Below are positions 1 through 64,000 of a DNA stretch of 64,000 bases, piece after piece. Under the pieces are notes generated by a model that was not told the origin of the DNA, did not search any database, and saw only the letters and a program-made list of their open reading frames with translations. The stretch covers positions 1 to 64,000 of the forward strand of contig NZ_JAAAMK010000002.1 of assembly GCF_024105665.1 (NCBI RefSeq), given 5' to 3'. Position 1 is the stretch's first letter. Each line of letters begins with the position of its first letter. The stretch is from Aliihoeflea aestuarii. Its GTDB lineage: Bacteria; Pseudomonadota; Alphaproteobacteria; Rhizobiales; Rhizobiaceae. A program made the translations under genes and the position numbers.

Positions 1-183
1 CACAGAAAGAAGATCAACGTCTCAACCGTGCTCGCCGGTCAAAGGCTCGGAATCAAGGAAGTTGACGACGGCATTTGGCTCGTCAGCTTCATGCACTATG
101 ATCTGGGATATATCGACCTGGAACAGAAGACCTTGCAGACCATCGACAACCCGTTCGGCACGAGGTTGTCACCCATGTCTTAG
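1..183 (+). CDS. IS481-like transposase, C-terminal fragment (5' end outside window)
   Basis: An open frame from base 1 to TAG at 181-183 encodes about 60 residues. They include the stretch GIWLVSFMHYDLGYIDLE and end in NPFGTRLSPMS, a C-terminus common in IS481-type transposases with an rve (DDE) integrase core. The catalytic DDE residues would lie upstream of the window and are not visible. The reading frame is intact here, so the copy may be complete and active, but that cannot be judged. The family call comes from recognising the C-terminal motif and the adjoining terminal repeat. Confidence 0.7.
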   Translation, partial: HRKKINVSTVLAGQRLGIKEVDDGIWLVSFMHYDLGYIDLEQKTLQTIDNPFGTRLSPMS

Positions 184-217
184 GTACATTCTGTTACCCA
201 TGTCTCCGGGTCGTACA
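1..217 (+). mobile_element. Right end of an IS481-like insertion sequence
   Basis: The window opens inside an insertion sequence. After the transposase stop codon, the sequence to about base 217, read on the reverse strand, starts TGTACGACCCGGAGACATGG. That TGT-starting terminus is typical of IS481-family inverted repeats. An ACCCATGTCT motif occurs twice, at the transposase end and in the terminal repeat. The left end lies outside the window, so the true boundary and any target duplication cannot be confirmed. The element stops about 10 bp from the 3' end of tRNA-Asn. Confidence 0.6.
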
Positions 218-227
218 TCAAGGCGGA

Positions 228-302
228 TGGCTCCCCGGGCCGGATTCGAACCAGCGACCAACCGGTTAACAGCCGGTTGCTCTACCACTGAGCTACCGGG
301 GA
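228..302 (-). tRNA. tRNA-Asn (anticodon GUU)
   Basis: On the reverse strand a 75-nt cloverleaf runs from TCCCCGG at 302 to an encoded CCA at 228-230. The acceptor arms TCCCCGG and CCGGGGA pair fully. The anticodon loop CTGTTAA gives GUU, and the T-arm is GCTGGTTCGAATCC. Its 3' end points to the insertion-sequence remnant 10 bp away. Confidence 0.95.
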
Positions 303-516
303 ACGATGCTCGTGCGAACGAGCGTGGCTATAGCAAACAGTTTTCGTGTTTGCAAAGCACATCGCGAGCGAATTTCCATGAAAAGGGAATGGAAATGGCC
401 GCTGGCGGCGTTACGATGCGGAACTTTGTGAGTGCAAATCAAGGGTTAGCCCCGAAACGGCCTCAATCGATCCTAGATGAGGGGCCATGGAAGGCGTCAC
501 GCCCAAGGATGCATTT

Positions 517-783
517 ATGGACGAGCCCGATTTCAGGCGGCGCATCACCCTGTTCGGAAAAGCGATTCCCCTGCCGCAGTCGCGCTTGCTGCGCATTTCG
601 GTCGGTATATTGCTCATTGTCGGCGGGTTGCTGGGCTTTCTGCCGATCCTCGGCTTCTGGATGTTGCCGCTCGGCGTGCTCGTCCTGTCCTACGAATTCG
701 CGATGATCCGTCGCTGGCGCCGGCGGGGCACCGTGTGGTGGGGCAGCCGCAACGGTCGCCGTGATCGGCGCCGGGACATTTGA
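517..783 (+). CDS. Small membrane protein of unknown function
   Basis: An 88-residue protein with a basic, charged N-terminus, then the motif IPLPQSRLLRI, and two hydrophobic stretches (about residues 25-45 and 47-62, with LLGFLPILGFWMLPLGVLVL), followed by an Arg/Trp-rich tail. It looks like an inner-membrane hairpin with both ends in the cytoplasm. Short proteins with this layout are common in alphaproteobacteria, but I do not know a function. The ATG at 517 is chosen because AAGGAT lies about 7 bases upstream. An in-frame ATG at 487 would add 10 residues but its purine tract is too close. It lies between tRNA-Asn and tRNA-Cys and shares no obvious operon. Confidence 0.65.
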   Translation: MDEPDFRRRITLFGKAIPLPQSRLLRISVGILLIVGGLLGFLPILGFWMLPLGVLVLSYEFAMIRRWRRRGTVWWGSRNGRRDRRRDI

Positions 784-879
784 TCCCTATCGCCTTACGG
801 CAGCGGCAAAGCGCAACTGCGCTGTTGACAGGCGAGCCCGGCCCAACCTAATGAGCGGGCAGGGCACGACGCCCTGGAT

Positions 880-953
880 GGCCTCGTGGCGGAGTGGTTA
901 CGCAGAGGACTGCAAATCCTTGCACCCCGGTTCGATTCCGGGCGAGGCCTCCA
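880..953 (+). tRNA. tRNA-Cys (anticodon GCA)
   Basis: A 74-nt cloverleaf: acceptor GGCCTCG (880-886) pairs with CGAGGCC (943-949), discriminator T, CCA encoded at 951-953. The anticodon loop CTGCAAA gives GCA and the T-arm is CCGGTTCGATTCCGG. It lies about 80 bases upstream of pcm on the same strand. Confidence 0.95.
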
Positions 954-1033
954 CCGCGCGTCTTGCTGACATCACAGCGTGTCGGGCAGGCGATGTTGCG
1001 ACCGACGCGGCAGGAACAGCGCGGGCAGGGCAC

Positions 1034-1708
1034 ATGACTTTCGATTATGCGGCGCAGCGATTGAAGATGGTCGATGGCCAGTTGCGCACGACCGACGTGA
1101 CAAACGTTCCCATTCTCGACGCGATGATCGCCGTGCCGCGCGAAGACTTCGTTCCGGCCAATCGCAAGCCGCTTGCCTATATCGATGAGGATATCGAGAT
1201 CGCCCCCGCACGCGATGGTACGCCGGCGCGGTATCTCATGGAGCCATCCCCCTTCGGCAAGCTTCTTCAACTCGCCGAAATTCGCAAGGACGACGTCGTT
1301 CTCGATGTCGGCTCGGGCACAGGGTATTCGGCAGCGGTCCTGTCGAAGCTTGCAAGCTCGGTCATCGCGCTGGAAAGCGACGCGGATCTTGCCGCCGCCG
1401 CCGCGCAAACGCTTGGCCGGCTCGGTGCCAACAACGTTGCGGTCGTGGAAGGGCCGCTGGAGGCCGGATATAAAAGCGAGGCACCGTTCGACGTGATCGT
1501 CGTCGAAGGCGCTGTCGAGGAGATGCCGGAACAGTTGTTCGAGCAATTGAAAGAGGGCGGCCGTCTGGTCGCGGTCGTCGGCCAGGGCAATACGGGCAAG
1601 GCGATGCTCTTCCTCAAGGAAAACGGTATGGTCGCCGCACGGCGCGGCTTTAACTGCGCCATCAAGCCATTGGCGGCGTTTCACCTTCCTCCGACGTTCC
1701 ATTTTTGA
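1034..1708 (+). CDS. pcm: Protein-L-isoaspartate O-methyltransferase
   Basis: A 224-residue cytosolic SAM-dependent methyltransferase of the PCMT family, which methylates isoaspartyl residues so that damaged proteins can be repaired. The SAM-binding motif I, VVLDVGSGTGYSAAVL, is at about residues 88-103. The N-terminal RLKMVDGQLRTTDVTN and the substrate-loop region EPSPFGKLLQ match the alphaproteobacterial Pcm type. The ATG at 1034 is chosen because the open frame further upstream runs through tRNA-Cys. A short gap leads to tolC on the same strand, a common neighbour in rhizobia. The broad Pcm-like call is firm; activity on isoaspartate is inferred from the family. Confidence 0.9.
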   Translation: MTFDYAAQRLKMVDGQLRTTDVTNVPILDAMIAVPREDFVPANRKPLAYIDEDIEIAPARDGTPARYLMEPSPFGKLLQLAEIRKDDVVLDVGSGTGYSAAVLSKLASSVIALESDADLAAAAAQTLGRLGANNVAVVEGPLEAGYKSEAPFDVIVVEGAVEEMPEQLFEQLKEGGRLVAVVGQGNTGKAMLFLKENGMVAARRGFNCAIKPLAAFHLPPTFHF

Positions 1709-1870
1709 TCGGCGCCCTGTTACCTATCTGCAACCTACGGCACATTAATTTCGGCTATGGTCACGCGTCTGTGGCTTGTGAGGCCGTTCGAATCGGATAT
1801 CGCTGTCGCAGTTTCGCGCGCTGAGGCACTCGTTTCGGATGGTCGCGGATTTCAAAAGGGTGGTCACTGC

Positions 1871-3250
1871 GTGTTCCCATATCGTCTTTCTCTTCTCTCC
1901 GCTGCGATTGCGTCGTCGGTCGTCTTTGTTTCTGCCCCGGTTCATGCCGAGACGATTCTGGGGGCGCTGGCCAAGGCATATGAGAACAATGCGAGCCTGA
2001 ATTCAGCCCGAGCGGGCGTTCGCGTCACCAATGAGACGGTGCCGATTGCGAAGTCGGGATGGCGGCCGACGATCGGGGCAGCCGGGGCTCTGAGCCATGA
2101 GCGAAGGCCCGGTGGAGAACTGCAGGCCGGGCAATTCGGCGTTTCGATCCAGCAATCGCTGTTCGACGGTTTTCAAACGTCCAACAACGTCAACGCGGCC
2201 GAGGCGCGTGTCCGCGCTTCGCGGCAAAGCCTGACGAACACCGAACAGGACATCCTTTTCAATGCGGCCGCCGCCTATATGGATGTGATCCGCGACCGGC
2301 AGATCGCGGTTTTCCGCGAACGCAATCTCGATTTTCTCGGAGAGCAGGTGCGGGCGGCCAATTCGCGCTTCGAAGTGGGTGAGGGCACGCGAACCGATGT
2401 CGCCCAGGCTGACGCGAGCCGGGCATCCGCCATCGCTTTGCTGGCCGCCGCACGCGCCCAGGCGCAGGTCAGCGCAGCGAACTATCGCCAACTCGTCGGT
2501 GAGGATCCGAACTCGCTTTCGGCGGCAAGACCGCTTGCCAATCTCCTGCCGGGCGGCATCGACGCGGCCTACACCATCGCTGCGTCGCAGCATCCGGCCA
2601 TCCTTGCCACGCAGCATCTGGTCGATGCCGCGGACTTCGTCGTCAAGGCGGCGGAAGGCGCTCTTTTGCCGACCGTTACGGCCGAGGCCGGTGTGAGCGC
2701 TTCCTACACGGACAGCAATTTGCCCGGAGTCGCCGGCATCGTTCCGGGGTACTCGGACACGACGGCCGCAAGTGTCGGCATCAACCTGACGGTTCCGATC
2801 TATCAGGGAGGTCGGGCGTCCGGCCAGGTTCGTCTGTCGAAGGAAGAGCTCGGCCAGGCACGCATTGAGGTCGATGTCACGCGCGATCTGGTCCGTCAGG
2901 CGGTAACCTCTGCCTGGACGCAATATGTCGCCGCGATCGAAGCCACGACGGCGAACCGCCAGCTCGTTTCCGCCGCGCAGCTTGCGCTGAACGGCGTGAC
3001 GGAAGAGCGCAATGTCGGGCAGCGCACTACGCTGGACGTGCTCAACGCGCAGGCCGACGTGATCGCGGCGCAGATCAATCAGGCCAGCGCCGAGCGCGAT
3101 GTCGTCGTTGCAAGCTACGCGATCCTGTCGGCGACGGGACGTCTGACGGCGAGCAATCTCGGACTGGGCGTCACGCTCCACCGTCCGGAAGAGCACTACG
3201 ACGCCGTGAAGAACAAATGGCACGGCACCCGCACGCCCGACGGTCGGTAA
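1871..3250 (+). CDS. tolC: TolC-family outer-membrane efflux channel
   Basis: A 459-residue outer-membrane channel protein of type I secretion and RND efflux systems. It starts with a signal peptide (MFPYRLSLLSAAIASSVVF, cleavage probably after VHA at about residue 26). The mature part begins ETILGALAKAYENN, the usual start of a TolC repeat, and contains two OEP repeats with the typical QSLFDGFQTSNNV and VPIYQGGRASGQV segments near residues 93 and 310. GTG at 1871 is chosen because it places the signal peptide at the N-terminus and has AAAGGG upstream; an ATG at 1757 would add 38 unlikely residues. No inner-membrane or adaptor partner genes lie nearby, as is usual for a shared TolC. Confidence 0.9.
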   Translation: MFPYRLSLLSAAIASSVVFVSAPVHAETILGALAKAYENNASLNSARAGVRVTNETVPIAKSGWRPTIGAAGALSHERRPGGELQAGQFGVSIQQSLFDGFQTSNNVNAAEARVRASRQSLTNTEQDILFNAAAAYMDVIRDRQIAVFRERNLDFLGEQVRAANSRFEVGEGTRTDVAQADASRASAIALLAAARAQAQVSAANYRQLVGEDPNSLSAARPLANLLPGGIDAAYTIAASQHPAILATQHLVDAADFVVKAAEGALLPTVTAEAGVSASYTDSNLPGVAGIVPGYSDTTAASVGINLTVPIYQGGRASGQVRLSKEELGQARIEVDVTRDLVRQAVTSAWTQYVAAIEATTANRQLVSAAQLALNGVTEERNVGQRTTLDVLNAQADVIAAQINQASAERDVVVASYAILSATGRLTASNLGLGVTLHRPEEHYDAVKNKWHGTRTPDGR

Positions 3251-3286
3251 ATCTTTAAGAATCAAAGCTGTGTAAAGCGAGACGCC

Positions 3287-3319
3287 GAAGCCCCGGGGGA
3301 TTCTATCTGCCGGGGCTTC
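3287..3319 (+). terminator. Hairpin after tolC, possible terminator
   Basis: GAAGCCCCGG (3287-3296) and CCGGGGCTTC (3310-3319) form a perfect 10-bp stem with a 13-base loop, 37 bases after the tolC stop. No U-tract follows, so intrinsic termination is uncertain. Confidence 0.45.
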
Positions 3320-3393
3320 CCGCTAATCTGTTGGTGATTCGCCGCCCTGGTTCAGGGCGGTGTCGGTTCAGCCGAAAGGCACGGGGCACACCA

Positions 3394-4035
3394 ATGGCAC
3401 AAGCGTCTTCCGCACAGCGTGAACCCTCAATGGAGGAAATCCTCGCATCGATCCGCCGGATCATCGAGGACAGCGATACGGGCAAGAAGCCGGCACCGTT
3501 CGAGCGCCATGGGGACATAGAAGCCGACGAAGCGGACGCGCCGATTCTGGAGCCTGCCAATTCGGACGTCGTTTCCTTCCGTCGACCGGCTTCGGCTGAC
3601 GAGTTGGAAAGCCGTTCGGCTGACGATCCTGTCCCGGATTTGGACGCGCAGGATTTGCATGCCGCTCTGTCGGACGACGATCATTTCGCATTGCCGGACG
3701 ATTTCGCCGCCGATTTCGAGGAATTGCAGGCCGTACTGGATCAGGGACTGGACGATCTGCGGGATGCCCCGTCCTTTGACCCTCCGGCGGCTGGTTCGCA
3801 AGAGGCTGCCCAGAATACGCCGATCGTTTCGGAAGCCACGGGTCGGCAGGTCGCCGCCGCTTTCGGCGAACTTTCCGATGCTTTTGCTGCAAACCGGCGC
3901 AAGAGCTTTGATGAAATGGCCGAGGAAATGCTGCGGCCGATGCTGCAGGACTGGCTGGACGACAATCTTCCCACGCTGGTTGAGCGCCTTGTGCGTGAGG
4001 AAATCGAGCGCGTCGCCCGAGGCGGATCGCGATAA
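3394..4035 (+). CDS. popZ: PopZ-like polar organizing protein (DUF2497)
   Basis: A 213-residue acidic protein with the two conserved ends of the DUF2497/PopZ family: N-terminal EPSMEEILASIRRIIED (residues 10-26) and C-terminal helices with EEMLRPMLQDWLDDNLP and LVERLVREEIERVA. The middle is long, low-complexity and rich in Asp, Glu and Pro, as in PopZ, where it keeps the protein soluble and able to form polar condensates. In related bacteria PopZ assembles at a cell pole and tethers the chromosome origin through ParB. The start at ATG 3394 follows GGCACGGGG. Its position between tolC and valS is common in Hyphomicrobiales. A polar role in this organism is inferred from the family. Confidence 0.85.
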   Translation: MAQASSAQREPSMEEILASIRRIIEDSDTGKKPAPFERHGDIEADEADAPILEPANSDVVSFRRPASADELESRSADDPVPDLDAQDLHAALSDDDHFALPDDFAADFEELQAVLDQGLDDLRDAPSFDPPAAGSQEAAQNTPIVSEATGRQVAAAFGELSDAFAANRRKSFDEMAEEMLRPMLQDWLDDNLPTLVERLVREEIERVARGGSR

Positions 4036-4142
4036 GAGGCTTTCTTTCGGGTTGGCGCCGAGAACCCGTCGCACAGTTGACTTGGCAAGGCCCTTCCGGT
4101 TTACCGTCCGCACGCAACGCCTGAATGAGCGGACAAATCCCC

Positions 4143-7037
4143 ATGCTTGAAAAGACCTACGACGCCAAAGCCGTCGAGCCGAAGATCGCCAGAAGCTGGG
4201 AGGATGAGGATGCGTTCCGGGCAGGCGCCGGTTCGAAGCCCGGAGCGGACGCCTTCACCATCGTCATTCCGCCGCCGAACGTAACCGGCTCGCTCCATAT
4301 GGGGCATGCGCTCAACAACACGTTGCAGGACATTCTCGTCCGTTTCGAGCGGATGCGCGGCAAGAACGTGCTGTGGCAGCCGGGCATGGATCATGCCGGC
4401 ATCGCTACGCAAATGGTGGTCGAGCGCCAGCTTGCCGAGAGCGGACTTTCACGCCGAGACATGGATCGCGAGGATTTCATCAACCGCGTCTGGTCGTGGA
4501 AGGAGCAGTCCGGCGGCTCGATCATCCACCAACTGAAGCGCCTTGGCGCATCCTGCGACTGGTCGCGCGAACGTTTCACCATGGATGAGGGGCTGTCGAA
4601 GGCCGTCATCGAAGTGTTTGTCACGCTCTACAATGAAGGCCTGATCTATCGGGGTAAGCGGCTCGTCAACTGGGACCCGAAATTCGAAACGGCGATCTCC
4701 GATCTGGAAGTGGAGAACCGCGACGTCGACGGCCATATGTGGCATTTCAAGTATCCGCTGGCCGGCGGCGAGACCTACGAATATGTCGAGAAGGACGCCG
4801 ACGGGAATGTCACGTTGCGCGAGACGCGCGATTACATTTCCATCGCCACGACGCGGCCCGAGACGATGCTGGGCGACGGTGCGGTGGCGGTTCATCCGTC
4901 GGACGAACGCTACGCGTCGATCGTCGGCAAATTGTGCGAGATTCCGGTCGGACCGAAGGAACACCGGCGCCTGATCCCGATCATCACCGACGAGTATCCG
5001 GACCCGCAATTCGGCTCCGGTGCGGTGAAGATCACGGGCGCGCACGATTTCAACGACTATCAGGTCGCCAAACGCAATCACATCCCGCTCTACCGGCTCA
5101 TGAACCTGTCGGCCGCGATGCGCTCCGATGGAGAGGATTATGCCACCTGCGCCGCGCAGGCCGCGCAGATCGTGAAATCCGGGAAACTGCCCGATGAAGC
5201 GACGGTGGACGAGATCAACCTCGTGCCGGACGAATATCGCGGGCTTGATCGCTACGAGGCGCGCGAGCGTATCGTTGCGCAGATCAACGCTGAAGGTCTG
5301 GCGGTGATGACGACGGATGCGGATGGCAATGCCGTTCCGCTGGTCGATAACAAGAAGATCACGCAGCCTTTCGGCGACCGTTCTGGCGTCGTCATCGAGC
5401 CGATGCTGACCGATCAGTGGTTCGCGGACGCCGCGACGCTCGCCAAGCCGGCGATTGCATCGGTGCGCGAGGGGCGCACCAATTTCGTGCCGAAGAACTG
5501 GGAAAAGACCTATTTCGAGTGGATGGAGAATATCCAGCCCTGGACGATCTCGCGCCAGCTCTGGTGGGGCCACCAGATTCCCGCCTGGTATGGGCCGGAC
5601 GGCACCATCTTCGTGGAAAAGGACGAGGAACTGGCGCTCGAGGCGGCTGTCCAGCACTACATCGCTCACGAGGGGCCATGGAAGGCATGGGTCGAGGAGA
5701 AGCTGGAGAATTACCAGCCAGGCGACATCCTCAGCCGCGACGAGGACGTGCTCGACACATGGTTCTCCTCGGCGCTCTGGCCGTTCTCGACGCTCGGCTG
5801 GCCCGACAAGACGCCGGAGCTCAAGACCTACTACCAGACAGACGTTCTGGTGACCGGCTTCGACATCATTTTCTTCTGGGTTGCCAGGATGATGATGATG
5901 GGACTTCACTTCATGAAGGAAGAGCCGTTCCACACCGTCTACGTTCACGCGCTCGTCCGCGACAAGAACGGCGCGAAGATGTCGAAGTCAAAAGGCAACG
6001 TCATCGATCCGCTCGATCTGATCGATGAATATGGCGCGGACGCGCTGCGTTTCACGCTGGCGATCATGGCCGCGCAGGGGCGTGACGTGAAGCTCGATCC
6101 GGCGCGCGTCGCCGGCTACCGCAACTTCGGCACCAAGCTTTGGAACGCCACGCGGTTCGCCGAAATGAACGGTGCCATGCTCGATCCGGATTTTGCGCCG
6201 GAAGATGCGAAGCTGACCGTCAACCGCTGGATACTGACCGAGCTTACCCGCGCCACGGACGCCGTGACGGAGGGGATCACCTCGTACCGCTTCAACGAGG
6301 CTTCGGCTTCTGCCTATCGCTTCGTGTGGAATCAGGTCTGCGACTGGTATCTGGAACTCCTGAAGCCTGTCTTCATGGGCGAGGACGAGGCAGCCAAGGC
6401 CGAAAGCCAGAAGGTCGCGGCTTACGTCCTGTCGCAGACCTACAAGCTGCTGCATCCCTTCATGCCCTACATGACGGAAGAGCTGTGGGCGCATACGGCA
6501 ACGCGCGAGACGCTGCTCTGCCATGCCGACTGGCCGACGCCCGATTTCGACGATGCGGACGCCGCGGCCGAGATCAACTGGCTGATCGACATCGTGTCCG
6601 GCATCCGCTCTGTACGTTCGGAAATGAACGTGCCCCCTGCCGCGATCGCGCCTCTCGTTGTCGTCGGCGGCAACGCGGTTACGCGCGAGCGTCTTGGCCG
6701 TCATGAGCCGGCGATCCGGCGTCTGGCGCGCGTCGGCGATATCGGCTTTGCGGCTGAAGCGCCGAAGGGCGCGGCGCAGATCGTCATCGGCGAGGCGACG
6801 GTATGCCTTCCGCTTGGCGACCTGATCGACCTGCAAGCCGAGGCGGCACGGCTGGCGAAGGAAATCGCCAAGCTCGACGGGGAGACGCAGCGCATCGAAA
6901 AGAAGCTTTCCAACGACAAGTTCGTCGCCAACGCGCCGGACGAAATCGTTACTGCCGAACGCGAGAAACTTGCCGAGTTCCAGGATGCGCGCGCCAAACT
7001 GAAAGTGGCTCTCGCCCGCGTGCGCGAGGCCGGCTGA
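4143..7037 (+). CDS. valS: Valyl-tRNA synthetase
   Basis: A 964-residue class Ia aminoacyl-tRNA synthetase that charges tRNA-Val. The HIGH-type signature PPNVTGSLHMGHALNN has HMGH at residues 52-55, and the KMSKS loop is at about 612-616 (GAKMSKSKGNVIDP). The editing (CP1) domain lies between them with TTRPETMLGD. The anticodon-binding domain follows, and the C-terminal coiled-coil arm (LQAEAARLAKEIAKLDGE to the end) is the expected ValS tRNA arm. ATG at 4143 (MLEKTYDAKAVEPKI) is preferred; ATG at 4125 would add six residues. An inverted repeat follows the stop. Confidence 0.97.
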   Translation: MLEKTYDAKAVEPKIARSWEDEDAFRAGAGSKPGADAFTIVIPPPNVTGSLHMGHALNNTLQDILVRFERMRGKNVLWQPGMDHAGIATQMVVERQLAESGLSRRDMDREDFINRVWSWKEQSGGSIIHQLKRLGASCDWSRERFTMDEGLSKAVIEVFVTLYNEGLIYRGKRLVNWDPKFETAISDLEVENRDVDGHMWHFKYPLAGGETYEYVEKDADGNVTLRETRDYISIATTRPETMLGDGAVAVHPSDERYASIVGKLCEIPVGPKEHRRLIPIITDEYPDPQFGSGAVKITGAHDFNDYQVAKRNHIPLYRLMNLSAAMRSDGEDYATCAAQAAQIVKSGKLPDEATVDEINLVPDEYRGLDRYEARERIVAQINAEGLAVMTTDADGNAVPLVDNKKITQPFGDRSGVVIEPMLTDQWFADAATLAKPAIASVREGRTNFVPKNWEKTYFEWMENIQPWTISRQLWWGHQIPAWYGPDGTIFVEKDEELALEAAVQHYIAHEGPWKAWVEEKLENYQPGDILSRDEDVLDTWFSSALWPFSTLGWPDKTPELKTYYQTDVLVTGFDIIFFWVARMMMMGLHFMKEEPFHTVYVHALVRDKNGAKMSKSKGNVIDPLDLIDEYGADALRFTLAIMAAQGRDVKLDPARVAGYRNFGTKLWNATRFAEMNGAMLDPDFAPEDAKLTVNRWILTELTRATDAVTEGITSYRFNEASASAYRFVWNQVCDWYLELLKPVFMGEDEAAKAESQKVAAYVLSQTYKLLHPFMPYMTEELWAHTATRETLLCHADWPTPDFDDADAAAEINWLIDIVSGIRSVRSEMNVPPAAIAPLVVVGGNAVTRERLGRHEPAIRRLARVGDIGFAAEAPKGAAQIVIGEATVCLPLGDLIDLQAEAARLAKEIAKLDGETQRIEKKLSNDKFVANAPDEIVTAEREKLAEFQDARAKLKVALARVREAG

Positions 7038-7048
7038 ACCAGCGATTC

Positions 7049-7080
7049 GCGCGCCACCCACAGTCTTGCGGGTGGCGCGC
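7049..7080 (+). terminator. Inverted repeat after valS, probable terminator
   Basis: GCGCGCCACCC (7049-7059) pairs perfectly with GGGTGGCGCGC (7070-7080) across a 10-base loop, 12 bases after the valS stop. The following AGGTCTTTGCC is only weakly U-rich. The rest of the gap up to 7333 shows no further gene; a TTGACG at 7251 lacks a good -10 partner. Confidence 0.55.
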
Positions 7081-7333
7081 AGGTCTTTGCCTGAATGGTT
7101 CCCTTCATCGAGCGCATTTTCGGGCAATGTGGCATAGAAGTGACGCTCGGCGGAACTCCTTGTTTTTACTTGGCTCTAAATCGAAGCGGCTAACAACGTA
7201 GGCGCGCTTTGTCGTCATCGCATTGAATCGGATGCGTCTTTCCGCGTCGATTGACGCTTACGTCTTCTTCCCCTTTGCCGCCGGCTCATGCATTGTTCGT
7301 CGGGAATATTTTTCGGGGAGGGTTACCCAGATC

Positions 7334-8467
7334 ATGACAGGTTTCATCAAGATTCTGCTGGCAGGCACCATGCTGGCAACGTCGCTCACCGCTGCACAGG
7401 CCGGCGGCTTTTCGCGCGGCAACGCGGACACTGACATCCTTTACGAGCCCGGCAATTTCACGATGCGCTCGGGCCTGACGATCGTGAACCCGCAGCGTCG
7501 CTTCACGCGCCACAACGACCCGGCGCTGGTCGGCAAGCGGTATACGGAAAGCTACGTTGTTCCATCGCTGGCAATGAAGTTTCAGCCATTCGACGCGCTG
7601 GGTTGCGCTGGCACTTACGCGCAGCCTTACGGCGCGGACGTGAATTATGAAGGGCGCACGACGCCTGGTAAGCTTACCGAGCAGTTCGATGTCGAAGAAT
7701 TCGCGCTGACCTGTGCGGTTCGTTTCGATGCAGGTCCTGGGCAGCTTTATCTGCTTGGCGGTGTCTTCCATGAAAAGTTCGATTACTCGCGCACGCAGAT
7801 CGTGCCGACGGCGCTGCTTATTCCCGGTGCGCCAGGGGTCCTTAATGCGGGCCTGACACTCGAAGGTACCGATCAAGGCTATCGCGTCGGTATCGGCTAC
7901 GATGTTCCGGAGATCGCGCTGCGCGGCCAATTGCTGTATCGCTCGGCGACGTCCTACGGGGCGGACGGCACGTTCACCGTGCAGACGCCGTTCGGGCCGC
8001 AGGCCGCACCCGCGCTCGGCTTCGGCAATCTGCCGCAAAGCGTCGAACTGAAGCTCCAGAGCGGCATCGCGCCGGGCTGGCTGGCCTTTGGTTCGGTAAA
8101 GTGGACGGATTGGAGCGTGCAGGAAGCCCTGATCGTTCAAACCCCGCTGGCGACCACTGCCGACATCTACAACTGGCGCGACGGCTGGACCGTGACGGGC
8201 GGCGTCGGTCATGCGTTCAACGAACAGGTGAGCGGCCTTGCGAGCATTACGTATGATCGCGGCGTTGCAACGGGATGGGACCTCATCGGAGATAGCTGGA
8301 CGTTGAGCCTTGGCGCTTCGCTGCGCGACACGTTCGGCGGCGAACTGCGTGCCGGTCTCGGCGTCAGCTATCTGGCTTCGGTCGATGCACCGCTGCACCC
8401 CGAGAACCAGGCTGTCGGCAGCGACTGGGCGACGGGCGTTTCGCTGGGTTATCGTATCAACTGGTAG
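7334..8467 (+). CDS. OmpP1/FadL-family outer-membrane transporter
   Basis: A 377-residue protein with a signal peptide (MTGFIKILLAGTMLATSL, cleavage after AQA near residue 23) and a mature start GGFSRGNADTDILYE of the FadL/OmpP1 type. The remainder alternates short hydrophobic strands with Gly/Asp-rich turns, ending in a C-terminal aromatic strand (GVSLGYRINW), as expected of a 14-strand beta-barrel. Family members carry long-chain fatty acids or other hydrophobic compounds across the outer membrane; the substrate here is unknown. It is monocistronic: an inverted repeat lies upstream and a terminator follows. The ATG at 7334 follows GGGGAGGG and gives a complete signal peptide. Confidence 0.85.
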   Translation: MTGFIKILLAGTMLATSLTAAQAGGFSRGNADTDILYEPGNFTMRSGLTIVNPQRRFTRHNDPALVGKRYTESYVVPSLAMKFQPFDALGCAGTYAQPYGADVNYEGRTTPGKLTEQFDVEEFALTCAVRFDAGPGQLYLLGGVFHEKFDYSRTQIVPTALLIPGAPGVLNAGLTLEGTDQGYRVGIGYDVPEIALRGQLLYRSATSYGADGTFTVQTPFGPQAAPALGFGNLPQSVELKLQSGIAPGWLAFGSVKWTDWSVQEALIVQTPLATTADIYNWRDGWTVTGGVGHAFNEQVSGLASITYDRGVATGWDLIGDSWTLSLGASLRDTFGGELRAGLGVSYLASVDAPLHPENQAVGSDWATGVSLGYRINW

Positions 8468-8501
8468 CTCACGCAGCTTCGGCTGGTTACTGGAAATATG
8501 G

Positions 8502-8530
8502 AACGGGCGCGGATATCCGCGTCCGTTTTT
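8502..8530 (+). terminator. Rho-independent terminator after the FadL-type gene
   Basis: AACGGGCGCGGA and TCCGCGTCCGTT form a G+C-rich stem closed by a tiny loop and followed directly by TTTTT (8525-8530). The remaining gap to terC (8531-8725) holds a second hairpin (GCAGGCGA/TCGCCTGC near 8660) but no gene. Confidence 0.8.
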
Positions 8531-8725
8531 CATGGAAGATGCCGCAAGTTTGGCCCGGCGTAACGGATTGTGTGCGTTTCGCCGTCTCACCATCTTGCAA
8601 TCGCACGCGCGCAGGCGCATTTTGTCGCAGTCACACGGGCCGGGCCCCTCTGGCAGGCGAGGCGTCGCCTGCGATGTCGGACCGATCGACGCTGCGCAGA
8701 CGCCGCGCTACCACACATCAAAACC

Positions 8726-9694
8726 ATGTTTGACCATGACTGGCTCTGGCCCGGGTTCCTGGCGTTCGTCGCCTTGATCCTTTTCTTCGACCTGTTCGTT
8801 CTTCATCGCAAGGACCGGGTAATCACCACCCGCGAAGCGCTTCTTACGGTGGGCGGCTATGTTTCGCTGGCGATGTTCTTCGCGGCGTCGATCTTCTATT
8901 TCGAGGGCCGCCAGCGTGGCTCCGAGTTCCTGACCGGCTATCTGGTCGAGCAGGCGCTTTCCCTCGACAACATCTTCGTCATCGCCCTGATCTTCGCCTA
9001 TTTCAAGGTTCCGGCGGAAGCGCAGTACCGGGTGTTGTTCTACGGCATCGTGGGCGCGATCGTCATGCGCCTGTCGCTGATCGTGCCTGGCGTGCATCTC
9101 GTCGACCAGTTCTGGTGGATCGGCGCGATACTGGGCGTCGTCCTGCTCGTCTCCGGCTACAAGATGATGATGTCGGACGGCGACATGGCCGACCCGGGCA
9201 ACAGCCGCGTCGTCAAGTGGTTGCGATCCACTGGGCGCGTTACCGATAATTACGAGGGCTCGAAATTCCTCGTCCGGCGCAACGGCCTTCTCTACATGAC
9301 GCCGCTATTTCTCGTGCTCGTCACGGTCGAGGTGACCGATCTCGTCTTCGCAGTGGATTCGATCCCCGCCGTGCTGGCGATCTCGAACGATCCGTTCATC
9401 GTCTTCTCGTCGAACGTGTTCGCGATCCTCGGCCTTCGCGCGCTGTTCTTCGTTCTGTCGGGCATGATGCGCGAGTTCCGCTTCCTGAAGCACGGCTTGT
9501 CGCTGGTGCTGATCTTCGTCGGCGCCAAGATGATCATCCAGCACTGGTACAAGCTGCCGTCCGAACTGTCGCTCGGCGTCGTCGCAGTGCTTATCCTCGG
9601 CTCGGTTCTGCTGTCGGTGCTGATCAAGGAGAAAGAGGACGAAGAGACCCCCGAGCATTTGGCGGCCAAGGAGCGGGCGCAGCACGGCGAGTAG
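8726..9694 (+). CDS. TerC/Alx-family integral membrane protein
   Basis: A 322-residue multi-pass membrane protein of the TerC family (PF03741), with about eight or nine hydrophobic segments. The two conserved acidic motifs are visible: EQALSLDNIFVIALIF in the third segment and LVFAVDSIPAVLAIS in the sixth. The central loop SNRVV..STGRVTDNYEG-like region separates the two halves. Family members include E. coli Alx, implicated in manganese export, and tellurium-resistance TerC; this length and the absence of CBS domains fit the Alx subgroup. ATG at 8726 (MFDHDWLWPGFLAF) is chosen because upstream codons give no membrane or family sequence. No manganese riboswitch consensus was recognised upstream. 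A strong terminator follows. Confidence 0.88.
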   Translation: MFDHDWLWPGFLAFVALILFFDLFVLHRKDRVITTREALLTVGGYVSLAMFFAASIFYFEGRQRGSEFLTGYLVEQALSLDNIFVIALIFAYFKVPAEAQYRVLFYGIVGAIVMRLSLIVPGVHLVDQFWWIGAILGVVLLVSGYKMMMSDGDMADPGNSRVVKWLRSTGRVTDNYEGSKFLVRRNGLLYMTPLFLVLVTVEVTDLVFAVDSIPAVLAISNDPFIVFSSNVFAILGLRALFFVLSGMMREFRFLKHGLSLVLIFVGAKMIIQHWYKLPSELSLGVVAVLILGSVLLSVLIKEKEDEETPEHLAAKERAQHGE

Positions 9695-9727
9695 CGACAA
9701 ACGTCGCTAATGAATCGTTATCGAGTG

Positions 9728-9761
9728 AAATCGCGCCCTTCCGGGCGCGATTTGTGTTTTT
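9728..9761 (+). terminator. Rho-independent terminator after terC-like gene
   Basis: AAATCGCGCCC (9728-9738) and GGGCGCGATTT (9743-9753) pair perfectly around a TTCC loop, followed by GTGTTTTT. It ends terC transcription. Confidence 0.9.
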
Positions 9762-9918
9762 GGCGCAACACTCTTTCAACTCCATCGCGCTATAGAAGTG
9801 GGTGATGGGGCTGCGCCTATTTCCGGCCATAAACCGGGCGCAGGTCGAATGCCTCAGTTCTGTCCAGTCGGGTTTCGGCTCGGCGGACGGAATTCAAAGC
9901 GGCCGCCCGGCTGCCAGG

Positions 9919-11649
9919 ATGAAGATGGACGTCAAAGCGATTTCCAAGGCGAACCTGCCCAGCCGCCACGTCACCGTGGGTCCGGCGCGCGCGCCGCATC
10001 GCTCCTATCTTTATGCAATGGGCCTGTCGGCCGGCGAGATCGCCCAGCCGCTCGTCGGCGTCGCCTCCTGTTGGAACGAGGCCGCTCCCTGCAACATTTC
10101 GCTGATGCGGCAGGCGCAGGTGGTCAAGAAGGGCGTGGCCTCCGCCAACGGAACACCCCGTGAATTCTGCACCATCACCGTCACTGACGGCATCGCGATG
10201 GGCCATCAGGGCATGAAGGCGTCGCTCGTCTCGCGTGACGTGATCGCCGACAGTGTCGAACTGACCATGCGCGGCCATTGCTATGACGCGCTGGTGGGGC
10301 TGGCCGGCTGCGACAAGTCCCTGCCGGGAATGATGATGGCGATGGTGCGGCTCAACGTGCCGTCGATCTTCATTTACGGCGGTTCGATCCTGCCGGGCAC
10401 ATGGCACGGGCGGCAGATCACGGTTCAGGATGTGTTCGAGGCTGTCGGCCAGCATTCGGTCGGCGCGATTTCGGACGAGGATTTGCTCGAGGTCGAGCAG
10501 GCGGCATGTCCATCGGCGGGTTCCTGCGGCGCGCAATTCACGGCCAACACGATGGCGACCGTCGCCGAGGCGATCGGTCTGGCGCTGCCCTATTCCTGCG
10601 GCGCGCCGGCACCGTACGAAATGCGCGATCGTTTCAATTACGCCTCCGGCGAAAAGATCATGGAACTGATCGCAAAGAACATCCGTCCACGCGATATCGT
10701 CACGCTCAAGGCTCTGGAGAACGCCGCCGCCGTCGTTTCGGCGACGGGCGGTTCCACGAACGGCGCGCTGCATCTGCCCGCCATCGCGCATGAGGCGGGC
10801 ATCGCGTTCGACCTGTTCGACGTCGCGCGCATCTTCGAGAAGACGCCTTATATCGCCGATCTGAAGCCGGGCGGAAAATATGTCGCCAAGGACATGTTCG
10901 AGGCAGGTGGAATTCCGCTTCTGATGAAGACCATGCTGGAGCACGGCTACCTCCATGGCGACTGCATGACGGTGACCGGCCGTACTGTTGCCGAAAACAT
11001 GGAGCATGTGTCCTGGAACGACGAGCAGGACGTCGTGCGCCCGGCGAACCGTCCGATCACGGTCACCGGCGGCGTCGTCGGCCTCAAGGGCAATCTGGCG
11101 CCTGAAGGAGCGATCGTGAAGGTGGCTGGCATGACCGATCTCAAATTCACCGGGCCTGCGCGATGCTTCGATTCGGAAGAAGAGTGCTTCGCGGCGGTGA
11201 ATGATCGCGTCTATCGCGAGGGCGAGGTGCTGGTCATCCGCTACGAAGGGCCGAAAGGCGGGCCGGGCATGCGCGAGATGTTGTCGACCACGGCCGCGCT
11301 CTACGGTCAGGGCATGGGCGACAAGGTCGCGCTCATCACGGATGGTCGCTTTTCCGGCGCGACGCGCGGTTTCTGTATCGGCCATGTCGGGCCGGAGGCG
11401 GCCTTGGGAGGCCCGATCGGCCTGCTGCGCGACGGCGACGTGATCACCATCGACGCCACCGCGGGCACGCTCTCGGTCGACCTGTCCGATGACGAACTCG
11501 AAGAGCGCCGCAAGGCGTGGAAACCGCGCACGACCGACTATCAGTCGGGCGCGATCTGGAAATATGCCCAGACCGTGGGACCGGCGCTGAACGGCGCGGT
11601 CACGCATCCCGGCGGGGCCAAGGAAACGCATTGCTATGCGGATATCTGA
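9919..11649 (+). CDS. ilvD: Dihydroxy-acid dehydratase
   Basis: A 576-residue IlvD/Edd-family iron-sulfur dehydratase that converts 2,3-dihydroxy-3-methylvalerate and -isovalerate to the 2-keto acids of isoleucine and valine synthesis. Cluster and active-site motifs are present: VASCWNEAAPCN (Cys51, Cys58), GLAGCDKSLPGMM and CPSAGSCGAQFTANTMA. The C-terminal half has GPKGGPGMREML and TDGRFSGATRGFCIGH with the catalytic-region Ser/Gly motif. The IlvD branch is preferred over Edd (6-phosphogluconate dehydratase) from the motif set, but related sugar-acid dehydratases cannot be fully excluded. ATG at 9919 and at 9925 are both possible. Its last 14 bases overlap the exoR-like gene. Confidence 0.9.
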   Translation: MKMDVKAISKANLPSRHVTVGPARAPHRSYLYAMGLSAGEIAQPLVGVASCWNEAAPCNISLMRQAQVVKKGVASANGTPREFCTITVTDGIAMGHQGMKASLVSRDVIADSVELTMRGHCYDALVGLAGCDKSLPGMMMAMVRLNVPSIFIYGGSILPGTWHGRQITVQDVFEAVGQHSVGAISDEDLLEVEQAACPSAGSCGAQFTANTMATVAEAIGLALPYSCGAPAPYEMRDRFNYASGEKIMELIAKNIRPRDIVTLKALENAAAVVSATGGSTNGALHLPAIAHEAGIAFDLFDVARIFEKTPYIADLKPGGKYVAKDMFEAGGIPLLMKTMLEHGYLHGDCMTVTGRTVAENMEHVSWNDEQDVVRPANRPITVTGGVVGLKGNLAPEGAIVKVAGMTDLKFTGPARCFDSEEECFAAVNDRVYREGEVLVIRYEGPKGGPGMREMLSTTAALYGQGMGDKVALITDGRFSGATRGFCIGHVGPEAALGGPIGLLRDGDVITIDATAGTLSVDLSDDELEERRKAWKPRTTDYQSGAIWKYAQTVGPALNGAVTHPGGAKETHCYADI

Positions 11650-12445
11650 TTTCGTCAGGGCAGGGCTGGTCGTTTTCTCCGTCGCGGGCAGCATGCTCGC
11701 TTGCGTGTCGTTCGCCCATGCGCTGGACGAACAGGTGGCGCAGGCCGACAGCGGTGAGAAACGCAGCCCTTGGGCGGTCTTCCGCTTCGGGTTTTCCGCC
11801 TATAAGGCCGGCGACAAGGACGAAGCCGTCGAGGCATATCGCTACGCCGCCGAGAACGGCCAGATCGGCGCGCGCTGGAAACTGGCGACCATGTATGCGC
11901 AGGGCGACGGGGTTACGCAGAACGATTACGAAGCGTTCCGTTTCTATCAGGAAATCGTACAGCAGGAAGTCGAGCCCGGCGGCCCGGACGACTCTTATGT
12001 CGCCGATGCGCTGGTCGCGCTCGCCGGCTATCTGCGGCGCGGCATCCCCGGCTCGCCGGTTGCCGCCAATCCGATGGCCGCGCAGGAATATTACATGCGC
12101 GCGGCGGCGAGCTATCGTCATCCCGACGCGCAATACGAGATCGGCCGCATGTTCCTGGGCGGTGAAGGCTTCAAGGCCAATGTTCAGCAGGCTGCGCGCT
12201 GGCTCCAGCTTGCGGCCGAGAAGGGACATGCCGGCGCCGAAGCGACGCTTGGCGACCTTTTGTTCCGCAGCGGCAGGGTTGTGCGTGGTCTGGCGATGAT
12301 GACGGCCGCGCTTCATCGCGCGTCGCCCGCCGATCAGGCATGGATTCGCAACATGCAGGAAGAAGCCTTTGCGCTGGCCCCCGAGGCCGACAGGCGCACG
12401 GCCATCGCGCTCGCCGAAGATATTCTGGCGCAAGGCAGCAACTGA
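11636..12445 (+). CDS. exoR: ExoR-like periplasmic Sel1-repeat regulator
   Basis: A 269-residue exported protein with an N-terminal signal peptide (about residues 1-29, ending FAHA) and several Sel1/TPR-like helical repeats: AYRYAAENGQIGARWKLATM, DALVALAGYLRRGIPG, EIGRMFLGGEGF and WLQLAAEKGHAGAEATLGD. Spacing and wording match rhizobial ExoR along its whole length, including the C-terminal GLAMMTAALHRA and EADRRTAIALAEDIL. In Sinorhizobium ExoR binds the sensor ExoS in the periplasm and holds the ExoS-ChvI pathway off, controlling exopolysaccharide and motility. Neither exoS nor chvI is in this window. The ATG lies inside the end of ilvD (14-base overlap), which suggests co-transcription. Confidence 0.82.
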   Translation: MRISDFVRAGLVVFSVAGSMLACVSFAHALDEQVAQADSGEKRSPWAVFRFGFSAYKAGDKDEAVEAYRYAAENGQIGARWKLATMYAQGDGVTQNDYEAFRFYQEIVQQEVEPGGPDDSYVADALVALAGYLRRGIPGSPVAANPMAAQEYYMRAAASYRHPDAQYEIGRMFLGGEGFKANVQQAARWLQLAAEKGHAGAEATLGDLLFRSGRVVRGLAMMTAALHRASPADQAWIRNMQEEAFALAPEADRRTAIALAEDILAQGSN

Positions 12446-12511
12446 TCCTATGTGAACGCAATCCGATGGGGCGCGGCCGTCCGCCGCTGCGATCGCCGGG
12501 CAACAAAACTC

Positions 12512-12540
12512 TTGTGTTTTTGCCCCGCACTCGCTAATCG
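12512..12540 (+). promoter_or_regulatory. Promoter-like sequence upstream of tuf copy 1
   Basis: TTGTGT (12512-12517) and TAATCG (12535-12540) are separated by 17 bases and lie about 52 bases before the tuf start codon. This resembles a housekeeping-sigma promoter with imperfect boxes. It is the only good match in the 147-base gap after exoR. Confidence 0.5.
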
Positions 12541-12592
12541 CCCCGCATCTTTTAACCGAACCGCATACAAGGCGCCCAAGGGAAGACTGACT

Positions 12593-13768
<1,176 letters not shown>

Positions 13769-13794
13769 TTGCTTCAAGCGACTCAGCAGACAAG

Positions 13795-13826
13795 ACGGGC
13801 GGCCTTCGGGTCGCCCGTTATTTTTT
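13795..13826 (+). terminator. Rho-independent terminator after tuf copy 1
   Basis: ACGGGCGGCC and GGTCGCCCGT enclose a TTCG tetraloop (13795-13818) and are followed by TATTTTTTG. A classic strong terminator 26 bases after the stop codon. Confidence 0.92.
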
Positions 13827-13848
13827 GAAAAGCTTCGCTTTACCCTTA

Positions 13849-13944
13849 GCCCTCATCCTCGGCCTTGTGTGCCGAGGATTTGCAAACATGGCGCGCAATC
13901 GACAACACGGCAGATTCCCGGGACAAGCCCGAGCATGACGAGAG
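13849..13944. repeat. Inverted pair of a palindromic intergenic repeat
   Basis: A unit of about 34 bases at 13849-13882 (with TCATCCTCGGCCTTGTG) and its inverted, diverged partner at 13911-13944 (read on the reverse strand CTCGTCATGCTCGGGCTTGT) flank 28 bases. Each unit is itself partly palindromic. The same general type of sequence occurs in the elements at 26546 and 57745. The rest of the 336-base gap between tuf and tRNA-Trp shows no gene. Confidence 0.6.
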
Positions 13945-14104
13945 GCGGTGTTCGTTCTTTCGGCAGCTTGGCGGCACCCGTTTTCGTTTTGGCTTTGGGG
14001 TCGGATGACGTTGCGTTGCCCGAATCGCCCTGCGGAAAATGCGCTTCGAAAGGCATCCGGCGCTTGAAATGCGCCGGCACTTGTGGGAGAAGCCACCCAC
14101 CTGA

Positions 14105-14180
<76 letters not shown>

Positions 14181-14209
14181 GTTTCCTCATACATTCTGTA
14201 ACAAAGCGC

Positions 14210-14238
14210 TTGCATCGTCTGGCAATCGCCTCTATTTA
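14210..14238 (+). promoter_or_regulatory. Promoter-like sequence upstream of secE
   Basis: TTGCAT (14210-14215) and TATTTA (14233-14238) are 17 bases apart. It lies 30 bases after tRNA-Trp and about 200 bases before secE, so secE-nusG and the L11 genes may be transcribed from here as well as by read-through from the tRNA. Confidence 0.5.
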
Positions 14239-14437
14239 CGCCCGACGAACACGCGGTGCGTGGAGCCGGAAAACGGCTTTACGCGCCTGAATTGCATGGA
14301 CGAAGCACTTTCATCGATTCGTTTCGCGGTTCCGAGATTTGGCTGACGCACGGGGGCGGCGGCTGGATCGTTCGATATAATGGGACGGTGCCGGGACGTG
14401 TTCCGCGCGCCGGTCCGCAAAAGAAAATGAGCGGCAT

Positions 14438-14641
14438 ATGGCGTCCAAGACAACCAATCCATTCACCTTCCTCCAGCAGGTGCGGACCGAGACGTCCAAG
14501 GTGACATGGCCGACGCGGCGCGAGACCCTGATCTCGACGATCATGGTTCTGGTGTTTGCGTTTATTGCCGCAATCTTCTTCTTCGTCGCCGACCAGATCA
14601 TGGCGTGGGGTATCGAACTGATCCTCGGGATCGCTCGCTAA
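14438..14641 (+). CDS. secE: Preprotein translocase subunit SecE
   Basis: A 67-residue small subunit of the SecYEG channel. The amphipathic region FLQQVRTETSKVTWPTRRET (about residues 10-29) is the conserved SecE signature, followed by one transmembrane helix (LISTIMVLVFAFIAAIFFFV). This is the short single-helix form usual outside enterobacteria. The ATG follows GAAAATGAG-type purines and lies 25 bases before nusG, with which it forms an operon. Confidence 0.96.
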   Translation: MASKTTNPFTFLQQVRTETSKVTWPTRRETLISTIMVLVFAFIAAIFFFVADQIMAWGIELILGIAR

Positions 14642-14666
14642 CCTGCCAATACGGAGAGCCATTAGA

Positions 14667-15206
14667 ATGACTGCGCGGTGGTACATCGTCCACGCTTACT
14701 CGAATTTCGAGAAGAAGGTCGCCGAGGATATCGAGCACAAGGCCAAGCAAAAAGGCCTGTCGGACAAGATCGAGCAGATCGTCGTTCCGACCGAGAAGGT
14801 CGTCGAGATCCGTCGCGGCAAGAAGGTCGATGCCGAGCGCAAGTTCTTCCCCGGCTACGTGCTGATGAAGGCGAACCTTACGGATGCCGTCATCAGCTTG
14901 GTGAAGAACACCCCGCGCGTGACGGGCTTCCTCGGCGAAGACCGCACGACGGCAAAGCCGGTGCCGATTTCGGAAGCCGAGGCGAACCGCATCCTGCATC
15001 AGGTGCAGGAAGGCGTCGAGCGCCCGAAGCCTTCCGTCACCTTCGAGATCGGCGAAGCCGTTCGCGTTTCGGACGGCCCGTTCGCCTCGTTCAATGGAAC
15101 GGTGCAGGAAGTCGAAGAGGAGCGTTCGCGCCTCAAGGTGGAAGTTTCGATCTTCGGGCGCGCCGTGCCCGTCGATCTCGAATTCGGTCAGGTCGAAAAG
15201 GTCTGA
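14667..15206 (+). CDS. nusG: Transcription termination/antitermination factor NusG
   Basis: A 179-residue NusG. The N-terminal NGN domain begins RWYIVHAYSNFEKKVAEDIE, which contacts the RNA polymerase clamp. The C-terminal KOW domain (about residues 125-178, EIGEAVRVSDGPFASFNGTV) binds Rho or ribosomal protein S10. NusG couples transcription to translation and helps Rho-dependent termination. ATG at 14667 follows GGAG. It sits between secE and rplK in the standard order. Confidence 0.97.
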   Translation: MTARWYIVHAYSNFEKKVAEDIEHKAKQKGLSDKIEQIVVPTEKVVEIRRGKKVDAERKFFPGYVLMKANLTDAVISLVKNTPRVTGFLGEDRTTAKPVPISEAEANRILHQVQEGVERPKPSVTFEIGEAVRVSDGPFASFNGTVQEVEEERSRLKVEVSIFGRAVPVDLEFGQVEKV

Positions 15207-15339
15207 TCGGAGCCGGGCCGCCGATGCGGCTCGTCGCAGGTGGAAGGTGAGGCGGCCTGGCCGGTTGTCGAGATCCGAACCACCAATCTGCAAGAACCGC
15301 CGGCATCGCCGGTAATTGGAAAACGAAGGCAGACGAGTT

Positions 15340-15768
15340 ATGGCTAAGAAGATTGCAGGCCAGCTCAAGCTTCAGGTTCCCGCCGGGTCCGCGACGCCGT
15401 CGCCCCCGATCGGTCCTGCGCTTGGTCAGCGCGGCATCAACATCATGGAATTCTGCAAGGCGTTCAACGCGCAGAGCCAGGAGATGGAGAAGGGTTCGCC
15501 CATCCCCGTCGTGATCACCTATTATCAGGACAAGTCCTTCACCTTCTCGATGAAGACACCCCCGGTGTCCTACTTCCTGAAGAAGGCCATCAACCTGAAG
15601 TCAGGCTCCAAGGAGCCGGGCAAGTCGGTGGCCGGCAAGATTTCGCGCGACAAGGTTCGCGAGATCGCCGAAGCCAAGATGAAGGATCTCAACGCCAACG
15701 ACGTTGAGGCTGCAATGCGCATGGTCGAGGGCTCCGCCCGTTCCATGGGCCTGGAAGTGGTGGGCTGA
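15340..15768 (+). CDS. rplK: 50S ribosomal protein L11
   Basis: A 142-residue L11 of the GTPase-associated centre, with the N-terminal [20 protein letters not shown] and the RNA-binding C-terminal domain ([20 protein letters not shown]). The Pro-rich segment at residues 17-27 is the thiostrepton-binding region of the family. The start ATG at 15340 follows ACGAAGG at a suitable distance. Only 2 bases separate its stop from rplA, so the two are probably translated together. Confidence 0.98.
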
Positions 15769-15770
15769 TC

Positions 15771-16478
15771 ATGGCGACGAAAGCAGCAAAGCGTATCACC
15801 AAGGCGCGTGAAGGCATCAATGTCGACAAGCAGTACGATCTGTCGGAGGCTATCGCTCTCCTGAAGGACCGTGCGACCGCCAAGTTCGACGAGACGATCG
15901 AGATCGCGATGAATCTCGGCGTCGACCCGCGCCACGCCGACCAGATGGTTCGCGGCGTCGTCAACCTGCCGAACGGCACGGGCCGCGACGTTCGCGTCGC
16001 CGTCTTCGCACGCGGCGATAAGGCCGAGGAAGCCAAGGCTGCCGGTGCCGACATCGTCGGCGCGGAAGACCTGGTCGAGACCGTCCAGAAGGGCGAGATC
16101 GATTTCGACCGCTGCATCGCGACCCCCGACATGATGCCGCTTGTCGGCCGTCTGGGCAAGGTGCTCGGCCCGCGCGGTATGATGCCGAACCCGAAGGTCG
16201 GCACGGTGACGCCGGACGTCGCCGCAGCCGTCAAGGCTTCCAAGGGCGGTGCCGTCGAGTTCCGCGTTGAAAAGGCCGGTATCGTTCACGCCGGCGTCGG
16301 CAAGGCATCGTTCGAATCCAAGGCGCTGGAAGAGAATGTGCGCGCGTTCGCCGATGCGGTGATCAAGGCCAAGCCGACGGGTGCCAAGGGCAACTACGTC
16401 AAGAAGGTCGCGCTGTCCTCGACCATGGGCCCGGGCGTCAAGCTCGACCCGTCGTCCGTGACGGCACCCGCAGCTTAA
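15771..16478 (+). CDS. rplA: 50S ribosomal protein L1
   Basis: A 235-residue L1, which forms the mobile L1 stalk that handles deacylated tRNA at the E site. Family hallmarks are the N-terminal [32 protein letters not shown] and the [15 protein letters not shown] motif in the 23S rRNA-binding part. In many bacteria L1 represses its own L11-L1 mRNA by binding near the L11 start; a similar target here was not identified. It starts two bases after rplK. Confidence 0.98.
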
Positions 16479-16815
16479 CCAAAGCGGGTTCTAAAGAATT
16501 CCGGGCCTCACGGGGCCCGGATATCCGGGGAGAAATCTCCGGAAATCCTGTCCGAGATTGCAGGCGGTCCTTCCAAGGATGGACCTTAATTCGCAAGGGT
16601 CTGCATGAGACGGGTGAGAGGCTTTTTGGTGGGTTTCGACCCACGAGGAAGGTTCGAACCGTGTGTGCCTTTTGTCTGACAAGCCGGCGTCGCCGGTCTG
16701 GAGAAAAGGGGGCAGGATCCTCGAACGTCGTTCGGGCGATCCTTATCAAAGGAAGCCCGTGCGGCAAAGGCAACCCGACAGTCGTCGCAAGATGGCTGTC
16801 AGATGGAGATAGGCA
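16479..16815 (+). promoter_or_regulatory. rplJ (L10) leader region
   Basis: The 337 bases between rplA and rplJ hold no credible gene but several hairpins: CCGGGCC/GGCCCGG (16501-16520), CCGGGGAGAAATCTCCGG (16525-16542) and GGTGGGTTTCGACCCACG near 16630. In many bacteria the mRNA here binds the L10-L12 complex, which represses rplJ-rplL. The position and the conserved purine-rich segment GGTGAGAGGC fit such a leader; the exact binding site is inferred. A second promoter for rplJ could also lie here. Confidence 0.6.
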
Positions 16816-17334
16816 GTGGAAAGAGCGGAAAAGCGCGAATTCGTCACAGGCCTGAACGATGTGTTTGCAAGCACGGGTTCAGTCGTTGTGGCCCACTACG
16901 CCGGGCTCACCGTCGCGCAGATGAACGATCTTCGTTCCAAGATGCGCGAAGCGGGCGGCACGGTAAAGGTCGCGAAGAACCGTCTTGCCAAGATCGCTCT
17001 TCAGGGTACGCCGTCCGAAGACATTCAGGTTCTGTTCAAGGGACAGACCCTGATCGCGTATTCGGACGATCCGGTTGTGGCCCCCAAGGTCGCGTCCGAC
17101 TTCGCCAAGACGAATGACAAGCTTGTCATCATCGGCGGAGCCATGGGCGAGACCGCGCTCGACGCCGACAAGGTGAAGGCTCTTGCCTCGCTTCCGTCGC
17201 TCGACGAGCTCCGGGCCAAGATTGTCGGAATGGTTCAGACCCCCGCAAGCCGGATTGCACAGGTCGTCAACGCACCAGCGGCTCAGCTCGCTCGCGTGTT
17301 CGGCGCCTACGCCCGGAAGGACGAGAACGCCTAA
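16816..17334 (+). CDS. rplJ: 50S ribosomal protein L10
   Basis: A 172-residue L10, the base of the L12 stalk. The N-terminal domain starts [17 protein letters not shown] and contains [17 protein letters not shown] and [11 protein letters not shown], the rRNA-binding part. The C-terminal helix (about residues 140-170) carries the L12 dimers. The start is GTG at 16816, 6 bases after GGAGATAGG; no ATG fits. It is followed after 60 bases by rplL. It probably represses its own leader together with L12. Confidence 0.97.
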
Positions 17335-17394
17335 GGCTGTTCTTCGCTGTCAAAATACCAACACACATTCGAACTTTCATAAGGAACTGAAAAA

Positions 17395-17775
<381 letters not shown>

Positions 17776-17791
17776 GCCCTTTGGGTTTTCG

Positions 17792-17813
17792 GCGGGCGGC
17801 TTTTGTCGCCCGC
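17792..17813 (+). promoter_or_regulatory. Hairpin between rplL and rpoB
   Basis: GCGGGCG (17792-17798) and CGCCCGC (17807-17813) form a stem with an 8-base loop, 16 bases after rplL. No U-tract follows. In E. coli a partial attenuator and an RNase III site lie between rplL and rpoB and set the ratio of ribosomal protein to polymerase; a similar role is inferred here. Confidence 0.45.
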
Positions 17814-17967
17814 TGGTCCCACTGGGAAAAGCGGATGTGAAAAACCTCTTTCCTGTGGGCCGGAAACGGCTTTCAGGAAACGGGTTTTTGCCCGTTTTGA
17901 CGGTTAGGCCGCGTTTGTGCGCGGCGGATGATTGGCAAAGTTAGCCAAAAGGCAGCAAGGAGCGACG

Positions 17968-22134
<4,167 letters not shown>

Positions 22135-22144
22135 AAGAAGGGCA

Positions 22145-22168
22145 GGGCGCCGCATCCGTGCGGCGCCC
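22145..22168 (+). promoter_or_regulatory. Hairpin between rpoB and rpoC
   Basis: GGGCGCCGCA (22145-22154) and TGCGGCGCCC (22159-22168) form a perfect 10-bp stem with a four-base loop, 10 bases after the rpoB stop. No U-tract follows, so it more likely protects or divides the mRNA than ends it. Confidence 0.5.
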
Positions 22169-22277
22169 GTCCGGCCGGAACCGTCCGGCGAATGTCCGCT
22201 AGAATTCAGACGCGCGACGAAGCCCCAGCGTCGCGTCCGTCCAGGAAAGGGACCAAGGGTCCCGTAAGGAGAACGGC

Positions 22278-26477
<4,200 letters not shown>

Positions 26478-26497
26478 TCGCCGCGCACATGACATGC

Positions 26498-26530
26498 AAA
26501 AGGCTGCCGGAGCGATCCGGCGGCCTTTTC
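26498..26530 (+). terminator. Rho-independent terminator after rpoC
   Basis: AAAAGGCTGCCGGA and TCCGGCGGCCTTTT form a long stem around GCGA, 20 bases after the rpoC stop. The A-tract and T-tract on either side would let it act in both directions. Confidence 0.9.
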
Positions 26531-26545
26531 GTATGGTGTCAGGAA

Positions 26546-26674
26546 GAGGCCTGGATTTCTGTGACGAGCACAGGAATGACGGCATTGAGGTTTCAGCCGG
26601 TCGTCGGGTTCACGATTTGCAGACCCGTTCATGAAGTCCGTCATTCCTGTGCTCGTCACAGGAACCCAGGCCTC
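26546..26674. repeat. Composite palindromic repeat element, copy 1
   Basis: Two 37-base arms, 26546-26582 and 26638-26674, are inverted copies of one another with only 2 mismatches and flank 55 bases. The arms contain CGTCATTCCTGTGCTCGTCA. A diverged copy in the opposite orientation lies at 57745-57872, with similar arms and a recognisably related core. No open frame of note is inside. It looks like a non-coding mobile or REP/RIME-type intergenic element. Confidence 0.8.
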
Positions 26675-26735
26675 GCACTCAATCAAGCGCGGTTGCCGTC
26701 CCGAAAGTTCTCCACCGCGAGCGCAGTCCGATCGC

Positions 26736-27005
26736 CTACATCGTGACGATCGCGATCTCGCCCTCCATCGCCCCCTGCCAGGCGGACATGTGCGGCTCCT
26801 CGTCGGGCATGCCTTCCAGTTCGCCGATCTGATCGAGCTCGGCGCGCCCGTAGCCTTCGCGCTTGAGCGCTTCGAGCGTCATGCGGACGGCCGAATCGTC
26901 GTCCGGCGCGCGCAGGAGCACATTGATTCTTTCGGCCGCCGCCGACTCGCTGCGCCACACGCGGCCGACAATGATGATGACGCGGGGCTCTTCGTTGTCG
27001 TTCAT
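26736..27005 (-). CDS. Conserved small protein of unknown function
   Basis: An 89-residue soluble acidic protein. It opens MNDNEEPRVIIIVGRVWRSE, continues with a helix-rich middle (AAERINVLLRAPDDDSAVRM, LEALKREGYGRAELDQIGEL) and ends EGEIAIVTM. I do not recognise a domain. The start at 27005 is chosen because the sequence upstream in frame overlaps the presumed str promoter side and reads unlike protein, and the ATG is preceded by AAGGTCAG. It is read opposite to rpoC and rpsL, alone between them. Similar short genes occur next to rpsL in related bacteria, in my recollection, but no role is known. Confidence 0.65.
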   Translation of the reverse strand: MNDNEEPRVIIIVGRVWRSESAAAERINVLLRAPDDDSAVRMTLEALKREGYGRAELDQIGELEGMPDEEPHMSAWQGAMEGEIAIVTM

Positions 27006-27173
27006 GGCTGACCTTGTTTCATCGTTCGAGCGATTCCATATGGCATCCCGAAGCCGGTGCGCAAGCGGTTCGAATGGCGCGGAATTTCCGGCAAGTTCGA
27101 CCGCGTTTGGCGACATATAATTACGGTGCTTCATGCCAACGCCGAGATTGCCTCTATTTCAGCGGCTGCGGGG

Positions 27174-27202
27174 TTGACGATCCGCCGGCTTGGCGGTAGA
27201 AG
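27174..27202 (+). promoter_or_regulatory. Promoter-like sequence of the str operon (rpsL)
   Basis: TTGACG (27174-27179), 17 bases, then TAGAAG (27197-27202). It lies about 247 bases before rpsL, giving a long 5' leader. The gap 27006-27448 is otherwise without a gene; the leader contains no clear intrinsic terminator. Confidence 0.55.
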
Positions 27203-27448
27203 CCGCGTCATCTGAGCCGATGTGAGGGTTTCTTTTCGAAGCGACACGCTTTGAAGTTTGCCTCTCAAACAGGGTTCGTTCTACGAGCGACGACACATTT
27301 CCGGCCTGCACGAAGCAGCAATGCTTCCTCTGCGTTTGTTGGGCAAGACCGTTGAGGCGGTATTTGCCCGAATTCGTGCATGGACATGCTGCCGGCGGCC
27401 GCCCTGACGGGCTTGAGACACGAGTTTGAGAGAAAGAGGAAGGTTTTA

Positions 27449-27820
27449 ATGCCTACCGTCAACCAGCTGATCCGCAAGCCGCGCATTGCGCCGGTGAAGC
27501 GCAATAAGGTTCCGGCCATGCAGGCCAACCCGCAGAAGCGCGGCGTTTGCACGCGCGTCTACACGACGACGCCGAAGAAGCCGAACTCGGCGCTGCGCAA
27601 GGTTGCGAAGATTCGTCTCGTCAACGGTTTCGAGGTGATCGGCTACATTCCGGGCGAAGGCCACAACCTTCAGGAGCACTCCGTGGTCATGATCCGCGGC
27701 GGTCGCGTGAAGGATCTTCCCGGTGTTCGCTACCACATCATTCGCGGCGTGCTGGACACCCAGGGCGTCAAGAACCGCAAGCAGCGTCGTTCGAAGTACG
27801 GCGCCAAGCGTCCGAAGTAA
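27449..27820 (+). CDS. rpsL: 30S ribosomal protein S12
   Basis: A 123-residue S12 of the decoding centre. The motifs [18 protein letters not shown] and [17 protein letters not shown] are intact, with Lys43 and Lys88, the two positions at which changes commonly give streptomycin resistance; both carry the susceptible residue. ATG at 27449 follows AGAGGAAGG. First gene of the str operon with rpsG, fusA and tuf. Confidence 0.98.
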
Positions 27821-27876
27821 GGTTTTCCGGCCGGGCGGATCATTCCGCCGGCTGCTGATCGTGAGAGACGAATAAT

Positions 27877-28347
27877 ATGTCCAGACGCCACCGTGCAGAA
27901 AAGCGTGAGATCAACCCGGACCCGAAGTTCGGCGACCTGATCATCACCAAGTTCATGAACGCCGTCATGTTCGACGGCAAGAAGTCCGCTGCCGAGCGCA
28001 TCGTCTATGGCGCGCTGGAGCAGCTCGAGTCCAAGACGAAGCAGGAGCCGGTCGGCGTGTTCCATACCGCGCTCGACAATGTCGCTCCGCATGTCGAGGT
28101 TCGTTCGCGCCGCGTCGGTGGTGCGACCTATCAGGTTCCGGTCGACGTCCGTCCGGAGCGCCGTCAGGCTCTGGCGATCCGCTGGCTGATCACGGCTGCC
28201 CGCAACCGCAACGAGACGACCATGATCGATCGCCTGTCGGGCGAACTCATGGATGCCTCGAACAATCGCGGCACGGCAGTCAAGAAGCGTGAAGACACGC
28301 ACAAGATGGCCGAAGCCAACCGCGCCTTCGCGCACTACCGCTGGTAA
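27877..28347 (+). CDS. rpsG: 30S ribosomal protein S7
   Basis: A 156-residue S7, which nucleates the 30S head and contacts E-site tRNA. It starts [20 protein letters not shown] and holds [20 protein letters not shown] and the beta-hairpin region [17 protein letters not shown]. In E. coli S7 represses the str mRNA between rpsL and rpsG; the 56-base gap here could serve that but no target structure was identified. It lies 27 bases before fusA. Confidence 0.98.
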
Positions 28348-28374
28348 TTCCGGCGATCAGGGAAAGGCACAATC

Positions 28375-30465
<2,091 letters not shown>

Positions 30466-30532
30466 GCGCCTGTCGGGCTTCGCATAAACGAACACAAAGC
30501 CTGACAAGGCCAACAAGGAATGGAGAATTCAC

Positions 30533-31708
<1,176 letters not shown>

Positions 31709-31722
31709 CAGGAAACGGTCTG

Positions 31723-31752
31723 TCGCGGGCGCGGGCAAGCCCCGCGCCGCGA
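31723..31752 (+). promoter_or_regulatory. Strong hairpin between tuf copy 2 and rpsJ
   Basis: TCGCGGGCGCGGGC and GCCCCGCGCCGCGA pair with one bulge. No U-tract follows (AAGACTTG), so full termination is unlikely; it may be a processing or attenuation site between the str and S10 groups, and rpsJ begins 22 bases later. Confidence 0.45.
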
Positions 31753-31773
31753 AAGACTTGAAGGAAGAAACGC

Positions 31774-32082
31774 ATGAACGGACAGAACATCCGCATCCGC
31801 CTCAAGGCGTTTGACCACCGTGTGCTGGATGCCTCGACGCGTGAAATCGTGTCGACCGCAAAACGCACCGGCGCGAACGTCCGTGGCCCCATTCCGCTGC
31901 CGACCCGTATCGAGAAGTTCACGGTCAACCGCTCGCCGCACATCGACAAGAAGAGCCGCGAGCAGTTCGAGATGCGCACACATAAGCGTCTTCTCGACAT
32001 CGTCGACCCGACCCCGCAGACGGTCGACGCGCTGATGAAGCTCGATCTTGCCGCCGGTGTCGACGTCGAGATCAAGCTCTAA
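31774..32082 (+). CDS. rpsJ: 30S ribosomal protein S10
   Basis: A 102-residue S10 (NusE), beginning [19 protein letters not shown] and containing [20 protein letters not shown]. Besides its role in the 30S head it binds NusB and the NusG KOW domain in antitermination. Its ATG follows GAAGGAAGA. First gene of the S10 operon; the gap to rplC is 64 bases. Confidence 0.98.
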
Positions 32083-32146
32083 AGAGCCAAGACACGAACC
32101 GACCGGGCGAAAGCTCCTAAGGTTCCTCTGAAGGAAGAACGAGAAA

Positions 32147-32878
32147 ATGCGTTCAGGTGTTATTGCACAGAAAGTCGGGATGACGCGCGTCTACAACGAC
32201 GCAGGCGAGCATGTGCCGGTGACGGTTCTCCGCATGGAGAACTGCCAGGTCGTCGCCCAGCGCACCCAGGAAAAGAACGGCTACACGGCAGTGCAGCTCG
32301 GCGTTGGCCTTGCCAAGGTCAAGAACACGTCGAAGGCCATGCGTGGTCATTTCGCCGCCGCCAGCGTCGAGCCGAAGTCGCAGCTCGCCGAGTTCCGCGT
32401 CTCCGAAGACAACATGCTCGACATCGGTGCAGAAATCACCGCCGAGCATTTCGTCGCCGGCCAGAAGGTCGATGTGACGGGCACGTCGGTCGGCAAGGGC
32501 TTCCAGGGTGTCATGAAGCGCTACAATTTCGGTGGCGGTCGTGCATCCCACGGTAACTCGGTCTCGCACCGCTCGCACGGTTCGACCGGTCAGCGTCAGG
32601 ATCCGGGCAAGGTCTTCAAGGGCAAGAAGATGGCCGGCCACATGGGCGCGACCCGCGTGACGACCCAGAACCTCGAAATCGTTTCGACCGATCTTGATCG
32701 CGGTCTGATCCTCATCCGCGGCGCCGTTCCCGGCTCCAAGGGTGCCTGGATCGTCGTTCGCGACGCCGTTAAGTCGCCGGCACCCGACAATGCGCCGAAG
32801 CCGGCCGCGATCCGTGCCGCCAGCAAAAGCGAAGCCTCCAAGGGCGAGACTGCCCCGGCTGCCGAAGGAGCCGAATGA
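32147..32878 (+). CDS. rplC: 50S ribosomal protein L3
   Basis: A 243-residue L3 with the conserved start [16 protein letters not shown] and the long loop [20 protein letters not shown], which reaches toward the peptidyl transferase centre. [17 protein letters not shown] follows. Compared with the E. coli protein it has an extra Ala/Pro/Glu-rich tail of about 30 residues (from about 213), usual in this order. Its stop overlaps the rplD start (ATGATGG), which implies coupled translation. Confidence 0.98.
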
Positions 32879-33498
32879 TGGATCTTAAAGTCACCACGCT
32901 CTCCGGCGACGAGGCCGGCAAGCTGAAGCTCTCCGACGAGATCTTCGGTCTCGAGCCCCGCGAGGACATCCTTCAGCGCGTCGTGCGCTGGCAGCTTGCC
33001 AAGAAGCAGCAGGGCACGCACAAGACCAAGGGCCGTGCGGAAATCGCGCGCACCGGCGCCAAGATGTACAAGCAGAAGGGTACGGGCCGCGCTCGTCACT
33101 CGTCGGCTCGCGCTCCGCAGTTCCGCGGCGGCGGCAAGGCCCACGGCCCGGTCGTTCGCAGCCACGCCCACGATCTTCCCAAGAAGCTTCGTGCGCTCGG
33201 CCTGAAGCACGCTCTTTCAGCCAAGGCCAAGGCGTCGGACCTCATCGTCATCGACGATCTGGTCGCATCGGATGCCAAGACCAAGGCGATAGCGGCGAAC
33301 TTCGTGAAGCTCGGTCTGACCAATGCGCTCGTCATCGGCGGCGCTGAACTCGACCAGAACTTCAAGCGCGCCGCTGCCAACATCGCCAATATCGACGTAC
33401 TGCCGGTGCAGGGCATCAACGTCTACGACATCCTTCGTCGCGGCAAGCTGGTGCTTTCCAAGGCGGCTATCGAAGCCCTCGAGGAGCGGTTCAAATGA
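32878..33498 (+). CDS. rplD: 50S ribosomal protein L4
   Basis: A 206-residue L4 with an N-terminal [19 protein letters not shown] and the exit-tunnel loop [20 protein letters not shown]. In E. coli L4 also represses the S10 operon by binding its leader; no matching leader was identified here. ATG at 32878 is preferred, with the ATG three bases earlier equally possible. The stop overlaps rplW by 4 bases (ATGA). Confidence 0.97.
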
Positions 33499-33788
33499 CG
33501 GATCTTCGCCACTACGACGTGATCGTCTCGCCGGCGATCACCGAGAAGTCGACCATGGCTTCCGAATTCAACCAGGTGGTCTTCAACGTTGCCCGCAAGG
33601 CGACGAAGCCCGAGATCAAGGCCGCTGTCGAGGCGCTGTTCGGGGTCAAGGTCACCGGCGTCAACACGCTCGTCCGCAAGGGCAAGGTGAAGCGGTTCCG
33701 CGGCACCATCGGCCGTACGAGCGACGTCAAGAAGGCTGTCGTGACCCTGGCCGACGGCCAGTCGATCGACGTCTCGACGGGCCTCTGA
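33495..33788 (+). CDS. rplW: 50S ribosomal protein L23
   Basis: A 97-residue L23 located at the tunnel exit, where trigger factor and SRP dock. The typical [20 protein letters not shown] and the [20 protein letters not shown] segment are present. Its start codon overlaps the rplD stop in ATGA, so it is probably translated by re-initiation. Confidence 0.98.
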
Positions 33789-33810
33789 GCGACCGGAAGG
33801 ACATAGAACA

Positions 33811-34647
33811 ATGGCACTCAAGAAATTCAATCCGGTAACGCCAGGTACCCGCCAGTTGGTCATCGTCGACCGCTCGGGCCTTTACAAGGGCAAGCCCGTC
33901 AAGGGACTGACCGAAGGTCTGAAGTCGGCCGGCGGCCGCAACAATGCCGGTCGCGTCACCGCGCGGTATCAGGGCGGCGGTCACAAGCGCACCTACCGCA
34001 TCATCGACTTCAAACGTCGCAAGTTCGACGTGTCGGCGACGGTCGAGCGTATCGAATACGATCCGAACCGCACAGCCTTCATCGCGCTTTTGAAGTACGA
34101 GGACGGCGAACTGGCCTATATCCTGGCACCGCAGCGTCTTGCTGTCGGCGACAAGGTCATTGCCGGCGAGAAGGCGATCGACGTGAAGCCGGGCAACGCG
34201 ATGCCGCTTGGCTCGATGCCGGTCGGTACGATCGTCCATAATGTCGAGCTGAAGCCGGGCAAGGGTGGTCAGGTCGCACGGTCCGCCGGTTCCTACGCTC
34301 AGTTGGTCGGCCGCGACCAGGGCATGGCGATCCTGCGCCTGAACTCGGGCGAGCAGCGCCTCGTTCACGGCTCGTGCATAGCGACTGTCGGTGCAGTCTC
34401 GAACCCGGACCACGGCAACATCAACCTGGGCAAGGCCGGCCGTTCGCGCTGGCTGGGCAAGCGTCCGCATGTTCGCGGCGTCGCCATGAACCCGGTCGAT
34501 CACCCGCATGGTGGTGGTGAAGGACGCACGTCCGGTGGCCGTCATCCGGTCACGCCCTGGGGCAAGCCTACCAAGGGCAAGAAGACGCGGTCCAACAAAT
34601 CGACCGACAAGTTCATCATGCGCTCGCGCCACGCGCGCAAGAGCTAA
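33811..34647 (+). CDS. rplB: 50S ribosomal protein L2
   Basis: A 278-residue L2, one of the largest and most conserved 50S proteins, needed for subunit joining and peptidyl transfer. The C-terminal motif [20 protein letters not shown] carries the conserved His near the catalytic centre. The N-terminal [20 protein letters not shown] is usual. Fifteen bases separate its stop from rpsS. Confidence 0.98.
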
Positions 34648-34662
34648 GGAAAGGGTGTCAAC

Positions 34663-34941
34663 GTGACCCGTTCAGTTTGGAAAGGCCCGTTCGTCGACGG
34701 TTATCTGCTCAAGAAGGCAGATAAGGTTCGCGAAGGCGGTCGCAACGAGGTGATCAAGATGTGGAGCCGTCGCTCCACCATCCTGCCGCAGTTTGTCGGC
34801 CTCACCTTCGGTGTTTACAACGGTCAAAAGCATATCCCGGTCAACGTGACCGAGGAAATGGTCGGCCAGAAATTCGGTGAGTTTTCGCCCACCCGTACCT
34901 ATTACGGCCACGGCGCGGACAAGAAGGCAAAGAGGAAGTAA
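34663..34941 (+). CDS. rpsS: 30S ribosomal protein S19
   Basis: A 92-residue S19 of the 30S head. It carries [19 protein letters not shown] and the C-terminal [20 protein letters not shown]. The start is GTG at 34663, with GGAAAGGG upstream; no in-frame ATG fits the family N-terminus. It ends two bases before rplV. Confidence 0.97.
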
Positions 34942-34943
34942 CG

Positions 34944-35330
34944 ATGGGCAAGGCCAAGGCTCCGCGCAGGCTTGCTGACAACGAGGCACGCGCCGTTCTG
35001 CGTACCATTCGCGTCAGCCCTCAGAAGCTCAATCTCGTTGCCGCCTTGATCCGCGGCAAGAAGGTGGGCACTGCGCTGAACGAACTCGAGTTCTCGCGCA
35101 AGCGCATCGCGGAAACCGTCAGGAAGACGCTTCAGTCCGCGATTGCGAACGCCGAGAACAATCACGACCTCGACGTCGATGCTCTGGTGGTGGCCGAGGC
35201 CTATGTCGGCAAGTCCATCGTCATGAAGCGTTTCCACGCTCGTGGCCGCGGTCGTGCCTCGCGCATCGAGAAGCCGTTCTCGCACCTGACGATCGTCGTG
35301 CGCGAAGTTGAAGAAGTGGAGGCCGCATAA
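34944..35330 (+). CDS. rplV: 50S ribosomal protein L22
   Basis: A 128-residue L22, whose long beta-hairpin lines the exit tunnel and is a site of macrolide resistance. The motifs [31 protein letters not shown] and the hairpin part [20 protein letters not shown] are intact. The stop and the rpsC start share one base (TAATG), which implies coupled translation. Confidence 0.98.
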
Positions 35331-36037
35331 TGGGTCAGAAAATCAATCCGGTTGGCTTCCGTCTCGGCATCAACCGCACCTGGGATTCGCGTTGGTACGC
35401 GAATACCGGCGAGTACGGCAAGCTGCTCCACGAAGACCTCAAGATCCGCTCCTATCTGGAGAAGGAATTGAAGCAGGCTGCGGTCTCCAAGATCGTGATC
35501 GAGCGTCCGCACAAGAAGTGCCGCGTGACAATCCATGCGGCCCGTCCGGGTCTGATCATCGGCAAGAAGGGCGCCGACATCGAGAAGCTTCGCAAGAAGC
35601 TGACCGAGATGACGAAGTCCGAGACGCACCTCAACATCGTCGAGGTTCGCAAGCCCGAGATTGACGCCAAGCTGGTCGCGCAGTCGATCGCGCAGCAGCT
35701 TGAGCGCCGCGTCGCGTTCCGCCGCGCCATGAAGCGTGCCGTTCAGTCGGCGATGCGTCTGGGCGCCGAGGGCATCCGTATCAACTGCTCGGGTCGTCTG
35801 GGCGGTGCGGAAATCGCGCGCATGGAATGGTACCGTGAAGGCCGCGTGCCGCTGCATACGCTGCGCGCCGACGTCGATTACGGCACGGCCGAAGCGCAGA
35901 CCGCCTATGGGATCTGCGGCGTCAAGGTCTGGGTGTTCAAGGGCGAGATCCTGGAGCATGACCCGATGGCTTCGGAACGCCGCGCCATCGAGGGCGATTC
36001 GCAAGGTGGCTCCGGTCGCCGTCGCGAAAACGCCTGA
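35330..36037 (+). CDS. rpsC: 30S ribosomal protein S3
   Basis: A 235-residue S3 with the start [20 protein letters not shown] and a KH domain containing [20 protein letters not shown]. The C-terminal domain has [21 protein letters not shown]3 forms part of the mRNA entry helicase with S4 and S5. Its start overlaps the rplV stop by one base. Confidence 0.98.
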
Positions 36038-36064
36038 ATGGCAAGATAGTTTTGGAGAATTAGA

Positions 36065-36478
36065 ATGCTGCAGCCAAAGCGCACGAAGTTCCGCAAGCAG
36101 TTCAAGGGCCGTATCCACGGTACCGCGAAGGGCGGAACGGACTTGAATTTCGGCGGGTTCGGTCTGAAGGCGCTTGAGCCGAACCGGGTCACCGCCCGTG
36201 AGATCGAAGCTGCCCGCCGTGCCATCACGCGTCAGATGAAGCGTCAGGGCCGTGTCTGGATCCGTGTGTTCCCGGATGTGCCGGTGACCTCGAAGCCGAC
36301 CGAAGTCCGCATGGGTAAGGGCAAGGGTTCGGTCGATTACTGGGCGTGCCGGGTCAAGCCGGGCCGCGTCATGTTCGAGATCGACGGCGTCTCGGAAGAC
36401 ATCGCCCGCGAGGCTCTGCGCCTCGGCGCGGCGAAGCTTTCGGTGCGCACGCGCTTTATCCAGCGTATCGCAGAATAG
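36065..36478 (+). CDS. rplP: 50S ribosomal protein L16
   Basis: A 137-residue L16, which helps place the A-site tRNA. The conserved [19 protein letters not shown] start and the [20 protein letters not shown] and [19 protein letters not shown] segments are present. The Arg residue hydroxylated in some bacteria lies in the second segment; whether it is modified here is unknown. It is 13 bases before rpmC. Confidence 0.98.
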
Positions 36479-36491
36479 GAAAGGGCTGATC

Positions 36492-36692
36492 ATGAAGGCC
36501 GCTGATGTTCGGGCGAAGACGCTCGATGAGCTCAATGACGATCTGGCCAGCCTGAAGAAGGAGCAGTTCAACCTGCGCTTCCAGAAGGCGACCGGCCAGA
36601 TCGAGAAAACCGCACGCGTGAAGGAAGTCCGCAGGGACATCGCGCGTATCAAGACGATCGCGGCCGAGAAGGCTGCCGGCAAGAAGGCTTGA
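36492..36692 (+). CDS. rpmC: 50S ribosomal protein L29
   Basis: A 66-residue, mostly helical L29 located near the tunnel exit next to L23. It contains [20 protein letters not shown] and the [14 protein letters not shown] helix, both family signatures. The start follows GGAAAGGG, and rpsQ begins 10 bases after its stop. Confidence 0.97.
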
Positions 36693-36702
36693 GGACAAGA
36701 AT

Positions 36703-36957
36703 ATGCCAAAGCGCATCATGCAGGGCACGGTCGTCTCCGACAAGAACGACAAGACGGTCGTGGTCAAGATCGAGCGTCGCTTCACCCATCCGGTGATGAA
36801 GAAGACCGTTCGCCAGACCAAGCGGTACAAGGCGCATGACGAGAACAACACTGCCAAGGTGGGTGATTTCGTCTTCATTCAGGAGTCGGCGCCGATCTCC
36901 AAGGACAAGAAGTGGGTCGTGATCGAAAATCAGACCCAGGCAGCTACGGCTGAATAA
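36703..36957 (+). CDS. rpsQ: 30S ribosomal protein S17
   Basis: An 84-residue S17, an early 16S-binding OB-fold protein. It has [20 protein letters not shown] and the [20 protein letters not shown] segment. It ends the S10 group; 70 bases separate it from rplN, including an imperfect inverted repeat (GGAGAG/CTCTCC). Confidence 0.97.
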
Positions 36958-37027
36958 GAACAAAACTTGCTAATGCCGGAGAGGGCGTATATGTGCCGCT
37001 CTCCGTATAATCAGAAGGCGGCCAGTC

Positions 37028-37396
37028 ATGATTCAGATGCAAACAAACCTCGACGTGGCGGATAATTCCGGCGCACGTCGTGTCATGTGCATCAAGGTGC
37101 TGGGCGGCTCGAAGCGGAAATACGCTTCCGTGGGCGACATCATCGTCGTCTCGGTCAAGGAAGCCATTCCGCGCGGCCGCGTTAAGAAGGGTGATGTGAT
37201 GAAGGCGGTCGTGGTTCGCACGGCCAAGGACATCCGTCGTCCAGACGGCAGCGTGATCCGTTTCGACAAGAACGCAGCCGTTCTCGTCGACAACAAGAAA
37301 GAGCCGGTGGGCACGCGTATCTTCGGTCCCGTTCCGCGCGAATTGCGCGCGAAGAACCACATGAAGATCATCTCGCTTGCACCGGAAGTGCTTTAA
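37028..37396 (+). CDS. rplN: 50S ribosomal protein L14
   Basis: A 122-residue L14 at the subunit interface, starting [20 protein letters not shown] and containing [20 protein letters not shown] and [13 protein letters not shown]. First gene of the spc group. The next gene, rplX, starts 11 bases after its stop. Confidence 0.98.
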
Positions 37397-37407
37397 GGGG
37401 CCGGGAA

Positions 37408-37719
37408 ATGCAGAAGATTCGTAAAGGCGACAAGGTCGTCATCCTGGCCGGCAAGGACAAGGGCCGTACAGGTGAAGTCGTGCAGGTGATGCCGAAGGAA
37501 GACAAGGCTGTCGTCCGCGGCATCAACATGATCGCGCGCCACCAGAAGCAGTCCGCTTCGCAGGAAGGCGGGATCATCCGCAAGGAAGCCCCCCTCCATC
37601 TGTCGAACATCGCGATCGCCGACCCCAAGGACTCAAAGCCGACCCGCGTCGGTTTCGAGTTCCGCGACGGCAAGAAGGTCCGCATCGCCAAGCGCTCCGG
37701 AGAAGTGATCAATGGCTGA
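37408..37719 (+). CDS. rplX: 50S ribosomal protein L24
   Basis: A 103-residue L24, an assembly initiator for the 50S subunit with an N-terminal KOW motif ([20 protein letters not shown]). [12 protein letters not shown] and the basic tail [17 protein letters not shown] follow. Its last 8 bases overlap the start of rplE, so the two are probably coupled. Confidence 0.97.
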
Positions 37720-38269
37720 CGCCAAGTATGAGCCGCGGCTCAAAAAGCTCTACAACGAGACGATCCGCAAGGCGCTCCAGGAAGAGTTCAACTACGCCAA
37801 CGAGATGATGATCCCCCGTCTCGACAAGGTGGTCATCAACATGGGCGTCGGCGAAGCGACGGGCGACTCCAAGAAGCCCGCCGTTGCCGCCGAGGATCTC
37901 GCGCTGATCGCCGGTCAGAAGCCGGTCATCACGCGTGCCCGCAACTCGATCGCCGGCTTCAAGGTGCGCGAGGACATGCCGATCGGTACGAAGGTCACCC
38001 TTCGCCAGGACCGCATGTTCGACTTCGTCGACCGTCTGGTGACGATCGCACTTCCGCGCGTTCGCGACTTTCGGGGCTTGAACCCGAAGAGCTTCGACGG
38101 CCGTGGCAACTTCGCCATGGGCATCAAGGAGCACATCGTGTTCCCCGAGATCAATTACGACAAGGTCGACCAGATCTGGGGAATGGACATCATCGTTTGT
38201 ACGACTGCCGCAACGGATGACGAGGCACGGGCATTGCTCAAGGCCTTCAACTTCCCGTTCCGCCAGTAA
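37712..38269 (+). CDS. rplE: 50S ribosomal protein L5
   Basis: A 185-residue L5 that binds 5S rRNA and the P-site tRNA. It shows [18 protein letters not shown], the loop [20 protein letters not shown] and the C-terminal [20 protein letters not shown]. The start lies inside rplX. rpsN follows after 26 bases. Confidence 0.98.
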
Positions 38270-38295
38270 CGGCAGCGAATAAAGGACAATCTGAA

Positions 38296-38601
38296 ATGGC
38301 AAAGACCAGCTCAGTCGAGAAGAACCAGAAGCGCGCCAAGCTTGTGAAGCGTTATGCCAACAAGCGTGCCGAGCTGAAGGCGACGATCATGGATCAGAAG
38401 CTTCCGATGGACGAGCGTTTTCGTGCGCAGCTTGAACTCGCGGCACTCCCGCGCAACTCGTCGAAGACCCGCGTTCGCAATCGTTGCGAAGTCACCGGCC
38501 GTCCGCGCGCCTACTATCGCAAGCTCAAGATGAGCCGTATTGCGCTGCGCGAACTCGGCAACAACGGCCTGATCCCCGGCCTCGTCAAGTCCAGCTGGTA
38601 A
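38296..38601 (+). CDS. rpsN: 30S ribosomal protein S14 (zinc-free long form)
   Basis: A 101-residue S14 of the long form. It lacks the two CxxC pairs of the zinc form; at the corresponding place it reads [20 protein letters not shown]. The N-terminal half is basic and helical. The C-terminal [20 protein letters not shown] is characteristic. It is followed after 14 bases by rpsH, whose start is preceded by AAGGAGG. Confidence 0.97.
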
Positions 38602-38615
38602 GGAGGATTTGTTTC

Positions 38616-39014
38616 ATGTCCATGAGTGATCCTCTCGGCGATATGCTGACCCGCATCCGCAACGCCTACGGCCGCAAGAAGACCAAGGTCTCGACGCCCG
38701 CCTCGCGCCTGCGCGCCCGCGTTCTCGACGTCCTGAAGTCGGAAGGCTACATCCGCGACTACAGCCAGGTCGACTACGACAACGGCAAGTCGGAAATCGA
38801 GATCGAGCTGAAGTACTACGAAGGCCAGCCGGTGATCCGCGAAATCGCGCGCGTTTCCAAGCCGGGCCGTCGTGTGTACGTCTCCGTCAAATCCATCCCG
38901 CATGTCGCGAACGGACTCGGCATTGCCATTCTCTCCACGCCGAAGGGCGTCATGGCGGACCACCAGGCCCGTGAAGAGAATGTCGGCGGCGAGATTCTCT
39001 GCCAGATCTTCTGA
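38616..39014 (+). CDS. rpsH: 30S ribosomal protein S8
   Basis: A 132-residue S8, a central-domain 16S binder, starting [20 protein letters not shown] and ending [20 protein letters not shown]-type sequence with GGEILCQIF. In E. coli S8 represses the spc operon at the rplE start; here that start overlaps rplX, so a similar control would affect both. The start is preceded by a near-perfect ribosome-binding site AAGGAGG. Confidence 0.97.
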
Positions 39015-39052
39015 TCGGCGTTCGAAACGAAATAGAAGACGAGGACAACGAA

Positions 39053-39586
39053 ATGTCTCGTATTGGCAAGAAGCCGCTCTCGCTCCCGCAGGGCGTGACC
39101 GCGTCGGTCGACGGTCGTACCGTCACCGCCAAAGGTCCGAAAGGCGAACTGAAGTTCGTCGTCAACGACGAAGTGCTGATCAAGATGGAAGAAGGCCAGA
39201 TTTCGGTCTCTCCCAAGGATGAATCCAAGGACGCGCGTTCCAAGTGGGGAATGTCGCGCACCCAGATCGAGAACATCCTGAACGGCGTGTCCAAGGGTTT
39301 CGAGCGTCGCCTCGAAATCACGGGCGTTGGTTACCGTGCCGCTCTGCAGGGAAAGAACCTGCAGCTCGCGCTCGGTTTCAGCCATGACGTCGTCTACCAG
39401 ACGCCGGAAGGCATCACGATCCAGGTGCCCAAGCCGACCGAGATCGTCGTGTCGGGCATTGACAAGCAGCAGGTCGGTCAGGTAGCAGCCGAAATCCGTG
39501 AATACAGGCCGCCGGAGCCCTACAAGGGCAAGGGTGTCCGCTATGCCAACGAGCGCATCGTGCGCAAGGAAGGCAAGAAGAAGTAA
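39053..39586 (+). CDS. rplF: 50S ribosomal protein L6
   Basis: A 177-residue L6, two repeated alpha/beta domains near the factor-binding centre. It starts [20 protein letters not shown] and has the C-terminal signature [20 protein letters not shown]. The start follows GAGGACAAC. The gap to rplR is 87 bases. Confidence 0.98.
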
Positions 39587-39673
39587 GAACGTAACGCCAC
39601 GGGGTGCGGTCGCGGGAGGCATGTCAGCCTACCGCATATGGCCGGCCCCGTTTTCCAAGGCAGGGATATTATC

Positions 39674-40030
39674 ATGGCAAATAATTCGGCAGCGCGCCGT
39701 GCTTTTCGCGTTCGCAAGCAGATCAAGAAGGTCGCTGGTGACCGTCCGCGTCTTTCGGTTCACCGCACCTCGAAGAACATCTACGTTCAGGTGATCGACG
39801 ACACCAACGGCAACACCATTGCCTCGGCTTCGACGCTCGAGAAGGATCTCAAGGGTTCGCTCAAGACCGGCGCCGACTCCGCCGCTGCTGCCGCCGTCGG
39901 CAAGCTGGTAGCCGAGCGTGCCGTCAAGGCCGGCGTCAAGGAAGTCGTCTTCGACCGTGGACGTTTCCTCTACCACGGCCGCGTCAAGGCTCTGGCCGAG
40001 GCAGCCCGAGAAGGCGGCCTGAACTTCTAA
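39674..40030 (+). CDS. rplR: 50S ribosomal protein L18
   Basis: A 118-residue L18, a 5S rRNA-binding protein. It has a basic N-terminus ([20 protein letters not shown]), [18 protein letters not shown] and the C-terminal [20 protein letters not shown]. The ATG at 39674 ([10 protein letters not shown]) is chosen over upstream in-frame starts that do not match the family. A hairpin with a nearby U-tract follows the stop. Confidence 0.97.
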
Positions 40031-40038
40031 ACCGGGGC

Positions 40039-40067
40039 AGGGCGGGTTTCCCGCCCTCGTCCTTTTT
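40039..40067 (+). terminator. Hairpin with U-tract between rplR and rpsE
   Basis: AGGGCGGG (40039-40046) and CCCGCCCT (40050-40057) pair across TTT, and TTTTT occurs five bases beyond. It is inside the spc operon, so if active it would be an attenuator that trims expression of rpsE and later genes, not an operon end. Confidence 0.5.
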
Positions 40068-40103
40068 GCAACCCGTGCTTCCGGAAAAGAATAAGGACAG
40101 GAT

Positions 40104-40667
40104 ATGGCACAGGATCGTAGGGAAGGTGGTCGCGGACGCGATCGCGAAGAGCGCGACGACGGCTTCGTCGACAAGCTCGTACACATCAACCGCGTCGCCA
40201 AGGTGGTGAAGGGTGGTCGTCGCTTCGGCTTCGCCGCGCTCGTCGTCGTCGGCGACCAGAAGGGCCGCGTCGGCTTCGGACACGGCAAGGCACGCGAAGT
40301 GCCGGAGGCCATCCGCAAGGCGACCGAGAGTGCCAAGCGCGAGATGATCTTCGTGCCGCTGCGCGACGGTCGCACGCTCCACCACGACGTCCATGGCCGC
40401 CATGGCGCCGGCAAGGTTCTGCTGCGCACCGCCAAGGCCGGTACGGGCATCATCGCGGGTGGCCCGATGCGCGCCGTCTTCGAGACGCTCGGCATGCATG
40501 ACGTCGTCGCCAAGTCGATGGGTTCCTCGAATCCGTACAACATGGTTCGCGCCACGTTCGACGCCCTGAAGCACCAGCTTCACCCGAAGGACGTCGCCGC
40601 TCAGCGTGGCATCAAGTATTCGACGCTCCAGGCACGCCGCGGCGCTGCCGTGTCGTCCGACGAATAG
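40104..40667 (+). CDS. rpsE: 30S ribosomal protein S5
   Basis: A 187-residue S5, which with S3 and S4 lines the mRNA entry channel and affects accuracy. The signature [20 protein letters not shown] is followed by [20 protein letters not shown] and [18 protein letters not shown]. The N-terminal 18 residues are highly charged and variable. The start follows AAGGACAGG; rpmD follows after 25 bases. Confidence 0.98.
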
Positions 40668-40692
40668 TCGGGTGTAGGGAAGGATTGGTTCT

Positions 40693-40887
40693 ATGGCCAA
40701 GAAGGCAAAGACGCTGACCGTCGAACAGATCGGCAGCCCCATTCGCCGTCCGGACGCCCAGCGCGCAACGCTCGTCGGACTCGGTTTGAACAAGATGCAT
40801 CGTCGCCGCACGCTGGAGGATACTCCTTCGGTTCGCGGCATGATCGCCAAAGTGCAGCATCTCGTCCGCCTCGTGGACGAGGCGTAA
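40693..40887 (+). CDS. rpmD: 50S ribosomal protein L30
   Basis: A 64-residue L30 with the core [20 protein letters not shown] and [19 protein letters not shown]. It is a non-essential protein in some bacteria and absent in others; here it keeps the standard place between rpsE and rplO. The start follows GGGAAGGA. Confidence 0.96.
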
Positions 40888-40902
40888 GCAGGAGCGACCA
40901 AA

Positions 40903-41376
40903 ATGAAACTCAACGAACTTCATGATGTCGATGGTGCGACCCATTCGCGCAAGCGCGTCGGTCGCGGTATCGGCTCCGGCAAGGGCAAGACCGGCGGCCG
41001 TGGCGTGAAGGGCCAGAGCTCGCGTTCGGGCGTCGCCATCAACGGCTTCGAGGGCGGCCAGATGCCGATCTATCGTCGCCTGCCCAAGCGCGGCTTCAAG
41101 GTGCCGTTTGCCAAGGAATTCAACGAGATTTCCGTCGGCAAGGTGCAGGAAGCGATCGATTCGGGTCGTCTCGACGCCAAGCAAGCCGTCACGATCGACG
41201 CATTGGTGAATGCGGGCCTCGTCCGCCGCGCCAAGGACGGCGTGCGCCTTCTTGGCAATGGCGAGATCAAGTCGAAAGTGTCCTTCGACGTTGCAGGCGC
41301 TTCCAAGTCGGCTGTCGAAAAGGTCGAGAAGGCCGGCGGCTCCGTCAAGGTGCCTGAAAAGGTCGCTGCGGAGTAA
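40903..41376 (+). CDS. rplO: 50S ribosomal protein L15
   Basis: A 157-residue L15, a late 50S assembly protein. The Gly- and basic-rich N-terminal half ([20 protein letters not shown]) with [19 protein letters not shown], then a globular C-terminal domain ending [18 protein letters not shown] strong hairpin lies between it and secY. Confidence 0.97.
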
Positions 41377-41399
41377 TCCACGGCGACATGCGTTGATTG

Positions 41400-41424
41400 A
41401 AGCGGCGGCCTTGTGCCGCCGCTT
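41400..41424 (+). promoter_or_regulatory. Hairpin between rplO and secY
   Basis: AAGCGGCGG (41400-41408) and CCGCCGCTT (41416-41424) pair perfectly around CCTTGTG. It is followed by GCATATTG without a U-tract, 24 bases after rplO. The 169-base gap also may hold a promoter for secY, but no convincing boxes were seen. Confidence 0.45.
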
Positions 41425-41545
41425 GCATATTGTCGGGCGTGGCCTTATGTCGTGCCTTCCACGGCTTGAACCGACGGACAGTGCGTGACAGGTTTTCCGC
41501 GCGCCGGCTTTTCCTCGGCTGATCCGCCTGCGTTCGGAGAGACTT

Positions 41546-42886
41546 ATGGCATCTGCAGCAGAACAACTTGCCGCAAATCTGAATTTCGCGGCCTTCTCGA
41601 AGGCCGAAGACCTCAAAAAGCGAATCTGGTTCACGCTCGGCGCTCTGCTCGTCTACCGGCTCGGCACCTACATCCCGATGCCTGGCATCAACCCGGATGC
41701 CTTCGCTCAGGCCTTCCAGCAGCAGTCCGGCGGCGTCCTCGGCATGTTCAACATGTTCGCGGGCGGCGCGGTCGAGCGCATGGCGATCTTCGCGCTCGGC
41801 ATCATGCCCTACATTTCCGCCTCCATCATCATGCAGCTCATGACGGCCGTGGTGCCGACGCTCGAGCAGTTGAAGAAGGAAGGCGAGCAGGGCCGCAAGA
41901 TCATCAATCAGTACACCCGCTACGGCACCGTGCTTCTGGCGACGGTTCAGGCTTACGGCATCGCCGTCGGTCTCGAGGGCGGCGCGAACATCGTGACTGA
42001 TCCGGGCTGGTTCTTCCGCATTTCCGCCGTCATCACTTTGGTCGGTGGCACGATGTTTCTGATGTGGCTCGGCGAGCAGATCACCGCGCGCGGTCTCGGC
42101 AACGGGATCTCGCTGATCATCTTCGCCGGCATCGTCGCCGGTATGCCGTCTGCGATCTCCGGCACACTGGAACTCGGCCGCACCGGCGCGCTGTCGACGA
42201 CCCTGATCCTGGCGATCCTTGTCCTGGCCGTTATCTTGATCGGTGTGATCGTCTTCTTTGAGCGTGCACAGCGCCGGCTTCTGATCCAGTATCCGAAGCG
42301 CCAGGTCGGCAACCGCATGTTCCAGGGCGACACGTCTCACCTGCCGCTGAAGCTGAACACGGCCGGCGTCATTCCGGCGATCTTCGCCTCGTCGCTGCTG
42401 CTTCTGCCGGCCACCGCCGCCGGCTTCTCCGACACGACGAACCTGCCGGCATGGGCGAATTCGGTTCTGGCCGCTCTCGGCCACGGCCAGCCGCTCTATA
42501 TGGTGCTTTACGCCGCTCTTATCGGGTTCTTTGCCTTTTTCTACACGGCGATCGTTTTCAATCCTAAGGACACCGCCGACCAGTTGAAGAAGCATTCGGG
42601 CTTCATTCCGGGCTACCGTCCCGGCGAGCGCACGGCCGAGTATATCGACTATGTGCTGACTCGCATAACGACGGTGGGTGCGGCTTATCTGATCGTGGTC
42701 TGCCTTGTGCCGGAATTCCTGATCTCGGCCACTGGCGTGCCGTTCTATCTTGGCGGAACGTCGCTGCTGATCGTCGTCAGCGTCACGCTCGACACGGTCG
42801 CGCAGATGCAGGGGCACCTTATTGCCCATCAGTATGAAGGGTTGATCAAGAAGTCGAAGCTGCGTGGTGGTAAGAGGGGACGATGA
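41546..42886 (+). CDS. secY: Preprotein translocase subunit SecY
   Basis: A 446-residue central channel subunit of the Sec translocon with ten membrane helices. Recognisable parts are the plug region following helix 1 ([17 protein letters not shown]), the signature [14 protein letters not shown], and the cytoplasmic loop with [17 protein letters not shown]. The C-terminal tail RGGKRGR is basic. It partners with SecE at 14438. Its stop overlaps the adk start by 4 bases (ATGA), so adk is translationally coupled. Confidence 0.98.
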
Positions 42887-43470
42887 GACTAATTTTGCTT
42901 GGCCCGCCGGGAGCGGGGAAGGGGACGCAGGCACAAAGGCTGGTCGAGAAACACGGCATTCCGCAGCTTTCCACGGGGGATATGCTGCGCTCGGCTGTGG
43001 CGAATGGCACCGAGATCGGTCGCCGCGCGAAGGCGATCATGGATGCGGGCCAGCTCGTTTCCGACGACGTCGTCAACCAGATCGTGTCCGACCGGATCGA
43101 TGAGCCGGATTGCCGCAAGGGTTTCATACTCGATGGCTTTCCGCGCACCGTCGCGCAGGCCGAGGCTCTCTCGGCGATGCTGGGCGCAAAGGGTCAGAAG
43201 CTCGACGCGGTCATCGAACTCAAGGTCGACGAATCGGCCTTGATCGAGCGCATGAAGAAGCGGGTCGCCGATACGATTGCGGCCGGCGGCACCGTGCGCG
43301 CCGATGACAATGCCGATTCGTTCGCCAAACGACTCGAAGAGTATCGCCAGAAGACGGCGCCGCTATCCGCGCATTACAAGCAGACGGGCGAACTGGTGAC
43401 GATCGACGGCATGCAGGACATGGACGCCGTCACCCACGAGATCGAGGACATCCTCGCAAAAGCGGACTGA
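42883..43470 (+). CDS. adk: Adenylate kinase
   Basis: A 195-residue adenylate kinase converting ATP + AMP to two ADP. The P-loop [10 protein letters not shown] is at residues 7-16, [17 protein letters not shown] in the AMP-binding part, and the [13 protein letters not shown] motif at about 84. The LID region is the short type ([18 protein letters not shown]) without zinc-binding Cys, as in other alphaproteobacteria. The ATG overlaps the secY stop. It is the last gene of the spc group before rpsM. Confidence 0.97.
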
Positions 43471-43654
43471 TGGCGTGCGGGGTTGACCCGCGTGCCGACT
43501 TGCCCTATAGCGGCGCGTCTTCCCAATTCGTGAACGGGGCGCGCCGCTTTCGGGCATGCGCCCCTCATGGTGCAGGAAACCTCGCATGGGCCGGCCTCCA
43601 CCGGACGCGGGATAACAAGAACCGTCGGGTATCCGACATTAGATGGAGACGAAG

Positions 43655-44023
43655 ATGGCCCGTATAGCTGGCGTCAATATTCCGACCAACAAGCGCGTGA
43701 TCATCGCGCTTCAGTACATTCACGGTATCGGTGCGAAGTTCGCGTCCGAGATCGTTGAGAAGGTCGGCATCCCGCTCGACCGCCGCGTCAACCAGTTGAC
43801 CGACGCCGAAGTGCTGCAAATCCGCGAGGCGATCGACCGCGACTATCAGGTCGAGGGTGATCTGCGCCGCGAAGTTTCGATGAACATCAAGCGCCTGATG
43901 GACCTTGGCTGCTACCGTGGCCTGCGCCACCGTCGTTCGCTGCCGGTTCGCGGCCAGCGCACGCACACCAACGCCCGCACCCGCAAGGGTCCGGCGAAGG
44001 CGATTGCCGGTAAGAAGAAGTAA
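43655..44023 (+). CDS. rpsM: 30S ribosomal protein S13
   Basis: A 122-residue S13 in the 30S head, contacting L5 and the P-site tRNA. It starts [20 protein letters not shown] and ends with the basic [20 protein letters not shown]. The ATG at 43655 is preferred over an ATG at 43643, because the family begins MARIAGV and GGAGACGAAG precedes it. A 128-base gap with a tandem repeat separates it from rpsK. Confidence 0.97.
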
Positions 44024-44032
44024 GAATTGAAG

Positions 44033-44101
44033 GGGAATAGGGAAATAGGGAAATAGGGAAACGCAATTTCCCCTTTCCCTCGCTCCCTGCTTCCCTTCCT
44101 G
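44033..44101. repeat. Purine-then-pyrimidine tandem repeat between rpsM and rpsK
   Basis: On the forward strand an 8-base unit GGAAATAG is repeated (GGGAATAG at 44033, GGAAATAG at 44041 and 44049, then GGAAAC), followed after ACGCAATT by a run of pyrimidine blocks (TCCCC, TTTCCC, TCGCTCCC, TGCTTCCC, TTCC). The two halves are loosely complementary and could fold into a long imperfect hairpin within the mRNA. Confidence 0.7.
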
Positions 44102-44151
44102 GTGGAGCCGCTGGAATTACGGCGGCGACGAGATCATTTGAAAGGAATATC

Positions 44152-44541
44152 ATGGCCAAGGAAGCCGGACGCATTCGCCGCCGCGAACGCAAGAACATCT
44201 CGACGGGCATCGCGCACGTCAACTCGACCTTCAACAACACCATGATCACCATCACCGACGCACAGGGCAACGCGATTGCCTGGTCTTCTGCCGGTGCTCA
44301 GGGCTTCAAGGGTTCGCGCAAGTCGACCCCGTTCGCCGCTCAGGTCGCCGCCGAAGATTGCGCCAAGAAGGCGCAAGAGCACGGCATGCGCACCCTCGAA
44401 GTCGAGGTTTGCGGTCCCGGTTCCGGCCGTGAGTCGGCACTTCGCGCGCTTCAGGCCGCGGGCTTCATGATCACGTCGATCCGCGACGTGACGCCGATCC
44501 CGCACAATGGCTGCCGCCCGCGCAAGAAGCGTCGCGTCTAA
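44152..44541 (+). CDS. rpsK: 30S ribosomal protein S11
   Basis: A 129-residue S11 on the 30S platform near the Shine-Dalgarno helix. It has [40 protein letters not shown] and the C-terminal [17 protein letters not shown]. The start follows GAAAGGAAT. No rpsD follows it, in contrast to E. coli; in alphaproteobacteria rpsD normally lies elsewhere. Confidence 0.98.
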
Positions 44542-44559
44542 CAGTTCACACATTGCATG

Positions 44560-44579
44560 AGCGCCGGATGTCCGGCGCT
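44560..44579 (+). promoter_or_regulatory. Hairpin between rpsK and rpoA
   Basis: AGCGCCGGA (44560-44568) and TCCGGCGCT (44571-44579) form a perfect 9-bp stem with a two-base loop, 18 bases after rpsK. No U-tract follows; rpoA starts 65 bases later. Confidence 0.45.
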
Positions 44580-44644
44580 CCTCTGCGATTTCCAGTATTG
44601 CCTGGCACGATTGGATGGTGTCGGGGAAACGGAAGGAAAATCGA

Positions 44645-45655
44645 ATGATCCAGAAAAACTGGCAGGAACTCATCAAGCCGAACAAGGTCGAGTTCAAGTC
44701 CAAGGGCCGTACCAATACGACGCTCGTCGCCGAGCCGCTCGAGCGTGGCTTCGGCCTGACGCTCGGCAACGCGCTTCGCCGCGTGCTTTTGTCGTCGCTT
44801 CGCGGCGCAGCCGTTACGGCTGTGCAGATCGACGGCGTCCTGCACGAGTTCTCGTCGATCCCGGGCGTTCGCGAGGACGTGACGGACATCGTGCTCAACA
44901 TCAAGGAAATCGCCATCCGCATGGAAGGCGAAGGTCCCAAGCGCATGGTCGTGCGCAAGCAGGGTCCGGGTGTTGTCGTTGCCGGCGACATTCAGACCGT
45001 CGGCGATGTCGAGATCCTGAACCCCGATCATGTGATCTGCACGCTCGACGAGGGCGCGGAAATCCGCATGGAGTTCACGGTCGACGCCGGCAAGGGCTAT
45101 GTCCCGGCCGAGCGCAACCGCGCCGAAGACGCGCCGATCGGCCTCATCCCGGTCGATTCGCTCTATTCGCCGGTCCGCAAGGTTTCCTATAAGGTCGAGA
45201 ACACCCGCGAGGGCCAGGTTCTCGACTATGACAAGCTGACCATGCAGATCGAGACCGACGGTTCGATTTCCGGTGAAGATGCGGTGGCTTTCGCCGCCCG
45301 TATCCTTCAGGACCAGCTCGGCCTCTTCGTCAATTTCGAAGAGCCGCAGAAGGAAGTCGCTTCGGAGCAGGTCACCGAGTTGGCATTCAACCCGGCGCTC
45401 TTGAAGAAGGTCGACGAACTGGAGCTTTCGGTCCGTTCGGCGAACTGCCTGAAGAACGACAACATCGTCTATATCGGCGACCTGATCCAGAAGACGGAGG
45501 CGGAAATGCTCCGCACGCCCAATTTCGGACGCAAGTCGTTGAACGAGATCAAGGAAGTTCTCGCCTCGATGGGTCTCCATCTGGGCATGGACGTGGCCGA
45601 CTGGCCGCCGGAGAACATCGACGACCTCGCCAAGCGCTACGAAGATCAGTATTGA
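44645..45655 (+). CDS. rpoA: RNA polymerase alpha subunit
   Basis: A 336-residue alpha subunit. The N-terminal domain ([20 protein letters not shown], residues about 31-50) dimerises and assembles beta and beta'. After a linker at about 235-250 comes the C-terminal domain ([40 protein letters not shown]), which contacts UP elements and activators. ATG at 44645 ([17 protein letters not shown]) follows ACGGAAGG. It lies between rpsK and rplQ in the usual order. Confidence 0.98.
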
Positions 45656-45693
45656 GGCTTGATGCCTCGCATCAAATGTGAAGGAGCAAGCTC

Positions 45694-46122
45694 ATGCGCC
45701 ACGGAAATTCCGGCCGTAAGCTGAACCGTACCGCCAGCCACCGCAAGGCGATGTTCGCCAACATGGCCGCATCCCTTATCGAGCACGAGCAGATCGTGAC
45801 GACCCTGCCGAAGGCGAAGGAACTTCGCCCGATCGTGGAAAAGCTCGTCACGCTCGGCAAGCGCGGTGACCTGCACGCCCGTCGTCAGGTCATCTCGTCG
45901 ACCCGTTCGGAAGCCGCTGCCAAGCGTCTGTTCGACGACATCGCGCCGCGTTATGCAGACCGTCACGGCGGCTATCTGCGCATCATGAAGGCCGGTTTCC
46001 GCCACGGCGACAACGCGCCGATGGCTGTCATCGAGTTCGTCGAGCGCGACGTCGATGCAAAGGGCGCTGCCGACCGCGCCCGCGTCGAAGCCGAGCAGGC
46101 CAATGAGAGCGAAGCCGCATAA
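45694..46122 (+). CDS. rplQ: 50S ribosomal protein L17
   Basis: A 142-residue L17 with [40 protein letters not shown] and the core [20 protein letters not shown]. Compared with E. coli it is slightly longer at the C-terminus, ending in an acidic Ala/Glu tail. Last gene of the alpha group, closed by a bidirectional terminator. Confidence 0.98.
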
Positions 46123-46147
46123 AGCGATTTCAGCTTTCGAAGAGTTT

Positions 46148-46175
46148 GAAAAGGGCGCCGCAAGGCGCCCTTTTC
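46148..46175. terminator. Bidirectional terminator between rplQ and the DUF486 gene
   Basis: GAAAAGGGCGCC (46148-46159) and GGCGCCCTTTTC (46164-46175) form a perfect 12-bp stem around GCAA. With A-runs on one side and T-runs on the other it can stop transcription of rplQ and of the converging reverse-strand gene that ends at 46180. Confidence 0.9.
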
Positions 46176-46179
46176 GCGT

Positions 46180-46530
46180 TCAGCCGATTGGCCCCTTGAA
46201 AATAAAGAATGCCCCCGCGCAGATAAGCGTAAAGCCGACAACGTGGTTCACGGTGATGCTCTCGCCTAGATAGAAGACCGAAAACACGGCGAAGACCGTG
46301 AGTGTCAGCACTTCCTGAATGGTCTTGAGTTCGGCGGCGGAGTAGACGCCGTGGCCGATGCGGTTGGCGGGAACCGCAAAGCAATATTCGAGAAAAGCGA
46401 TGAGCCAGCTTATGCCGATCACCACGAGCAACGGCGCGGTCGGATATTTGAGGTGACCGTACCAGGCGAACGTCATGAACACGTTCGAGACGGCCAAAAG
46501 CAGGATCGGCAGAAGATAGGGCAGGGACAT
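46180..46530 (-). CDS. DUF486-family (DMT-type) membrane protein
   Basis: A 116-residue inner-membrane protein with four predicted helices. It opens MSLPYLLPILLLAVSNVFMT and includes FAWYGHLKYP, WLIAFLEYCFAVPANRIGHG and AELKTIQEVLTLTVFAVFSV, which are the conserved blocks of DUF486. The family belongs to the drug/metabolite-transporter superfamily but its substrate is unknown. ATG at 46530 is preferred over an upstream start because it opens directly into the first helix. It stands 73 bases downstream of radC's end and converges on rplQ. Confidence 0.85.
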   Translation of the reverse strand: MSLPYLLPILLLAVSNVFMTFAWYGHLKYPTAPLLVVIGISWLIAFLEYCFAVPANRIGHGVYSAAELKTIQEVLTLTVFAVFSVFYLGESITVNHVVGFTLICAGAFFIFKGPIG

Positions 46531-46603
46531 GGTCGCGATTCCACGGTGATGATCGAATCGCTTTATCGCCAACATGCTGGTGGACACCAGCGATTTCGGC
46601 GGG

Positions 46604-47404
46604 TCAGAACAGGCGCAGGCTCTTCATGCTCACATGGCCGCTCTTGCCGATGATGATGTGATCATGCACGGAGATCCCGAGCGGCTTGGCGGCATCAGCG
46701 ATCGTTTTGGTCATCTCGATATCCGCGCGAGAGGGCGTCGGGTCGCCTGATGGATGGTTGTGCACGAGGATCAGCGCGCTCGCGGAGAGCTCCAGCGCGC
46801 GCTTCACCACCTCGCGCGGATAGACCGGCGTATGATCGATCGTGCCGCGTTGCTGCACCTCATCGGCGATCAGCGCGTTCTTCTTGTCGAGGAAGAGCAG
46901 GCGGAATTGCTCCTTCGTCTCGAATGCCATCGCCGCGCGGCAGTAATCGAGTACCTGGTTCCATGAGCCGAGAATTTCGCGCTTGCCAACCTCGCCGCGC
47001 GCCAGACGACTGCCCGCAGCGGCAACAATTTTGAGGTCGAGCGCGGTCGAAGCGCCGACGCCCTTGACTTCCGCCAGCAATGTCGGATCGGCACCGAGAA
47101 CTTCGGCGAAGGAGCCGAAGCGGGCCAGAAGCGCCTTTGCGATACCCTTGGTATCGGCGCGTGGAATGGAGCGGAACAGGATCAACTCGAGAAGTTCGTA
47201 ATCGGCAAGCGCCGAAGCACCACCTTCGGCAAATCGCACGCGCAAGCGATCCCGATGGCCGTGATAATGCGGCTTGTCCGGAGCCGGGCCGGATGCGGTC
47301 TTCGATTGCCTGACGAGTGGCGGGATCGGCGTCGGATCGGCGGTGAGCGTGAACGGCCGCTCTGCGAAAAAACCACGCTCGTCGTCCGCCTCGCCCTCGT
47401 TCAT
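46604..47404 (-). CDS. radC: RadC-family JAB-domain protein
   Basis: A 266-residue protein with a UPF0758/RadC layout: an N-terminal helix-hairpin-helix part ([54 protein letters not shown]) and a C-terminal JAB metalloprotease-like domain. The metal motif is [20 protein letters not shown], with the two His and the Asp. The family was once linked to DNA repair, but its role is not settled. ATG at 47404 is chosen; a TTG at 47422 would make the gene overlap map by 8 bases. Both are on the reverse strand and probably co-transcribed. Confidence 0.92.
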
Positions 47405-47414
47405 CGGCAGGCCG

Positions 47415-48239
47415 TCAGGCAAGGCCGGGGCGGTCGAGACCGCCGGGTGACAGCGAGAAGATTTCGCATCCGTCCTTGGTCACACCCACCGTGTGCTCAT
47501 ATTGCGCCGAAAGCGAACGGTCTCGCGTCACCGCAGTCCAGCCGTCCGAAAGCACCTTCACATGCGGGCGTCCCAAATTGATCATCGGCTCAATGGTGAA
47601 GATCATGCCCTCACGCATTTCGACGCCTTCGTTCGGGCTGCCATAGTGCAGGATGTTCGGCGCGTCGTGGAACAGGCGCCCGACGCCGTGGCCGCAGAAA
47701 TCCCGAACCACCGAACAGCGCTCGGCTTCGGCGAAAGACTGAATCGCCGCCCCGATCGCCCCGGTGCGTGCACCCGGCCGCACGGCGGCAATGCCCCGCG
47801 TCAGGCATTCATGCGTGACTTCGAGAAGACGCTCCGCCGCGCGCTTGATCTGGCCGACAGGATACATCCGGCTCGAATCGCCATGCCAGCCGTCGAGGAT
47901 GTAGGTAACGTCGATATTGACGATGTCACCCTCGCGCAGGGGCTTGGCGTCGGGAATGCCGTGGCAGACGACGTGATTGATCGATGTGCACGAGGACTTC
48001 GTGTAGCCGCGATAGTTGAGCGTGGCGGGCAGGGCGCCATGGTCCATGCCAAACTCGAAGACGAAACGGTCGATCGATTCCGTCGTCGTGCCCGGCTTCA
48101 CGAGGCCCGCCAGCGCGTCGAGGCAGCGTGCCGTCAGTTGGCATGCCTTGCGCATGCCTTCGAACGCGTCTTCGTTATAGAGCCGGATCTGGCCGGTATT
48201 GCGCGAAGGGGCCGCCTCCGCATCTAGATAGGTGACCAT
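47415..48239 (-). CDS. map: Methionine aminopeptidase, type I
   Basis: A 274-residue Map that removes the initiator Met from nascent proteins. The pita-bread fold residues are visible: His in [12 protein letters not shown], Asp in [17 protein letters not shown], His in [17 protein letters not shown], and Glu in [10 protein letters not shown] and in [11 protein letters not shown]. It starts [20 protein letters not shown] at 48239, as in rhizobial forms; the open frame further upstream overlaps a recombinase remnant. It lies 10 bases before radC. Confidence 0.96.
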
Positions 48240-48325
48240 TATATCCTGCCGGTCGCAACGGAACTGATTGAAAACAGATTTGGCACCAAGCGCGCTCGCA
48301 TTCAACCCCGGAAGCGACCGCATGT

Positions 48326-48508
48326 AAGAGGGAAGGCATCGCGAAGGCGCGGGCTGACGGTAAATATAAGGGTCAAAAGGCAACGGCTATGGCGAAGGCA
48401 GATGATGTTGTGCGCCTTAAAGCCGAGGGGCAGGCTGCCGAGCAGATCGCGACGATCTTGGATATAAGCCGCGCGAGTGTATTTCGAGCATTAAAAGCTC
48501 AGGCTTAG
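48326..48508 (+). pseudogene. Serine-recombinase C-terminal remnant
   Basis: In one frame, 48326-48508 encodes REGIAKARADGKYKGQKATA followed by a helix-turn-helix (RLKAEGQAAEQIATILDISR, ASVFRALKAQA) and a stop. This is the C-terminal DNA-binding end of a resolvase/invertase (Pin/Hin type). The catalytic N-terminal domain with its Ser and Arg residues is missing: the sequence before it belongs to the map upstream region. The first in-frame ATG, at 48389, would give only 39 residues. It is read toward the Ntn-hydrolase gene and marks an old integration. Confidence 0.8.
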
Positions 48509-48537
48509 CTTCCGAAGGTATGCTTGAAGGATCGCGC

Positions 48538-49383
48538 TCAACCCATACCAAATGTGCCGATCACTAGCGGGCCGACCCGTCCGAGCTCGACATCGATATC
48601 AATACCATTTAGCGTTCGTCGCGCAGTTGGTTCGCCATATCGAATTGGCTCGGCCGTCCAATACACTCTGAATTCAGACGTGAAATCAGCTAGGCCGATT
48701 GAGACAGAGCCGCCCACCGCTCCTCTTCCCTCACCCGCCATCTCAGCCACTATTCTCTTCGGCAGTCTCGCGGCGGTGTTATCGATGCGAAGTTGCGCAT
48801 ATCGAGACATAAAACGCTTTATTTCATCCTCGCCGCCTATAATCACGCCAGGAAATGATGCTGATGTCGAAACGTCAGTAATTCGTATCGTTACCTCACT
48901 TCCATCGAACTCATCCGAAATGTGACGTATCTGCATTTCGTTCGAGGCGGGACACTTTCCAAAAATGACGAAATCACACAAGCCCCGATCTTTAAGGTTA
49001 TTCGTGACCTCCCTTATGTTTTCAACATAGCGCTTCAGTATACGCCCCAAAAGAGACGCCAGATCGTCCAAGCTCGGAGGGGTCGAGGCCGATCCCGTGA
49101 GTTGACCACACGCAAGAGACATCGTTGCGATGGCCTGAGAAGCTGCTGAAACGTTCCCGGCGAACGCAAGTCCCAGTGTTCCCTTGTAAAACAGCGGACC
49201 AAACGTCGCCAGTTCAGTTAGATTGCGCGGCGCCATGCGGCAACTGATCGGGAGCGGGTAAACTTTCGCTCCCGCGTCGGTCGTTATTGCAACACCGCTA
49301 CCAGAACGGTCTGGTCTGGAGATGCGAGTATCAGCGGCCACCCAGACGCCTTCTGTGTCGTGCCAGACTGCTGCGATCGTCAT
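48538..49383 (-). CDS. Proteasome/HslV-like Ntn-hydrolase of unknown function
   Basis: A 281-residue protein with no family I can name. From ATG 49383 it starts MTIAAVWHDTEGVWVAADTR. After removal of Met, Thr would be residue 1 and Asp residue 17 (AADTRIS), as in proteasome beta subunits and HslV; a Lys before VYPL is at 39, against 33 in those families, with a six-residue insertion. GTLGLAFAGNVSAASQAIA resembles the Gly-rich strand after the active site. The rest, including a C-terminal beta-rich part (SIGLADFTSEFRVYWTAEPI), is unlike HslV. No ATPase partner is adjacent. Its base composition is visibly less G+C-rich than its neighbours. A start further upstream (49461) would bury the Thr. 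Confidence 0.65.
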   Translation of the reverse strand: MTIAAVWHDTEGVWVAADTRISRPDRSGSGVAITTDAGAKVYPLPISCRMAPRNLTELATFGPLFYKGTLGLAFAGNVSAASQAIATMSLACGQLTGSASTPPSLDDLASLLGRILKRYVENIREVTNNLKDRGLCDFVIFGKCPASNEMQIRHISDEFDGSEVTIRITDVSTSASFPGVIIGGEDEIKRFMSRYAQLRIDNTAARLPKRIVAEMAGEGRGAVGGSVSIGLADFTSEFRVYWTAEPIRYGEPTARRTLNGIDIDVELGRVGPLVIGTFGMG

Positions 49384-49516
49384 AGTAGCGTCCTCGTTGC
49401 TAAACTGCTTGTACACGCTTTCGCGTGCGAGGACGTGGGGGAAAAGTGGGTGGAAGAGCAAACCGAGAATGCTCGATTACTCGATCATTCAACACGTTAA
49501 AGAGGGTAAAGAATGT

Positions 49517-49591
49517 TGGTACGCCCAAGGGGAATCGAACCCCTGTCTGCGCCGTGAAAGGGCGCTGTCCTAACCGCTAGACGATGGGCGC
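49517..49591 (-). tRNA. tRNA-Glu (anticodon UUC)
   Basis: On the reverse strand a 75-nt cloverleaf: acceptor GCGCCCA (49591-49585) pairs with TGGGCGT with a G-T first pair, discriminator A, encoded CCA (49519-49517). The anticodon loop CTTTCAC gives UUC; the T-arm is AGGGGTTCGATTCCCCT. Its 3' end faces the Ntn-hydrolase insert, the orientation expected for tRNA-targeted integration. Confidence 0.95.
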
Positions 49592-49718
49592 GTTCCAACG
49601 ACGCGGTTTATAGTAAGCTTCCGCGAAGCACACAAGCCGCCCAAGGCCGTTTTTCCGATTTTTCTGATGCATCGAGACTTACGCAACGTCGGCGGAAAAC
49701 AGCATTCCAGGAGCAATC

Positions 49719-50825
49719 CTAGCCTCGCCTGCGGCAACGCCAGTTCCAGTCGCGCTCGGGGCCTGTATCCACATGAATGGATTCGGTATGGCAGTAGGTG
49801 CCGACTCCGCCGCGCCGGGGCATCGCGCGCACGAACTCGGCCACTTTCATCTTGTGGACACCTGGAACGTGAATGTCGGCCGCCGCGCAGGCCATGTGCT
49901 GAGAGGCACGCGCGCCGCGAACGCGCCGATTGTGCTCGGGGCTGCGATATCCGGAGGTGACGATCACCTTCTGGCCGAAGCGATTCTCGATCGCTCGCAA
50001 AATGGCGACGAGTTCGGGGCGGAAGCATCCGACCTCGACCTTGTCGTGCTGTTTCAACAGACCGTTCGGCGCCAGACGGGCGAGGCCCGGCGCATAGGCG
50101 ACCTGATAAAGCCCGCCGCCTTCGAGCATGTCGATGTCGCTGTCGTCGTCGATGCCGTTGCGCCGGCTGATCTCGAACAGGCCGGCATTGTCTCGAACGC
50201 CGGGGAGAGCATCATTGCCGAAGGACGCGGTGTCGATCATCGAGGGGCGGCTGGTCGCCGCCGCTGCGAGCGCGGGTTGGCTGTCTTCCAGATCGACGAC
50301 CGGGCGCGGGGCCGTTTCATTTTGTTGGGCAGCAGCAGCAAGAGGCGCGGAAGCGCCCGTCGATTGTTGCGGCGAAAAGAATGCCGACAGGAAGCCTCGC
50401 TTGGCCGGCTCCGGCTCTGTTTGCTGCGCGGCGGTTTCCACAGTCTCCGGCACGGCAGGCGAAGGCTCTCGCGCCTGCAACTGCGTCTGATCGCTCTCTG
50501 CTGGCTCAGCCGGCACCGTCTCGGCAACTGCTTCTGGCTCTACGGGAGCCGCCGCCGGCGCATCTGCCGTGTCGGCGTCAGCCTCGATGGCGGCACTCTG
50601 CGGCGGGGAAACCGCGTCGCTTTCTTCGGAAGCATTGTCCTGCACCGCTTCGGCGACTTCCACAGAAGCTTCGCCAGGAACGCCGGTCGCGCCATATTGC
50701 GGGGAGAACCCGAACAACGTTCCGTCGGTATCCGACGTCGCCGAGCAGGAAGCAAGCAAGGTGGCGGTCAGCGCTGCAAGCATGAGACGACCGAAGGCAA
50801 TCGGGCGCGTGGCGTTTGCAGACAA
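49719..50825 (-). CDS. DUF882/peptidase M15-like lipoprotein
   Basis: A 368-residue protein with a lipoprotein signal (MLAALTATLLASC, lipidated Cys at about 27), a long low-complexity linker rich in Ala, Glu, Pro and Asp (about residues 35-220), and a C-terminal DUF882/M15-type domain. That domain has VTSGYRSPEHNRRV, SQHMACAAADIHVPG and TESIHVDTGP, whose His, Asp and His are the presumed zinc ligands of murein peptidases. It probably acts on peptidoglycan. TTG at 50825 is preferred because GAGGGG lies 9 bases upstream and gives a normal signal peptide; ATG at 50870 is the alternative. Confidence 0.8.
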   Translation of the reverse strand: MSANATRPIAFGRLMLAALTATLLASCSATSDTDGTLFGFSPQYGATGVPGEASVEVAEAVQDNASEESDAVSPPQSAAIEADADTADAPAAAPVEPEAVAETVPAEPAESDQTQLQAREPSPAVPETVETAAQQTEPEPAKRGFLSAFFSPQQSTGASAPLAAAAQQNETAPRPVVDLEDSQPALAAAATSRPSMIDTASFGNDALPGVRDNAGLFEISRRNGIDDDSDIDMLEGGGLYQVAYAPGLARLAPNGLLKQHDKVEVGCFRPELVAILRAIENRFGQKVIVTSGYRSPEHNRRVRGARASQHMACAAADIHVPGVHKMKVAEFVRAMPRRGGVGTYCHTESIHVDTGPERDWNWRCRRRG

Positions 50826-51044
50826 GGCTTGTCCCCTCGAATGTGCTCCGGACGAGCAAGGCGCTCGCATCCCACGAACGCAGGTTTCTTGACCTGACGA
50901 CAGGTGACCTAGCGGAACTGGACCCAAAACACAACACAGGGTTCCGTTTCAGCCGACCAAGACGCCAAAGTGGCTGATTTTATCCGCGACGGACGGCAGT
51001 CTTGGCCGATCGGCGCGGAGTATTGGGTAATTCGCCCGATCTGT

Positions 51045-52868
51045 CTATACCCGCACTTTGACATAGTCTCCCGGTGCATCGGTAAGGACTTCGGTGGACT
51101 TGCCGACCTTGCGCGGCCTCACTGTTGCATCCTCGTGGGCACGTATCCAAGCGTCCCAGTGCGGCCACCATGAACCAGCCGTTTCCTCGGCCTTTTCGAC
51201 CCAGGCATCGAAGTTTCCCTTCGGTGTGCCGCCCGTCCAGAACTGATACTTGCCCGCCGCTGGCGGGTTGACGACGCCCGCGATATGGCCCGAACCGGCC
51301 AGCACGTAGTCGACGGGACCACCGAAGAGCCCGCTGCCGGCGAAGACGGACTTTGCGGGCGCGATGTGATCTTCGCGGGTGGCCAGGTTGTAGATCGGGA
51401 CCTTGATGTCCTTAAGCGCCACCTTCTTGCCGCCGAGCATCATTTTCCCGGCCGCCAGACTGTTCTCCAGATAGCAATTGCGCAGATAGTAGGAATGGTT
51501 CGCGGCGCTCATGCGCGTCGAATCGGAATTCCAGTAAAGCAGATCGAACGGCATCGGCGCCTTGCCGCGCATGTAGTTGTTGATGACATAGGGCCAGATC
51601 AGGTCGCCGGCCCGCAGCATGTTGAACGCGGTCGCCATCTTGGTGCCTTCCAGATAGCCGCGCGTTTCCATGGCGTGCTCGAGCGCGGTGATCTGGTCCT
51701 CGTCGACGAATACCTTGAGGTCGCCGGCATGAGTGAAGTCGACCTGCGTGGTGAACAATGTCGCCGAGGCGATGCGCTTTTCGCCCGATTTGGCGAACAA
51801 AGCGAGGGCGGCGGCAAGCAGCGTGCCGCCGACGCAATAGCCAACCGAATTGACTTGTTTTTCGCCCGTCGCCGTCTCGATCGTGTCGAGGGCGAAGCGG
51901 ATGCCTTGATCTATATAGGCTTCCCAGCCCATGCGGGCGTGGCGCTCATCCGGATTGACCCAGGAGATGACGAAGACGCTGTGGCCCTGTTCGACTGCCC
52001 AGCGGATGAAGGATTTTTCCGGGTTGAGGTCGAGAATGTAGAACTTGTTGATCCATGGCGGGCAGATCAGGAGGGGGCGCTTCAGCACCTCCTTTGTAGC
52101 AGGCTCGTACTGGATGATCTCCGCCAATTCGCTGCGCGCGACCACCTTGCCCGGCGTCATGGCGATATTCTCGCCGATCTTGAAGCGGGAGGCGTCCGAC
52201 TGGCGAAGTTTCAGGTCGCCCTTACCGGCCTGTATATCCTCCGCGAGCATTTTCAGGCCGCGCACCAGATTCGCGCCGTTGCTCGAAACGGTTTCGCGGA
52301 ACAGCTCGGGATTGGTCAAAATAAAGTTGGAGGGCGAGATCGCCTGGCTGATCTGCCTGACGTAGAACTGCGCCTTGTGGCGGGTGTGTTCGTCGAGACC
52401 GTCGGCATGCTCGACGAGATCGTTGGCCCAGCGCGAGGTGACGAGATAGGTCTGGCGCAGGAAGTCGAAAAACGCGTTGCGCCCCCAATCGGGATCCTTG
52501 AAGCGCTTGTCGACCGGTTGCGGCACGTCGGGCGCATCCGGGTCGGCCACCTTCGTCAGTGATCGTGTCCACACCTCCATATAGCCCGAATAGAGCCGGG
52601 TCTGCGCTTCGAGCGCACGCGAAGGGTCCGAAAGCCAGTATTCCGTCAGCTTCGAAAAGGTCTTGACCATGTCGGCCATCGGCTCGGCGACGGTGTCGCG
52701 AACCTCGCCCTTCTCGCGCGGTGCCGACCATGCGGACGCCACTTTGCCCGCCTCTTCCATCATGTGAGAGATGTTGACCGCGAATTCTTCGGGGTTCTTC
52801 ACCAGGTAGTCCTCGATGGCGGACGCCTCGGGCTGGACCTTTTCCTGCGATGTCTTGCGGCCGGCCAT
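51045..52868 (-). CDS. phaC: Class I poly(3-hydroxyalkanoate) synthase
   Basis: A 607-residue PHA synthase that polymerises (R)-3-hydroxyacyl-CoA into storage granules. The lipase-like box GYCVGG places the nucleophile Cys at 345; Asp at 500 (LATREDHIAP) and His at 528 (AGSGHIAGVV) complete the triad. The N-terminal part (NFILTNPELFRETVSSNGAN) and PPWINKFYILDLNPEKSFIR are class I blocks. The size excludes the two-subunit classes. ATG at 52868 follows GGAGGAAGC. phaA, phaB and phaR are not in the window. It is divergent from a small lipoprotein gene. Confidence 0.95.
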   Translation of the reverse strand: MAGRKTSQEKVQPEASAIEDYLVKNPEEFAVNISHMMEEAGKVASAWSAPREKGEVRDTVAEPMADMVKTFSKLTEYWLSDPSRALEAQTRLYSGYMEVWTRSLTKVADPDAPDVPQPVDKRFKDPDWGRNAFFDFLRQTYLVTSRWANDLVEHADGLDEHTRHKAQFYVRQISQAISPSNFILTNPELFRETVSSNGANLVRGLKMLAEDIQAGKGDLKLRQSDASRFKIGENIAMTPGKVVARSELAEIIQYEPATKEVLKRPLLICPPWINKFYILDLNPEKSFIRWAVEQGHSVFVISWVNPDERHARMGWEAYIDQGIRFALDTIETATGEKQVNSVGYCVGGTLLAAALALFAKSGEKRIASATLFTTQVDFTHAGDLKVFVDEDQITALEHAMETRGYLEGTKMATAFNMLRAGDLIWPYVINNYMRGKAPMPFDLLYWNSDSTRMSAANHSYYLRNCYLENSLAAGKMMLGGKKVALKDIKVPIYNLATREDHIAPAKSVFAGSGLFGGPVDYVLAGSGHIAGVVNPPAAGKYQFWTGGTPKGNFDAWVEKAEETAGSWWPHWDAWIRAHEDATVRPRKVGKSTEVLTDAPGDYVKVRV

Positions 52869-52966
52869 GATTTTTAAGCTTCCTCCCACAAGCATTTTCT
52901 TTACAGACTAGCACGACGGGATCGAACCGGTCCAATAAAGTGCTGACGAAACGCAGGAAGAAAACG

Positions 52967-53287
52967 ATGGCTGGAACACGCTCTGCCGCCTTGGCGATAC
53001 TGGTTGGTATCGGACTTGCAGGCGCGGGTTGCGCGGCACCGGTGAGCCAGGGCGCCTCCGCCTCGACGGCGTCCGCAGGATCTGGAGCCTATCCCAATCT
53101 CAATGTGCCCATGACCCCCGCAACGGCGCAACTGACGCCCGAGGAACGTGCGGCCACCGCCGAGGATTTGCGCGCGCGCCGTCAAGGTCCGACGCCGGCG
53201 GCGACGCCGGCATCGTCAGCCGATCAGCTTCGTCAGATCGGGGGCAGGCATTCGGCCGATGCGATCAGCCGCATCGAAGGCAACTGA
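52967..53287 (+). CDS. Small putative lipoprotein
   Basis: A 106-residue exported protein. The signal sequence (MAGTRSAALAILVGIGLAGA) ends in a lipobox LAGAGC with Cys22. The mature part is Ala/Ser/Pro-rich, with LTPEERAATAEDLRARRQGP as the most ordered piece. No domain is recognised. ATG at 52967 follows AGGAAG. It lies 73 bases before the aminotransferase gene on the same strand; a phaC / small lipoprotein / aminotransferase order is seen in other members of the group, as far as I recall. Confidence 0.7.
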   Translation: MAGTRSAALAILVGIGLAGAGCAAPVSQGASASTASAGSGAYPNLNVPMTPATAQLTPEERAATAEDLRARRQGPTPAATPASSADQLRQIGGRHSADAISRIEGN

Positions 53288-53360
53288 CGCCGCCATCCCT
53301 CGACCGTAACGCCAAACGGGTGTATAGCCGCCGTCGCCCTCCCGCTCCGGAACCGTTGCC

Positions 53361-54578
53361 ATGGAAGAGTTTCACAAGGTCCGCCGCCTTCCGCCTTATG
53401 TGTTCGAACAGGTCAATCGCCTGAAAGCATCCGCGCGGGCGCAGGGCGCGGACATTATCGATCTGGGCATGGGAAATCCCGACCTGCCGACGCCGGCCGC
53501 GATCGTCGACAAGCTGGTCGACGTGGTGCGCGATCCGCGCACGCATCGTTATTCCTCCTCGCGCGGCATTCCGGGCCTTCGGCGCGCGCAGGCAAGCTAC
53601 TATGCGCGCCGCTTCGGCGTGAAACTCAACGCCGATACGCAGATCGTCGCCACGCTCGGCTCCAAGGAAGGCTTCGCCAACATGGCGCAGGCGATCACCG
53701 CACCCGGCGACGTGATCCTGTGCCCGAACCCGACCTATCCGATCCATGCCTTCGGCTTCATCATGTCGGGCGGCGTCATCCGCTCGATGCAGGTCGAGCC
53801 GGACAACGGATTCATCCCCGCGCTGGAACGGGCGATCAAGCATTCGATCCCCAAGCCGCTCGCTTTGATCATGAACTATCCGTCGAATCCGACGGCGCAT
53901 GTCGCCTCGCTCGATTTCTACAAGGATGTGGTGGCATTCGCGCGCAAGCACGATTTGATCATCCTGTCCGATCTGGCTTATGCCGAAATCTATTTCGACG
54001 GCACGCCGCCGCCCTCGATCCTTCAGGTCGAGGGCGCGATGGATATCGCGGTCGAGTTCACATCCATGTCGAAGACGTTTTCGATGCCGGGCTGGCGCAT
54101 GGGCTTCGCGGTCGGCAACGAACGGCTGATATCGGCGCTGACGCGCGTCAAATCCTATCTCGACTATGGTGCGTTCACGCCTATTCAGGTCGCCGCCACG
54201 GCCGCGCTCAATGGCGACGGAGCCGAAATCGACGAGGTGCGCCGCGTCTATCACCGCCGCCGCGACGTGATGGTCGACGCATTCGGACGCGCCGGATGGA
54301 CGATCCCCGCGCCGGCCGCGACGATGTTCGCCTGGGCGCCGATCCCCGAGCAGTACCGGGCGCTCGGTTCGCTGGAATTTTCCAAGCTTCTGGTCGAGAA
54401 GGCCGACGTTGCCGTGGCGCCGGGCATCGGTTTCGGCGAGCATGGCGACGATTATGTACGCCTTGCGCTGGTGGAAAACGAACATCGCATCCGGCAGGCG
54501 GCGCGCTCGATCAAGAAGTTTCTCGGCGCGGCCGCGCCGCTTCCGGACAATGTCGTGCCGATCGGTGCGCGGCGTTAG
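53361..54578 (+). CDS. PLP-dependent class I/II aminotransferase (AlaC-like)
   Basis: A 405-residue fold-type I aminotransferase. Active-site features are TLGSKEGFANM, NPTYPIHAFG, MNYPSNPT, LSDLAYAEIYFDG and the PLP-binding Lys238 in SMSKTFSMPGWRMG. The sequence belongs to the group that includes glutamate-pyruvate aminotransferase AlaC and LL-diaminopimelate aminotransferase. A position directly upstream of hom suggests a link with aspartate-family amino acids, but the substrate cannot be decided from sequence. Start ATG 53361; the gap to hom is 32 bases. Confidence 0.88.
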   Translation: MEEFHKVRRLPPYVFEQVNRLKASARAQGADIIDLGMGNPDLPTPAAIVDKLVDVVRDPRTHRYSSSRGIPGLRRAQASYYARRFGVKLNADTQIVATLGSKEGFANMAQAITAPGDVILCPNPTYPIHAFGFIMSGGVIRSMQVEPDNGFIPALERAIKHSIPKPLALIMNYPSNPTAHVASLDFYKDVVAFARKHDLIILSDLAYAEIYFDGTPPPSILQVEGAMDIAVEFTSMSKTFSMPGWRMGFAVGNERLISALTRVKSYLDYGAFTPIQVAATAALNGDGAEIDEVRRVYHRRRDVMVDAFGRAGWTIPAPAATMFAWAPIPEQYRALGSLEFSKLLVEKADVAVAPGIGFGEHGDDYVRLALVENEHRIRQAARSIKKFLGAAAPLPDNVVPIGARR

Positions 54579-54610
54579 GATTTTCGAAGGCAATAAGGGG
54601 TTTCGAGGGC

Positions 54611-55924
54611 ATGAGTGAAGCATTGCGTGTGGGAATAGCCGGTCTGGGAACCGTCGGCGCATCGGTCGTCCGGCTGGTCACGGAAAGGTCGGCGGAACTC
54701 ACGCGCCAATGCGGCCGACCGATCGAGATCGTCGCGGTCGCCGCGCGCGATAAGGCACGCGATCGTGGCATCGCGCTCGAAGGATTTCAATGGTTCGACG
54801 ATCCGGTCGAACTGGCGAAATCCGCCGACATCGACGTTTTCGTGGAACTGATCGGCGGCGATGAAGGCCCGTCCAGGCAGTCCGTGAAAGCAGCGCTCGA
54901 GGCAGGACGTCATGTCGTGACCGCCAATAAGGCGCTGCTTGCCAAACACGGCATCGCGCTTGCCGAAATAGCGGAAAAGCGCGGCGTGCTGCTCAATTAC
55001 GAGGCGGCGGTCGCAGGCGGCATCCCGATCATCAAGACGATGCGCGAGGCGCTGGCCGGCAATACGGTCCTGCGCGTCTTCGGCATCCTCAACGGCACCT
55101 GCAACTATATTCTGACCCGCATGGAAGCGGAGGGCATCTCGTTCGAAGACTGTCTCGCGGACGCGCAGCGTCTTGGCTATGCGGAAGCCGATCCAACCTT
55201 CGACATCGAAGGCAACGACACGGCTCACAAGCTGTCGATCCTGACCAGCCTTGCCTTCGGCACGAAGATCGCGGCCGACGATATCTATCTGGAAGGCATT
55301 TCTAACATCACGCAGGCCGATATCCGTGCGGCGTCCGAACTCGGCTATCGGATCAAGCTCCTCGGCGTGGCGCAGAAGACCGATACCGGGATCGAGCAGC
55401 GCGTTCACCCGACCATGGTGCCGACCGCCTCCGTTATTGCGCAGGTTCATGGTGTAACGAACGCCGTCGCGATCGAGACGGACATTCTGGGCGAACTGCT
55501 TCTCTCGGGTCCCGGCGCTGGCGGCAACGCGACCGCCTCGGCCGTCATCGGCGACATCGCGGACATTGCCAAGAGCCGCCCCGGCTTCCAGCACGGCCCG
55601 GTCTTTGGGCGTCCGGCGAAGGAACTCGCACCTTGCAAGAAGGCGAAGATGCGCAGCCACGAAGGCGGCTATTTCATCCGCCTGACGGTTCATGACCGAA
55701 CGGGCGTCTTCGCGGCGCTGGCACGGCGCATGGCGGACAACGACATCTCGCTGGAATCGATCGTCCAGCATTCCGACAGCGATACGCCGGCCGAGCAGAA
55801 GACCGTCATCCTCGTCACGCATGAGACGACGGAAGCGGCTGTGCGCAAGGCGATCGACGGCGTGACTAAAGACGGCCACCTCGTCGACATGCCGCAGGTC
55901 ATCCGCATCGAGCGTGCCGGCTGA
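54611..55924 (+). CDS. hom: Homoserine dehydrogenase
   Basis: A 437-residue homoserine dehydrogenase, which reduces aspartate semialdehyde to homoserine on the way to threonine and methionine. The NAD(P)-binding GIAGLGTVGASVV begins at about residue 8. Catalytic-domain motifs are VVTANKALLAKHG, NYEAAVAGGIPI, FGILNGTCNYILTRM and the AEADPTFDIEGNDTAHKL block. A C-terminal ACT domain (YFIRLTVHDRTGVFAALARR) implies feedback control, probably by threonine. It starts at ATG 54611. No glpX follows; recJ begins at once. Confidence 0.95.
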   Translation: MSEALRVGIAGLGTVGASVVRLVTERSAELTRQCGRPIEIVAVAARDKARDRGIALEGFQWFDDPVELAKSADIDVFVELIGGDEGPSRQSVKAALEAGRHVVTANKALLAKHGIALAEIAEKRGVLLNYEAAVAGGIPIIKTMREALAGNTVLRVFGILNGTCNYILTRMEAEGISFEDCLADAQRLGYAEADPTFDIEGNDTAHKLSILTSLAFGTKIAADDIYLEGISNITQADIRAASELGYRIKLLGVAQKTDTGIEQRVHPTMVPTASVIAQVHGVTNAVAIETDILGELLLSGPGAGGNATASAVIGDIADIAKSRPGFQHGPVFGRPAKELAPCKKAKMRSHEGGYFIRLTVHDRTGVFAALARRMADNDISLESIVQHSDSDTPAEQKTVILVTHETTEAAVRKAIDGVTKDGHLVDMPQVIRIERAG

Positions 55925-55943
55925 TGCGGCTTTTGGCCCGCTG

Positions 55944-57743
55944 ATGCCCGAGGGGCGGCATTTCCTTGACGTTCGAAAGTCGGCGCGCGGGCTTGCCTGG
56001 GAACATCGGCTCGATCCACGTCAGGAAAACATCGCACTCGCCATCGCGCAGACCCACGGCGTTGCCGATATCGTCTCGCGGGTTCTGGCCGCGCGGGGTG
56101 TCGGTCTCGACGAGACGCCGCGCTTTTTAGATCCGACGATCCGCGAGCTGATGCCTGATCCAGCGTCACTGACCGACATGGATAAGGCGGCGGAGCGCAT
56201 CGCCGACGCCGTCGAGCGCCGCGAACCTGTCGCGATCTTCGGCGATTACGACGTCGACGGTGCGTGCTCGTCGGCGCTGATGAAGCGATATCTCGACCAT
56301 TTCGGCGTCCACTCCGAGATCTATATTCCAGACCGGATATTCGAGGGTTACGGCCCTAATCCTGATGCGATGCGTGAACTCATCTCGCGCGGCGCGAACC
56401 TGATCGTGACTGTCGATTGCGGCACCAACAGCGTGGCCTCCATCGATGCGGCGAACGAAGCCGGGGCTTCTGTCGTCGTTCTCGATCACCATCAGGTCGG
56501 CGGCCCGCTTCCCGCCGCACATGCCGTCGTCAACCCGAACCGGGAGGACGATCTTTCCGGGCAGGGGCATTTGTGCGCGGCCGGCGTCGTCTTCCTCACG
56601 CTGGTGCGCGTGACAAGCATTCTGCGTAGCCGAGGCCGGGCGGATTTGCCCGATCTGCTCGCAATGCTCGACCTCGTCGCGCTGGCGACGGTCTGCGACG
56701 TGGTTCCGCTGATCGGCATCAACCGCGCCTTCGTGGTCAAGGGGCTGGTCGCCGCGCGCCGGCTCGGCAATCCCGGCATCGCGGCGCTGGCGAAGATTGC
56801 GCGGATCGGCGAACCCATCAACGTCTTCCATTTCGGCTTCATCATCGGCCCGCGCATCAATGCCGGCGGGCGCATCGGCGATGCGGCATTGGGCTCGAAA
56901 CTGCTGGCCTGCGACGACCCCGTCGAGGCCGGAACCATTGCCGAGACGCTCGACCGGCTCAATCAGGAGCGGCAGGCGATGGAAGCGGCGATGCTTCTCG
57001 ACGCCAAGGAACAGGCGGACGCCGAACTGGTGCGCGGCGACGGGCCTGCGGTTCTCGTCGCGGTCAGTGACAACTGGCATCCTGGCATCGTCGGGCTGCT
57101 TGCCTCGCGTCTCAAGGATCACGCACGCCGGCCGGCCTTCGCGATCTCATTCAACGCCAATGGCGTCGGCACCGGTTCGGGACGGTCTGTGTCGGGCTTC
57201 GATCTTGGACGCCTCGTTCGCGACGCGGTCGAAGCCGGCCTGCTCGTCAAGGGGGGTGGTCACGCCATGGCGGCTGGCATTACCGTGCGACGCGAAAATC
57301 TCGGCGCGCTTCGTACCTTTTTCGAGGAGCGGGCGGCAGAGCAGGTTAAAAATCTGCGCGACGGCGAGACGCTGAAGATCGATGCGGCGCTCTCTGCCGA
57401 AGGCGCACGCTTCGAACTTGTCGATGCGCTGGAGACCGCCGGTCCGTTCGGGGCGGGCCATTCGCAGCCGGTGTTGGTACTGCCGCGCCACCGGATTCTC
57501 GATGCGCGCGCCGTCGGCAACGGCCATCTGCGCGTCGATCTGGCATCAGAGATGGGCGGTCGCATTCAGGCGATGGCCTTCCGCGTTGCCGACAGCGACC
57601 TCGGCAACTTCCTTGCGACGGGGCGGGGCCAGACCGTGCATGTCGCTGGTTCCATCGGCTCGAACTATTGGAACGGCGCGCGCTCGGTCCAGTTTCGCAT
57701 CATCGACGCGGCGAGAGCGGAGTCCGCTTCGAAGCGGATATAA
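55944..57743 (+). CDS. recJ: Single-stranded-DNA-specific exonuclease RecJ
   Basis: A 599-residue 5'-3' exonuclease of the DHH family, acting in recombination and mismatch repair. Motif I FGDYDVDGACSSALM is at about residues 99-113, DCGTNSV at 158-164 and DHHQVGG at 181-187. The DHHA1 part has VKGGGHAMAAGITV (GGGH motif). A C-terminal OB-like domain follows. ATG at 55944 is preferred; a GTG at 55914 would overlap the end of hom. A composite repeat element starts one base after the stop codon. Confidence 0.95.
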   Translation: MPEGRHFLDVRKSARGLAWEHRLDPRQENIALAIAQTHGVADIVSRVLAARGVGLDETPRFLDPTIRELMPDPASLTDMDKAAERIADAVERREPVAIFGDYDVDGACSSALMKRYLDHFGVHSEIYIPDRIFEGYGPNPDAMRELISRGANLIVTVDCGTNSVASIDAANEAGASVVVLDHHQVGGPLPAAHAVVNPNREDDLSGQGHLCAAGVVFLTLVRVTSILRSRGRADLPDLLAMLDLVALATVCDVVPLIGINRAFVVKGLVAARRLGNPGIAALAKIARIGEPINVFHFGFIIGPRINAGGRIGDAALGSKLLACDDPVEAGTIAETLDRLNQERQAMEAAMLLDAKEQADAELVRGDGPAVLVAVSDNWHPGIVGLLASRLKDHARRPAFAISFNANGVGTGSGRSVSGFDLGRLVRDAVEAGLLVKGGGHAMAAGITVRRENLGALRTFFEERAAEQVKNLRDGETLKIDAALSAEGARFELVDALETAGPFGAGHSQPVLVLPRHRILDARAVGNGHLRVDLASEMGGRIQAMAFRVADSDLGNFLATGRGQTVHVAGSIGSNYWNGARSVQFRIIDAARAESASKRI

Positions 57744-57744
57744 C

Positions 57745-57872
57745 GAGGCATGTATTCCTGTGACGAGTACAGGAATGACGGTGCATAAGTGGTTCGGCGA
57801 ATCTCCAGTCCTGACGGTTGGCATTACTCTCAATGCCGTCATTCCTGTGCTCGGCGCGGGAATCCATGCCTC
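57745..57872. repeat. Composite palindromic repeat element, copy 2
   Basis: Arms at 57745-57781 and 57836-57872 are inverted relatives of each other, 37 bases each, around 54 bases. The arms match those at 26546-26674. Read on the reverse strand the core starts CATTGAG and keeps the GATTCGC..GAACC pattern of copy 1 (GATTTGC..GACCC), so the whole unit is shared, in opposite orientation. It lies directly after recJ; the remaining 58 bases to the patatin gene show nothing. Confidence 0.75.
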
Positions 57873-57930
57873 TTTTCCGCCGCTTCGCGATGCAGCAAGT
57901 CAGGCAGTCGATTACGACATCGACGCCAGG

Positions 57931-58899
57931 CTAGATAACGTTCTGCAAGCGGTTGAGTTCGCCGATTTGCGCCTTCGTGGCGTCATAGCCGAGCTTGATG
58001 AGTTCGTCGGCACGGTGGAATTCCGTCAGGCCGATATGTCCAAGCTTGGGCTGGAGCGACAGATCCGGCGGATCGCCGGCAAGGCGCGCGCGCGAAATGC
58101 GGTCCTGGATGATGTTGAAGGCTTCGACCATGACGCCGGTGATGCCGAGCCGGGATTCGCGTGCATAAGGACCCTTATCCACGACCAGCGGCGTTTTCGA
58201 GCTGTCGCTGTTCTCGCCGTCTTCCGGCATGTCCGCACTGTGCTTGATGACGGCTGCACGGCCGAACAGATCGTAGTGAAGATTGACGGCGACGACGAGC
58301 GGCTGTTCGTAGGCGCGGCAAACCGAGACGGGCACCGGGTTGACCAGCGCCCCATCCACCAGAACGCGCCTGTTGGCGACGACCGGCTCGAAGACGCCTG
58401 GCAGCGCGTAGGAAGCGCGCATCGCCGTGATGAGCGATCCGCTCGACAGCCAGATTTCATGGCCGGTGCGGATTTCCGCCGCCACGCAAACGAACGGGCA
58501 GGGCAGATCGGCGAAGGTCAGCCCCTCGAGGTGCTCCTGCATGCGTGCCGTCAGGCGCATGCCGCCGAGCAGTCCTGACCCGCGCAGATTGAAGTCGAGC
58601 AGCCCGAAAATGCGCCGGCGCGTCAGCGAGCGTGCGAACTCCTCCAACTCGTCCAGCTTGCCGGCGAGATAGCATCCGCCAACGAGGGCGCCGATCGACG
58701 TTCCCGCGATCATGTTGATGTGAATACCGGCTTCATCCAGCGCACGAAGGACGCCGATATGCGCCCAGCCGCGCGCCGCGCCGCCACCCAGCGCAAGAGC
58801 TATGCCGACCGGCTGGCGCTGATCCGGTTCGGGGACGTTGGTGGGAGGCGCAACCCTGTCCGCATCGTGCTTGTTTCTGAATGACGCCCAGTCGAGCAT
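57931..58899 (-). CDS. Patatin-like phospholipase (RssA type)
   Basis: A 322-residue patatin-family serine hydrolase. The oxyanion loop LGGGAARGWAHIGVLRAL is at about 37-54, the nucleophile Ser68 in AGTSIGALVGG, and the second catalytic residue Asp182 in VDGALVNPVPV. It lacks a signal peptide and has no membrane segment apart from a hydrophobic core. The layout fits the RssA/YlbK group of bacterial lysophospholipases. ATG at 58899 (MLDWASFRNKHDADRV) is preferred; the frame continues upstream without family sequence. It converges on recJ. Confidence 0.9.
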   Translation of the reverse strand: MLDWASFRNKHDADRVAPPTNVPEPDQRQPVGIALALGGGAARGWAHIGVLRALDEAGIHINMIAGTSIGALVGGCYLAGKLDELEEFARSLTRRRIFGLLDFNLRGSGLLGGMRLTARMQEHLEGLTFADLPCPFVCVAAEIRTGHEIWLSSGSLITAMRASYALPGVFEPVVANRRVLVDGALVNPVPVSVCRAYEQPLVVAVNLHYDLFGRAAVIKHSADMPEDGENSDSSKTPLVVDKGPYARESRLGITGVMVEAFNIIQDRISRARLAGDPPDLSLQPKLGHIGLTEFHRADELIKLGYDATKAQIGELNRLQNVI

Positions 58900-59138
58900 C
58901 TGCCGCTCCGTTTCAGATCGTCCCACGTTACGAAAATAGGGTATCCGAACCGTGAAGGCGAGGCGGGACCGGGCGATCCGACACACGATTTTCAAAAGCT
59001 GATGGCACACTGGAAAAGAATTGTCGGCAGATGGCCTTGCGACGCACTGTCCTTCGGCTTACCCACTTGCAAAAGACGGCTCCGCATTCACGAAGCCGCA
59101 ATTTCCAATTCTCCAGCCCGATATCCGTGGAGGCGCCG

Positions 59139-60548
59139 ATGACTGCCGCTGAAAACGAAAATCACGGCGGCGAGGATACCTCGCTCGGCATCTACAATGA
59201 CGACGGCGCCATCCGTTCGGATTTTCTGTCGGCGATCAGTGAGGCGATCGAGAACGGCGATGCCGACACGCTGAAGGCCGATCTTTCGAACCTTCACCAG
59301 TCGGAAGTCGGCGATCTTCTCGAAGCGCTGGACGTAGATGATCGTCGTCGGCTCGTCGTCCTCATGGGCGAGGATTTCGACTTCACGGCCTTGACCGAGG
59401 TCGACGAGGCCATCCGCCTCGATATCGTCGAGCAATTACCGAATGCGCAGATCGCGCAGGCCGTTCAGGAACTCGATTCGGACGACGCGGTCTACATTCT
59501 CGAAGACCTCGATCCGGAGGATCAGGACGAGATTCTGGCGCAGCTTCCGTTCACCGAGCGGATCAGGCTGCGTCGGTCGCTGGACTACCCGGAAGAGAGC
59601 GCCGGCCGGCGCATGCAGACGGAGTTCGTCGCCGTTCCCCCGTTCTGGACGGTCGGCCAGACGATCGACTACATGCGCGAGGACAAGAACCTTCCCGAGA
59701 GCTTCCATCAGGTTTTCGTCGTCGACCCGACGTTCCGGCTCGTTGGGGCGGTAGATCTCGACCGCATCCTGCGCAGCCAGCGAAGCGTGCGCATCGAAGA
59801 CGTGATGCACGAGACGCGTCACGCCATTCCGGCCACGATGGATCAGGAAGAGGCGGCGCAGGAATTCGAGCAGTACGATCTTCTGACCGCAGCCGTGGTG
59901 GACGAGAACGACAGGCTTGTCGGTGTCCTGACCATCGACGACGTCGTCGACGTCATCCAGGAAGAGGCCGAGGAAGATTTGCTGCGCATGGGCGGCGTCG
60001 GTGATGAAGAGCTTTCCGATACGGTTCTCACCACCTCGCGGCTTCGCGTGCCCTGGCTCATGGTCAATCTGGTCATGGCATTCCTGGCAGCGTCCGTCAT
60101 CGGACTTTTCGATGCGACGATCGAGGAGATCGTGGCGCTCGCGATCCTGATGCCGATCGTCGCCGGAATGGGCGGGAATGCCGCGTCGCAGACCATGACC
60201 GTGACGGTACGGGCACTCGCCGCGCGCGATCTCGATATTTACAACGCCGGACGCATCATACGTCGTGAGATGGGCGTCGGCATCATCAATGGTGGATTGT
60301 TCGCCGTTCTGATCGGCATTGTCGCGGGAACCTGGTTTTCGAGTCCTGATCTCGGTGGCGTCATTGCGGCCGCAATGCTGATCAATCTGTTCGTCGCCGC
60401 TTTGGCCGGCATTCTCCTGCCGCTGGTTCTGCATAAATTCGGCGCCGACCCTGCGGTCGCATCGCCCGTTTTCGTGACGACCACCACGGATGTCGTCGGA
60501 TTCTTTGCCTTTCTGGGGCTGGCGACCTGGTGGTTCGGGTTGGGTTAG
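59139..60548 (+). CDS. mgtE: Magnesium transporter MgtE
   Basis: A 469-residue magnesium channel. The N domain (helical, ALDVDDRRRLVVLMGEDFDF, LDSDDAVYILEDLDPEDQDE), a pair of CBS domains (about residues 150-275, with VFVVDPTFRLVGAVDLDRIL and VVDENDRLVGVLTIDDVVDV) and five C-terminal membrane helices follow in order. The pore motif MPIVAGMGGNAASQTMTVTV is present. The CBS-N region closes the channel when cytosolic Mg2+ is high. ATG at 59139 follows GTGGAGG. No M-box riboswitch was seen upstream. Confidence 0.93.
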   Translation: MTAAENENHGGEDTSLGIYNDDGAIRSDFLSAISEAIENGDADTLKADLSNLHQSEVGDLLEALDVDDRRRLVVLMGEDFDFTALTEVDEAIRLDIVEQLPNAQIAQAVQELDSDDAVYILEDLDPEDQDEILAQLPFTERIRLRRSLDYPEESAGRRMQTEFVAVPPFWTVGQTIDYMREDKNLPESFHQVFVVDPTFRLVGAVDLDRILRSQRSVRIEDVMHETRHAIPATMDQEEAAQEFEQYDLLTAAVVDENDRLVGVLTIDDVVDVIQEEAEEDLLRMGGVGDEELSDTVLTTSRLRVPWLMVNLVMAFLAASVIGLFDATIEEIVALAILMPIVAGMGGNAASQTMTVTVRALAARDLDIYNAGRIIRREMGVGIINGGLFAVLIGIVAGTWFSSPDLGGVIAAAMLINLFVAALAGILLPLVLHKFGADPAVASPVFVTTTTDVVGFFAFLGLATWWFGLG

Positions 60549-60561
60549 CATCCACCGCAAT

Positions 60562-60592
60562 TGACTTTTACGTAAATGCCGTGGCAATTTCC
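60562..60592 (+). promoter_or_regulatory. MerR-type promoter/operator upstream of the MerR gene
   Basis: TTGACT (60562-60567) is followed by a perfect 10-bp palindrome TTTACGTAAA (60568-60577), then an AT-rich CAATTTC as possible -10. MerR proteins bind palindromes between promoter boxes, and the site is 45 bases before the start codon, so the gene may regulate itself. Confidence 0.5.
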
Positions 60593-60622
60593 GGAAGGTT
60601 CAAGTTCCTGATTGGAAACGGC

Positions 60623-61009
60623 ATGCGGGAATTTTACACGATAACCGAACTCACGCGCGAGTTCGGCGTATCGACCCGCACCTTGCGGTTCTACGAAGAT
60701 GAGGGCTTGATCCTTCCCGTTCGCCGAGGCCGCACACGGCTGTTCCGCCCGGCAGACCGGCACCTGATCAAGCAGATCATGCGGGGCAAACGTCTCGGTT
60801 TTTCCATCTCTGAAATCCGCGAAATCATCCAGATATACCGGACGCCGCCCGGCGAGGTCGGTCAACTCAAGCTGATGATCAAGCGAATCGAGGAAAAGCG
60901 CGAGGATCTGCGCCAGAAGCGCCGCGATCTGGAGGAAACGCTGTCCGAACTCGACAGCGCGGAGGAAGCCTGCGTGGAGCGGCTGGCCGAGCTTGGAGTA
61001 AACACCTGA
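60623..61009 (+). CDS. MerR-family transcriptional regulator
   Basis: A 128-residue regulator. The N-terminal winged helix-turn-helix is YTITELTREFGVSTRTLRFY, with EDEGLILPVRRGRTRLFRPA as the wing. A long C-terminal coiled coil (MIKRIEEKREDLRQKRRDLE) dimerises the protein. It has Cys118 only, so a metal-binding pair as in MerR or CueR is absent. LiuR-like regulators of branched-chain or fatty-acid breakdown have this outline and a TTTACGTAAA-type site, but no such pathway genes are nearby. ATG at 60623 (MREFYTITELT) is a normal family start. Confidence 0.88.
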   Translation: MREFYTITELTREFGVSTRTLRFYEDEGLILPVRRGRTRLFRPADRHLIKQIMRGKRLGFSISEIREIIQIYRTPPGEVGQLKLMIKRIEEKREDLRQKRRDLEETLSELDSAEEACVERLAELGVNT

Positions 61010-61019
61010 GACGCTTTAT

Positions 61020-61496
61020 TCAGATCCAGCGCCGAACGCGTTTTGCATAGTCGCGATAGGCTTTGCCGAACCGCTGTTCCAGATGCCGTTCTTCCGGACG
61101 AATTGCCAAAAGGCTGATTGCAAACGCGGTCGCGATGGCGAATGGCACGAACCAGAGATTCCCGAATACGAGCGCGACCGCGAACATGATCGTCACCATG
61201 CCGAGATAGATCGGGTTTCGGCTGATGGCGAACGGGCCGTCGGTCACGAGGTGCATGGCCGCTGCATAGGGCGCGACCGGTGTTCGCCGGCTGCGGAATT
61301 TCGCGATCACCATGATGATCAGCGCGGCGCCGCCGAGAACAGCGAGCGCGCCGAGGCCGGCCAGAAACTCCCCGAACGGGCCACGAAACCACGGTAGAGG
61401 AAGAAAGATCCCGGCAATCACCGCCAACGTGGTGAAGGCGAGGAGAATTGCCACGGGCCAGGGAAAGCGCATCGGCGGCTTTTCAGTCGTCGTCAT
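61020..61496 (-). CDS. ICMT/PEMT-family membrane methyltransferase
   Basis: A 158-residue membrane protein with four hydrophobic segments and the C-terminal methyltransferase signature of the isoprenylcysteine/phospholipid methyltransferase family: HLVTDGPFAISRNPIYLG, then LAIRPEERHLEQRFGKAYRD with the catalytic Glu residues. Bacterial members mostly have unknown substrates. Its ATG overlaps the stop of the DUF1624 gene upstream (ATGA at 61493-61496), so the two are co-translated. Confidence 0.85.
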   Translation of the reverse strand: MTTTEKPPMRFPWPVAILLAFTTLAVIAGIFLPLPWFRGPFGEFLAGLGALAVLGGAALIIMVIAKFRSRRTPVAPYAAAMHLVTDGPFAISRNPIYLGMVTIMFAVALVFGNLWFVPFAIATAFAISLLAIRPEERHLEQRFGKAYRDYAKRVRRWI

Positions 61497-62482
61497 CGGT
61501 CGTCTCCCTGAGGCTCATGTACGGTCGACATCGAACATTGCGCGGCAATCGTGCCAAGCCAGGCTGAGGTTGTGTCGTCGGCTTCGCTGGCAAAGAGTTC
61601 GTTCGTGCGTCCGCTCTGGTCGATCTCGGCGATCACGCAGCCGCAATAGGCTTCGCAAAAGGCGGCATCCTGCATGTCGAGACATTGCGCGACGCAGCCA
61701 CGCTCGAAACCCGCCAGCGGGGCCTCCGGCGCCGGTGGTGCGACCAGCGAGGCCAGAAAGATCGCGCCGATCAGGACCGGCTGGTGCAGAAGATAGACGG
61801 CAAGGCTGTGCTGGCCGGCGAACTGCAGGGGACGCGTCCAGCCTGACAATTCCTTGCCGGCCGCCCGTTCGGTCCAACCTGTAGCCAGCGCGAATTTCGC
61901 TGCCGCCATGCCGAGCAGCACCGCGCCGAACCAGGGGAAGAGCGGCACGAAGTCGTTTGAGCGCGGATTGGTCGTGGCAAGGCCGATCCATGACAAAAGC
62001 GGTGCCGTGAAAATTTCTGCGCGCCATAGATTGGGCAGCGCAATGACGAGGGCCGCAGCCGCCACGAGCGCGACAGCGGGGACGCGCAGGAAGACGAGGC
62101 CGATGAGGCTCGCCGCCGCGATTTGATGCAGGATGCCGAAGAAGATGAAGGCATCCGGTGTCGCGAAAAAGGTGACAAGCGTGATCGCCGCTGCCGCTCC
62201 CGCGACCTGCGCCATGCGCCACCAATAGGGACGCCAGCGCACGCCGCGCCAATGGGCCAGATAAAGGCTGAAACCGACGAGGAACAGGAACGACGAGGCG
62301 ATCGAACGGGCGAAGATGCGCCAGCCGCCTTCGGCCGTCATGCCGGGCGTAGCGTAGCCGAAGAATTCGAGATCCCACGCGAAATGGTAGATCGCCATCG
62401 CCACGAGCGCCAGACCGCGCGCGGCATCGATGGCCTCGATGCGCGATTTGTTTTTCTGCGGTGGCTGCATTAGTTCGGTCAT
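61493..62482 (-). CDS. DUF1624 membrane protein with a Cys-rich C-terminal tail
   Basis: A 329-residue membrane protein. It starts with IEAIDAARGLALVAMAIYHF, the N-terminal signature of DUF1624 (acyltransferase/HGSNAT-like group), and has about seven to eight helices, including FFGILHQIAAASLIGLVFLR and FAGQHSLAVYLLHQPVLIGA. After residue 262 a hydrophilic tail of about 67 residues follows with Cys at 263, 267, 276, 280, 282 and 316 (CVAQC, CEAYCGC). I know of no function for the tail. ATG at 62482 is preferred; another at 62515 is possible. It is co-translated with the ICMT-family gene. Confidence 0.85.
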   Translation of the reverse strand: MTELMQPPQKNKSRIEAIDAARGLALVAMAIYHFAWDLEFFGYATPGMTAEGGWRIFARSIASSFLFLVGFSLYLAHWRGVRWRPYWWRMAQVAGAAAAITLVTFFATPDAFIFFGILHQIAAASLIGLVFLRVPAVALVAAAALVIALPNLWRAEIFTAPLLSWIGLATTNPRSNDFVPLFPWFGAVLLGMAAAKFALATGWTERAAGKELSGWTRPLQFAGQHSLAVYLLHQPVLIGAIFLASLVAPPAPEAPLAGFERGCVAQCLDMQDAAFCEAYCGCVIAEIDQSGRTNELFASEADDTTSAWLGTIAAQCSMSTVHEPQGDDR

Positions 62483-62552
62483 GGAAGAATCGCGGTTGGT
62501 GCCTGTCGGTAGCATGAAACACGAAGGCAAAGCCAAGGATAGGGACTGACGG

Positions 62553-63383
62553 ATGCACACGATCGATGCAAACGGCGCGCGGATTCCCGCGCTCGGACTT
62601 GGGACATGGACCCTTGAAGGCGAGGGCTGCGCGAACCTCGTCGCCCATGCTCTCGAGGTCGGATATCGTCATCTGGACACGGCGGCGATGTATGCCAATG
62701 AGGAGGCGGTCGGAGACGGCCTTCGCCGGTCGGGTGTTGCGCGCGACGACGTCTTCGTCACCACCAAGGTCTGGTGGACCGATCTGGGCGCCGACGATTT
62801 ACGCCGTTCTGCGGAAACGAGCCTTGAAAAGCTCGGGCTGGATCAGGTCGACCTGCTCCTGATCCACTGGCCGAATCCTGCAGTACCGCTGGACGAAACC
62901 ATCGCGGCCTTGAACAACGCCCGGACCGACGGATTGGCCCGGCATATCGGCGTGTCGAACTTTCCCACGAAACTGCTGGCCGAAGCGATCGCGCTTTCCG
63001 ATGCCCCGCTCGTCGCCAACCAGGTCGAGCATCACCCTTATCTGGATCAGTCGAAGGTCCATGCCGCGTGCCGCGAGGCGGGCATGGCAATGACGTCATA
63101 CTGCCCGCTGGCGCGGGGCGGCGATCTGTTCGCCGAACGGGTAATCGTCGAGGCGGCGGGGAAGCATGGCCGGACGCCCGGACAGATCGTCCTGCGCTGG
63201 CACCTCCAGCAGGACGGCATCGTCGCGATTCCACGCACGACGAAGCGCGAACGTCTGGCCGAGAACTTCGCGATTTTCGATTTCGCGCTCACCGATGCCG
63301 AAATGCAGGCGATATCGTCGCTCGGCGCGACGAATATGCGGATTTGCGACTACGACTTTTCGCCGTCGTGGGATTCGCACTGA
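62553..63383 (+). CDS. Aldo/keto reductase
   Basis: A 276-residue NADPH-dependent TIM-barrel oxidoreductase of the AKR superfamily. The catalytic tetrad is complete: Asp42 (HLDTAAMYANE), Tyr47, Lys72 (VTTKVWW) and His105 (LLIHWPNP). GVSNF and the C-terminal cofactor-binding RTTKRERLAENFAIF are typical of the 2,5-diketo-D-gluconate reductase group (AKR5-like). The substrate is unknown. ATG at 62553 leaves a 70-base intergenic region with the divergent DUF1624 gene. Confidence 0.92.
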   Translation: MHTIDANGARIPALGLGTWTLEGEGCANLVAHALEVGYRHLDTAAMYANEEAVGDGLRRSGVARDDVFVTTKVWWTDLGADDLRRSAETSLEKLGLDQVDLLLIHWPNPAVPLDETIAALNNARTDGLARHIGVSNFPTKLLAEAIALSDAPLVANQVEHHPYLDQSKVHAACREAGMAMTSYCPLARGGDLFAERVIVEAAGKHGRTPGQIVLRWHLQQDGIVAIPRTTKRERLAENFAIFDFALTDAEMQAISSLGATNMRICDYDFSPSWDSH

Positions 63384-63387
63384 CGGT

Positions 63388-64000
63388 CTAATCCCTCAGG
63401 ATCAGACGCTCCCCGCGCATCTCGAAGCCGGACAGCGAGCCGATGAAGTTCATGCCGAGAAGCGTTCGGTCGAGTTGTCCTTCGGCAGCGACGAGCGCGG
63501 GCAGGCGCGTGCGCGAAATGTCGCCGATGCGGATTTCGTCGATGGTGATCCGCGCCGCCTCTGCCGGCCCGTTGGCCGTCATGATCGGCACGGTGAAGCT
63601 CAACGCGTCCGGATCGAAACCGGCGCGGATTGCGTCTGCTGCGCTGAGAACGGTCACCGTCGCCCCGGTATCGACAACGGTGTTGACCGCCGTTCCGTTG
63701 ATCGCTGCCCGAACCTCGAAATGCCCGTTCGACAGCCGGTCGACCATGACCGCCGCACGCCCGTCGTCGTCGACCATCGACAGCGGGCTGCCCGGCACGA
63801 GGCCGGCGGTGAGGCGGCTGGCGACGTCCTGCAACTCGTAGCGATACTGATAGCCGACCATCAGCGCCATGATGATGACGAGCCAGATCGCGAGCGTGCG
63901 CGCCATCGGTCCGAAGCGCTGGCCGGAGCCAAGCAGGCCCACACCGACGACCGCGCCCAGAACGCCCAGATAGAGCGTGCGCGCCAGCCCGTCGCCGTCG
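63388..64000 (-). CDS. Retropepsin-like aspartic protease (TIGR02281 type), 5' end outside window
   Basis: On the reverse strand an open frame continues past the window edge and ends with TAG at 63390-63388. The visible 203 residues have hydrophobic N-terminal segments (TLYLGVLGAVVGVGLLG and TLAIWLVIIMALMVGY), probably membrane anchors, and a periplasmic-type aspartic-protease domain with VVDTGATVTVLSAADAIR (catalytic Asp in DTGA), then LLGMNFIGSLSGFEMRGERL. It fits the clan AA single-domain proteases of rhizobia. Its stop lies 5 bases from the aldo/keto reductase stop; the two converge without a clear terminator. Confidence 0.85.
   Translation of the reverse strand, partial: DGDGLARTLYLGVLGAVVGVGLLGSGQRFGPMARTLAIWLVIIMALMVGYQYRYELQDVASRLTAGLVPGSPLSMVDDDGRAAVMVDRLSNGHFEVRAAINGTAVNTVVDTGATVTVLSAADAIRAGFDPDALSFTVPIMTANGPAEAARITIDEIRIGDISRTRLPALVAAEGQLDRTLLGMNFIGSLSGFEMRGERLILRD

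Follow-up and report, generated by a model that had tools for sequence, protein, structure and literature searches.

A predicted proteasome-like threonine hydrolase gene carried as apparent mobile cargo in Aliihoeflea aestuarii, with a possible role in host defence

The hydrolase gene and its locus

The window, i.e. the entire stretch of 64,000 nucleotides from Aliihoeflea aestuarii that was analysed, carries on its minus strand (48538..49383) a gene of 281 amino acids which, judged from its reading frame from ATG to stop, its relatives and structure models, is predicted to encode a proteasome-like N-terminal-nucleophile (Ntn) hydrolase of the threonine type. A search of its own genome returned this gene as a single copy. 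A GAGGA stretch, Shine-Dalgarno-like by eye, is found 7 nt upstream of the ATG (49391..49395, minus strand), and a tRNA-Glu (TTC) gene on the same strand (49517..49591) lies directly upstream of the hydrolase gene; it serves as a landmark, and the content at this place differs between relatives. At the other end, a plus-strand fragment (48329..48508) represents, according to its translation, the C-terminal remnant of a serine recombinase and resembles by eye a complete recombinase of Ruegeria. Beyond this fragment, minus-strand frames read as map (methionine aminopeptidase) and then radC. The window's own neighbourhood is one of housekeeping genes. An earlier, sequence-only reading of this DNA had given the same minus-strand frame, ATG at 49383 to 48538 with 281 residues, and had noted the absence of an ATPase neighbour; by eye, no ATPase partner is indeed present among the neighbours in the window.

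The methionine aminopeptidase-like neighbour (47418-48383) is the type of enzyme needed for exposing an N-terminal threonine. This adjacency is likely due to chance, since map is also found at the locus in four relatives that lack the Ntn gene there.

A longer, TTG-started ORF of 307 amino acids also exists. An upstream start, which the sequence-only reading had named as evidence against itself, did not emerge, for the own starts of 21 relatives align at residue 1 of the window protein, with ATG-Thr in 19 and ATC-Thr in two, and by eye a Shine-Dalgarno-like stretch precedes most of them. Because of this common alignment, the ATG at 49383 is likely the true start. The two copies with an apparent ATC start are those on a Vibrio nigripulchritudo plasmid (L005:5001) and in a Halomonas integron (L016:2712); they show the arrangement AAGGAGTTCATC-ATC-ACN, in which residue 2 is again Thr, and the ATC is preceded by AAGGAG. 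In the Vibrio annotation the start is placed 14 codons past the ATC, a choice that would lose the Thr.

A rare and divergent family

Relatives were collected from the same genus, plasmids, genome contigs, viral contigs and whole-genome samples. Including the window protein, 22 distinct members were obtained from alpha-, beta- and gammaproteobacteria, two cyanobacterial genomes (one of them with two copies) and viral contigs, duplicates and near-duplicates having been dropped before counting (L002, at the place of L012; L007; L009, equal to L109; L023; L024; L025-L028). Where measured, pairwise identity with the window protein amounts to 18-40%. One candidate, L003 (26% over query residues 83-168, E 9.9e-4), was rejected; its aligned part misses the Thr, Asp and Lys and, by eye, lies opposite a GntR-type ORF.

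The family is rare, divergent and sporadic. Members were found in 2 of 297 genomes of the taxonomic family (own genome included; three were counted, one of which was judged false) and, the own or seed genome again included, in 2/385 genomes of the class, 2/398 of the genus Pseudomonas, 2/243 of the cyanobacterial order and 2/369 of the class of the Halomonas genome. In E. coli, a near search returned a single allele in 6 of 5426 genomes. Ratios of dN/dS were 0.03-0.23 in six of seven pairs, two of these six being close to saturation with dS above 2.5, and the seventh pair was saturated; the family genes are under purifying selection, by which their function is maintained.

Two of the 22 members look damaged. 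L108 (5001-5876), located beside an AbiE pair, contains an in-frame TAA stop, and L109 (2225-2845; 206 amino acids) diverges after approximately residue 155. On a sister Vibrio plasmid (L007:5001-5570) the match is split and the annotated gene shortened.

Conserved residues and their spacing

An alignment of the 22 members revealed Thr2, Trp7, Trp14, Asp18, Lys40, Gly76, Gly142 and Cys144 in 22/22 and Gly71, Gly183 and Gly225 in 21/22; Gly271 is also present in 22/22, though the C-terminal alignment is unsure. Four of these residues correspond to the catalytic set of proteasome-type enzymes. Codon 2 (49378..49380, minus strand, as are the following) specifies Thr, the predicted N-terminal nucleophile after Met removal, an assignment also consistent with the model alignment described below. 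Codon 18 (49330..49332), within AADTRIS, encodes the putative equivalent of Asp17. The Lys33-equivalent is predicted at codon 40 (49264..49266), just before strand S3 (model strand 41-50), and the equivalent of the oxyanion-hole residue Gly47 at codon 76 (49156..49158), which belongs to an AGN/AGS motif at the end of model strand 64-76.

The sequence-only reading had pointed to a Thr at codon 2, an Asp 17th from it in AADTRIS, a Lys 39th from it before VYPL and a later GTLGLAFAGN; all of these are present, the last as residues 68-77 and Lys40 standing before VYPL. Its expectation that Thr, Asp and Lys are conserved held in 22/22, but the exact spacings of 17 and 39 were not kept. Counted from Thr, the Asp ranges from position 17 to 22, being at exactly 17 only in the window protein and L109, so that the exact value is a matter of chance, and the Lys ranges from 35 to 47. 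Consequently, what had been taken for a six-residue insertion before the Lys is a loop of variable length. What all members share is an insertion behind the Lys: the Lys-to-Gly distance is 29-36 residues in all 22 members and, as the alignment and the model of L021 indicate, codons 41-75 (49159..49263, minus strand) form an extended S3-S4 hairpin specific to the family.

The invariant Cys144 is part of an FGxC motif (FGKC/FGYC) present in 22/22, alongside the equally invariant Trp7 and Trp14. To our knowledge, this Cys is not part of the usual residue set of proteasomes.

Sequence-profile searches

No match to the window protein was obtained in sequence searches of Pfam, PADLOC and the PDB, and a single NCBIfam match (E 0.026) was considered due to chance. 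Proteasome profile PF00227 matched neither the window protein nor any of 13 members scanned at E≤1. Pfam searches with sets of 5 and 13 members, as well as profiles of these sets run against the PDB, returned chance matches only, and the best PHROGs matches (E 0.03-0.5) were without function. Comparison with hhalign to HslV and Anbu alignments built here gave probabilities of 2.6% and 15%, neither being significant. The relationship which the sequence-only reading had hoped to see in a profile search was thus not recovered; yet this comparison is unable to separate relatives, because the HslV-Anbu control, at 0.3%, scored below both family comparisons.

Predicted structure and comparison with known proteins

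AlphaFold2 models were calculated for two members, with 13 sequences as input, and reached pLDDT values of 77.6 (window protein) and 87.5 (L021). Common to both are strands S1-S2, the long S3-S4 hairpin (37-49/52-67 in L021), two helices followed by a short third one in L021, four strands, two further helices and at least two further strands. The S3-S4 insertion is a β-hairpin in both models, with a helix of at most four residues. The C-terminus of the window model past approximately residue 243 is of low confidence, and this includes the place where the H5 coiled-coil helix of Anbu would be sought.

Foldseek returned 375 PDB chains at E≤0.001 for the window model, with Anbu and proteasome subunits among them and Anbu as the best (5lox; E 2.8e-7, prob 1.00). 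At the same threshold it returned six viral models, of which the top one is named proteasome β subunit. With VIA-align, the best match of the window model was Anbu again (5nyw; Z 18.6, RMSD 2.9, 195 aligned residues, 16% identity), and that of the L021 model was the proteasome chain 8ypk_C (Z 19.5, RMSD 3.2, 186 aligned residues). Z was at least 8 in 997 (window) and 1000 (L021) of the best 1000 chains. In most listed Anbu and catalytic β chains, model residue 2 superposes on residue 1. Among the matches listed none was named HslV or connectase, which is uninformative about either.

The wrong fold, against which the sequence-only reading had set this comparison, did not appear, as both models show the Ntn sandwich. 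Residue conservation and predicted fold together go, as far as alignment and models can tell, far beyond chance. We therefore regard the four-layer α-β-β-α (proteasome) fold with its catalytic set as almost certainly predicted correctly, and the proposal of a separate, propeptide-less family of N-terminal-threonine hydrolases finds support in the invariant catalytic residues and the two models.

Anbu shares with the window protein the fold, the Met-Thr start and a D-T-R motif at the Asp, the latter two being read from Anbu of this and other genomes. Unlike Anbu, the window family has no PF00227 match and possesses the extended S3-S4 hairpin, and the profile similarity mentioned above is not significant. 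Proteasome β subunits and HslV likewise resemble it in fold (Z up to 19.5) and in residues of the Thr1/Asp17/Lys33/Gly47 type; the window gene differs by having no propeptide and no hslU or other ATPase as neighbour, by a longer S3-S4 hairpin and by being mobile cargo (see below). In the residue numbering of Fuchs et al. (2021; PMC8665760), Lys33 and Gly47 are 14 residues apart, as compared to 29-36 in the window family.

A small particle of the HslV/Anbu/BPH type that degrades proteins during routine quality control or under stress could account for the shared fold and catalytic set and for Anbu and catalytic β subunits being the best matches. Such a housekeeping role would be at odds with the sporadic distribution (two genomes in each of the samples of 297, 385, 398, 243 and 369), whereas PF00227 matches are found in 117 of 120 genomes. 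The genome of A. aestuarii moreover already has two other genes passing PF00227, one HslV-like and one Anbu-like by their starts, the Anbu-like gene being separate from the window gene, and no unfoldase is located beside the latter. We consider this degradative role quite unlikely.

Fuchs et al. (PMC8665760) describe 22 uncharacterised proteasome-like subfamilies. Like the window family, these are divergent prokaryotic proteasome-like proteins with no propeptide and no AAA partner identified there. By taxon range the subfamilies DPH, RPC and PMI-5 are nearest, although Table 1 of that paper gives them as Proteobacteria only, whereas the window family is also cyanobacterial. An insertion at the S3/S4 site, as found here, is named in the accessible text for connectase, PMI-5 and PMI-6 only; in connectase and PMI-6 it consists of two helices and not of a hairpin, the comparison being by description. 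On the same descriptive basis, the window family is possibly identical to one of these subfamilies and so already named.

The shared insertion site, occupied in 22/22 members as in connectase and PMI-5/PMI-6 (PMC8665760), invites the idea of a connectase-like monomer which would recognise a single short sequence of a single partner protein and act on it by processing or ligation, the S3-S4 insertion serving as specificity element. The lack of any widely recurring neighbour gene (see below) would fit this idea as well. However, the predicted insertion is a β-hairpin with a helix of four residues at most, as opposed to the two helices of connectase, and the S3/S4 site by itself is uninformative on ligation. 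A connectase-like activity is hence unlikely in our estimate.

Mobility of the gene

In all four other genomes of the same genus that were searched (4/4), the interval between map and tRNA-Glu holds a different ORF of 416-432 codons from stop to stop, by eye an FAD-dependent oxidoreductase. The interval (about 48309-49720 in the window) is of similar length in these genomes. In the window, this position next to tRNA-Glu is occupied by the Ntn gene instead of the resident one. The GC content of the Ntn gene is 0.535, compared to 0.616 for the window. No exact tRNA-Glu repeat of 10-18 nt was found between 48251 and 49516. One member of the genus has a copy of approximately 24% identity elsewhere in its genome, and in the tree it falls into another well-supported clade; on account of the different location and the separate clade, the two copies were probably gained independently.

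Near the Ruegeria copy lies a complete serine recombinase (L004:2845-3384), the C-terminus of which, by eye, resembles the fragment in the window. In Halomonas, the gene sits downstream of one for an integron integrase (TIGR02249, 369.7 bits, cut-off 265), between GTTAAAC and an attC-like hairpin, and a hairpin resembling the latter accompanies the Vibrio copy. Since Rfam scans of L016 and L005 returned no attC or other relevant family but one chance match, the attC assignment is a by-eye reading. Each of the six E. coli records has the gene between phage tail or tail-fibre genes and bacterial or plasmid genes or intS (intS in 2/6), which places it at a prophage edge. At L015, L020 and L021 a phage-type integrase is nearby by eye; NCBIfam matched that of L015 weakly and that of L020 not at all. 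Other copies were found on viral contigs and on plasmids, and some, by eye, are chromosomal among ordinary genes.

In five of the six E. coli records a 200-amino acid protein, WP_021577015 (L017:8917-9519; same place in L075-L079), is encoded upstream of the Ntn gene. It has no Pfam or NCBIfam match. The sixth record shows a protein of the same size but different accession at this place.

By these locations, the gene behaves as mobile cargo of prophage edges, plasmids and an integron cassette. Copies at prophage edges and on viral contigs might mean that the gene serves the mobile element itself, through processing of element proteins or counter-defence, and not the protection of the host. Yet it is also found in an integron cassette and, by eye, on chromosomes amid ordinary genes, and three queries against 50,697 phage records returned no match. 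We consider a function for the element improbable.

Gene neighbourhood and defence genes

Neighbouring genes of 18 loci were compared by all-against-all BLAST (L105-L108 were added later). A widely conserved partner gene was sought and rejected, as only pairwise recurrences appeared: reverse transcriptases (L005/L018), serine recombinases (L004/L009), transposase and tyrosine recombinase pairs (L016/L018), genes of phage type shared within the group L017 and L019-L022, and two further pairs that are short or ordinary (L012-L014, L014-L018). An AAA ATPase is annotated approximately 1.4 kb away from the Ruegeria copy, on the opposite strand, and a helicase is found 0.6 kb upstream of the Vibrio copy, so that an energy-dependent partner is possible at some loci.

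PADLOC was used for the detection of defence genes; of the 22 loci, seven (L006, L010, L016, L019-L022) were unscanned and three (L004, L013, L017) partly scanned. With this coverage, clear defence neighbours are present at 4 of 22 loci (L005, L018, L105, L108), with L013 as a weak case. No CD-NTase with effector adjoins the window gene, and among the loci scanned this pair occurs only at Vibrio L005 and Pseudomonas L105. On the V. nigripulchritudo plasmid, 60 bp separate the end of the Ntn gene from a CD-NTase (PADLOC cyclase, E 3e-132); a Cap15-type effector comes next, and SLATT and UG17 reverse transcriptase genes after it. In one Pseudomonas genome, the Ntn gene is directly preceded, at a distance of 97 bp, by a 2TM effector and a CD-NTase (E 1e-171), and a second CD-NTase is located further up. 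The gammaproteobacterial copy L108 has AbiEi and AbiEii downstream (E 1e-83, 2e-138). In A. pittii, a reverse transcriptase and an AbiEi-like gene are located 3.7-5.6 kb from the Ntn gene, on the far side of a transposase. The B. paludis copy has as flanking genes YaaC and one that matches LmuA weakly (E 5e-8).

At the Pseudomonas CBASS locus, a 343-amino acid protein is encoded downstream of the Ntn gene (L105:5898-6929); it has no PADLOC match.

As a control, 10 of 20 random windows from the same contigs were used together with 10 focal chromosomal windows, the chromosomal loci L010, L013 and L016 being excluded from the focal set (ORFs ≥120 amino acids, E≤1e-15). CBASS or AbiE was found in 2/10 focal as opposed to 0/10 random windows. 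Enrichment of defence genes is nevertheless not statistically supported, because the random windows gave matches to other PADLOC families (PDC-S11, PD-Lambda-2, mads), and the result is regarded as suggestive.

Discussion

Among the functions listed by the sequence-only reading, the genomic context favours defence, and the distribution of the family favours a single-gene defence enzyme. We propose, giving it about an even chance, that the gene encodes a self-contained N-terminal-threonine hydrolase and represents a single-gene cargo trait which defends the host against phages or other mobile elements. Methionine aminopeptidase as a general rule removes the initial Met when Thr follows. Translation from an fMet-Thr start would hence allow the cellular enzyme to remove Met1 and to free Thr1, no propeptide being required. 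Thr1 would act as the nucleophile, with Lys and Asp in support and Gly in the oxyanion hole, and would cleave peptide or amide bonds in a limited range of substrates. As no ATPase recurs beside the family, these substrates may well be small or specific. The long S3-S4 hairpin near the active site may be a gate on access or a specificity element, by analogy to the S3/S4 insertion of connectase (PMC8665760). Protection would probably be conferred by cutting a protein of the invader, or a host protein once infection has been sensed.

A more specific version, in which prophages, plasmids and integrons disseminate a proteasome-fold threonine protease as a one-gene antiphage effector and some hosts (Vibrio and Pseudomonas, with their CD-NTase/effector pairs alongside) have recruited it as a CBASS accessory, is put forward tentatively and appears rather doubtful to us. 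Carriage by an integron would not be unusual for a defence gene, as at least 16 of 179 V. cholerae cassettes and 9 of 57 tested V. parahaemolyticus cassettes are given as antiphage in the review PMC12409362.

Proteasome-like proteins are usually regarded as housekeeping degradation machines that work with an ATPase. No paper on a proteasome-type enzyme in bacterial antiviral immunity was found in the open-licence literature, and a passage search of the main text of DefensePredictor (PMC13092281) gave no mention of proteasome or Ntn. A proteasome-like protein that appears as mobile cargo without a visible ATPase partner and, at some loci, together with CBASS, AbiE or defence reverse transcriptases would make a role of this fold in antiviral immunity testable, and the invariant catalytic set would render T2A a clean control. 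The same case bears on what many of the uncharacterised proteasome-like subfamilies might do, for which the accessible text of PMC8665760 reports no informative gene context.
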